Source: a virus. From it: a stretch of DNA of 38,840 nt. The stretch spans positions 1 to 38,840 of the IMG/VR virus record IMGVR_UViG_3300025133_000286; one strand, given 5' to 3'. The translations under genes and the position numbers were made by a program. A model generated the notes under the pieces. It did not search any database. It was not told the origin of the DNA and saw only the letters and a list, made by a program, of their open reading frames with translations. This document shows positions 1-38,840 of this stretch, piece by piece; the stretch's first letter is position 1, and each line of letters opens with the position of its first letter.

Positions 1-101
1 TGAGTAAACTAGGTGATGATGGGTTGCCAATTAAGAATGAGTATGGTAAAGTAATCAAAGGGCCTAACTACATGCCAGCAGACATGAGTGATTTGATATG
101 A
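1..101 (+). CDS. Partial or edge-truncated small phage protein
   Basis: An open frame enters from the left edge and ends with TGA at 99-101, encoding 32 residues that finish PADMSDLI. The window begins TGAGTAAA, so one preceding A would make ATG AGT AAA, a full start. It may be a complete 33-residue protein or the C-terminus of a longer one. The last codons overlap the next start (ATGA at 98-101), the junction style seen throughout this operon. No function is recognised. Confidence 0.5.
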   Translation, partial: SKLGDDGLPIKNEYGKVIKGPNYMPADMSDLI

Positions 102-262
102 GTACAATGACAGACAAAGACTTCGCACTGCACACACCACTCATTGTCAACATGATGAAGAAGTCAGATGATCCTGATGGGGTACTGAGTAACTTCGTGG
201 CACTGGACGCAGAACAAAGAGCAACAGTATTGAGAATGTATGAGGTAATGAAAAATGACTGA
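98..262 (+). CDS. Small hypothetical protein, 54 aa
   Basis: A 54-residue frame beginning MSTMTDKDF and ending YEVMKND. It starts inside the stop of the preceding frame (ATGA) and ends inside the next gene, whose ATG is at 255. This chained overlap on the coding strand is the main evidence that it is real. A second in-frame ATG lies three codons downstream. It has no membrane segment or cysteines. Function unknown; it belongs to the operon that leads into the ribonucleotide reductase. Confidence 0.6.
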   Translation: MSTMTDKDFALHTPLIVNMMKKSDDPDGVLSNFVALDAEQRATVLRMYEVMKND

Positions 263-458
263 AGCAGTAAGTAAAGTATTTGTAGTTAGGGTTGACTACT
301 CAGGTTGGTCAAGAGGCCAAGAAGTCTATGAGGTAGCTGCTGTGTCTGAGGAGGCAGCTAAAGATATCTGGTACACAGGTAAACAAATCTATACTGACAC
401 ACATAAAGATGACTTTGAGTATGAAGTAGACACGGTAGTGGAGAAAACATATGACTGA
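255..458 (+). CDS. Hypothetical protein, 67 aa
   Basis: A 67-residue acidic protein with an N-terminal beta-strand-like segment (VFVVRVDYSGW) followed by an Ala/Glu helix (AVSEEAAKDIW) and a charged tail. This strand-helix-strand pattern is common in small phage accessory proteins, but I do not recognise the family. It overlaps the preceding gene by 8 bp and the next by 8 bp, so the three are probably co-translated. No catalytic or metal-binding motif is visible. Confidence 0.65.
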   Translation: MTEAVSKVFVVRVDYSGWSRGQEVYEVAAVSEEAAKDIWYTGKQIYTDTHKDDFEYEVDTVVEKTYD

Positions 459-597
459 GATAGGTAAGCTAAGTTTCACAAGTAATTTCATTGAGTGGGA
501 AGCGGAGTGCAGCAGTTACGAAGCAGCTAAGATTCTCAAGGAGTTGTGGATCAACAAGGAACTAGAAGAAATAAAGGAAGATGAAGATGGAGAGTAA
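451..597 (+). CDS. Small hypothetical protein, 48 aa
   Basis: A 48-residue frame starting MTEIGKLSF and ending in a Lys/Glu/Asp-rich helix. It overlaps the previous gene at its start and covers the ribosome binding site of the reductase gene (AAGGAAG at 574-580), so its translation and that of nrdJ are probably coupled. It is supported only by operon continuity and overlap geometry. Function unknown. Confidence 0.55.
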   Translation: MTEIGKLSFTSNFIEWEAECSSYEAAKILKELWINKELEEIKEDEDGE

Positions 598-2320
598 ACA
601 TTATGGACCTAAACTGGCTGCATCACAACAACTACAGCAGGAAAAGCATCGTGGCCCTAACGAATCTTTCTATGAGGCTCAGTGTCGCATTGCTGCTACT
701 CTATGTGACAATGAGAGTCACAGGCAAGCAATTAAAGAGGCACTGCTGCAACAAAGGTTCCTACCTGCTGGACGTATTCAAGCGACTGTGGGGCAAAAGA
801 AGGACACTACTCCTTATAACTGTTTCGTCAGTGGCACCATCGAAGACAGCATGGACAGCATCATGGACAGGGCTAAAGAAGCTGCTGAGACGATGCGTAA
901 AGGAGGAGGTATAGGCTATGACTTCAGTAATATTCGTCCCAGTGGTGATCGGATTGTCAGTCTTGGGAGTACTGCGTCTGGGCCACTCTCATTCATGGAG
1001 ATTTTTGATGCTGTTTGCAATACTATTGTGTCTGCTGGGCATAGACGTGGCGCACAAATGGGTGTCCTCAGAGTTGACCACCCAGACATTGAGTTGTTCA
1101 TCAGAGCCAAGCAGAACGAAGGAGCACTGAAGAACTTCAACTTGTCTGTTGGTATCACTGATGAGTTCATGGCTGCTGTCATGGGTAACATCCCCTTTGA
1201 TCTTAAGTTTGATGGTAAGGTATACAAGACGGTACAAGCCAGAGAACTCTGGGATGAGATCATGCGTTCAACATGGGACTGGGCAGAACCCGGTGTGTTG
1301 TTCATTGACACACTGAACCAGATGAATAACCTATGGTACTGTGAGGACATTGCAGCCACCAACCCATGTGCAGAACAACCACTACCACCTAATGGTGCTT
1401 GCTTGTTAGGTTCTTTTAACTTGACTAAGTATGTATATGAGAAAAATCCTGTTTTACCATCAGGGGACGACTTGTTTTACTTCTTTGACTTCGAACAGTT
1501 CAAGCACGACATACCACACATTGTAAGGATGATTGATAATGTCATTGACTACGCAACCTACCCCCTACAAGCCCAAGAACATGAAGCTAAGTCTAAACGC
1601 AGAATGGGTCTTGGAGTCACTGGACTTGCAAATGCAGGTGAGGCCGTCTCAGGAGCTTATGGATCAGATAGTTTTCTGGCGTTCACTGAAGAAGTTCTCA
1701 CTATCCTTAGAGACACTGCCTACAGAACCTCAGTGAGTCTGGCTGTGGAGAAGGGTGTGTTCCCCATGATCAATAGAGACTACCTTGACAGTGGGTTCAT
1801 CAAGACTTTACCCCTTGACATTCAGGAGGACATTGAACATCATGGAATACGTAACAGTCACCTACTCAGTATTGCTCCTTGCGGCACTATTAGTTTCTGT
1901 GCTGATAACATTAGCAGTGGAATTGAGCCTGTATTTAGTTTGTCTACTGACAGAATCATTCAGACCCCAGACGGTCCAACAACAGTCAGAGTCAGTGATT
2001 ACGGACATAGGGTGTTTGGCACTGCGGGTACCACTGCTGATCAGTTGTCTGTGGATGATCATCTGGCTGTACTTACAACCACTCAAGGGTACATTGATTC
2101 TGCTGTGAGTAAGACAATCAACGTTGGTGATGCAGTGACATTCAATGAGTTCAAGGATGTCTACATGAAGGCATGGCAAGGTGGAGCCAAAGGAACAACA
2201 ACATTCAGGGCAGCAGGTAAACGCTTTGGCATCATGCATAAAGTGATTGATGAACCTGCTGAGGCTGAGGGTGCAGCTTGTTTCATTGACCCTGCAACAG
2301 GAAAGAAGACATGCGAGTGA
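587..2320 (+). CDS. nrdJ: Class II adenosylcobalamin-dependent ribonucleotide reductase
   Basis: Reduces ribonucleotides to deoxyribonucleotides for phage DNA synthesis, generating its thiyl radical from coenzyme B12 and so needing no oxygen or beta subunit. With the start at 587 (577 aa), the redox cysteines are C79 (PYNCF) and C272, and the radical-site motif NPCAEQ places C261 and E263; the C261-to-C272 spacing of 11 matches known class II enzymes. A C-terminal shuttle pair, C565 and C576, lies in ACFIDPATGKKTCE, typical of class II. The ATG at 587 is preferred over 581 because AAGGAAG abuts 581 but lies 6 nt from 587. No nrdB-like or glutaredoxin gene is adjacent. It shares an operon with DNA replication genes read in the same direction. 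Confidence 0.95.
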   Translation: MESKHYGPKLAASQQLQQEKHRGPNESFYEAQCRIAATLCDNESHRQAIKEALLQQRFLPAGRIQATVGQKKDTTPYNCFVSGTIEDSMDSIMDRAKEAAETMRKGGGIGYDFSNIRPSGDRIVSLGSTASGPLSFMEIFDAVCNTIVSAGHRRGAQMGVLRVDHPDIELFIRAKQNEGALKNFNLSVGITDEFMAAVMGNIPFDLKFDGKVYKTVQARELWDEIMRSTWDWAEPGVLFIDTLNQMNNLWYCEDIAATNPCAEQPLPPNGACLLGSFNLTKYVYEKNPVLPSGDDLFYFFDFEQFKHDIPHIVRMIDNVIDYATYPLQAQEHEAKSKRRMGLGVTGLANAGEAVSGAYGSDSFLAFTEEVLTILRDTAYRTSVSLAVEKGVFPMINRDYLDSGFIKTLPLDIQEDIEHHGIRNSHLLSIAPCGTISFCADNISSGIEPVFSLSTDRIIQTPDGPTTVRVSDYGHRVFGTAGTTADQLSVDDHLAVLTTTQGYIDSAVSKTINVGDAVTFNEFKDVYMKAWQGGAKGTTTFRAAGKRFGIMHKVIDEPAEAEGAACFIDPATGKKTCE

Positions 2321-2392
2321 CCTACGTGGACACCATTGGACACCCTAATGACCTACACATGACACAATAAGATAATAAGGACACAACATAAT

Positions 2393-2722
2393 ATGAGCTA
2401 TAGTGAACAGATGATTGACAGACATGAGTATCATGATGGAGACAGACGAATGAAGAAGATTGAAGTACCAAGTGAGAACCCTTTAGCAGACTTCATTGAG
2501 CAGATGGAAGAAGACCCAGTGAACAACCCAAGTCATTACAACACTGGTGATGTTGAGTGCATAGATGGCATCAAGGCAGCATTGTCTGAGGAGGAGTACC
2601 GTGGCTACCTACGTGGAGCAGCATTGAAGTACCTCTGGCGTTGTACCTATAAGGGTAAGATGAAGGAAGACCTGAGTAAAGCAGAGTGGTACATAAGTAA
2701 ACTTAAGGAGACAGAATTATGA
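2393..2722 (+). CDS. DUF3310 / SaV-like small protein
   Basis: A 109-residue protein with the signature of the DUF3310 (SaV-like) phage family: NPSHYN, then ECIDGI, then LRGAALKYLWR and a Lys-rich stretch ending KAEWYISKL. T7 gp1.7, a nucleotide kinase, is usually placed in the same broad family, so a role in nucleotide metabolism beside nrdJ is reasonable but unproven. The SD (AAGGA at 2377-2381) is rather far from the ATG at 2393. An internal ATG at 2450 has a better-placed GGAG and would still keep the whole conserved domain. It overlaps the next gene by 4 bp. Confidence 0.85.
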   Translation: MSYSEQMIDRHEYHDGDRRMKKIEVPSENPLADFIEQMEEDPVNNPSHYNTGDVECIDGIKAALSEEEYRGYLRGAALKYLWRCTYKGKMKEDLSKAEWYISKLKETEL

Positions 2723-2931
2723 TTAAGATCATCATGGATTACGATGAAGTAACACACCAGCTTTACACCAAAGATGCCTGTAATAACATTTGGAGCATGT
2801 CTCTCCCTTTCGACTACGAAGAGTACACAGGTGTCTCAGACAAAGGTAAACTTAAGCAGGTGATTAAACTTAAGGAGGCTGGGTTCACCAGTGAGGAGAT
2901 TATTGACATGGTTAAAGAGGGAGTAGTATGA
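2719..2931 (+). CDS. Hypothetical protein, 70 aa
   Basis: A 70-residue soluble protein starting at an ATGA overlap with the previous gene, with AAGGAG eight nt upstream. The N-terminus looks beta-stranded (IKIIMDYDEVTHQLY). The C-terminus has a short helix-turn-helix-like segment (KLKEAGFTSEEIIDMVKEG) of the kind found in small regulatory or adaptor proteins; this is suggestive only. Function unknown. Confidence 0.7.
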   Translation: MIKIIMDYDEVTHQLYTKDACNNIWSMSLPFDYEEYTGVSDKGKLKQVIKLKEAGFTSEEIIDMVKEGVV

Positions 2932-3140
2932 TGAGTGGATCAGATGGAATAAACTTAGTCTTTGGCATGGTGCTTGGTGCCATCACCTTTGCTCTCTTCG
3001 TGGCATTGATAAACTCAGTGAGTCCTGAAGATGCAGTGAGTGAGTACAAAGTAAACCAATGCATCATGAAGATGCCACCACAGGTACCTGATGTACTGGA
3101 TAGGTGCACTGCAGCAGTCTGGATGGAGGAGAACAAGTAA
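2928..3140 (+). CDS. Small single-pass membrane protein
   Basis: A 69-70 residue protein with one hydrophobic segment near residues 10-28 (LVFGMVLGAITFALFVALI) and a C-terminal soluble part with two cysteines. Two adjacent ATGs (2928, 2931) are possible; GGGAG at 2919-2923 is better spaced for 2931. It lies next to another exported small protein and close to the converging lysis genes. An envelope role (spanin-like, lysis regulation or exclusion) is possible, but no specific motif shows it. Confidence 0.7.
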   Translation: MMSGSDGINLVFGMVLGAITFALFVALINSVSPEDAVSEYKVNQCIMKMPPQVPDVLDRCTAAVWMEENK

Positions 3141-3355
3141 TGCTTATGTATGCTGCAACAGTGTTCATTATCCTCCTTAGTGGGGAACCTGCCCTGCTAC
3201 AGGACGACCATGGACCATATAAAACAATGAAGGAATGTAGAGCCAGAGCAGGTGACATGTTTAACTTTGCAATGGAGAACTTCAGTACCAAGGCCAAGTC
3301 AATCAAGGCTGGTTGTAAAGAGACTTGGGTTGGACCTAGGGAGGAGAGGACATGA
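3140..3355 (+). CDS. Small exported protein with two cysteines
   Basis: A 71-residue protein with a short hydrophobic N-terminus (MLMYAATVFIILLSGEPA) that looks like a signal peptide or anchor. The mature part has two cysteines (KECRAR and AGCKET) that could form a periplasmic disulfide. The ATG at 3140 shares its A with the upstream TAA and has GGAGGAG seven nt before it; the frame continues 12 codons further upstream but with no good start. Function unknown; probably envelope-located. Confidence 0.7.
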   Translation: MLMYAATVFIILLSGEPALLQDDHGPYKTMKECRARAGDMFNFAMENFSTKAKSIKAGCKETWVGPREERT

Positions 3356-3537
3356 TAAGTCTAAGTGAAGATGAATGGAGTCTCTGTGAAGACTATCAAC
3401 AGTACATCACAGACAAAAGAATACCTCCCAAGGAGATACAAGGGAGGTACATGGAGGTGATGACTAAGATTTATTGTCTCACTGTCACACTAGGTGGCGA
3501 TGTAGGCAGTGATTCCCATGATGATGATGAAGGTTAA
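3352..3537 (+). CDS. Hypothetical acidic protein, 61 aa
   Basis: Last gene of this rightward operon; it starts in an ATGA overlap behind GGAGAGGAC. The 61-residue product has an amphipathic N-terminal half (SEDEWSLCEDYQQYITDK) and an Asp-rich tail (DSHDDDEG). Its stop at 3535-3537 is only 2 bp from the stop of the opposing holin gene. Function unknown. Confidence 0.6.
   Translation: MISLSEDEWSLCEDYQQYITDKRIPPKEIQGRYMEVMTKIYCLTVTLGGDVGSDSHDDDEG
3422..3449 (+). other. 8-bp perfect inverted repeat inside a small gene
   Basis: TACCTCCC at 3422-3429 pairs perfectly with GGGAGGTA at 3442-3449 across a 12-nt loop. The right arm and following bases contain SD-like GGGAGG and GGAGGTGAT, so the hairpin could mask internal initiation or act as a weak terminator just before the convergent junction. 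No U-tract follows. Confidence 0.4.
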
Positions 3538-3539
3538 CA

Positions 3540-3932
3540 TTACTTTCCTCCTCTGATCTTTTGTATTCCTTTGATTACACTCTTGACACCGAAGGAGGCA
3601 GCAACGATTACACTCAGTAGGTACCAGTATTCAGTGGGTACCTCAGTGTCAATCACAATGAATGCCTCCTTCATCCTTACTATCAGTTCTGGTACGTCAA
3701 ACAACACACCAACAAACAATATGACAAAAGGACTGGTGAAGATAAGTGTCAGGTACTCATCCTTCCAGCTATCTCCACTGTTCTTTGCCTGTAGGGTGTC
3801 CCATTCCTGCTCACCAGTGATGTGTTTAAGTGTTCTCTGGTGTTCAGCAGCCTTGACTTCCTTACGTTCATCCATGTAGCTCTTACCAAGGCTGAACAGG
3901 CCAGTGACTATTGGTCCAAGTATTGGTATCAT
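3540..3932 (-). CDS. Holin-like membrane protein
   Basis: A 130-residue protein with a hydrophobic N-terminus, a charged region (about residues 20-58), a strong membrane segment in about residues 62-83 containing TSPFVILFVGVLF, and a second at about 103-120. The WKDEYLTLIFTSPF stretch resembles the three-TM (GTA-like) holin families. It should permeabilise the inner membrane to release the endolysin encoded immediately upstream. The ATG at 3932 overlaps the endolysin stop (ATGA), with GGGGAGAAGAG correctly spaced; a TTG at 3947 in frame is less likely. Confidence 0.75.
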   Translation of the reverse strand: MIPILGPIVTGLFSLGKSYMDERKEVKAAEHQRTLKHITGEQEWDTLQAKNSGDSWKDEYLTLIFTSPFVILFVGVLFDVPELIVRMKEAFIVIDTEVPTEYWYLLSVIVAASFGVKSVIKGIQKIRGGK

Positions 3933-4291
3933 ATCTCTTCTCCCCAACTACGTTCTCTTCCTAGGTCTATGTGTATGAAGTTATCATAGCCACCAAAGCC
4001 CTTGAAGCCCACCTCAATGGCACTCAGCATGAAGAGTCTCCTCTCCGTCTTAGTCCATCCAGCAGTGCTGACATCAAATGCATCACCAACCATGTGTCTA
4101 CTGTGTTTGCTACCACCAACTGCAGTGTTGTGTATGCTGCAACGATAAGCACTGTTGATCCTGAGTGGTCTATCCACCCTGTCACGTAGCATTTGCAGTG
4201 CATCCTTGGCCTCATCACTGCAACCATCAGTGCCACAGTGACGACAACCTAGTTCCTCCACTGTGAAGTCCGGCCATCTCCATTCTGTCAT
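3929..4291 (-). CDS. Endolysin, M15-family zinc peptidase
   Basis: A 120-residue peptidoglycan endopeptidase of the M15 (D-Ala-D-Ala carboxypeptidase/L-Ala-D-Glu endopeptidase) type. The metal site is visible: SAYRCSIHN leads to SRHMVGDAFD, giving H66 and D73, and FIHID gives H107, with a Trp close behind. There is no signal peptide, in line with holin-dependent release. The N-terminus has four Cys/His residues (CRHCGTDGC) that may form an extra metal site. The ATG at 4291 follows the previous stop by one base with AAAGGTGGG upstream; a GTG at 4300 is the alternative. Confidence 0.88.
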   Translation of the reverse strand: MTEWRWPDFTVEELGCRHCGTDGCSDEAKDALQMLRDRVDRPLRINSAYRCSIHNTAVGGSKHSRHMVGDAFDVSTAGWTKTERRLFMLSAIEVGFKGFGGYDNFIHIDLGRERSWGEEI

Positions 4292-4292
4292 A

Positions 4293-7200
4293 TCACCCAC
4301 CTTTCTGCATCATGCGAGTATGTTCATTGAGAATCTTCATCAGTTCCTCAACAGCACCCGGACCTCCTGTTGGTAGACGCTGTATGTCCTCAATCAGTGC
4401 ATCAATTGCACCCGGACCTACATTGCCTTGACTCAGTGCGTGTTCCTTGAACCTACTCAGACCCTCAACAACTGCAACTGGGACACTACCAACACCTTCA
4501 AAGACACCCTTCACTGTGCTCTCTAGGTTGGACATACCACTGTCAATACGTTTCATCTGGTGCCTACCAGCACGTTCCTTGGACATCCTGATTGTGTTGG
4601 CCTGTGACTCTTTAATCTTACGTGCAAAGAAATCTACCACAGTGTTCTTCATTGCTGTTACACCACCGGGACCAACATCAAATAGTTTGGAGAATGTATC
4701 AGCTACATCTTTCAAGGAGTTCCATTGAAGTCCTTCATCATAGTCTGGTGAATACTTGTTGACCTTATCCATACCTGTGATAGCCTCTGATAGGACATTG
4801 ACCGCTTCTTCCATCTTACCTGCAATCTTTTCTTTATCCTCTTCAGGGAAGACAGACTCAATGTCAGGTATTAATTCCTCTTCAATCCTGCTCTTCACTT
4901 CTTGTACTGTCTTAGGTACATCAGTTGTGATATACTCAGGATCAAGCATAGGTTCAGTCTCTACGTTCTTGGCCTTGAGTTGTTTCTTGACCTCAACTGC
5001 TTTCTCCACTGCCTTGACAGGATCAGGTTCTGTCTCCATTGTCTCTGCAATGACAGCATCACCTTCCTCCTTTGCCACAACTGCTTCCTGTGGTGTGGTT
5101 GGTGTCTTGATGTCTTTTACTTTCTTTGGTGTAGACGGTGGAGTAGGTGTGGGTTGTGGTGTAGACGAGGGGGCAGTGGTCTTCTGTCGGTACAAGGCAG
5201 TCAGAGGTACATTGTTACTGAGTTTATTGAGTGTGTTCCTGACCTCACCATAGACATCGGTGATCACAGTCTCATGGTCTAACTCATGTACTATGTCTAC
5301 TTGTTGTCCATCCGGTGCTTTCCAAGACTGTCCCTCCATGTAAGGGATACCACTGCCAAAGGATGAAGCAAACATAAGTCTGGCATCCACATCAGAGATA
5401 TCTTTAGCCATCTTACCTTGGTACTCACTGAAGTTACTGAAAGTTCCAAGTGCATTGTTGAGGTGCTTTGCTTTCTCTTCAAGGCCTAGGCGTACACTCT
5501 CCTGCTCTGTCTGGAAAATTGCTGCCTCTGGGTCTAAGTCCTCTTCACTTGGCATTTGGTTCAGCATGGCTGTGTTAGGCACAACAACGACCTTACCCTG
5601 TGTAGTGTCCATACGTAGGTGGTAGGGTTGGTCAGGTTTGTTGAACTTGTTGACTACTTGAAGCGATCCTTTACCATATACATCCACAGCAACACTGTTG
5701 ACAGCCGCCACAACCTCACCAGCACCTCTGCTATCTCCGTAGGCTACATTGACAGCCTCTCTTGCATTGGTGTGTGCTGTGGTGGCTAAGAAGCCTTCCT
5801 TGCCTGTGTTGCCCATGCCAAGTGCAGCATGTGTCAAGGTAGTCAAAGATGTTTTGACCATCTGTTTATCTGCTGGACTGTACTCTTCAGGGTTCTTTGT
5901 GGACAACATACCACTGAAGGTATTCAACATACTCTGTGCTGTGTCTTTTGGCAACTGAGATACATATGCTGGGTTGTTCTGGATGGCCTTCATGAACTTC
6001 TGCATGTTAGTCTGATCACTGAAGAAAGCCTTCTTGTCATCAAACAATTCCTTACTGACTCTCTCTGCAAAGTTAAGCCCTTGTTCTGTTGTCAAGATGT
6101 AGTTAGTCAGGTTGTTACCCCATGTCTTACGTAACTTGACAAGGAAACCAGCAGAGTCACTGATGTCAATCTGAAGTTTATTCTCAATTGCTTTCAACTG
6201 TGCTTCCTGACGGATACCAGGGGTCTTCAATAGAGTATCGATGGAGTCAAACTGGCTGTTAGTTATATCAATTGTTGCCTTGACATCATCATCTGATAGA
6301 CCGTACTCAAGTTGAAAGTACTTGATCTTCTGGAGTTGAACTGCTCTGGCTGATTGACTCTGTTGCAGTGCTGAGGAAGCTTCTGTCACACTTGCCACTG
6401 AGGTATCTCTGGATACAGACTCAATGATACTTCTAAGGGGAAGGATGGCACTGTTGTTTGAAGCCACCGCAATCTTCTGGACACTCCTGACAGTACTGCT
6501 CTTTTCCTTTAACCTCTTCTGTTCGTCTTGTTTACGTCCTTGTTCAGCTATTTTTCCTTCACTGACTTTCTGTGCCAGTAAAGCAGCATTCATCTGTGCT
6601 TCTTGTTTACGTACCTCAAGTCTCTTTAACTCTTCTTCTTCTGTCTGTTTCTCTTTGGACAGTTCCTTCCCTAACTTCAGTGCATCAGCGTATTGTAGGC
6701 CGGGATTCTGTGTGTGTGCTCTGGCTGCAGCAACGTAAGTCTCCTCCAGTGCCACTACATTCTGTTCATCCCTGAACTTTGGATCAGTCAGCATCCTATC
6801 ACGTTGTATACTGGCATCAGTGAGGAGATTAGCTGCCTGTCTCTTACGTGCTTGTTCTGCAATGACAGCAGCCTCGGCAGTTTGTACTGCATTGGGGTCG
6901 GTGATGTCAAGACCTTCCTGCTCCATGTACTTCGAGACAGAGACAGTAAAGTCAGCAGCTTTCGTAGCCAATGCTTGTTGTTTTGTTTTGTAAGGTATTA
7001 AGTTTGCAACAGTAGGTTCATCCCCATACACAGCCATGTCAATGTTACGTATCTTATCTGCATGGTGTGGATTTTCTGCAATGAACTTACGTCTTTCAAT
7101 GGCAGCATTTTGTGTACGTGTGGTGTAGGCTGACTGACTGCCTTTCTTACCGCCAGCCATGAACACTCGTTGTATCTCACTTGCCCTCTTAGTGTAAGCA

Positions 7201-7367
7201 TCAAGACCAGCGTCATCAAACATCTGAGATGCACCTACACCAATGTTGGTTAGCCCTGTCAAGAGGTCACCAGCGTTAGCTACATACTCCAGACTGGCAT
7301 CACCACGTACTGTTGCATTCCTGTCATCTGCTGCACCAATCTGTCCACCGAAAGTAACCTCAGCCAT
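4293..7367 (-). CDS. Large internal virion protein, 1024 aa (T7 gp15-position)
   Basis: A 1024-residue, largely helical virion protein. Coiled-coil-rich stretches run through about residues 210-290 (repeated Lys/Glu/Gln/Arg, e.g. EEEELKRLEVRKQEAQ). A Pro/Thr/Ser linker lies near residues 725-750 (TPQPTPTPPSTPKK) ahead of a charged C-terminal third. By position after the tail-tube genes it should be one of the ejection proteins that form the trans-envelope channel in podoviruses. Homology to T7 gp15 is not visible by eye, so the call is positional. SD GAGGGAGAA precedes the ATG. It is followed at once by the endolysin. Confidence 0.7.
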   Translation of the reverse strand: MAEVTFGGQIGAADDRNATVRGDASLEYVANAGDLLTGLTNIGVGASQMFDDAGLDAYTKRASEIQRVFMAGGKKGSQSAYTTRTQNAAIERRKFIAENPHHADKIRNIDMAVYGDEPTVANLIPYKTKQQALATKAADFTVSVSKYMEQEGLDITDPNAVQTAEAAVIAEQARKRQAANLLTDASIQRDRMLTDPKFRDEQNVVALEETYVAAARAHTQNPGLQYADALKLGKELSKEKQTEEEELKRLEVRKQEAQMNAALLAQKVSEGKIAEQGRKQDEQKRLKEKSSTVRSVQKIAVASNNSAILPLRSIIESVSRDTSVASVTEASSALQQSQSARAVQLQKIKYFQLEYGLSDDDVKATIDITNSQFDSIDTLLKTPGIRQEAQLKAIENKLQIDISDSAGFLVKLRKTWGNNLTNYILTTEQGLNFAERVSKELFDDKKAFFSDQTNMQKFMKAIQNNPAYVSQLPKDTAQSMLNTFSGMLSTKNPEEYSPADKQMVKTSLTTLTHAALGMGNTGKEGFLATTAHTNAREAVNVAYGDSRGAGEVVAAVNSVAVDVYGKGSLQVVNKFNKPDQPYHLRMDTTQGKVVVVPNTAMLNQMPSEEDLDPEAAIFQTEQESVRLGLEEKAKHLNNALGTFSNFSEYQGKMAKDISDVDARLMFASSFGSGIPYMEGQSWKAPDGQQVDIVHELDHETVITDVYGEVRNTLNKLSNNVPLTALYRQKTTAPSSTPQPTPTPPSTPKKVKDIKTPTTPQEAVVAKEEGDAVIAETMETEPDPVKAVEKAVEVKKQLKAKNVETEPMLDPEYITTDVPKTVQEVKSRIEEELIPDIESVFPEEDKEKIAGKMEEAVNVLSEAITGMDKVNKYSPDYDEGLQWNSLKDVADTFSKLFDVGPGGVTAMKNTVVDFFARKIKESQANTIRMSKERAGRHQMKRIDSGMSNLESTVKGVFEGVGSVPVAVVEGLSRFKEHALSQGNVGPGAIDALIEDIQRLPTGGPGAVEELMKILNEHTRMMQKGG

Positions 7368-7369
7368 TA

Positions 7370-10300
7370 CTATTCTCCCTCACCCATGTTACCAAACATT
7401 CTTATGTACCTAGTCCTAGTCTTTTCTTTGATGTCTTTAACCCAGACACTATCTTTGGCTGCTCTCATTTGTACTCTCCTCATGGCTAACGGGTCACCTA
7501 ACCATTTCTGATAGGCTGCTGCTTTGTGTGTCAACATTCTTCTCTCGGCAGGGTCATCAGACGTGTGAATCCTTGCCCTTGTTTTCTTAATTTGTTTAAG
7601 GATGTCACGTTCAGTTTCCTTCTGTGTTTCCATCTTCTTAATCATGTCAAACATATCCTCAGTGTCTTTAAGAGAGATACCAAGAAGTTGCCCCATGGCT
7701 GCTGCTTTAGGTACATCAAGGATTAGGTTACCTCTACCATCATTGATCATGTTGTGGTTGAAAACAAAGAGAGCCTTCTGTGATCTTTTAAATGTATTGA
7801 TATTCTGAAGTACTTCATTCATGGCCTCTGGTATGATATCCTCCACACCAATGGACTCAGCTCTGTAATACTTAAAGACATCAACAATACTTCCGACAAT
7901 GTCACCACCAATGGCACCACCAGCACCAAAGATCAGGGAGATAGATGGGTCTTCGATGACCTTCTCGTACATGTCCTCAAGTGCTTCAGCCACACCTACC
8001 CTGTCAGCAAAGTTAGTGTTGACACCAAGGAGAGGACTGAAGATCAACCTGTCCCAACCGCCTGTCTCCAACCATAACCTTACTTCCTCACTCTCTGGTT
8101 TACCAGATGAGTTATCAATGAGGTAATCTGCAAGAGGTACACCAGCAGTGCCATACATCAAGGCTTGACCAACCATCAGACGTGTACGTTGTGCAGGTGT
8201 GAACTTCTTACTTCCAAAGGCTGTCATTGTCTCCAACATACGTGCAGGGTATGCATAGAACTGAGTAGCCAAGGATGTAACCCCATCTTGCCACCATGCT
8301 TTACTGGCCCCTGTCATGTTCATTGAGTAGTCGTCTGCTCTTTTACGTAGATGTTTAATACCTTCAAAGGAACGTAGGTCCAAATCAGGTTTAAGTTGTT
8401 TAGCTTCTCTCCACGCTATACCATAGGCAACCAGTCTGTTCCATCTTTCAGATTCATAGAAGAACATACGTGATGTCTCCCTCATGTCCTTGGCTGCACC
8501 CAACACTTTACCTGTTGATGACACACCTGTCTGTCCTTCAAGGGCTAATTCACCACCTATGTCCATCAAACCTGACTCTTTAAGGGACTTGACCATGTCA
8601 ACAAACTCTTCCTTCTCGACACCATGTAGCCCTTTGAGTTTATTAGCCACAAATTTGTCCATGTCCTTGGCTGCACTCAGGTATGCCAGACGTAATGCTG
8701 GTGCCTGATACATTGCCTTGGCTCCATGTACTGGACTGAGGGACAACGCAGCAAACATAGTCTGTGTCTGGATGAGTAGCTGACTTGGATCAAAGAAACC
8801 CAACTTAGTATCAAAAGCTACACTACGTATGGCTTTGACAGGGTCTTTCTCAAGTATCCAGTTCATTGGTTTCTTAACCTTGTTAGGCAAAGAGCTTCCA
8901 TCCACCCAGTGTTGCAGGGATTCTTTCAAGGAGTCTAAGTATTCACCTTCTCTGGTACGTACCTCTAAGTTCCTACGTACACTCTCCCTCAATGTTTCTA
9001 GTTGATTCACCACTGTCTTATCTGTACTGCCTACGTTCTTATTGAACTGTCCGTTCTTGAAAGCATCCACAGCATTGGTGTGCTTGGTAGTTAGTTTACC
9101 TTTGGCTGCTGCATACCAAGACTCAATGGCCTCCAGTCGGTAGGTAGCCATGGTCCCATTACGAAGTGCTATGTCAAGACGCTTACCTACTTCATCAAAG
9201 ACATCAATAGTCTCAGCATACTCAGGAGTACCAGGTGACGATTTAGCAGTTCTTAGGTGGGGACTACGTTTACTATAGATAGACCTACCACTTGTCATGT
9301 ACCAGTTAGCTTGGGTTGTTTCTTCATCGTACCAATGACCTACAAACTTCTTGTCTCTACCTCCATTGGCCTTCAAGTCCTCCATCTTCTTAGTGATACC
9401 CTGATCATAGACAACTTCAAAGGGATGTTCTGTCATCTCCCCGTCATCCATCAGTTTCTTTATGCGTGTAAACGAGATAGTATCATCATCAAGAAGTTCT
9501 CTTAGGTAATGAAGACTATCTTCCTCTGACCAGATGTCACTGAACGTATTGTTTTTGTAGTTGTCGTACTCTTTCAAGACTAAGTTCCACTTATCTGCAA
9601 ACTCCTCTGCTGCTTCCTTAGTCACGTTGACATTATGTGTCTTATCGTTGAGGATAGCCAGACCTTCCCTACCCAAGGCAGTTGTATTGGCTTGTTTCAC
9701 AAAGAACTTACCTTCATACGTCCTGAAACCGGGGCTGTAGTTAAGTACACGTTGAGGAAGAGGTTTGAGTTGGTGTTTAGAAGACTTCTCCAAGAGAACA
9801 TTCTTGACTTTAACACCTTTCAATGTGATATGTTCTTTGAGTTCAATGATGGTTGACCCTGCCTTTGGTTCAGTGACTACTTTGTGTGTGTAATAGTCAT
9901 GTACTGGCCCTTTTGGTTCTGTCACCTGTCTGCCCAAGGCTTGTCCTTCAGGTAAGTCGAGTGTTCTCCAACCCATATGGTGTAGTTCATCGCGATACGC
10001 TGTGTTTGACATGTCATAACTGATGTCAGCTATGTCCCTTGTGGTGTAGTAAGCAAGTATCTCACTGTCTGTTGGTCGTCTACCCAATGCCACATTCATT
10101 TCTTCTACATTTAAGTAGTGATCCAGTTCTTTTTTCTGTCCGTACTCAAATAAAGTGTTGACAGTCTCCCTTGTCTCTTTGTTTGTCTTTTGTAGTGTCT
10201 TCAACATAGGTTTGAGAACCTGATGAGCCAAAGCCTGACGTGCAAACTGACTGCTCTTGATGGATTCTATCCACCTAGTTGGTGTATATAAGTCAGGACT

Positions 10301-11845
10301 CAATAGAAACTTCTTGAGTGTGCTTGCCCTACCAGCAGATGAGGGATCAACAGCCCTGATCACACCAGTGTCATCTAGTTTTGTCTTGTGTACACGAATG
10401 AAGTAACCTTCACCATAGATATCGTCAGCCTTCATGACTGTGGCATCAAGCATTCCATTGTTCTCGATTGTATTCTCTGCCCACTCTTTGTTCCTGAAGA
10501 CAGCACCAGTCTTTGTACCTATGTCTATGTCTGCCACACCACGTGCTGTTGCGTTCTTAATGTCAAGTACACGTCCGTCCCAACCGTTAGTGGCTACATC
10601 ATCAACCATGTCAGCAAGTTCTTCTGGGGAGAGGTAACCTAACTGTTCATCTACAATCTTCTGTGCAGCCTCCCTACGTACTTGGTTCTCTTTGAGTGTA
10701 TTGATGACACCAGCAGACGCATAGTCTTCGATGTGACCTACGCCATGTATCCTTGCAGAGGTAGGGAGGACATCATGTGCTGCAGAGGCACCAACACCAG
10801 CCTCAACATCTGCTGCACCCAGTTCATTACGAATCATTCTATTACCAGATGCTGATGCATAAGCGTTGAAACCACCTTGAACTGTCTGTTTGACGATGTT
10901 CTTTGTGGCTGCAGCAATTCCGGGTACGTTAGGGGTATCCAATACATGTAAGATATTCTGTAAGTTATACGTCTTACCCTCAACACCTATGTCCTCACCA
11001 GTTGTAAGGAAGGAACGCCAAGCCTCTTGCATCAACACTTCGTTCTTACCTACAAAGGCACTTCCTTCTTCGATACTTCTACGTAACTCTGGTAGTTTCT
11101 CAATCAACTCTTCAGGGCTTACTTTACTACTAAGTAGCCACTCACCTTCCTCTATCTGTCTTCCTGTGGGATTGAATAAAGAACTCTCGTAGTCCACATC
11201 TTCAACATTACCTAACATGGATGTGGTCCAGTTAAGGGGAACAACCATACTCAAGTAGTTTACGACAGTATCCCCTAGTCCTGTATTCTCTTGGTCCACT
11301 GTGGCTCTATCTATCTCTTTCTTCAGGATAGCTACCTTTTTATTGAAGTCCTCAATCTTACCAAAAGCATCTCTGCCACTACCTTCAACATCCCCTTCAT
11401 AGTTGAATGCAGCGATACCAGCCATTGATGGGTCAGTCATTGAAGTCTCTGTCAAATACTCCATGGCTGATTCAATGTATGCTGTCTCTTTCTCCTCCTG
11501 TACTTTGTATGCTTCATACTGTAAGGCAGCTTTACCTAAGTCAGACACATCATAGACTTCTTTCTCAAGTACCTTCATACGTAAGGCAAGTCTGTCTATC
11601 TCTCTGGCGTGACTGATTTCTTCCTCTGCAGCATCTGTACCAAGAGCCTCTATCTGTTCTTCGTTTAACTTCTTGAGTTCTAAATAACCTTGTGAGACTT
11701 CTTCTTGTTTCTCTGTTAGGTTATGGTACTCTTGAGCCAAGGTCAATAACGATGCAGTCTCACCTCTCTGTTTCAAGGAGGGTTTATGAGCAGGGACTGT
11801 CGGCTCAGGTATCGTTAGATCGTGGAGTGGAGACATATCAGTCAT
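7370..11845 (-). CDS. Giant internal virion protein, 1491 aa (T7 gp16-position)
   Basis: The largest gene in the window, a 1491-residue protein with long charged helices at the N-terminus (about 40-110), a mixed middle, and a C-terminal region with amphipathic segments and a hydrophobic glycine-rich patch (LIFGAGGAIGGDIVGSIV). Size and position match the gp16-type ejection protein of the T7 supergroup. I see no lytic transglycosylase signature, so any cell-wall opening during entry must come from elsewhere. The ATG shares a base with the upstream TAA (TAATG) and has no strong SD, implying coupling to the gp14-like gene. Confidence 0.72.
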   Translation of the reverse strand: MTDMSPLHDLTIPEPTVPAHKPSLKQRGETASLLTLAQEYHNLTEKQEEVSQGYLELKKLNEEQIEALGTDAAEEEISHAREIDRLALRMKVLEKEVYDVSDLGKAALQYEAYKVQEEKETAYIESAMEYLTETSMTDPSMAGIAAFNYEGDVEGSGRDAFGKIEDFNKKVAILKKEIDRATVDQENTGLGDTVVNYLSMVVPLNWTTSMLGNVEDVDYESSLFNPTGRQIEEGEWLLSSKVSPEELIEKLPELRRSIEEGSAFVGKNEVLMQEAWRSFLTTGEDIGVEGKTYNLQNILHVLDTPNVPGIAAATKNIVKQTVQGGFNAYASASGNRMIRNELGAADVEAGVGASAAHDVLPTSARIHGVGHIEDYASAGVINTLKENQVRREAAQKIVDEQLGYLSPEELADMVDDVATNGWDGRVLDIKNATARGVADIDIGTKTGAVFRNKEWAENTIENNGMLDATVMKADDIYGEGYFIRVHKTKLDDTGVIRAVDPSSAGRASTLKKFLLSPDLYTPTRWIESIKSSQFARQALAHQVLKPMLKTLQKTNKETRETVNTLFEYGQKKELDHYLNVEEMNVALGRRPTDSEILAYYTTRDIADISYDMSNTAYRDELHHMGWRTLDLPEGQALGRQVTEPKGPVHDYYTHKVVTEPKAGSTIIELKEHITLKGVKVKNVLLEKSSKHQLKPLPQRVLNYSPGFRTYEGKFFVKQANTTALGREGLAILNDKTHNVNVTKEAAEEFADKWNLVLKEYDNYKNNTFSDIWSEEDSLHYLRELLDDDTISFTRIKKLMDDGEMTEHPFEVVYDQGITKKMEDLKANGGRDKKFVGHWYDEETTQANWYMTSGRSIYSKRSPHLRTAKSSPGTPEYAETIDVFDEVGKRLDIALRNGTMATYRLEAIESWYAAAKGKLTTKHTNAVDAFKNGQFNKNVGSTDKTVVNQLETLRESVRRNLEVRTREGEYLDSLKESLQHWVDGSSLPNKVKKPMNWILEKDPVKAIRSVAFDTKLGFFDPSQLLIQTQTMFAALSLSPVHGAKAMYQAPALRLAYLSAAKDMDKFVANKLKGLHGVEKEEFVDMVKSLKESGLMDIGGELALEGQTGVSSTGKVLGAAKDMRETSRMFFYESERWNRLVAYGIAWREAKQLKPDLDLRSFEGIKHLRKRADDYSMNMTGASKAWWQDGVTSLATQFYAYPARMLETMTAFGSKKFTPAQRTRLMVGQALMYGTAGVPLADYLIDNSSGKPESEEVRLWLETGGWDRLIFSPLLGVNTNFADRVGVAEALEDMYEKVIEDPSISLIFGAGGAIGGDIVGSIVDVFKYYRAESIGVEDIIPEAMNEVLQNINTFKRSQKALFVFNHNMINDGRGNLILDVPKAAAMGQLLGISLKDTEDMFDMIKKMETQKETERDILKQIKKTRARIHTSDDPAERRMLTHKAAAYQKWLGDPLAMRRVQMRAAKDSVWVKDIKEKTRTRYIRMFGNMGEGE

Positions 11846-12318
11846 TAAGTAAACATCCCTGCAATTGCTTTCCTGTTGGTGAAGATAGTTCCACCTATTC
11901 CTCCTATACTCCTTGCGAAGTTCTGATCACTCAGTGCAGAGGTGCGTTGACTTCCGAAAATACTGGCCTGTTGCATGTATTGTGTGGCTTGTTTTGCGTA
12001 TCCTTGTGACCTATTGAGGAAGTTAGTCTCACTGCCAAACTGACTACTGAAGGAACCAAAAGCACCTGCAACACTTCCTTGTGCACCACGTACTGTTGCA
12101 GCACTCACTGCACTGGCCCTCTTCAGGCGTGTCTCACGTACTAGACGGAGTCTCTCCCTTGACATACGCAGTGCATCTTGTTTCCTACGTACCTCTTGCG
12201 CCTTGTTAGTAGCCTCAACACGCTGTCTGTCTGCCTTGGCAGCTTCTTTACCTGCTGAGTATGAACTATAGGCACCGTAAGCTTGTAAGGCTAAACCAGC
12301 CCAGCCGAATAAACTCAT
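11845..12318 (-). CDS. Internal virion protein, gp14-like
   Basis: A 157-residue basic, Ala/Ser/Arg-rich protein with a hydrophobic N-terminus (LFGWAGLALQAYGAYSSYSAG), a long coiled coil (about 28-70) and a Gly/Ser-rich second half. This is the composition and size of small podoviral internal core proteins such as T7 gp14, thought to form the outer-membrane pore on ejection. It sits directly after tail tube B and before the two large internal proteins. GGAGG precedes the ATG. Confidence 0.75.
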   Translation of the reverse strand: MSLFGWAGLALQAYGAYSSYSAGKEAAKADRQRVEATNKAQEVRRKQDALRMSRERLRLVRETRLKRASAVSAATVRGAQGSVAGAFGSFSSQFGSETNFLNRSQGYAKQATQYMQQASIFGSQRTSALSDQNFARSIGGIGGTIFTNRKAIAGMFT

Positions 12319-12320
12319 GT

Positions 12321-14543
12321 CTAAGCCTCCGTGTTAATACTGTAACGTAGTGACCAGCCATACAGATCAAAGTCTTTGCCATCTTCAGCCTCAAACCTTA
12401 AGTGTAACGATCTGCCTTTACCACGTACTTTGTTTCTTGTCATTGTCACTGGGAATCCATTGTCGAAATCTAGGCTGTCAGGTGTCTTGTCATAGCCCTG
12501 CAGTATACGGTAGCACTGTTGACTTCTGCCCCACTTACTGCTGTTGCTATGGTCTGCGTAGTCCCACTTGGCTTGCATGTAACAACCACTTGGATTGACT
12601 AGGTCGTAACCACCACTGCCATCGCTCACATAGCCTGTCTCAGTACGTCGAAGGAATGTATGTACATAGACAGCCTCCCTGAAGTTAATGATATCGCCCT
12701 CAAGCAGATACCCTGTCTCAAAGTAACTATCGAAGATTTTACCAGTGCCATCAGAAGTCTCCCAATCATAGAATGAATTGTTATTGAGCAGACTGAATGT
12801 CCACTCAGTGTTAGTCACTCCAGGAATGGCAGTCATGAACATTGTACTTGTCTGTCCACCACCAGTGACCTGTTGTTCTGCAGTCACTTGATCACTGGAT
12901 GAGTCAACCACATTGGCACCACTGCTGTCCACCACATCTGCTGTCTGTGTGACAGTGAACAATGATGGCAGTGTGAAGATACCAGTAACATAGGGGCTGT
13001 CTGTGTCCAATGACTCTACTCTGCTGGGATAGAAAGCTCCCAAGGTGGTGTCAAAGTCAAGGACTTCCGTGTATTGGTACCTGTCTGTGGTTGTGTTACC
13101 ATCAACATTATACAGATAAGTAACCTTCCTAGTGACTGCGTCATAGCTGCCCTGTGCATAGCGTTTACTCCCTGCTGGGATGTCCTCATCATAGAAGGAC
13201 TGAATAGTTTTCTCTGTCAGTGATTGAGCTTCAAGTCTGTCAGTCACTTGGTTACGTCCCAAGGTATATATTCCTCTGTCAGACCACCAGATTGGAGCAC
13301 CCTCAATGTCAACCAGTGTCTTAGCACCAACGATGCCAATGCTACTTACCTTACTCACACTGTAGTCTGTTGGGGTGAAACCACCTGACCCACCACTGAC
13401 TTCCCATAGCCCATTGTCTGCATACACAAGGATACTACTCCCTGTGACAAACAGACGTATGATGTTACCAGCTTCAGGGATGACAATCACGCCACCGTCA
13501 GTGTCAATCAAGTCACTGATCTCTTCACTGGTTGGATCAGCCTCTTGGTAGCAACGACCTATCTTGGCTTCATCCTCAATGATCTGACTGAAGAAGATAT
13601 GACCACTGAGTGTACTCTCAATTGGACCACCATACCATGCACGACCAGCAAAGAAGCTGACACATCCAGGTCTGTTGTCTGTTGTCACTGTGTCAAGACC
13701 ACTCAGTCCACTTACATTGTCCCTGTCCTTATTGAATGGATCAAGGATGTAGTGTCCACGTGGTGCCAGTGTGTTACCATAAAATATCTTACTTAACTCA
13801 GCAGGATCAAAGTCATTACTACTGTTCTTTGCCACCCACCACTGCTTATTGTTTCCTGGGTACTTACCCTGACTTGACTTGTATGTACTGATTGGATCAG
13901 CAACACTGCCACCAGGACTTACCCAACCCTGATTACGTAGGTTGTAGTTGTGCTCAGTGCTGAGTGTTGCAATCTCTTCATCAATCTCAAGGCTGTCATC
14001 AACACCATCAAAGTCCCTGATCTGGATACCAATCTCTGTGTTGGTGATGCTGTCTGTGTCACTGTCATAGGAGACATAGAATGGTTTGAGTTTCTTACCA
14101 CTGATGAAGAAGTAACCTTTACCACTGTCAGTGATTACCTGCTCAGTGCCCACGTCTGTTGCTGCTGGTGCTGCAAAGGCACTCAGGTCAGTTGTGAAAG
14201 ACTTCATGCCATCACTCATGGGGTCACTGCCAGCATCAAAGTAATAGAGTGTATCATCTACTTGAATGACAATGAAGGTAAGACCACCATCACCACCCAC
14301 GTTTGTCCACTCCATTGCCTGAATAGCCTGTGTCTCCCACAATGCATTGGCAATACTCTCTGATGTGGCTGAGTAGCCTGACTCATAGTCAATGCCAAGA
14401 CGACGACTTACATTGCCCTGTCTGTTGAAGATACAGTTAAGTGCATCACTCACAGCATTCTCAGGGTACGTCAGTGGTGTCGCCTCAGTGACTAAACCAG
14501 CCACATAAGTATTGTATGTCTTAGACGCTGCTTGCCTTGGCAT
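12321..14543 (-). CDS. Tail tubular protein B (nozzle), T7 gp12-like
   Basis: A 740-residue beta-rich protein that starts MPRQAASKTYNTYVAGLVTE. The N-terminal pattern, with PENAVSDALNC and NVSRRLGIDYE, is characteristic of podoviral tail tube B/nozzle proteins, and T7 gp12 is 794 aa. It forms the distal tail tube below the adaptor and contacts the fibres. Repeated Asp/Gly/Thr loops and a propeller-like series (FVTGSSILVYADNGLWEVSG) fit that fold. Its neighbours are tail tube A upstream and the internal proteins downstream. The SD is distant (about 11 nt), and the start overlaps the end of the previous gene. Confidence 0.85.
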   Translation of the reverse strand: MPRQAASKTYNTYVAGLVTEATPLTYPENAVSDALNCIFNRQGNVSRRLGIDYESGYSATSESIANALWETQAIQAMEWTNVGGDGGLTFIVIQVDDTLYYFDAGSDPMSDGMKSFTTDLSAFAAPAATDVGTEQVITDSGKGYFFISGKKLKPFYVSYDSDTDSITNTEIGIQIRDFDGVDDSLEIDEEIATLSTEHNYNLRNQGWVSPGGSVADPISTYKSSQGKYPGNNKQWWVAKNSSNDFDPAELSKIFYGNTLAPRGHYILDPFNKDRDNVSGLSGLDTVTTDNRPGCVSFFAGRAWYGGPIESTLSGHIFFSQIIEDEAKIGRCYQEADPTSEEISDLIDTDGGVIVIPEAGNIIRLFVTGSSILVYADNGLWEVSGGSGGFTPTDYSVSKVSSIGIVGAKTLVDIEGAPIWWSDRGIYTLGRNQVTDRLEAQSLTEKTIQSFYDEDIPAGSKRYAQGSYDAVTRKVTYLYNVDGNTTTDRYQYTEVLDFDTTLGAFYPSRVESLDTDSPYVTGIFTLPSLFTVTQTADVVDSSGANVVDSSSDQVTAEQQVTGGGQTSTMFMTAIPGVTNTEWTFSLLNNNSFYDWETSDGTGKIFDSYFETGYLLEGDIINFREAVYVHTFLRRTETGYVSDGSGGYDLVNPSGCYMQAKWDYADHSNSSKWGRSQQCYRILQGYDKTPDSLDFDNGFPVTMTRNKVRGKGRSLHLRFEAEDGKDFDLYGWSLRYSINTEA

Positions 14544-14811
14544 TTTGTTTAGGTTTCCTTGTTCCTTTGAGCTTCAACTCAGGTGGCTTCTTGTTCTCAC
14601 CAGCCCGTAGAGGCTTCAGTCCATCTACATACTTATCAATGGCTTTACGACAGTCACGTATGTTTGTGAATGCATTCATCAGGTAGTCAGGTAGGTTACC
14701 TTTGTCTTGTTTGGCATAGAAGAAACCAAAAGGATTACGTACTACAATGCTGATGTTCACTCCACGTCCAGTTGGTACTGAATCATATTCTTCCACGAGT
14801 CTTTCGTCCAT
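14521..14811 (-). CDS. Hypothetical tail-region protein, 96 aa
   Basis: A 96-residue protein wedged between tail tubes A and B, overlapping both (29 bp with A, 23 bp with B). The first half is mixed alpha/beta (GVNISIVVRNPFGFFYAKQ); the C-terminus is very basic (KLKGTRKPKQNAK), suggesting nucleic-acid contact. Small genes at this position are common in marine podoviruses, but I know no function for this one. Confidence 0.7.
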   Translation of the reverse strand: MDERLVEEYDSVPTGRGVNISIVVRNPFGFFYAKQDKGNLPDYLMNAFTNIRDCRKAIDKYVDGLKPLRAGENKKPPELKLKGTRKPKQNAKASSV

Positions 14812-15544
14812 AGTCTGGTCCTCTCACTATGTTATCAATGTTTGACTTATCGTTCTGCCAAGTGCTACGTTGTCTTGTGGCTGCTTGTTCAGCCTTGGGG
14901 TTGGCAGACTGTTTGAGTTCCACAAAGGCCAATGACTTAGCTTCATTGATCAGTAGTGGGAATAGACTGCTGTCCAGGTCTGGTGTGAATGTATCACTGA
15001 ATGTCCATACAGGTTCCTTGGTGCCATACACCATGAACTTACTTGACTGCAGTGTGTTGTCTACTTCGTTATCAAAGGAATCAAAGATCATGTACTCATC
15101 ATCATATGACGTGTAGTACTCTGGTGCAGTGTCATTACGTATCAACACTTTACCACCAGTGATGCTTACTGTCTGTATTGTACTATCAGTTGAGTCCCTT
15201 GTCAAGACTAAAGTTGTAAAATCTTCTGGTGCAAGGTAACTAATGTCTGCATAGTTCAGTCTTGTCTCACCATCAGCAATCTTATTGTACCGTACACTGA
15301 CAATCTGACTGACACCATCAGGTAATTTCATGTGTGTTGGCTGATCTGTATCACTCAGTGCTGTGAGTTCAAGGACTGTCCTGTGCTCTGGTATCTTCAG
15401 TTGGTTGATCAAGTCAAAGTAAGCTCTGCGTACAATGAAGGCAACCTGCTCAGACTCAATGGTGTCTGAATAGCTATTGACTGTGTCACTGTCCATTGAA
15501 GACAATATCTCTTGTACTATGTCCAGTAGTGTACTCTTGGGCAT
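14783..15544 (-). CDS. Tail tubular protein A (adaptor), T7 gp11-like
   Basis: A 253-residue head-to-tail adaptor. The N-terminal helices (TLLDIVQEILSSMDSD and AFIVRRAYFDLINQ) followed by PEHRTVLELTAL and a beta-rich body (HMKLPDGVSQIVSVRYNK) are the usual pattern for podoviral tail tube A. It should form the ring joining the portal to tail tube B; T7 gp11 is 196 aa, so this version is longer. The start overlaps the upstream stop (TGATG) behind TTGGAGGG. Confidence 0.85.
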   Translation of the reverse strand: MPKSTLLDIVQEILSSMDSDTVNSYSDTIESEQVAFIVRRAYFDLINQLKIPEHRTVLELTALSDTDQPTHMKLPDGVSQIVSVRYNKIADGETRLNYADISYLAPEDFTTLVLTRDSTDSTIQTVSITGGKVLIRNDTAPEYYTSYDDEYMIFDSFDNEVDNTLQSSKFMVYGTKEPVWTFSDTFTPDLDSSLFPLLINEAKSLAFVELKQSANPKAEQAATRQRSTWQNDKSNIDNIVRGPDYGRKTRGRI

Positions 15545-15804
15545 CAGTGTGTCCCTCCAACTTCAGTGATAAATTTCCATACAGCCATGCTGAAACCTCC
15601 TAACATTGTGAAGACACCAGCACCCTTCAGTATTACCTTACGTGCAACAGAGTTAGCCAATAGTTCGTCGTGTATCTTACCCATCATCTCTTCTTCATGT
15701 TTGATGTGTTCCTTGAACATACCTTTGATCTCCTTGACATCATCTCTGTTCTTCTTCACAGACTCCTCAAGGGTGACTAGACGCTCTGCTGTCTCAATGT
15801 CCAT
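15544..15804 (-). CDS. Coiled-coil plus C-terminal TM protein (XhlA-like)
   Basis: An 86-residue protein with an N-terminal coiled coil (about 4-45, TAERLVTLEESVKKNRDDVK) and a single hydrophobic segment near the C-terminus (GAGVFTMLGGFSMAVW). This resembles XhlA/hemolysin-type phage holin accessory proteins. It lies among tail genes, far from the holin-endolysin pair, so it might instead be a second membrane-active lysis protein or a virion factor. ATG at 15804 has AAGGAAAG upstream; an earlier in-frame ATG pair at 15837 overlaps the previous stop but lacks an SD. Confidence 0.65.
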   Translation of the reverse strand: MDIETAERLVTLEESVKKNRDDVKEIKGMFKEHIKHEEEMMGKIHDELLANSVARKVILKGAGVFTMLGGFSMAVWKFITEVGGTH

Positions 15805-15833
15805 TGTTCTTCTTTCCTTGCCTTGGTATGACA

Positions 15834-18119
15834 TCATCGTGCCTTGGTTGCTTGAGTTGGTCGTCCAATGGCAACACCGATATACTGAGTACCGTTGTAG
15901 TTGCTCGTATTGTTGTTAACACCTCTCATCTTGATACCGTTAGAAACATGGTCAACAATCATTGTTGAATTGTAACCTTCGGCATTGTTCAAATTGGCGT
16001 ACAGCATGTCACCAATAGGGTTGCTGGGCGTTCTTACGTTATCACGCATTGCCCAACTCCCTGCTGCACCTGTGGCATTCTTCATTATCGAGAACTCAGG
16101 AGAAATACCCAAGTTGTCAAAGGCACCATCGGCTGAACCATTGCCCGTATAATTCACACTACGGCAGAAATCAGTCTCGAAGAAGCAATACATGATGTAG
16201 TCATGCCCTGCTTTGTTCGTTGCATTGGATGTTGCACCCACTGACACAAGGGCATCTGTTGGTTCTGTGTTATTGAAGTAAACAGAGTTGGCAGCACTGG
16301 CGGCGGTAGTGTCCAAGGCCATATAGTAGCCAGCACCAAGTTCTTCATGGTAGACTGTCCATTGTGCTGCTTGTGTTAAGCACTTAATGATGACCATGAA
16401 TGGTTTCTTGTCACCGGAGTGAGGTACAGTCTGCGCCCCTGCAACACCAGAGTAAGTAGTCGCTGTCATGCCAAGAGTTAAGTTCGTCTTGCAGCCTGAC
16501 GGGGTGATTGTACCTGATCCCCATGAAGAGACTATATTTGGAAGGGAGGCACACCAGCCAACGAAGGTGTTTCCACTTCCGTTCATGGCAACTTCTGTGC
16601 CAAGTGTAAATCCATTACTATCATAACTCAGGACACCATCAGTTTCGGTAGCCTCCGCATTTGTTGCGTTTGAGTAGATAACTTTAGTGCTACCTCGTAC
16701 TGCATCGGTTAAATGATGGTAACGAGTATTGTTACGTTCTTTAATCCATAAGAAATCTGGCTGGAAGTTCAAACTAGTTCTTGCGTGTGTTGCACCTGTC
16801 CCTGTCCAAGTGTCTGTGGCCCAATGATCTGCCAAGTCCTCGGTTATCTCAGGTAAGTTGGTTTCGTTGAGTGCAAGGAAGTCTGTTGTTGGTGTACCTG
16901 ACCAAGCTGTGTCTGAGAAGTTGACATTACAAGTATGGCTTACCCCTGTATAAATATACGCTAATACAGTGCCATCAGGGATAGTTGTCAAAGTACCTTC
17001 AGAAGAACCACCATTCTTGTAGAACTTCATCTCACCAGCATCAGCATCATATTCACACCGGACAATGTCATTGGCAGTATTCCATGTGGCACCGTAAGCA
17101 CCGCTGTCAGTGTTCACACCATCGACATAATATTCTTTATTACCACCAGCCCTGTACGTTGAGTATGTTCCACCACCTGTGGCAGCATTGGCACCACTGT
17201 GACATAGGCCAATCATGTGCTGGTCACTTCCACCTGTAGTCTGTTTAACCTCAAACCGCCACTTACCAGTAGCAGGGAAGGCTATCGTACTATAAGCTCC
17301 ACCTCCACCTGTGACTGTAGTATTGCCATTTGACAATGTTGGCACCCATGACGAAGGTTTATCCAGTGGCGATAGAGTGGCAAGGTTGGCGGTTGGGGTA
17401 TCTACGACTTGCGTGATTGTTCCGTTCTCAGTCCAGTCGTTGTTGTTACCAGAACTGTCTTCACCAAGATCACCTGAGTTACTGAAGTCTAAATGGAAGC
17501 CGTTAGTTCCGTAAGTTCCACTGTAAGCCTTGGCAACCCAATCACCGTTGTCTGCTTCCTCTGCGAAGTCTGTTGGTGCTAGGACTTGACCGTCGATGAA
17601 ATACATGTCTGCATTATAGGCAGAGGAATAAGTATCAGCAGCATGATCACGTCTGCCTATCGTGTGCATGATGGATGAGTTGATGAGGATTGCGCCGTTT
17701 TGAGACAGGGAATTGCTTATAGTATTGCTGCCGCTATTGTTGACATTCAAAGTGACTTCAGGTGTTGCCAGTGAAGTATTGAAAGTAACTACAAAATGGT
17801 AGTAGTCACCACTGTCTCTAAGCTCCATTGTATGTGTGGTGTTGTTCATCTTAACAGAGCCACCAATGTTCAGATAAAAAAGGATGTTACCGTTCTCATA
17901 CTGTATCTGTAGCCTGTTAGTGCTGGATGTCCCCGCATAGAATAACATCTGGGCTGTCGACAGGTCATTTAGTTTACACCAGAAAGACAAGGTGCACTTC
18001 TCTCCGTCTGTAGGTGTGCTTAAAGTCCTGCTCAAGTAACCCGTGCTACCATCAAATAGGGCTGCGTACTCAAGGTTATACTGTGCAAGCAGGGCCTTCA
18101 TGACCATTGGTGCAAACAT
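15834..18119 (-). CDS. LamG/SPRY-type tail fibre or adhesin, 761 aa
   Basis: A 761-residue receptor-binding candidate. Residues about 15-215 look like a concanavalin/LamG jelly roll (GYLSRTLSTP, CTLSFWCKLNDL, MYFIDGQVLAPTDF). Residues about 265-400 look like a SPRY domain (KWRFEVKQTTGG, YYVDGVN, VRCEYDADAGEMKFYKNGG). The C-terminal 300 residues start with FQPDFLWIKERN and are typical of marine phage fibre C-termini. Carbohydrate or surface-protein binding is the likely role. Base use is more GCN- and CCN-rich than in neighbouring genes, suggesting exchange. It starts in a TAATG overlap with no SD, so it is coupled to the preceding fibre gene. Confidence 0.75.
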   Translation of the reverse strand: MFAPMVMKALLAQYNLEYAALFDGSTGYLSRTLSTPTDGEKCTLSFWCKLNDLSTAQMLFYAGTSSTNRLQIQYENGNILFYLNIGGSVKMNNTTHTMELRDSGDYYHFVVTFNTSLATPEVTLNVNNSGSNTISNSLSQNGAILINSSIMHTIGRRDHAADTYSSAYNADMYFIDGQVLAPTDFAEEADNGDWVAKAYSGTYGTNGFHLDFSNSGDLGEDSSGNNNDWTENGTITQVVDTPTANLATLSPLDKPSSWVPTLSNGNTTVTGGGGAYSTIAFPATGKWRFEVKQTTGGSDQHMIGLCHSGANAATGGGTYSTYRAGGNKEYYVDGVNTDSGAYGATWNTANDIVRCEYDADAGEMKFYKNGGSSEGTLTTIPDGTVLAYIYTGVSHTCNVNFSDTAWSGTPTTDFLALNETNLPEITEDLADHWATDTWTGTGATHARTSLNFQPDFLWIKERNNTRYHHLTDAVRGSTKVIYSNATNAEATETDGVLSYDSNGFTLGTEVAMNGSGNTFVGWCASLPNIVSSWGSGTITPSGCKTNLTLGMTATTYSGVAGAQTVPHSGDKKPFMVIIKCLTQAAQWTVYHEELGAGYYMALDTTAASAANSVYFNNTEPTDALVSVGATSNATNKAGHDYIMYCFFETDFCRSVNYTGNGSADGAFDNLGISPEFSIMKNATGAAGSWAMRDNVRTPSNPIGDMLYANLNNAEGYNSTMIVDHVSNGIKMRGVNNNTSNYNGTQYIGVAIGRPTQATKAR

Positions 18120-19246
18120 TAGACTAAGGCCGCACTGTAGGAGATAGCAACATTGGTGCCATCATAACACCAGTAACTAATCAGGTATGTCCCTGCAGTT
18201 GACAGGGTAGTCGCTGCATCTGCGTCAGCCTCCACCTCACTGCCAAGTGTAATTGCGTATGGGGTTGTGTTGACAAGTCTGATCAGTCCACGTTGTCCCT
18301 CAGTTTCATTGGTGAACTCAAGTACGTCCACACCTGCAGGAGTCCATAGGAAGTCATTGCCAGCATCCATGTCAAAGGAGCCATCAGCATCAGTGACTGG
18401 GGTTGTACGTTGACTGCCTGTCCATGATTGATCACTGGTTAAGTCAAGTGACATTGTACTGCCAGTCTTGGATAGACCTGACCCAGCAAGTGTCTGTGAC
18501 TGTACGTTTGCAATCCAGTTGTCTGGTGTTGCATCATCACTGATGAACTGTACTACCTCAGTGTTTGCACTCAGGGTGTAGTTACCTGACACACCATTGA
18601 TGTAGTCTGTGCCATCACGTACCATGGTGACATCACCAGCACCACTACGTTCAGCACCGTAGGTCAGACCCTCATCTGATCCAATTGCAGGTAAGTTGAT
18701 TGTCACTGTGCCGCCACTTGTATCACACACATAGTATGTACGACTGTCAGCTACTTCGATGTCATAGGTTCCAGTTGTGAGTAAGGTCACAGTTGTGTAT
18801 GGACCTGCACCTGCACTGGCTGCTGCAAGGGCTGCACTGGCTGCTGCTGCTGCTGCGTCACTTGCTGTACTGATTACATCCAGTGCTGTCTGAGTAGCGT
18901 CTGCATCGGCCTTAGCAGCCCAGTGAAGGGCACTGTACTCATCTACGCCGTTACCCCCTGCCAAAGTGCTTACCAGTGAGTCCTCGGCCTTGTTAGCCCA
19001 TTCTTCAGCATAGTCTACATAGTCAGCTAGGTCACCACCACCGGGTATACTGATACCACCAACATTGAGGATACTCTGACTGTTCATGTCAAGGTCAGCA
19101 CTCATGGTGTTTGGGGTGGTTCCATCTCGGCTCAGGGTGTTCTCAAGTGCAGCTTCAATCAGTGCACTGTTGGCATTGATTGTATTTACACTGGAAGTCT
19201 CATTACTACTGAGGGATGTTAAATCTGATAGGGTAAGTTTTGCCAT
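18119..19246 (-). CDS. Tail fibre protein, 375 aa
   Basis: A 375-residue fibre protein. The N-terminus (NTINANSALIEAALENTL, then LDMNSQSILNVG) is a common phage fibre attachment pattern. An Ala-rich coiled coil at about residues 125-150 (DAAAAAASAALAAASAGAG) resembles the trimeric shaft seen in T7 gp17-type fibres, and Ser/Thr/Gly beta-strands make up the rest. It is flanked by TAATG junctions on both sides, so it is translated in tandem with its neighbours. Confidence 0.78.
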   Translation of the reverse strand: MAKLTLSDLTSLSSNETSSVNTINANSALIEAALENTLSRDGTTPNTMSADLDMNSQSILNVGGISIPGGGDLADYVDYAEEWANKAEDSLVSTLAGGNGVDEYSALHWAAKADADATQTALDVISTASDAAAAAASAALAAASAGAGPYTTVTLLTTGTYDIEVADSRTYYVCDTSGGTVTINLPAIGSDEGLTYGAERSGAGDVTMVRDGTDYINGVSGNYTLSANTEVVQFISDDATPDNWIANVQSQTLAGSGLSKTGSTMSLDLTSDQSWTGSQRTTPVTDADGSFDMDAGNDFLWTPAGVDVLEFTNETEGQRGLIRLVNTTPYAITLGSEVEADADAATTLSTAGTYLISYWCYDGTNVAISYSAALV

Positions 19247-19749
19247 TATGATACATCCATTAAGATACTGAGGTGTGCGTGTGCACCTGATGTGTTAGTC
19301 TCTCCACCACAGACGATCTCAATTGCCTGACCTGCAGTGACTGTGTTGGCTGCACTTGGTGTGGCCTGATCTACATCCCCAGCAGCACTGCCACTGTAAG
19401 CAATGGTGACTACACCACCTGTGACTGGCACACCTGCAATCTCTGCTGTGAGTGTGGTGTCTGCAGTTGCGATGGCCTGATCAATTACACTGTAGATTTC
19501 TTCAATGTCTCCAGCAATTGGTGACACAATGTAGTGGCTCTCTGCTGTACTCAGGTCATCAATGGTGGTGTTCAGGACAACCTTGTTGATGTTATTGAAT
19601 GAGGTATCTAATTCACTTGTTGAGATTTTCTGCCATGTACCACTGCCAGCACCGTCACTGACATACGTAGTATTGGCTGATGCACTGTGGGCATCCTTTG
19701 GCTCATGTAGTTCAGTGGTTGTCAGATTGGCATGTTGTACGTCAGGCAT
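19246..19749 (-). CDS. Virion protein, fibre- or decoration-like
   Basis: A 167-residue Ala/Thr/Gly-rich beta protein. The N-terminus (ELHEPKDAHSASANTTYVSD, then GSGTWQKIS) is a motif I associate with structural proteins of marine phages. The C-terminal half (AGVPVTGGVVTIAYSG) looks like a small beta-sandwich. A strong SD (AAGGAGA) precedes the ATG. It could be a head decoration or a short fibre; the sequence does not decide. Confidence 0.65.
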   Translation of the reverse strand: MPDVQHANLTTTELHEPKDAHSASANTTYVSDGAGSGTWQKISTSELDTSFNNINKVVLNTTIDDLSTAESHYIVSPIAGDIEEIYSVIDQAIATADTTLTAEIAGVPVTGGVVTIAYSGSAAGDVDQATPSAANTVTAGQAIEIVCGGETNTSGAHAHLSILMDVS

Positions 19750-19771
19750 TTAATTCTCCTTGGTGAGGTAA

Positions 19772-19797
19772 TGGGGCCAGCCAACTGACCAGCCCCA
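19772..19797 (-). terminator. Weak GC-rich hairpin between structural genes
   Basis: TGGGGC (19772-19777) can pair with GCCCCA (19792-19797) around a 14-nt loop in the only sizeable gap (55 bp) between head and fibre genes. No T-run follows on the minus strand, so it is a processing or attenuating hairpin at best. Confidence 0.3.
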
Positions 19798-19804
19798 CTT
19801 AGTT

Positions 19805-20311
19805 CTAGTTGCGGTACTTGATTACCAAGTCTGCGTCACCAGCCGTGAAGACTGCAGTGCCGTAGTTACCTGATACATACAAGGGACGATCCCCAGTACC
19901 TGCCAGTACAGCACCAACCAAGGCACCATCACAGGCAATCTTGTCACCAACTGCATCAATGGCAGTGATGGCAATTGCAGCATCAATACCGTCAGCATCA
20001 TTGGCACTGAAGGTACCATCACCATCGTCATTGAACATACCCAAAGTAAGGGTGGCTGCTCCTGCACTGGTGAAGGCAGTATTGACGTAGAGAGATGCAG
20101 ACTCAATACGGGCACCATCAGGAACACCAGCACCTGGATAGGTACCAATGACTGCAGCAGCCGAGCCTACATTCTCATAGTTGATGTTGACAACGAGTTC
20201 TTGCTCGTCACCAGCAGTTGATACACGACCTTGATTAAGGGACTTACCTTTCTCATTGCCGAAGCGGATGTTAAGACCATCATCGTTAGTCCAAAATTCA
20301 GTACTAGACAT
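19805..20311 (-). CDS. Head decoration-type structural protein, 168 aa
   Basis: A 168-residue acidic, Ala/Gly-rich beta protein encoded directly downstream of the major capsid gene, the classic position of a capsid decoration/stabilising protein. It contains a Ca-binding-like acidic loop (FNDDGDGTFSANDADG). The SD AGGAGGTGA is the strongest in the window, which fits a highly expressed structural protein. The specific family is not recognised. Confidence 0.7.
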   Translation of the reverse strand: MSSTEFWTNDDGLNIRFGNEKGKSLNQGRVSTAGDEQELVVNINYENVGSAAAVIGTYPGAGVPDGARIESASLYVNTAFTSAGAATLTLGMFNDDGDGTFSANDADGIDAAIAITAIDAVGDKIACDGALVGAVLAGTGDRPLYVSGNYGTAVFTAGDADLVIKYRN

Positions 20312-20322
20312 CAGATCACCTC

Positions 20323-21267
20323 CTATACTTGGTCAGTGTCACTGAGGACACAAACTAGGTTTTCAGGACGGTACAAGGAAAGACCGTAACGAGCAGTGGT
20401 TACATACTCTTCACGTTGGAAGTCTTTGTTGTACTCAGAGTCAACCTGTGGCATCTGACGCCATGCACCAACGAAGGGCAATACATCAGGGGCAGCAGAG
20501 AAGAACATGTTTGCTTTACCAGCAGCAGTGGTTGGACCAGCACCGCCGATTTGTTCGTTTGCATCATCCAAGTAGTTACTTGTATATACATCAAAGCCAT
20601 AGATGTTTGCAAGGAATGACATGCCACTGGCAATACCACTACGTACAACACCTTCCCAACGTGGGTTGTTTGATACGTTGGTCAAGTTGGAGATGGTGTT
20701 CATCTCGTACTCAACAGATGGATCAACAATTGCAACTAGGTTGGTGTCAGGTACATTGGCTTTCTTCAGGGCAAAACGAGCCTTGGCAAAATCCTGTACC
20801 GTCATTACTTCATCAGTGCCTTGAGCAACCCAACGGTGAGCAGCACCATTGATGGTATTGGCAGCAGATGCAGTCTGACCTGATTGCAATGCAAAGATGT
20901 CAGTCTCAACACGTTCCATGATTGCACGGGCCTGTCCGGGGACAAACTTGCTGATCAATTGGTTCATGTAGAAACCATCTTGCTTGGCTTTGTTGGTGAT
21001 GTACGTACCAGATGATACATAGTCACTGATTGAGAATTGGAACTCACCAGTGTCAAGGGCACGATACTTAACGGCCTCATCCTCTGAGTAGTCATCTACT
21101 TGTGCTTGACCGATACTTGGGATAGTAAACGTGTTACCATCTGGGAAGTCAGTCATCCAATCTACGTAGCCAGTGCCTTGAAGTTCATCCTCAAGTACTT
21201 CCTTGATCTGCGTAGACCATACTTCTGAGCGGATTAGGTGCTCAGTATTTCCTGTGGTGTGAGACAT
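20323..21267 (-). CDS. Major capsid protein
   Basis: A 314-residue coat protein, probably of HK97 fold. It follows the scaffold gene, has a strong SD (AGGAGAGAT), and shows the usual features: an extended N-terminus (SEVWSTQIKEVLEDELQGTGYVD is the start of the arm), FTIPSIGQAQVDDY, the spine-like AIMERVETDIFALQSGQ and a C-terminal RYGLSLYRPENLV strand. It builds the icosahedral head around the scaffold. Position and length agree with podoviral coats; the assignment is by pattern and synteny. Confidence 0.85.
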   Translation of the reverse strand: MSHTTGNTEHLIRSEVWSTQIKEVLEDELQGTGYVDWMTDFPDGNTFTIPSIGQAQVDDYSEDEAVKYRALDTGEFQFSISDYVSSGTYITNKAKQDGFYMNQLISKFVPGQARAIMERVETDIFALQSGQTASAANTINGAAHRWVAQGTDEVMTVQDFAKARFALKKANVPDTNLVAIVDPSVEYEMNTISNLTNVSNNPRWEGVVRSGIASGMSFLANIYGFDVYTSNYLDDANEQIGGAGPTTAAGKANMFFSAAPDVLPFVGAWRQMPQVDSEYNKDFQREEYVTTARYGLSLYRPENLVCVLSDTDQV

Positions 21268-21287
21268 AATATCTCTCCTATGTTAAA

Positions 21288-22010
21288 TTAAAAAGTCTTA
21301 CCTTGTGTCTTGGCTTCCATTGCAATACGCATGTAGTCTTGTTGCACTGCTGGACTGAAATACTTACGAGGATCATTCCGGCGTAGGTCATCAAAGTAGG
21401 TTTTGTCTTTGACCCCTTTGTTGACTATCAGTGCATCTGCCTCCGTGCGTAGGGATGGAGTTGTAACAGATGGAGTATGCGGTTTGTCTGCCGTGACTCC
21501 CATTAGTTGGTAGAAAGCATCTGGGGACTTCTGTGCAATGTCACCAAGGTCTGAAGGTTGCAAGCCCATTGATTGAGCCTTCACTGCCACCATCTCACTT
21601 GCTTTGTCCTCACCGTATAGCTCTTTCATTTTGTTGTCTACTTTGCTGAGGTTACCCTGCACAGTTGCCTGTGTTGCTCTCTTATCCATGATACCTGAAA
21701 CAAGACCTTCAAGTGACTTCTCATCTAACTGGGGAGTGGTGTTCTCCTCGGCAGGTGGGGCAGCACGTTCTTCCTTGATCTTATTCAGCATGTTCTCCAT
21801 GTTGATACGTTTGTCTAGCTCTTCACGGAGTTGAGCAGTCTCTCCTTTGAGTTGCTCGATGTAGTCATCAGTGTACGATTTACTCTTTGCAAGTTCCTCT
21901 GTCGAGGAAAACTTCTTGCCTTCACCCACCAATGAGTCTAAGAAAGAACCCTCTGTTTCTTTGTTAGGTTCACTGGCTGGTACTTCTTTGTTCTCTTCAA
22001 ATACGGTCAT
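21288..22010 (-). CDS. Scaffolding protein
   Basis: A 240-residue, highly charged, helical protein immediately before the coat gene. It has an acidic N-terminus (TVFEENKEVPASEPNKETEG), a coiled coil (about 45-85) and a Glu/Pro linker, and a basic C-terminal tail that would contact the coat. This is the standard composition of a podoviral scaffold (T7 gp9, P22 gp8). AAAGGAACG precedes the ATG. Confidence 0.82.
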   Translation of the reverse strand: MTVFEENKEVPASEPNKETEGSFLDSLVGEGKKFSSTEELAKSKSYTDDYIEQLKGETAQLREELDKRINMENMLNKIKEERAAPPAEENTTPQLDEKSLEGLVSGIMDKRATQATVQGNLSKVDNKMKELYGEDKASEMVAVKAQSMGLQPSDLGDIAQKSPDAFYQLMGVTADKPHTPSVTTPSLRTEADALIVNKGVKDKTYFDDLRRNDPRKYFSPAVQQDYMRIAMEAKTQGKTF

Positions 22011-22011
22011 G

Positions 22012-22266
22012 TCATCGTTCCTTTGTCAGGTTGGTTAGGTCATGTATGAACTGTAGTTCCCTGAGTGCACCATGTCTATCTGCTTGATGGTACGCCCAAC
22101 CTGCTTCATTGTAGTCAGGCTTAGGTAAGTTCAACTGATTGATCTTCTCTTCAACTATGTTGTTCAGGACTTCCAGCAGTGTACTACAATTACGTACATA
22201 ACCTTCAAACTCCTTACGCTCTTTGGGGTCTTTGATGTGCTTGGTCCAAGCTGTGTTAAGCTTCAA
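22012..22266 (-). CDS. Hypothetical protein between portal and scaffold, 84 aa
   Basis: An 84-residue helical protein containing AWTKHIKDPKERKEFEGYV and a conserved-looking AGWAYHQADRHGALREL segment. It starts with TTG at 22266, supported by GAGGAAGGA a few bases upstream and by overlap with the portal stop. Its location suggests a head-assembly accessory, but no function is known to me. Confidence 0.65.
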   Translation of the reverse strand: MKLNTAWTKHIKDPKERKEFEGYVRNCSTLLEVLNNIVEEKINQLNLPKPDYNEAGWAYHQADRHGALRELQFIHDLTNLTKER

Positions 22267-24034
22267 TGTTTCCTTCCTCTGCTAATACTTCACCAACAGC
22301 AGCTTCTTCTTCAAGGGTACTGGTGGCTTGGTTGACCATACGCTGACTCTCAGTCTGTTCAGCAATACGGATGTTCTCTGTGACTAGTCCGAACTTCTCA
22401 ATGTCAAGTAGTTCTTCAACTAGCTGTGCTGTCTTGATGCCACTGATGTGGTTGTTGATTGCAGGGTCTTGTCCCACTGCTGAGTTCATCAGTTGCAATA
22501 GGTTCTGGAATTGATTTGCTTTCTCTGCAAAGTGACGTGCACCCATGGGTCTGATCTTGCCCCGTGTAGCCAAGTCCTCTGGTGTGATTGTTTCGAATAG
22601 TGCCACACCAAACTCATCGTCCACTGTACGGACAACATCACTTACTTCCATGTTACGTCTTGCAAGCTCAAGCATGTCATTGATGATTGGTTCTTCAAAG
22701 TTCATCTCGAACTGTTTAGTTTTATTTTGGAAGATACGACCTGATGCATTCTCAAGTGTCTGTACTTCAAAGGCAGTCTTCTCACCAGGAGTCCTGATGC
22801 CCATTGCTTGCTTTGGTGCACCTGCCATGTCCTCCATCTTCTGTTCAAGGATGGCAATCTGTGTGTCAGCATTCAAGGCTGTTGGATCAGGATTCATGAA
22901 GGTAACATCACCCTCATCACCCACATAGATACGCTCATTGGGACCATAGTTGAAGTCCTCCACGTAGCCACGTACCTTCAGCATTGGATGTGCAATTAAG
23001 TCGAAGACATCAGCCTTGAGGTTCTCTAGGTGGTCGATACGATACTGCATACCAACAAGATTGTCAAGAGGCCCCATAGCCCACAAGTTATCAGGACGAC
23101 TGCGCCAGCCAGCATGTCTGAAGGTTTGTCCACGCCAGCTTGGATTAGGAACTTTGCGTATGATGTGCTTCCTGTCCACAACTGTGATGATGTGGTTCTT
23201 AAGTAGTTCACCCTTTTCGATGTCATATAGGTCACCATGAAATTCAGTGATCTCAACTAGACCACTGCTGTAGTATTCAAAGATACTTCCAAAGCCATCC
23301 ATCTGATAGCCATCATCTTTGATCCTGTCTTCACGTGTCATTGCTGCAATGGACTTACGGTGTTCTGTCACCAGACTGAAGACATCCTGCAGGTAGCCAT
23401 CACTTGGATGATCCTCAATGTCACTGGCTAGATCACCAAGGGACTTGAGGCTACGTACAATCTTTGGTGTCTGTTCAAACGTTGCTGCTGCTGGATTGAA
23501 TACAATGTCTAGAGGAGATATACGTACCACACGAGGACCAACGTAACCAATGATAACCTCACCTGTCTCTGGGTCTTCACGAGTTTCATTAACGTACTCT
23601 GTCGACGCAATGACATTACCGTAGTCGATGTAATCATAGACCAGTTGGCTGACCTGTTGCATGAAATCAGACTGACGAAGTTTATTAGCCATGTAGGAAG
23701 TAATGACTTTGCGTTTGTCTTCTGCCTCTGCATCTTCGTCATCACCTTCCCATATCATCCAGTCACTGTTGGGGAACAATGCTGCCATGTAGTTGGCATG
23801 TAGGTTATCCCTGATCTGACATAACTTGGGTACTGTGGTTGAGTTCTTCCATGGCAGACTTGAATTGGTTGTGGTTGTGGTGTCAGTTGCAAAGATGTAG
23901 TTACGGAGTTCTCTCTTCTCCTGTAGCCAAGCATCACGCTTCTGTTGCCATCTGTCATAGTTCTCACAGATTTGAACAGCCATCTGTTCTGGTCTGCCGA
24001 TGATGTCCTCAAGGACTAAAGTTCTACCAGTCAT
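22256..24034 (-). CDS. Portal (head-tail connector) protein
   Basis: A 592-residue portal. Typical podoviral connector features are present: the N-terminal helix YDRWQQKRDAWLQEKRELRN, a DNLHANYMAALFP segment, the wing-like strands around PRVVRISPLDIVFNP, and the helical stem/crown GIRTPGEKTAFEVQTLENA near residues 405-425. It forms the dodecameric ring for DNA packaging with the large terminase. It starts in a TAATG overlap with the Gly-rich gene, GGAG upstream. Confidence 0.92.
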   Translation of the reverse strand: MTGRTLVLEDIIGRPEQMAVQICENYDRWQQKRDAWLQEKRELRNYIFATDTTTTTNSSLPWKNSTTVPKLCQIRDNLHANYMAALFPNSDWMIWEGDDEDAEAEDKRKVITSYMANKLRQSDFMQQVSQLVYDYIDYGNVIASTEYVNETREDPETGEVIIGYVGPRVVRISPLDIVFNPAAATFEQTPKIVRSLKSLGDLASDIEDHPSDGYLQDVFSLVTEHRKSIAAMTREDRIKDDGYQMDGFGSIFEYYSSGLVEITEFHGDLYDIEKGELLKNHIITVVDRKHIIRKVPNPSWRGQTFRHAGWRSRPDNLWAMGPLDNLVGMQYRIDHLENLKADVFDLIAHPMLKVRGYVEDFNYGPNERIYVGDEGDVTFMNPDPTALNADTQIAILEQKMEDMAGAPKQAMGIRTPGEKTAFEVQTLENASGRIFQNKTKQFEMNFEEPIINDMLELARRNMEVSDVVRTVDDEFGVALFETITPEDLATRGKIRPMGARHFAEKANQFQNLLQLMNSAVGQDPAINNHISGIKTAQLVEELLDIEKFGLVTENIRIAEQTESQRMVNQATSTLEEEAAVGEVLAEEGNIEA

Positions 24035-24708
24035 TAACCTACTCCATAGCCTCCTGCATCTGAGCCACCAGGACTATCCAAGGAGCCTTGTCCTGTGTCA
24101 TGTGATGGACCTTCGTAACCACCTCCAGCTTCTCCTACTCCTGGTCCACCACCTACACCACCTTTGTTTTTATCTTTGTGGTGCTCGTGGTCTGCAGTGC
24201 CTAGAGGCATGGCCATGTTTGGTCCTTTACGACTAGACTTACTGCGTCCACCTGTTGTTGGAGCCTCTGGTCTGCCTTTTGCACCCTCACCGGAGGAATC
24301 TGAGATACCACCAAGACTTGGGTTGCCTATGCCCATCTTACCCAGTACACCATCAATGGCATCTGCAGTTGGATCATAACCAGAAAGTTTACCAGCCACA
24401 GCACCGATCACACCGGGAAGACCACTTAATACCCCACCGACAGATAGACCACCACTTAACAACTCACCCCAACTGGATGCTTGGTGTACACTGTTGTCGA
24501 AACCAAACCCAGCATCTGCCCCAGCCATGTCAGCCCCACCACCGTGACTATCAGGTCTGTTGGCCAGTACTCCTGCCTGTGCGTTGTTCTTACTTGCACG
24601 TAGGTCAGTGTTTGCCACACTTGACTCAATGTTCTTCTTGGCTTGAGGCAACAAGAATCTATCTGCACTTGTCTCATCTCTTTGTTCTGTTCTATATGAC
24701 CTTGCCAT
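24034..24708 (-). CDS. Gly-rich protein between terminase and portal, 224 aa
   Basis: A 224-residue low-complexity protein. The first 60 residues are polar (QAKKNIESSVANTDLRASK), the centre has a hydrophobic glycine patch (GLSVGGVLSGLPGVIGAVAG, about 88-107), and the last 60 residues are largely Gly/Ser/His (GGVGGGPGVGEAGGG). Its place between terL and portal suggests a virion or packaging accessory. It resembles glycine-rich disordered minor virion proteins only in composition. TAATG junctions lie on both sides. Function unknown. Confidence 0.65.
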   Translation of the reverse strand: MARSYRTEQRDETSADRFLLPQAKKNIESSVANTDLRASKNNAQAGVLANRPDSHGGGADMAGADAGFGFDNSVHQASSWGELLSGGLSVGGVLSGLPGVIGAVAGKLSGYDPTADAIDGVLGKMGIGNPSLGGISDSSGEGAKGRPEAPTTGGRSKSSRKGPNMAMPLGTADHEHHKDKNKGGVGGGPGVGEAGGGYEGPSHDTGQGSLDSPGGSDAGGYGVG

Positions 24709-26258
24709 TATGCTGCTACGCCTCCAAAGCGAGTGTGATAGACAATCTTATTATCCCTTGCACCCATCCTACTTCTCTGTTGACTGGGTGGCACAGCAGT
24801 CTCAATTGCTGAGGCAAGGGCATCCTTGATGTCATCGTGTGATGGTCTACTGAGTACTAACTCTTCCTCAAGTAGCTGACAGTTACCACCTTGGTAATGC
24901 CATATCTGTTGGTTGTCGTAACGTGGTTCCAGGATGGCACCCATGCGTTCTTCTTTGCTGCCTTGGTGCCGGGTAGGTTTATGTTCTTCAATGCTGAGTG
25001 ATAGACCATTGGGTCTTATGTAGTCATTCTTCAGTGATGTCACAATTACTTTCTGTGCTGCTGTCACCTCAGCCCTCAGCTTCCTGAAGTCCCACCGTAC
25101 ATGCATTCCAAGAAGATGTCTGTAATATTCACTGACTTTATCTGACTTGAACCTATCGATGTCAAGTACGTATACATGGTGATCACTGTCTATTCCAATC
25201 ACTACAATGGCTGTGTAATCTGCCTTCTTGCTCATGCTGTAGGCAAAGTCAATTGATGCAAATACATTTAACCTCTTGTCCTTATAATACCACAGACCAC
25301 CCTCCCTTGTCAAGAACTTTTTCTCATAGTACTGAAATTTTTCTCTGTCTATGATTTGATTCTCAGGGTCGTTGGGGTCATTGTAGTACTGTGCCCTGTA
25401 CTGCATTCTGTCAAGGTACTTACCTCGTTTGATTGCAAGGGTCTTGATGTCAAAGCCAAACCACTTACCATCTGACCTTTGCTGTCTGGGCCATAGGAAC
25501 TGACCTGTGCCATCACCTCTGTCCTCCACAGCAGCTTCATATTTCTCATAGATGGGGACTCTGTCAATCATATCTCCCTGTGCATTGAAGACTTCCTCCA
25601 TCATCTCAACCATGTCGTTGTACAGGTCTTTGGGGTGATACCGTGTACCAACTACCCACTCCTGTGCACCCGGAGACTCAATGGAAGACAATAGGGAATA
25701 CTGACTCTTTACCTTGCCCCTACCCTCATTTGTGTATGCATTCTCGTAGACTACAACATCATCAAGAACAGCAATATCACAGTGCAGACCTGTGATGGAT
25801 GTTGTAAGGCCAGCAGTGAATATAGTTGAATCACGGACATTCTCCTTCTTACGTAGTGGGTGATCTACACTGATCTCTCCGTTGGTCCACTTCTCCCTCT
25901 TACCTTCTTCAGCATTGACCATCTCAGGCCAGTACCTTCTGTAGATGTCTGAGGTCAGGATATCTTTAATGAACTTAAGTTGTTTCTCAGCAAGGTTACT
26001 TGTTGCACTGATGTACAGGATACGTAGCTCTGGGTGTTTAGTTATTGTCCAGGCAACCCTGTAACCAATCATCCTTGACTTCTGATGATCTCGGGGCAGT
26101 AGGGCAAGCTGGAAGTCTTTCTTCTCTTCTCGTTCCCACCAGCCACATAGGTCTTCATGACAATGTCCCAGGACTGTGCTGGGGTGTACTAGCCGTATGA
26201 AGCTGACTAGGTCTTTCTCAGCAGCTTCCTTGACTTGCAGTGCGACGTTACTTAACAA
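24708..26258 (-). CDS. terL: Terminase large subunit
   Basis: A 516-residue packaging motor. The ATPase has a divergent Walker A (LPRDHQKSR, K60) and Walker B (DIAVLDD, about 161-167). The RNase H-like nuclease has its first Asp in FASIDFAYS (D337) and a late acidic motif HDDIKDALA near the C-terminus. The N-terminal FIRLVHPSTVLGHCHEDLCGWW is typical of T7/marine podovirus terminases. It starts with TTG at 26258: an in-frame TGA lies two codons upstream and no ATG follows before the conserved region. GGTGA is a weak SD, so coupling to the small membrane gene that it overlaps is likely. Confidence 0.93.
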   Translation of the reverse strand: MLSNVALQVKEAAEKDLVSFIRLVHPSTVLGHCHEDLCGWWEREEKKDFQLALLPRDHQKSRMIGYRVAWTITKHPELRILYISATSNLAEKQLKFIKDILTSDIYRRYWPEMVNAEEGKREKWTNGEISVDHPLRKKENVRDSTIFTAGLTTSITGLHCDIAVLDDVVVYENAYTNEGRGKVKSQYSLLSSIESPGAQEWVVGTRYHPKDLYNDMVEMMEEVFNAQGDMIDRVPIYEKYEAAVEDRGDGTGQFLWPRQQRSDGKWFGFDIKTLAIKRGKYLDRMQYRAQYYNDPNDPENQIIDREKFQYYEKKFLTREGGLWYYKDKRLNVFASIDFAYSMSKKADYTAIVVIGIDSDHHVYVLDIDRFKSDKVSEYYRHLLGMHVRWDFRKLRAEVTAAQKVIVTSLKNDYIRPNGLSLSIEEHKPTRHQGSKEERMGAILEPRYDNQQIWHYQGGNCQLLEEELVLSRPSHDDIKDALASAIETAVPPSQQRSRMGARDNKIVYHTRFGGVAA

Positions 26259-26397
26259 GCGTCACCAAGATGTCTGACCAGACACCGACTGCAATTGTAA
26301 TCAACAGGAGGTAGAAAAGTCTGTAGTCTTGTACTGTGGCACTCTTGGTTTGCTGTCCAGTCAGCCACTTCTTAATCTTACGGTATAATTTAATCAT
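26248..26397 (-). CDS. Tiny single-TM protein, 49 aa
   Basis: A 49-residue protein with a basic N-terminus (IKLYRKIKKWL) and one membrane helix (LFYLLLITIAVGVWSDIL). The ATG at 26397 lies one base after the previous stop and has GGAGG seven nt upstream. The topology would suit a small holin-like or lysis-modulating protein, but its place between two packaging-region genes gives no direct clue. Confidence 0.65.
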   Translation of the reverse strand: MIKLYRKIKKWLTGQQTKSATVQDYRLFYLLLITIAVGVWSDILVTLVK

Positions 26398-26398
26398 C

Positions 26399-27241
26399 TC
26401 ATTCCTCCACCAAGATACCATGCCAGCCAACACTACATTCACTTGCATTCTGATCACACCAACCACTTACCTTCACAATACCACCTGCTGGTACCTTACG
26501 GTGTACAGTCAGTGGACCTGTGCTGCCCTTACGGATGTATGCTGGATCAATGAATAGGTAGGCTGGGTTGACATCACCACTGGGTGTTGCTGTTGCACGT
26601 AGACGGATGTTGATTCTTTTATCCTGTGCTTCCTCTGCATGCCAACCAAGTACTGCAAGACAATGTCCTGTGGGTACCTTGAAGTGAGGGACCAGTGATT
26701 TATTACCACCCTGTGCAATCATGTCATATACGTGGCCTGTGCCTGTGGCTGTCTTGTATATTTTGATGTGATCTGCAGAGACACCATTACTTCCTGTCCT
26801 TGATGCATACATGTCATTGATGAAGCTGATGTCACTGGCAAGGGCCACTGCAGTCGTACCATTGGTTTCATAGGCCATTGTGACTTCATTTCCACTGCCA
26901 TCTAGGTATTCAATGGTTACTTCCTGTACACCTGTGCCAGCAGCACTGTCATTGCCTGACTCACTGACTAGGCTCATCTGTTCACCTGAGTCACTGGGTG
27001 TTGGTATTAATTGGTCACCTGCAGGGCTGAGTTCATTGCCTCTCCAGATATCCTCACCTGCTGCTGCGACAACCATTGACTCACGTTCACCCATCTTGTT
27101 GATGTAACGCTTACCTGATACATTACCCAGGATGACATCAAGGTTATCTTCACTGTTGGTGTCGCTGACTGGCAGTGGGTTGGCTGTGCTGACTGTTCTT
27201 ACTGTGCCAGTGGAGTCTTTGTAGATTATATCATCAGACAT
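26399..27241 (-). CDS. Putative beta-rich virion protein, 280 aa
   Basis: A 280-residue acidic protein starting MSDDIIYKDSTGTVRTVST. The N-terminal half is loop-rich (Asp/Ser/Gly); the C-terminal half is a set of beta-strands (HFKVPTGHCLAVLGWHAE, INIRLRATATPSG, KVPAGGIVKVSGWCDQ) like a jelly-roll. It may be a head fibre or decoration protein. It sits, unusually, between the two terminase genes. The start shares its A with the upstream TAA (TAATG). Confidence 0.65.
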   Translation of the reverse strand: MSDDIIYKDSTGTVRTVSTANPLPVSDTNSEDNLDVILGNVSGKRYINKMGERESMVVAAAGEDIWRGNELSPAGDQLIPTPSDSGEQMSLVSESGNDSAAGTGVQEVTIEYLDGSGNEVTMAYETNGTTAVALASDISFINDMYASRTGSNGVSADHIKIYKTATGTGHVYDMIAQGGNKSLVPHFKVPTGHCLAVLGWHAEEAQDKRINIRLRATATPSGDVNPAYLFIDPAYIRKGSTGPLTVHRKVPAGGIVKVSGWCDQNASECSVGWHGILVEE

Positions 27242-27741
27242 TATTTAACTACTCTCAATTGGATACGTTCAAGATCATCGACTAAGTCTTCTTCAAGTGC
27301 TGCTTGTTTCTTTTTCTCTGCTTCAATGGATGCTTTGGTGGGTCTGCCTTTCTTTGGCTCCCAGCCTTTGTCTGCAAGATACTTTGCCGCATTGAATGCC
27401 TGTGCAGTATCTCCTTGGGCCAGTGAGTTAACTTTACGTATACTCTTGCTAAGAAGCCTAACTTCAAGCTCTTCATCCCATGCTGCCTTATGTTTCTTGA
27501 AGAATGTACTTCTACACAGTTTAGTCCAATGAGGATATGAATCAAGATGATCAATTGCAAACTGATAGCCAGTTGGGTCTTCATACTCCAAGTAGAGTCT
27601 CTTCATTGATGGTAGACCACCATGATCTTGATTCTTGAGTGTGAAGATTGGTTCTAGTTCGTTTCTGTCTTCAGGTATGTACGACTCAAGGAATAGTGAC
27701 TGAGTTCTGAATCTGTTCATCTTGTCTAGGTATTTAGCCAT
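27241..27741 (-). CDS. terS: Putative terminase small subunit
   Basis: A 166-residue basic protein, first gene of the late operon. The pattern FTLKNQDHGGLPSMKRLYLE, then EDPTGYQFAIDHL and HWTKLC, then AKYLADKGWEPKKGRPTKA, followed by a Lys/Glu coiled coil, matches small terminase/DNA-maturase proteins of several marine phages. It would recognise the packaging site and load the large subunit. The ATG at 27741 has AGGAG seven nt upstream; an ATG at 27789 in frame lacks an SD. Its mRNA has a leader of about 205 nt from the promoter at 27954-27982. Confidence 0.72.
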   Translation of the reverse strand: MAKYLDKMNRFRTQSLFLESYIPEDRNELEPIFTLKNQDHGGLPSMKRLYLEYEDPTGYQFAIDHLDSYPHWTKLCRSTFFKKHKAAWDEELEVRLLSKSIRKVNSLAQGDTAQAFNAAKYLADKGWEPKKGRPTKASIEAEKKKQAALEEDLVDDLERIQLRVVK

Positions 27742-27828
27742 GGTCTGCTCCTGATAATAAAGACAATGCCACTTAGTGGAGACAACCATAAGGAAGACAA
27801 AATAATCCTTAAGTCTACTCTACTATAT

Positions 27829-27843
27829 GTTACTATTAGTAAC
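27829..27843. repeat. Dyad GTTAC-N5-GTAAC in the late leader
   Basis: GTTACTATTAGTAAC is a perfect 5-bp inverted repeat with a 5-bp centre, and ACTATTAGT is directly repeated (27832-27840, 27842-27850). It lies in the transcribed leader upstream of the small terminase gene, where it could be an operator or a small RNA stem. Confidence 0.45.
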
Positions 27844-27892
27844 TATTAGTTATTCTTATTAAGTTATTACTACAAATGTTATACTGATTGTC

Positions 27893-27906
27893 TATGATGT
27901 ATCATA
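27893..27906. promoter_or_regulatory. Dyad TATGAT-GT-ATCATA below the late promoter
   Basis: TATGATGTATCATA is a perfect 6-bp inverted repeat with a 2-bp centre. It lies about 40-55 bp downstream of the predicted late transcription start, a position suited to a repressor or roadblock operator. Confidence 0.45.
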
Positions 27907-27953
27907 CTGTTGCTGAAATAACTAGCTACTGTATGAGGCTTCATTGTAAGAGT

Positions 27954-27982
27954 ATTATACCATGTGAATAAAACACTGTCAA
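27954..27982 (-). promoter_or_regulatory. Consensus sigma70 promoter for the late operon
   Basis: On the minus strand, TTGACA (27982-27977) and TATAAT (27959-27954) are separated by exactly 17 bp, with TGG immediately before the -10 (extended -10). All twelve hexamer bases match consensus. The predicted start is near 27947, giving a leader of about 205 nt to the small terminase ATG. Such a strong promoter should be served by host RNA polymerase from the moment of entry unless held off. Confidence 0.93.
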
Positions 27983-28061
27983 GCACTAAATGTACTGGTG
28001 TGTAACTTTCTTACTCTACCCACTACATATGGTATGTCAGTACTCCCTGTACACATAGGGA

Positions 28062-28095
28062 CTCCTTGATACTAAGAGGGTATCTCCCTGATACT
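28062..28095. repeat. Two 12-bp repeats, CTCCYTGATACT
   Basis: CTCCTTGATACT (28062-28073) and CTCCCTGATACT (28084-28095) differ at one base and are 22 bp apart, two helical turns, so a protein could bind both on one face. GATAC and GTATC between them also form a 5-bp stem. Confidence 0.5.
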
Positions 28096-28132
28096 GGTAT
28101 TTTCTATGAGATAATTTCTTACTGCCTTTGAA

Positions 28133-28166
28133 CCCCTGTAGTCCCCTTAACCCCCTTGCCCCTCCC
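28133..28166 (-). other. Five-tract G-quadruplex candidate
   Basis: On the plus strand, C-runs of 4, 4, 5, 4 and 3 (starting 28133, 28143, 28151, 28159, 28164) are separated by 6, 4, 3 and 1 bases. The minus strand therefore carries five G-tracts that meet the G3+N1-7 quadruplex rule with one spare tract. It sits in otherwise AT-rich DNA between the two divergent transcription units. Confidence 0.75.
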
Positions 28167-28187
28167 TGTCCATATCAGAACACACTG

Positions 28188-28208
28188 ATATAAAGATATC
28201 CTTATATG
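28188..28208. repeat. AT-rich dyad copy 1
   Basis: ATATAAAGATATCCTTATAT centres on GATATC with imperfect symmetrical AT arms, and resembles the sequence at 28327-28347. The pair brackets the 18-bp direct repeats and could be an unwinding or protein-binding element. Confidence 0.4.
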
Positions 28209-28224
28209 TGCATGGTGTCATTCA

Positions 28225-28280
28225 GTCACTTGATTGATCTTACTGGTCACTATGTAAACAAGGTCACTTGATTGATCTTA
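28225..28280. repeat. 18-bp perfect direct repeat
   Basis: GTCACTTGATTGATCTTA occurs at 28225-28242 and 28263-28280 without mismatch, offset 38 bp, with a partial TGGTCACT between them. Exact repeats of this length in a short non-coding region suggest iterons or paired activator sites. Confidence 0.7.
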
Positions 28281-28326
28281 TCTGCATTGCACCCTAGTCC
28301 TACCCTAAACACATTAGGACATTGAC

Positions 28327-28347
28327 ATATAAACATATCTTTATGTC
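28327..28347. repeat. AT-rich dyad copy 2
   Basis: ATATAAACATATCTTTATGT aligns with the element at 28188-28208 with few differences. It follows a TTGACA that has no matching -10, so it is not a sigma70 promoter. Confidence 0.4.
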
Positions 28348-28427
28348 CACCCAGTCAAATCATCAACTACTTATGCAGTTAGGTAAGTCACATTAAGATT
28401 ACTATCCTATTCAATCACATATAAACC

Positions 28428-28555
28428 TTTGAACGATATGTTCAATATAGAAACCCTATAAACTAGCCAGTAAGTCATTGAATTGACTATCCTTTATACA
28501 TTAGACTAAACTAATTTAAACATATTGTTCAATCCTATTTAACGTTTCGTTCAAT
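28428..28555. promoter_or_regulatory. Three TTGAAC/GTTCAA-type dyads (operator or enhancer array)
   Basis: Three related 18-19 bp elements lie at 28428-28446 (TTTGAACGATATGTTCAAT, TTGAAC-N5-GTTCAA perfect), 28515-28533 (TTTAAACATATTGTTCAAT) and 28538-28555 (TTTAACGTTTCGTTCAAT). The right half GTTCAAT is identical in all three; the left half decays in copies 2 and 3. They end about 60 bp upstream of the sigma54-like site and also flank a weak sigma70-like pair. They may be enhancer sites for a sigma54 activator or repressor operators. Confidence 0.65.
28483..28512 (+). promoter_or_regulatory. Weak sigma70-like promoter between the dyads
   Basis: TTGACT (28483-28488) and TAAACT (28507-28512) are 18 bp apart; each hexamer departs from consensus. 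The predicted start would fall in the second dyad (28515-28533), an arrangement that would allow repression. It is the best rightward sigma70 candidate I find upstream of the early genes. Confidence 0.35.
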
Positions 28556-28616
28556 TAATACCCTGTAATTAGAATAGTTCTAGTCGTAACCCATTGAAAA
28601 CAAACAAAACCCATAG

Positions 28617-28633
28617 TTGGCACGCTTCATGCA
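28617..28633 (+). promoter_or_regulatory. Sigma54 (RpoN)-like promoter for the early genes
   Basis: TTGGCACG-N4-ATGCA matches the sigma54 consensus TTGGCACG-N4-TTGCA at all but one position and keeps the obligatory GG and GC exactly 10 bp apart (GG 28619-28620, GC 28631-28632). No -10 hexamer is correctly spaced to treat TTGGCA as a sigma70 -35. The start would be near 28644, about 60 nt before the first early gene. Confidence 0.65.
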
Positions 28634-28645
28634 ATGTTAGGGGTA

Positions 28646-28660
28646 GGACGATTTGCGTCC
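28646..28660 (+). other. Leader stem-loop GGACG-N5-CGTCC
   Basis: A perfect 5-bp GC-rich stem with a 5-nt loop that would lie within the first bases of a transcript from the sigma54-like promoter. A 5' hairpin of this kind commonly protects an mRNA from degradation. Confidence 0.5.
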
Positions 28661-28676
28661 ACAGGCAATCAAGCCA

Positions 28677-28690
28677 TTTAACTGATTAAA
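28677..28690 (+). repeat. Early-gene 14-bp dyad, copy 1
   Basis: TTTAACTGATTAAA, followed immediately by CGGAG, the ribosome binding site of the first early gene. It has 5-bp symmetric arms (TTTAA/TTAAA) around CTGA. Confidence 0.75.
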
Positions 28691-28703
28691 CGGAGTAATG
28701 ACC

Positions 28704-29228
28704 ATGAAATTCACACTCAATGAAGCCCAAGCCAAAACCTACAAATCAGCAACCAAAACCCTAGAATTGATAGGCTCAAATAGTTCAATCATACAGGATT
28801 GCAAAGACAATACAGAGGATGCTCAAACCACCTTGCTTAAAGACTTGAAAGCATTTGGTGACGTCGTTCTTTTCTGGAATAAATATTACTCTGATAAAGG
28901 ATGGTCATTCAAATACTACAATGCAACCAAGAACATGATGGTTGATCACGAAGGTAGTAAGGCAACGGACGACACAGAGAACAATGGTAAAACAATGAGT
29001 GTTTATAAATCCCTATCCTGTAAAGCATATGGTAATTTAGACGGTGATCTTAGTGCAATCTATACATGGAAAGAGCTAAAAGAGGCCGCCAATCCTAAGA
29101 GCGAAGAACAACTTGTTGAAATTGACGTTAAGAAAGTATTCACCAATCAAATGAAAAAGCTTTCAACTAGCCAGCGCATTGAAATTTACCGGGCAATGAA
29201 CGACAAGCTAGCCAATAACATTAAGTAA
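28704..29228 (+). CDS. First early gene, unknown protein, 174 aa
   Basis: A 174-residue mostly helical, soluble, Lys-rich protein (FTLNEAQAKTYKSATKTLEL). The middle is aromatic (VVLFWNKYYSDKGWSFKYYNATKN) and the C-terminus is charged (KKLSTSQRIEIYRAMNDKLANN). The start at 28704 is preferred over 28698 because GGAG (28692-28695) is 8 nt away rather than 2. It is the first gene after the sigma54-like promoter and is closed by a two-tier stem-loop, so it looks like a separate unit. Word use (many GCC, CAA, AAA codons, few CTA-CGT pairs) differs from the downstream operon, suggesting separate acquisition. Its position suggests host takeover; no domain is recognised. Confidence 0.85.
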   Translation: MKFTLNEAQAKTYKSATKTLELIGSNSSIIQDCKDNTEDAQTTLLKDLKAFGDVVLFWNKYYSDKGWSFKYYNATKNMMVDHEGSKATDDTENNGKTMSVYKSLSCKAYGNLDGDLSAIYTWKELKEAANPKSEEQLVEIDVKKVFTNQMKKLSTSQRIEIYRAMNDKLANNIK

Positions 29229-29240
29229 ATCTAATACAAG

Positions 29241-29293
29241 CCAGACATTAAGCCAGCATGACTTCAGTTGTGCTGGCCTATAGTCATGTCTGG
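29241..29293 (+). terminator. Two-tier stem-loop with an alternative fold
   Basis: The outer stem CCAGACAT/ATGTCTGG (29241-29248, 29286-29293) encloses an inner stem GCCAGCA/TGCTGGC (29252-29258, 29271-29277); all 15 pairs are perfect. CATGACT/AGTCATG (29257-29263, 29282-29288) can instead pair and would disrupt both. It begins 12 nt after the stop of the first early gene. No U-tract follows, so it is a factor-dependent terminator, processing site or switch rather than a simple intrinsic terminator. Confidence 0.6.
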
Positions 29294-29306
29294 GTTATTG
29301 ATTGCA

Positions 29307-29320
29307 TTTAATCAGTTAAA
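29307..29320 (-). repeat. Early-gene 14-bp dyad, copy 2
   Basis: TTTAATCAGTTAAA, the exact reverse complement of copy 1. With copy 3 it forms a perfect 16-bp inverted repeat (29305-29320 with 29339-29354) around 18 bp. Confidence 0.75.
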
Positions 29321-29338
29321 TGGTGTCTCGCTGGCCTG

Positions 29339-29352
29339 TTTAACTGATTAAA
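29339..29352 (+). repeat. Early-gene 14-bp dyad, copy 3
   Basis: TTTAACTGATTAAA, identical to copy 1, upstream of the gene at 29376. Its last A begins an in-frame ATG (29352) that I do not take as the start because it has no SD. Confidence 0.75.
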
Positions 29353-29375
29353 TGGACTGGTTGAAAGGAAATAGG

Positions 29376-29654
29376 ATGAACGGTTTGACGTATGTACCCA
29401 CTGATGCAGTGAAGGGTAAGGTGCTGTATCGCAGGGAGATAGTGGCGAGGGTCACAGAGAACAGTGAAGAGGATTGTCATGCAGTGGATTGCAGAGGCAG
29501 AGAGATGAGTGGCACAGTGAAGGAAGTGTTTGATTGGATACACTCTGTTAAGTGGAGCAGCGTGATTGGTGCTAACCCACTGACTGCAACCCAGTCTCAT
29601 ATGAGGATGGAGCAGAAGAGAGCACCAAGTAAGAAAAGATTTGCATTGAGTTAA
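29376..29654 (+). CDS. Hypothetical early protein, 92 aa
   Basis: A 92-residue protein starting MNGLTYVPTDAVKGKVLYRR and ending in a basic tail (RMEQKRAPSKKRFALS). The ATG at 29376 follows AAGGAA at a good distance; the frame opens further upstream at 29352 without an SD. The N-terminal half has alternating charged and hydrophobic residues suggesting beta-strands. Preceded by the third 14-bp dyad. Function unknown. Confidence 0.7.
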   Translation: MNGLTYVPTDAVKGKVLYRREIVARVTENSEEDCHAVDCRGREMSGTVKEVFDWIHSVKWSSVIGANPLTATQSHMRMEQKRAPSKKRFALS

Positions 29655-29655
29655 G

Positions 29656-29669
29656 TTTAATCAGTTAAA
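29656..29669 (-). repeat. Early-gene 14-bp dyad, copy 4
   Basis: TTTAATCAGTTAAA, same orientation as copy 2, followed by TGGAG, the ribosome binding site for the gene at 29683. It lies in the 28-bp gap between two early genes. Confidence 0.75.
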
Positions 29670-29682
29670 TGGAGTAAGTAAG

Positions 29683-29895
29683 ATGAGATTCACAGCAAAA
29701 GAAATGCACATACATTTAGTGGAAGTAATGGGATACACTGAGGCAGAGAGATACTATGTAAGGAAGTTTAATAGTGATACAGGTACGTACCTTGGTAGTC
29801 GTAGAATAATGAAGGATGACTATCGACATACACACTGGTATGATACAAAAGACAGACGAGTGGACACACAGCCAATCAATTACATGGTTGATTGA
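29683..29895 (+). CDS. Hypothetical early protein, 70 aa
   Basis: A 70-residue basic, Tyr/His-rich protein (MGYTEAERYYVRKFNSDTG, then DDYRHTHWYDTKDRR). GGAG lies eight nt before the ATG, directly behind the fourth dyad. A 51-bp gap follows. The composition suggests a small nucleic-acid- or protein-binding factor; no family is recognised. Confidence 0.7.
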   Translation: MRFTAKEMHIHLVEVMGYTEAERYYVRKFNSDTGTYLGSRRIMKDDYRHTHWYDTKDRRVDTQPINYMVD

Positions 29896-29946
29896 GTGTC
29901 TCAATTCAGACAGTAACTAACAGTATAAACTAAAGGGACTAATATT

Positions 29947-30216
29947 ATGTTTAAAATTGAAAAGAATGTACCAATGCCAACCCAATTCCGTGACAAAGCA
30001 GAAGGGTACTCAGGAATGTATCCTTTTGAAGAGATGGACAAAGGAGATAGCTTCCTCATTACCTGCTCACCTGTATTACGTGAGAATACACGCAGTAAAG
30101 TATACTCAGCAGCAATGCAGTACAAGAAAAGATGGGACGAACACTTCAGCCTACGTACCCGTATTGTCAAAGATGGTATCCGTGTATGGTGTGCCTCATC
30201 AGTACATAAGGGGTAG
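29947..30216 (+). CDS. Conserved phage protein with GDSF motif, 89 aa
   Basis: An 89-residue protein whose layout is one I have seen in many phage proteins of unknown function: FKIEKNVPMPTQFR, then YPFEEMDKGDSFLI, a basic helix (RSKVYSAAMQYKKRW) and a C-terminal TRIVKDGIRVWCA strand. The arrangement (strand, GDSF turn, helix, strand) suggests a small DNA-binding fold of the kind used by early regulators. AAGGGA precedes the ATG by about 9 nt. Confidence 0.75.
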   Translation: MFKIEKNVPMPTQFRDKAEGYSGMYPFEEMDKGDSFLITCSPVLRENTRSKVYSAAMQYKKRWDEHFSLRTRIVKDGIRVWCASSVHKG

Positions 30217-30220
30217 TGTC

Positions 30221-30379
30221 ATGAGTAAGCAACAGGGATGGACTACCTACCCAATGACCAAACAATACACCGTTGATGCTGATTGTACTGACTACAGTTG
30301 GGAAGAGCTTGTGTTGTCTGGATGTGGTGATCAGTACAATGAAGAGCACATTGATGCCTTGATGGAGGAGTATGAGTGA
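30221..30379 (+). CDS. Small acidic protein, 52 aa
   Basis: A 52-residue acidic protein (MSKQQGWTTYPMTKQYTVDA, ending EEHIDALMEEYE). AGGGG lies about eight nt before the ATG at 30221. Its stop overlaps the next start (TGATG). Function unknown. Confidence 0.6.
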   Translation: MSKQQGWTTYPMTKQYTVDADCTDYSWEELVLSGCGDQYNEEHIDALMEEYE

Positions 30380-30582
30380 TGAAATACACAATAGAATCTC
30401 AATGTGATAGGGATTGGTATGTCACAGTCACAGATGACAGGGATGGATGGGTGATCAGTTTCATTGAGAGTACCAGCTACCACCCAACTATTAATCTGTA
30501 TGCCACCACTGCCAATGATGCCTTGAAGATGGCACGTATCATTGCAGCAGGACATGACGCAATATTAAATGAAGGAGATTGA
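30379..30582 (+). CDS. Hypothetical protein, 67 aa
   Basis: A 67-residue protein of strand-strand-helix type (KYTIESQCDRDWYVTVTDD, GWVISFIEST, then ANDALKMARIIAAGHDAIL). The ATG at 30379 shares a base with the upstream stop and has GGAGGAG at the right distance; a GTG one codon earlier is less likely. Function unknown. Confidence 0.68.
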   Translation: MKYTIESQCDRDWYVTVTDDRDGWVISFIESTSYHPTINLYATTANDALKMARIIAAGHDAILNEGD

Positions 30583-30583
30583 C

Positions 30584-30796
30584 ATGACTAGACTACGTAC
30601 AATTGAGAAGAGACTAGCTGACTTGACAGGTGCCGTGATCATCATTGGTATTGGTGTGGCACTACTGTTCTTGACAGGGTGTGTGACAGTCACAACAGAC
30701 AGTGACTATGAGTGGACAGGACCAGTCATGGGTACTGATACGTCATTCCCACCCAAGGTAGACTATACTGTATGGAGAAAGACCAATGAAAAATAA
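30584..30796 (+). CDS. Small lipoprotein, 70 aa
   Basis: A 70-residue protein with a basic N-terminus, a hydrophobic core (AVIIIGIGVALLFL) and a lipobox LTGC, so Cys38 should be lipidated after signal peptidase II cleavage. The mature part is about 33 residues (VTVTTDSDYEWTGP). Small early lipoproteins of this size include phage superinfection-exclusion proteins (the T5 Llp type) and Rz1-like outer spanins. It lies among early genes, away from the lysis genes, which favours exclusion, though this is an inference. AAGGAG lies six nt before the ATG. Confidence 0.75.
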   Translation: MTRLRTIEKRLADLTGAVIIIGIGVALLFLTGCVTVTTDSDYEWTGPVMGTDTSFPPKVDYTVWRKTNEK

Positions 30797-31064
30797 AGAT
30801 GAACAACCAGTGTTGGTCAGGTTCCATGATGTGGATATGGAGGATGACTATACCTATGTCCTCTGTCAGTCACGCTGCTCTGCTGATACCTATGTAAGTG
30901 ACATGATCTTCTCCCATAAGAACAAGGCATGGACCATTGAGTTGATACCTGTCACGCTAGGTGAGACAGAGTACAGGAGTGTGGTTTGGGAAGTCGATGA
31001 GGCGTACACCTGTGATGATCAGATGAAATGTGTACGTAATATATCCAAGGAGATAGACAAGTGA
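30786..31064 (+). CDS. Hypothetical protein, 92 aa
   Basis: A 92-residue soluble acidic protein with four cysteines (LCQSRCSAD, TCDDQMKCVR), which could make a small metal site. It has alternating strand segments (DDYTYVLCQS, AWTIELIPVTLG, YRSVVWEVDE). It overlaps the lipoprotein gene by 11 bp and the next gene by 4 bp. Function unknown. Confidence 0.68.
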   Translation: MKNKDEQPVLVRFHDVDMEDDYTYVLCQSRCSADTYVSDMIFSHKNKAWTIELIPVTLGETEYRSVVWEVDEAYTCDDQMKCVRNISKEIDK

Positions 31065-31222
31065 GTAGCTGGGGCAAGCGTGAGTACCTGCTTAGACTGG
31101 TGGGTACTGGCACGAATGACAAGAGGATGGTGACTGCTGCTCTCTTGTACTATCACAGTGGTGTCCCACTTGAGGATGCCATGGAGTACATTGGTAACTT
31201 GAAGAAGAAACTGGAGAAGTAA
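31061..31222 (+). CDS. Small basic protein with GTG start, 53 aa
   Basis: A 53-residue basic helical protein (SSWGKREYLLRLVG, then VTAALLYYHSGVPLEDAMEY and a Lys-rich end). It begins with GTG overlapping the previous stop (GTGA), with AAGGAG nine nt upstream. No ATG start is available before residue 23. Function unknown. Confidence 0.6.
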   Translation: MSSWGKREYLLRLVGTGTNDKRMVTAALLYYHSGVPLEDAMEYIGNLKKKLEK

Positions 31223-31223
31223 G

Positions 31224-31424
31224 ATGAGGACATTCTACATTGTACTTGGGTACAGGAATGAGGTACCACACCACAAAGAGAACCAATTTCGTCACCACCA
31301 AACACTGAAGTCTGCCATGGAAGAAGCAACAAGACTGACCAAGAAGTATAACAGACGGCACCGTGTACTGAAAGCAATAGGACAAGTACGTCCAAGTATC
31401 GAGTGGCAAGGAGCATTGAGATGA
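31224..31424 (+). CDS. Small basic protein before rIIA, 66 aa
   Basis: A 66-residue Arg/Lys/His-rich protein: an N-terminal strand (RTFYIVLGYRNEV) then a long basic helix (SAMEEATRLTKKYNRRHRVL). GGAG lies eight nt before the ATG, and its stop overlaps the rIIA start (ATGA). The basic surface suggests nucleic-acid or membrane-surface binding. Function unknown. Confidence 0.65.
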   Translation: MRTFYIVLGYRNEVPHHKENQFRHHQTLKSAMEEATRLTKKYNRRHRVLKAIGQVRPSIEWQGALR

Positions 31425-33400
31425 TTGTAGAAAAACAAACACATGGTGTCACTGCCAAAGGCATGACTGAGAGTGCTGAGTGGGGTATCAAAGCAACACC
31501 TGAAGCATTGAGAATACTGATGGAAGGACTGTTCAGTAACCCCAAGTCAGCCATCATCAGGGAGTTACTTGCCAATGCCTTTGATGAGAGTGATGACGTT
31601 GAGGTACACCTACCTACCTACTTAGACAGTAAGCTACGCATCAGGGACTATGGTGGTGGCATGACACATGAGTTCATGATGGGTGGGTTCACTCAGCTAT
31701 TCAACAGTACCAAAGCAGACAGTAACAGTAAGGTGGGTGCCTTTGGTCATGGTCGTACTAGTCCGTGGTCATACACTGACAGTTGGACAGCCATCAGTTA
31801 CACAGATAAGAAGCGTACCTACTCAGCATACATGGATGAGACAACAGGTTACACCATCAGCCTACTTGCTGAGGAGGACATGGATGGTCTACGTCAAGGC
31901 TATGAGGTCATCATACCAACCAAGAGTGGTGACACATATGACTTCGAGAGTACTGTCACTGAGTTCTGTAAGAGACTACCAGTACAACCCAAGGTATACG
32001 AAGGAGAAGAACTAAAAGATATACCAGTGGTTGAGTACACCATGGTTGGAGACAAGTGGAAGCTACGTAAAGATGGTGGCAACAGGTGGCAGGACAGAGG
32101 CTATGCAATCATGGGCACTGTCGGTTATCCTATTAATTGCAGTGACTTAGAGGGTGACATAAGAAAACTAATGGCATCACCCATTGACTTCACCTTCAGT
32201 ATTGGTGAGTTAGATATTGTACCATCACGGGAAGGACTACGTTACACTGACAAGACCATCGCTGCACTCAACAAGAAGGCACTGGATGTACGTACACAAC
32301 TAGATGCTGTGTTGGAGGAGAGACTTGAGGACTGTGCCACTGAGTGGGAGAGGATGGTCATGACCAACAAGGTCAGTGCTGACCTACATGACATAATCAC
32401 CATTGGTAAGGGAACTGTCAAGGTTGAGCATGAGATGTGGCAGTTTGAACGTAGGTATGGTGGTGACTTACTGGCAAGATCATGTGGTCACTGGCCCCAG
32501 CTACGTCCAACTGAGAATACAATCATCATAGTCAATGACAAAACAACACACCGCAATGAGAAGGTGGACTATTACCTACGCCAGAACAACTGCAATCTAC
32601 AATTCAGTGATGGTCACCAAGTGTTCATGCTACGACAGTTGAAAGATGAGGACATCACTGACAAGTTGGCTGCACTTGGTGATCCACCTGTGTTATATAT
32701 GTCACAGTTACCACGTCATCCTGATGCTGTAATACAGGCCAAGCTTGACAAGAATACACCGAGAGCCAAGAAAACCATCACTAAACTGAAGAGGTACACT
32801 AGGCACGGTGACCTACATGATGCCAATAGGTATGATACGAGTAAGGGTGGTGTCTATGTCAACATCAGGAACAACCAAATACATGACAGCAAGTACACTG
32901 TGTACCATATGAAGGAGATGATGCATGCTTTCAATCTAAATGTAGTGTATGCATTGCCGGGTAGTGTCAGTGAAGCTAAGTTCCTCAAGTCAGGTAGGTG
33001 GTGCAAATTTGACACATACATTGAGAGACTGATGTGTGCAAGAGCGAAAGGATTTGACAAGGGCATCATCAGACAGTACTATAAGGACATCAAAGAGAAT
33101 CAACTAAGCTATCATGATAAACAGATAGTACGTTTAGTCAAAGATAATTACAGTGTACTTAACCTTAACTATAAGGGTCTACTCTGTAAGGATAAAGAAA
33201 GAACTACTAATTACACTACACTTAGACTACTCAGGGAACATGGTTACTTAGACTATGACCATACCAAGGAGGATGATGAGAAGATCATTGATACAGGCAC
33301 CATCATCAAGAAAGTAATTGACAAGCACCCCATCTTGAGTCTATACAATGGTATGCAAGATGATATCGTAATCAAATACATTAACAACGGAGAAGTATAA
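31421..33400 (+). CDS. rIIA: rIIA-like GHKL-ATPase
   Basis: A 659-residue homologue of the T4 rIIA protein. The GHKL fold is clear: N-box ELLANAFDE (E48, N52, D55), G1 box RDYGGGM (D76, then GGG), and G2 box GAFGHG (about 106-111), as in gyrase B/Hsp90/MutL-type ATPases. In T4, rIIA and rIIB act at the membrane, affect lysis inhibition and counter the lambda RexAB exclusion system. ATG 31421 with AAGGAG seven nt before is preferred over an upstream GTG. Its stop overlaps rIIB as TAATG, as I recall is also true of T4. Confidence 0.88.
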   Translation: MIVEKQTHGVTAKGMTESAEWGIKATPEALRILMEGLFSNPKSAIIRELLANAFDESDDVEVHLPTYLDSKLRIRDYGGGMTHEFMMGGFTQLFNSTKADSNSKVGAFGHGRTSPWSYTDSWTAISYTDKKRTYSAYMDETTGYTISLLAEEDMDGLRQGYEVIIPTKSGDTYDFESTVTEFCKRLPVQPKVYEGEELKDIPVVEYTMVGDKWKLRKDGGNRWQDRGYAIMGTVGYPINCSDLEGDIRKLMASPIDFTFSIGELDIVPSREGLRYTDKTIAALNKKALDVRTQLDAVLEERLEDCATEWERMVMTNKVSADLHDIITIGKGTVKVEHEMWQFERRYGGDLLARSCGHWPQLRPTENTIIIVNDKTTHRNEKVDYYLRQNNCNLQFSDGHQVFMLRQLKDEDITDKLAALGDPPVLYMSQLPRHPDAVIQAKLDKNTPRAKKTITKLKRYTRHGDLHDANRYDTSKGGVYVNIRNNQIHDSKYTVYHMKEMMHAFNLNVVYALPGSVSEAKFLKSGRWCKFDTYIERLMCARAKGFDKGIIRQYYKDIKENQLSYHDKQIVRLVKDNYSVLNLNYKGLLCKDKERTTNYTTLRLLREHGYLDYDHTKEDDEKIIDTGTIIKKVIDKHPILSLYNGMQDDIVIKYINNGEV

Positions 33401-34254
33401 TGAACACCCCATATATCATGTCTGAGCGTAGCCTCACTGCCTTCATTGATGGTCGTAGCTACACAGTTGATAACACCCATGCCAACTGGGATAAGATTGT
33501 CTTGGCTGTGAAGCACGAACAGTTCGATGCAATCCCCAAGCTGATTGACTTAGGCAAGGCCATCACTGAGTTTGGTGAAGGACATTATGTCAGTGTCAAG
33601 GGTGGTGTCGTGTACTACAAGGACAAGCCAGTACATAACACATTGACCAAGCGTATCCTTGACATGATGACACAGGGCTTTGATGTCTTGCCCATTGTCA
33701 CCTTCATGGACAGGCTGCATGACAACCCAAGTTACAGAGCAATCCAAGAACTCTACCTGTTCCTTGAGACTAATGACCTACCAATCACCAGTGATGGACA
33801 CTTCCTTGCATGGAAGAAGGTCAGCCATGACTACAAGGACATCCACAGTGGTAGGTTTGATAACTCAGTGGGCTGTGTATGTGAGATGCCACGTCAGGAA
33901 GTAGACGATGAGCGTGACAACACATGCAGCAATGGACTACACTTTTGCAGTGAGAGTTACCTTGAACACTATGGTTGGAGCAATGACTGCAAGGTAGTGG
34001 TTGTCAAGATCAATCCGAAGGACGTGGTGTCCATCCCATCTGACTATGCCAATGCAAAGGGACGGTGCAGTAGATACGAGGTGATCTTAGATCAAGGTGA
34101 CTTCGAGCACAAAGATGTGGCAGTGTACATCGAGTCTGATCTACCCGGACCTGATCGCTGCTTTGATCCCGGTGATGGTCACAGTCTGTGTGGTGACTAT
34201 GAGTGGGAGCATGAGGTAGAGTTGGACTGTGATAACTGCAAGGCTAACCAATAA
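33400..34254 (+). CDS. rIIB: rIIB-like protein
   Basis: A 284-residue homologue of the T4 rIIB protein (312 aa). Recognisable blocks are LTKRILDMMTQGFDVLPIV, FMDRLHDNPSYRAIQELYLF, LPITSDGHFLAWKKV, NTCSNGLHFCSESYL and VVVKINPKDVVSIPSDYANA, ending with a Cys/Asp-rich tail (DCDNCKANQ). It pairs with rIIA next door, translated through a TAATG junction with GGAG eight nt upstream. The role by analogy is lysis timing and protection from host exclusion systems. Confidence 0.88.
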   Translation: MNTPYIMSERSLTAFIDGRSYTVDNTHANWDKIVLAVKHEQFDAIPKLIDLGKAITEFGEGHYVSVKGGVVYYKDKPVHNTLTKRILDMMTQGFDVLPIVTFMDRLHDNPSYRAIQELYLFLETNDLPITSDGHFLAWKKVSHDYKDIHSGRFDNSVGCVCEMPRQEVDDERDNTCSNGLHFCSESYLEHYGWSNDCKVVVVKINPKDVVSIPSDYANAKGRCSRYEVILDQGDFEHKDVAVYIESDLPGPDRCFDPGDGHSLCGDYEWEHEVELDCDNCKANQ

Positions 34255-34278
34255 GCACAGCTAACGCATAAACATGGA

Positions 34279-34312
34279 TGGTACTGGATGTCTCAATGGA
34301 TGTCCAGTACCA
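34279..34312 (+). terminator. 10-bp hairpin after rIIB
   Basis: TGGTACTGGA (34279-34288) pairs perfectly with TCCAGTACCA (34303-34312) around a 14-nt loop, in the 79-bp gap after rIIB. No T-run follows, so it may be a processing site or partial terminator separating rIIAB from downstream genes. Confidence 0.5.
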
Positions 34313-34333
34313 CCACACTGAAGGAACTAAAGG

Positions 34334-34468
34334 ATGAGAATTACATACGAGTACTACTGTCTACTACGTCACCATACGTGGAGTCAGGATAGAGTCTACT
34401 CCAAGTCCAACTACAATGGTACACACCATTACTTCACGTACCATCTAGCACAGGGAGAGACACAATGA
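34334..34468 (+). CDS. Small Tyr/His-rich protein, 44 aa
   Basis: A 44-residue basic peptide (MRITYEYYCLLRHHTWSQDR, then YSKSNYNGTHHYFTYHLAQ), unusually rich in Tyr and His. AAGGA lies eight nt before the ATG, and the stop overlaps the next gene (ATGA). Function unknown. Confidence 0.6.
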   Translation: MRITYEYYCLLRHHTWSQDRVYSKSNYNGTHHYFTYHLAQGETQ

Positions 34469-35070
34469 GTATTAAGATAAGTACAACAGAGAAGATGCCC
34501 AAGGGTTGTGGCTCATGGTCACTGCCAGCCCGGACTACATGCCCCGGCAGTATCAACCCACTGACACGTCAGGTCTATGAGGTATGTGCTGAGTGCTATG
34601 CCACCAAGGGACGATACAAGTTTGGTAAGGTACAGGCTGCACGTCAACACAACAAGACTGACTGGCGCAGAGATGAGTGGGTAAGTGACATGGTGCAGTG
34701 GATAGGTACCAAGGAATACTTCAGATGGTTCGACAGTGGTGACTGTTACTGTGAGGAGTTGGCCTCAAAGATTTATGATGTCCTCTACTTCACTGAGTAT
34801 ACCAAACACTGGTTGCCTACTAAACAACAGTGGTTACCTGAACGCTTCGACTGGCCTACTTGGAACACAACAATCAGACTGAGTAGTCCCATCAAAGATT
34901 ACTACACTGCTGGTGTACATCGAAGTGTTGTCTTGACAGAGGATACGTATGACAACTACAAAGGAACTGATGTACATCTCTGCCCTGCCCCATCACAGGA
35001 GAATAAATGTGGTGACTGCCGAGCATGCTGGGATAATACCATTGCAGTAATTGGATATAAAGAACATTGA
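34465..35070 (+). CDS. Gp88-like Cys-rich phage protein
   Basis: A 201-residue protein resembling the phage 'gene product 88' family. It has an N-terminal cluster CGSW...TTCPGS...CAECYATKGRY, then a central FRWFDSGDCYCEELASKIYD followed by FTEYTKHWLP, and a C-terminal HLCPAPSQ...CGDCRACWD with three more cysteines. The cysteine layout suggests Fe-S or zinc binding, and the CxxCYA and SGDxxxxE segments echo radical-SAM-like phage families, but neither activity is established. GGGAGAG precedes the ATG. Confidence 0.75.
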   Translation: MSIKISTTEKMPKGCGSWSLPARTTCPGSINPLTRQVYEVCAECYATKGRYKFGKVQAARQHNKTDWRRDEWVSDMVQWIGTKEYFRWFDSGDCYCEELASKIYDVLYFTEYTKHWLPTKQQWLPERFDWPTWNTTIRLSSPIKDYYTAGVHRSVVLTEDTYDNYKGTDVHLCPAPSQENKCGDCRACWDNTIAVIGYKEH

Positions 35071-35087
35071 TAGAAGGAAGTGAAACG

Positions 35088-35279
35088 ATGAGATGCATGA
35101 CATGTAACAAAGAGACACTGGGTTGGGATGATAAGGTCGAAGGCCCTGTGTGTGAGCAGTGTATGACTGTGGTCCGTGATGTTGGACATGAGTGGTACCT
35201 ACGTGACAACAATCAGTGGCCTTTCAAGGATGATGAACCTACAATCATGGATGCAATCAGGAGGACAGATGATGAGTGA
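35088..35279 (+). CDS. Zinc-ribbon-like protein, 63 aa
   Basis: A 63-residue protein with two CxxC pairs (CMTC at 3-6 and CEQC at about 22-25), the pattern of a small zinc ribbon, followed by an acidic tail (DDEPTIMDAIRRTDDE). ATG 35088 has AAGGAAG at the right distance; an in-frame TTG at 35067 is less likely. It could be a small regulator acting on transcription or on host proteins. Confidence 0.7.
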   Translation: MRCMTCNKETLGWDDKVEGPVCEQCMTVVRDVGHEWYLRDNNQWPFKDDEPTIMDAIRRTDDE

Positions 35280-35751
35280 TTTCAAGCCAGACTACCTGTG
35301 CAACAAGGCTGACTGCCAAGGTCGGGATACTTATGACGCTGTTGTCCAAGAGTTGCTAATGATGAGGCGGCTTCGTGAAGATTACATACGCATAGCCGCT
35401 GTGAAGAAGACTGCTTACAAAGAGATAGAGCAGCTTAAAGGTGAACTTAGAGCAGCGGCAGCGAATATCGAACTACTGCGGCGTGACATAAAACATTTAA
35501 ACTTCTCCCACGGAGAGCTAGAGCAGCTTCGTGAAGATTACCTAGTGTTAAAAGAAATCTTTGGGGGCACGCCACAGTTCAAAGCATTTGAGTTAGCTAA
35601 AGAAAAATTGTGTCACGAAAATATACCAAAGGAGCCAAGCGAGCCGACAGAAGATGCTTATGTTGCCGTTGTGTTAGGTGAACCTGTGAAGTCTGTCCGT
35701 TATGGTTCAGTTGGTGGCGGTAGCTTTGAAGAGGAGGCACAAGATGATTAA
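35272..35751 (+). CDS. Coiled-coil protein with internal repeat, 159 aa
   Basis: A 159-residue protein. CNKADCQGRD near the N-terminus is a possible metal site; about residues 20-110 are coiled coil (ELLMMRRLREDYIRIAAV, EQLKGELRAAAANIELLRRD). The segment LREDY(I/L) is repeated, encoded by a 16-bp direct repeat. AGGAGG lies seven nt before ATG 35272; an ATG three bases earlier is also possible. GCGG- and CTT-CGT-rich codon use is unlike the flanking genes, pointing to recent transfer. Function unknown. Confidence 0.75.
   Translation: MSDFKPDYLCNKADCQGRDTYDAVVQELLMMRRLREDYIRIAAVKKTAYKEIEQLKGELRAAAANIELLRRDIKHLNFSHGELEQLREDYLVLKEIFGGTPQFKAFELAKEKLCHENIPKEPSEPTEDAYVAVVLGEPVKSVRYGSVGGGSFEEEAQDD
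35370..35541 (+). repeat. 16-bp direct repeat within the coiled-coil gene
   Basis: GCTTCGTGAAGATTAC at 35370-35385 and 35526-35541, offset 156 bp (52 codons), in the same frame. It encodes LREDY twice and marks an internal duplication of coiled-coil sequence. Confidence 0.7.
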
Positions 35752-35968
35752 GTGGATGATCTATAGTGTTAAATGCCCTCACTGCTGTAATACCTATCAT
35801 GGGGATGACGCCCGTAAGATGTTGAAAGAACATTCATGCCCTGTCTGTAATGCGACCACTTGTGGGAAATGCACACATACAGCACCACCCCTTGTTGAAA
35901 ACACATCAACAGGAACAAGAGAATGTTGCGAATTTTGCAAAGGGACTTTGAGGGTACTCAATGACTGA
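35744..35968 (+). CDS. Multi-CxxC zinc-binding protein, 74 aa
   Basis: A 74-residue protein with CPHC, CPVC, CGKC and CEFC pairs plus extra His and Cys residues, enough for two zinc-ribbon sites. The first half (YSVKCPHCCNTYHGDDARKM) resembles a Zn-ribbon/C2-C2 finger. ATG 35744 has GAGGAGG six nt upstream and overlaps the previous stop. It lies in a compositionally distinct block of three genes. It could be an anti-host transcription or nuclease-blocking factor, but nothing in the sequence shows it. Confidence 0.7.
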   Translation: MIKWMIYSVKCPHCCNTYHGDDARKMLKEHSCPVCNATTCGKCTHTAPPLVENTSTGTRECCEFCKGTLRVLND

Positions 35969-36281
35969 TACATATGATGATGGCAATTATGCCATAAGCA
36001 ACGGCATTAAGATAAAACTCCCTGATAACAAGTGCTATGACAAGCAGCAAGGGCCAAGGATTTATATCAACGTGGCTATGACACCAGCAAGCTGCGTGAC
36101 TACCTATACAAACGAGGAGGTCAAGATGAACATGATTGAGAAGGTGGCGAGGGCTATTTGCATCGAATGTCGCATTGACGAAAGCAAATGGCTACAACAT
36201 AGCGGATTAGCAGAGGCGGCAATCAAGGCTATGATGGAGCCAAGTGAGGCTATGGCAGAGGAGGAACAAGATGAAGACTGA
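35961..36281 (+). CDS. Hypothetical protein, 106 aa, possible internal start
   Basis: A 106-residue frame in two parts. Residues 1-55 are polar and unlike the rest. Residues 56-106 begin NMIEKVARAICIECRIDES and contain AEAAIKAMMEPSEAMAEE, a pattern common in small phage proteins whose full form starts at this Met. The internal ATG at 36126 has GAGGAGG five nt upstream, a better SD than that of 35961. The locus may encode a 51-residue protein, with the upstream part an independent or degenerate frame, or two products. It overlaps the primase-helicase start. Confidence 0.65.
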   Translation: MTDTYDDGNYAISNGIKIKLPDNKCYDKQQGPRIYINVAMTPASCVTTYTNEEVKMNMIEKVARAICIECRIDESKWLQHSGLAEAAIKAMMEPSEAMAEEEQDED

Positions 36282-37884
36282 TAGTACCTTCACTGAACAT
36301 ACTAACTGTGAAGGATGTGGATCAAGTGATGCCAATGCTGTGTACAGTGATGGTCATACATATTGTCACGCCTGTGAAACATACTTACGTGGTGATGATG
36401 TACCACCAGACAAACCAAAGGAGAAGAGAGTGAGTAACACCAAGCTACGACATGACGGCAAAGACAGTTCGTTACATGATCGTAACATCAGTAAGGAGAC
36501 AGCCATGCACTTCGGTGTGCAGGTAGTAGCCAAGGGACAGGACAGGACACACCACATCTACCCTTACTACAAGGATGGACAACTGGTGGCACAGAAGATA
36601 CGTGACATCAAGGAGAAAACATTCCATGCACTGGGTGACATAGGTGAGGCTGAGTTGTTTGGTCAACACCTTGGTACTGGTAAAAAATTCCTGACAATTT
36701 GTGAGGGTGAGTGTGATGCCATGGCTGCGTGGCAGATGATGAAGTTCCCTGATGCCACTGTTGTGTCTGTCAAGACAGGTGCCAACCTGAAAGACTTCAA
36801 GGATGAAGCTACCCATGAGTGGGCTGACAACTTCAATGAGATACGCATTGCCTTTGATGGTGACGAGAAGGGACAGACAGCAGCCAAGAGACTGGCTGAA
36901 CTGTTCAGTCCCGGCAAGGCAAAGATCGTTGAGTTCACTGGTGAGTACAAAGACCCCAATGATTTCCTACTCAAAGGCAAAGAGAAGGAGTTCAATAAAC
37001 TATGGTGGGATGCAAAGACACATCAACCTGACGGACTAGTCAACGGACGTGACCTGAAGGAACGCATCAAGAACAAGAAGAATGTGAAGTGCATCGCTGG
37101 TCCTTGGTCAGGCATGGATGAGTTGACCTATGGGTTCAGGACTGGTGAGATGTGGACACTGACTGCTGGTTCAGGCATGGGTAAGACACAGATACTACGT
37201 GAACTTGAACACCACTTCCTCAAGACAACTGACTGGGACATTGGTGCCCTCTTCCTTGAGGAGACAGCAGAGGACAGTGGTGAGGGACTCATGAGTATTG
37301 AGTGTAACAAACCCTTGCACCTGCCTGATACCCATGTCAATGATACAGAGTGGGAACAGACATACGAGAGAACACTTGGTACTGGACGCATCACGTACTA
37401 CGATGCCTTTGGTGAGTCAGACATTGACAGGATACTCAGTCGTATCAGATATCTAAGCAAAGGACTGGGGTGTAAGGTGATCTTCCTTGACCACATCAGT
37501 ATCATTGTCAGTGATCAAACAAACGGTGATGAACGTAAAGCCCTTGACTCCATAGCAACCAAGCTCAAGAAGTTGACAATGGAACTGGATGTACTGCTAC
37601 TCATGGTCAGTCACAGTAAACGTCAGAGCAACAAGCCACACGAAGAAGGTGGCACCACCAGCCTCAGTGATCTACGTGGCACTGCTGGCATAGGACAGCT
37701 AAGTAATATTGTCCTTGGTTTTGAACGTAATGGACAGCATGAAGACCTACGTGAACGTAACACCACGACAGTCAGAGTACTGAAGAATAGATTTAGTGGG
37801 TTGACAGGTCCATCATGTAGGTTGTATTATGATAACGTCACTGGCAGATTGAACGAAGAAGAGATGGAGGTAGATGATGACTAA
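36271..37884 (+). CDS. T7 gp4-like DNA primase-helicase
   Basis: A 537-residue bifunctional replication protein. The zinc finger has C13/C16 and C32/C35; the TOPRIM primase core has CEGECDAM (E145) and AFDGDEKG (D196, D198). A linker leads to the RecA-type helicase, with Walker A GSGMGKT (300-306), Walker B VIFLD (403-407) and the SLSDLRGTAGIGQLSN motif near 464-479. The very acidic C-terminus (EEEMEVDDD) is like the T7 gp4 tail that docks on the DNA polymerase encoded downstream. ATG 36271 has GAGGAGG upstream. Confidence 0.93.
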   Translation: MKTDSTFTEHTNCEGCGSSDANAVYSDGHTYCHACETYLRGDDVPPDKPKEKRVSNTKLRHDGKDSSLHDRNISKETAMHFGVQVVAKGQDRTHHIYPYYKDGQLVAQKIRDIKEKTFHALGDIGEAELFGQHLGTGKKFLTICEGECDAMAAWQMMKFPDATVVSVKTGANLKDFKDEATHEWADNFNEIRIAFDGDEKGQTAAKRLAELFSPGKAKIVEFTGEYKDPNDFLLKGKEKEFNKLWWDAKTHQPDGLVNGRDLKERIKNKKNVKCIAGPWSGMDELTYGFRTGEMWTLTAGSGMGKTQILRELEHHFLKTTDWDIGALFLEETAEDSGEGLMSIECNKPLHLPDTHVNDTEWEQTYERTLGTGRITYYDAFGESDIDRILSRIRYLSKGLGCKVIFLDHISIIVSDQTNGDERKALDSIATKLKKLTMELDVLLLMVSHSKRQSNKPHEEGGTTSLSDLRGTAGIGQLSNIVLGFERNGQHEDLRERNTTTVRVLKNRFSGLTGPSCRLYYDNVTGRLNEEEMEVDDD

Positions 37885-38068
37885 GAAAGAAAGCTACGCG
37901 ATTAAACCTAAGAAGTCTGGCTACCTTGTTGAGGTTGTCTACTACACAGACGAAGTCATTAAGGAAGGATACAACAGCGGTAACCACAGAACAGCAACAG
38001 AGTTCCACTGTTTCAGTAGTATGTCTGACTTAATATGTTACCTTGAAGAGGAAGAAGATGATGACTAA
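37877..38068 (+). CDS. Small protein between helicase and polymerase, 63 aa
   Basis: A 63-residue protein with strand segments (YAIKPKKSGYLVEVVYYTDE) and a very acidic C-terminus (CYLEEEEDDD). Two adjacent ATGs exist; GGAGGT at 37866-37871 favours 37877. It overlaps the helicase end and the polymerase start, so it is translated in tandem with both and may be a replication accessory. No family is recognised. Confidence 0.7.
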   Translation: MTKKESYAIKPKKSGYLVEVVYYTDEVIKEGYNSGNHRTATEFHCFSSMSDLICYLEEEEDDD

Positions 38069-38840
38069 GACTATGGTGGTGGATGCAGAGGCCAATGGTT
38101 TACTTGATGATGCCACTGTCGTGCACTGCATAGTATGTAAAGACTACGACACTGGTGAGGTGTTCAAATTTGTACAAGGAGAATGTTATGAAGAGTTCAA
38201 AGAGTTCGCAGAGTCAGTCGATGTCTGGATCGGACACAATATCATCAGCTATGACATACCGTTGTTCAACAAACTCTTGGGCATCGACATCAAGTTGTCC
38301 CACCTCAGAGACACAATGGTACTCTCAAGACTCTTTGGTTCAGATAGAGTCACACCCAAGGGAGCCAAGTCAGCCCACTCCCTCCAAGCATGGGGAATCA
38401 GACTAGGTAAACACAAGGGTGATCACACTGACTTCACCACGTACAGTCCAGAGATGCTGACGTACTGTGTGAATGACGTTGAGGTTACCTACCTTGCCTA
38501 CTGTGCCCTGCTAATTGAGGGTAAGGGATACAGTGATCAATGTATCAAGTTGGAATACCAGACTGAGTATCTATTGAGTAAGATGCAACGTAAAGGTTTC
38601 TACCTTGATCAAACCAAAGCCCTCAAGTTGTACCAAGACTGTAAGACTGAGGCTGATGACATAGAGGAGGACATACTACATGACTTTCTACCAAAGGCTA
38701 AAGAGATTAGAGTTATCACACCACGATATAATAAAGATGGTCGTATGTCTGTGGTGGGTCTTAAGTGGCTTAATTCTTGGGAGCTTCCTACTGTTGCTGG
38801 TGAGTTTACTCGTATAGACTGGGTGCCATTCAACCTAGGC
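38058..38840 (+). CDS. Family A DNA polymerase, N-terminal part (cut by window end)
   Basis: The N-terminal 260 codons (from 38061) of a T7 gp5-like replicative polymerase. The proofreading 3'-5' exonuclease is intact: Exo I VVDAEANGL (D8, E10), Exo II GHNIISYD (N60, D65) and Exo III YCVNDVEV (Y135, D139). The polymerase fingers and palm lie beyond position 38840. Adjacent ATGs at 38058 and 38061 are both possible. It works with the primase-helicase just upstream. Confidence 0.9.
   Translation, partial: MMTKTMVVDAEANGLLDDATVVHCIVCKDYDTGEVFKFVQGECYEEFKEFAESVDVWIGHNIISYDIPLFNKLLGIDIKLSHLRDTMVLSRLFGSDRVTPKGAKSAHSLQAWGIRLGKHKGDHTDFTTYSPEMLTYCVNDVEVTYLAYCALLIEGKGYSDQCIKLEYQTEYLLSKMQRKGFYLDQTKALKLYQDCKTEADDIEEDILHDFLPKAKEIRVITPRYNKDGRMSVVGLKWLNSWELPTVAGEFTRIDWVPFNLG

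Follow-up and report, generated by a model that had tools for sequence, protein, structure and literature searches.

Textbook lytic phages begin infection from strong σ70 promoters, for which no activator is needed. In bacteria, promoters read by σ54 (RpoN) carry a −24/−12 element with the consensus TGGCACG-N4-TTGCW (PMC3538637, PMC4371752), and we found no report of σ54-type early promoters in lytic phages in the open-licence literature. A putative phage-encoded σ54-like protein has been suggested for Pectobacterium phage Q19 (PMC7693777); that case is a weak HHpred protein match, whereas the case presented here is a promoter element. For SIO1, a member of the Cobavirinae, an RNA polymerase has not been reported (PMC6775973).

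The window analyzed here is the whole of IMGVR_UViG_3300025133_000286, a 38,840-base IMG/VR virus record from a marine phage, and represents a fragment, because a DNA polymerase gene overruns its right end and its two ends do not overlap. The terminase is 62–68% identical to those of SIO1, P12053L, ICBM1–3, and CRP-4/5 (all Cobavirinae, Zobellviridae), and the homologous terminase, portal, and capsid, together with opposed replication and structural arms, identify a Cobavirinae-like podophage; judged solely by this family resemblance, the phage would be lytic. The structural genes (4293–27789) run leftward on the minus strand and are separated by a divergent gap of 908 bp from the early/replication arm on the plus strand (28698–38840), which contains ORF1, rIIA-like, rIIB-like, GP88-like, and primase-helicase genes and the DNA polymerase gene cut by the contig end. 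The rIIA-like (31403–33400) and rIIB-like (33400–34254) genes, which match PHROG lysis inhibitors, are adjacent, a pair better known in larger phages than in a podophage of ~39 kb; a cobavirus-like ribonucleotide reductase gene with a match to the B12-dependent (class II) insertion domain is located at 581–2320. In ICBM1 and ICBM2, the counterpart of the divergent gap contains the genome ends, with direct terminal repeats of 172 and 159 bp, respectively. A plus-strand sequence in the window (28101–28117), TTTCTATGAGATAATTT / TTTCTRTGAGATAATTT with a C-rich run after it, is kept across the family, and the ICBM1 counterpart of TTTCTRTGAGATAATTT lies just within the annotated ICBM1 terminal repeat. 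This sequence thus probably marks a terminal-repeat boundary or packaging site, and its placement in ICBM1 suggests that the packaged left end of the window phage is probably near 28120, with the σ54-type element ~500 bp inside. The first host promoters of T7-like phages are found at a roughly similar distance from the left end.

The σ54-type element, located on the plus strand at 28617–28633, reads TTGGCACG-CTTC-ATGCA (TTGGCACG at 28617–28624, CTTC at 28625–28628, and ATGCA at 28629–28633), with a predicted +1 near 28644. Direct reading bore out the description in the first-pass annotation, as GG (28619–28620) and GC (28631–28632) show a spacing of exactly 10 bases and the sole mismatch to TGGCACG-N4-TTGC is the first T of the −12 box. 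When the whole window was scanned with a matrix derived from 14 RpoN promoters published for Mesorhizobium (PMC3538637), the element was the clear top match with 18.2 bits, compared to 14.4 bits (14.35 before rounding) for the runner-up and 17.4–23.0 bits for the published promoters; further one-mismatch matches at 16588 and 18147 are inside late genes and scored only 12.3–12.4 bits. First-order shuffles of the 908-bp intergenic region never matched the score of the element (0 of 5000), while 1% of whole-window shuffles attained it; a separate mismatch-count test yielded P = 0.0001 for the intergenic region and P = 0.10 for the whole window. Within the intergenic region, the element stood at 21.2 and the second-best sequence at −0.3, with one site in the window. 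These chance figures carry a look-elsewhere cost, because the motif was picked during the first reading of the sequence; a chance origin of the element in the intergenic region is negligible.

The first early gene, ORF1, is encoded on the plus strand at 28704–29228, with an alternative ATG at 28698; the ATG at 28704 is better placed, being preceded by GGAG (28692–28695) 8 nt upstream. The element is located 64 bp ahead of ATG 28698 and 70 bp ahead of ATG 28704, in agreement with the initial estimate of 60–80 bp. ORF1 encodes a small helical protein, the family of which is conserved among element-bearing relatives; its AlphaFold model is mostly helical and fairly confident (pLDDT 83), a search for fold matches to this model returned none, and single-sequence scans with ORF1 and the primase-helicase gave no relatives. 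Three copies of TTTAACTGATTAAA, located before ORF1 (28677–28690) and before the next small ORF (29307–29320 and 29339–29352), might act in the regulation or translation of the early unit. Using σ70 promoter weights set by hand, the best rightward candidate before ORF1 was TTGACT-18-TAAACT at 28483 (P ~0.05 against shuffles), and other rightward candidates were borderline or at chance level; the initial statement that the early unit has no good σ70 promoter is thus roughly right, with this borderline candidate as a reservation. A perfect σ70 promoter with TG (TTGACA-17-TATAAT) was identified on the minus strand at 27954–27982, upstream of the leftward structural operon.

Relatives were collected from IMG/VR as contigs by terminase alignment and major capsid protein, and the stretch preceding the first structural gene (27241–27789 in the window) was extracted for comparison, a test with a smaller look-elsewhere cost than the chance figures for the window. 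A group of related contigs presented the pattern YTGGCAYR-N4-TTGCA at the corresponding place, with one to four copies each, while the reversed pattern, used as a control, had no match across the same 18 kb of these regions; in the longer contigs of this carrier group, the sites were limited to the early control region. The first early gene belongs to the ORF1 family in seven loci (L017, L044, L047, L103, L112, L146, and L149). Conservation in related phages, which had been proposed as a check, was therefore found in a group of uncultivated relatives but not in the closest cultured ones, as the element was absent from the cultured Cobavirinae and other Zobellviridae tested (SIO1, P12053L, ICBM1/2, and CRP-4/5); most other relatives had no site in the corresponding region. 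Searches found neither close relatives of the window genome nor, elsewhere, an exact copy of the window element plus its downstream bases.

Only 10 of the 44 sites in the window's family point toward the early genes. Five loci (L109, L114, L149, L023, and L030) contain only tandem sites, none of which faces the early genes. Where a locus has a site directed at the early genes, that site is in most cases part of a head-to-head pair, TTGGCAYRNNNNTTGCA-TA-TGCAANNNNYRTGCCAA or a near variant. The −12 boxes of head-to-head pairs are separated by 1–3 bp and tandem pairs are 26–29 bp apart, so close that RNA polymerase would presumably be unable to fill all such paired sites simultaneously. Good rightward σ70 promoters are present downstream of the element in L075 and L138. 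With a single site directed toward ORF1, the window is, by its sequence, the most promoter-like member of the family.

The element also occurs in phages outside this family. The dyad pattern was found in 13 IMG/VR stretches, including contigs of 50–122 kb with many additional sites; reversed-pattern matches occurred nowhere, and whole-contig counts reached 15 sites in 9 kb in contig G025, which presented sites in both orientations between mostly co-directional genes. A tandem-pair scan of IMG/VR identified at least 120 further stretches (0 for the reversed tandem-pair control), from which 78 new loci were retained. Most of these loci represent a second family of podophages, the terminase of which has a T7-type domain and is not closely linked to that of the window. 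In this family, the sites separate a terminase/portal/endolysin arm from a primase-helicase arm (58, 43, 55, and 18 loci; no exceptions), and 218 of 252 sites face the primase-helicase (early) arm, with 34 facing away. This orientation evidence is strong, but does not amount to many independent events, since sites within a family share descent and the counts overstate independence; an AT-hook-bearing protein of this family, which formed three clusters, was too conserved for counting independent lineages. One locus (L243) repeats the arrangement of the window, with TTGGCACG-TTTG-ATGCA followed, after 40 bp, by an ATG with a ribosome-binding site.

Among cultured phages, the T5-like Vibrio phages VCPH, VB_Vhy_SJ1, vB_ValS_X1, and Thalassa carry sites in the pre-early region beside A1/A2, and the Pseudomonas phages phiK7A1 and Bitten carry site clusters. 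Escherichia coli T5 has one isolated match at 52 kb and a pre-early region without the element. Zero sites were found in ICP1, ICP2, PA11, CW02, CVT22, and MEP401, and Vibrio phage ICP1, a candidate carrier on account of an 18-base match, was consequently rejected; vB_VpS_BA3 lacks the strict pattern and has two TTGGTA variants. At two loci of T5-like Vibrio phages (L198:3050–3200 and L194:4100–4210), several copies of the DnaA-box-like sequence TTATCCACA adjoin the dyad within the pre-early gap. The dyad was also sought in ~85,000 genomes of bacteria and archaea, where it turned up in one contig only, 4.3 kb in length and binned in a Verrucomicrobia MAG; this contig, with five perfect sites (L193:130–215), is probably a phage fragment. 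In our estimate, this recurrent element is very probably functional.

Several features of the sites are informative about the factor that reads them. When one mismatch was permitted anywhere, T, GG, Y, and GC were invariant across phage sites and the reversed control was empty; RpoN promoters tolerate the same changes as these sites do, at the first base (position 0), from C to T, at the first T of TTGC, and at the last A/T. Compared column by column with published promoters, the phage sites reached a similarity of 0.71–0.84, against at most 0.54 for permuted columns, and the ATGC found in the window in place of TTGC is the most frequent −12 deviation in phage sites and is frequent in the published list. 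An extra T conserved after TTGCA in phage sites is outside the RpoN consensus. None of 20 carrier records tested encodes a σ54 activator domain (PF00158), and blastp comparison of unrelated carriers yielded no common candidate binding protein; the shared proteins were limited to replication enzymes, nucleotide enzymes, and a few hypothetical proteins. This result points to a host factor. The tolerance profile, the lack of an encoded activator domain or common binder, and the near-absence of the dyad from ~85,000 genomes favor a host factor, foremost σ54, and leave the reversed and face-to-face copies unexplained. A recognition element for host RpoN is hence the best reading, and σ54 probably reads the element. 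For the σ54-type early promoter proposed in the first-pass annotation, the element proved to be real and non-random, to recur at early regions, and to show σ54-like tolerance and promoter-like placement, but 34 of 44 family sites face away from the early genes, as arrays or head-to-head dyads.

Other explanations can be weighed. A different host DNA-binding protein, such as a two-domain regulator, might recognize TTGGCAYR together with TTGCA at a distance of one helical turn and control nearby σ70 promoters in either orientation, with the likeness to σ54 being coincidental. The mixed orientation and the head-to-head dyads would fit such a protein, as would the fixed head-to-head and tail-to-tail spacings, the preferred tandem spacings of 26–29 and 36–38 bp, which are one helical turn apart, and the additional conserved T. 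The match of the tolerance profile to σ54 at every position and the strong orientation in the second podophage family argue against it, and the presence of the dyad in only one contig among the ~85,000 genomes suggests that no host regulator uses the dyad form; we consider this explanation unlikely. The TTGCA-NNN-TGCAA center of some dyads resembles a LuxO site, but most dyads have a 2-bp center instead. Alternatively, the element could be a true site for the σ54 holoenzyme that acts mainly as a trap, roadblock, or silencer, with closed complexes tying up polymerase or blocking opposing σ70 transcription. While this would account for arrays, dyads, and sites facing away from genes, and for an activator not being encoded, the site in the window is single and promoter-like, the sites of the second family face early genes, and 1–15 sites per genome are few for titration, making this role distinctly improbable.

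An operator, iteron, or packaging site read by a phage-encoded protein would be consistent with the iteron-like tandem spacing and with a position near the genome end and the GC-skew minimum; the lack of a common candidate binder among unrelated carriers, and the sharing of one motif by T5-like phages and by podophages that differ in their terminases, render it very unlikely. Even less probable, in our judgment, is that the match arose by chance and that the early genes start from the σ70-like sequence at 28483 or from another promoter: although the whole-window probability of a one-mismatch site is 1–10% and the other one-mismatch matches sit in coding sequence, relatives carry the element at the very same place, before the same gene family.

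For the window genome, the leading single explanation is that the element acts as an early promoter served by host σ54 (RpoN) RNA polymerase; we rate this reading as likely, at about even odds. According to this reading, σ54-RNA polymerase would form a closed complex at the left genome end as it enters the cell and remain there until an active host enhancer-binding protein triggers transcription, starting near 28644; this activator would be supplied by the host, as the phage, as far as tested, encodes none. We infer that RpoN binds the site, that the site has promoter activity, that a host activator takes part, and that upstream repeats serve as enhancers. Candidate enhancer repeats in the window include a palindrome, TTGAAC-N5-GTTCAA, at 28429–28445, ~190 bp upstream of the element, and GTTCAA half-sites on the plus strand at 28527–28532 and 28549–28554; GTTCAA is present in five copies in 497 bp, for which tests were borderline (P 0.04–0.06). 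Upstream repeats are strong in L047, L103, L037, and L023 and borderline in the window. Palindrome arrays upstream of the element are Fur-box-like (TGATAATGATTATCA) in L047, L103, and L112 and of a CTACA type in L037 and L023, and these repeats occupy places expected of activator sites, which makes them possible enhancers. The Fur-box-like arrays contain ~ten 7-1-7 palindromes (TGATAATGATTATCA, TGAGAATGATTCTCA, and TGCGAATGATTCGCA) on the minus strand of the loci, just upstream of the element (L047:5490–5760, L103:2780–3080, and L112:3250–3480); as the window lacks them, these palindromes were rejected as a common enhancer. Comparable Fur-box-like stretches are present in L017, L075, L138, and Vibrio phage vB_ValS_X1. 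Because relatives often carry several copies, reversed copies, or head-to-head pairs, the element there must additionally serve an orientation-independent role, which may consist of holding polymerase or blocking other transcription.

Tentatively, several unrelated phage groups might have independently placed arrays of host σ54 (RpoN) sites in the first-entering part of their genomes, which would make σ54-RNA polymerase and the activators of stress, nitrogen, motility, or quorum responses a common trigger of infection; we hold this broader proposal to be possible, though somewhat doubtful. If it is true, a σ54 start would stay silent until a host activator spends ATP, and the phage could delay infection until, or detect, a given nitrogen state, envelope stress, motility, or cell density. 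A direct test is feasible, because the element can be scored from sequence and is present in Vibrio and Pseudomonas phages that are in culture, and because deletion of RpoN is possible in many bacteria. If another host protein reads the element, an unrecognized common factor would be acting at phage early regions.

Compared to described systems, the phage element resembles bacterial RpoN promoters in its bases, its spacing, the changes it tolerates, and a score within the published range, but differs from them in that phage copies often form tandem arrays and head-to-head dyads and in that many copies in the window's family face away from the nearest operon. With the T5-like Vibrio phages, the genomes of which are unrelated, the window shares the element, which in those phages is located in the pre-early region, within the first-entering DNA; Thalassa, unlike the window, also has a strong σ70-type sequence. 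The window shares with the Cobavirinae/Zobellviridae (SIO1, P12053L, ICBM1/2, and CRP-4/5) two opposed arms with the genome ends between them, whereas the left ends of cultured Cobavirinae, unlike that of the window, are without a σ54-type site.
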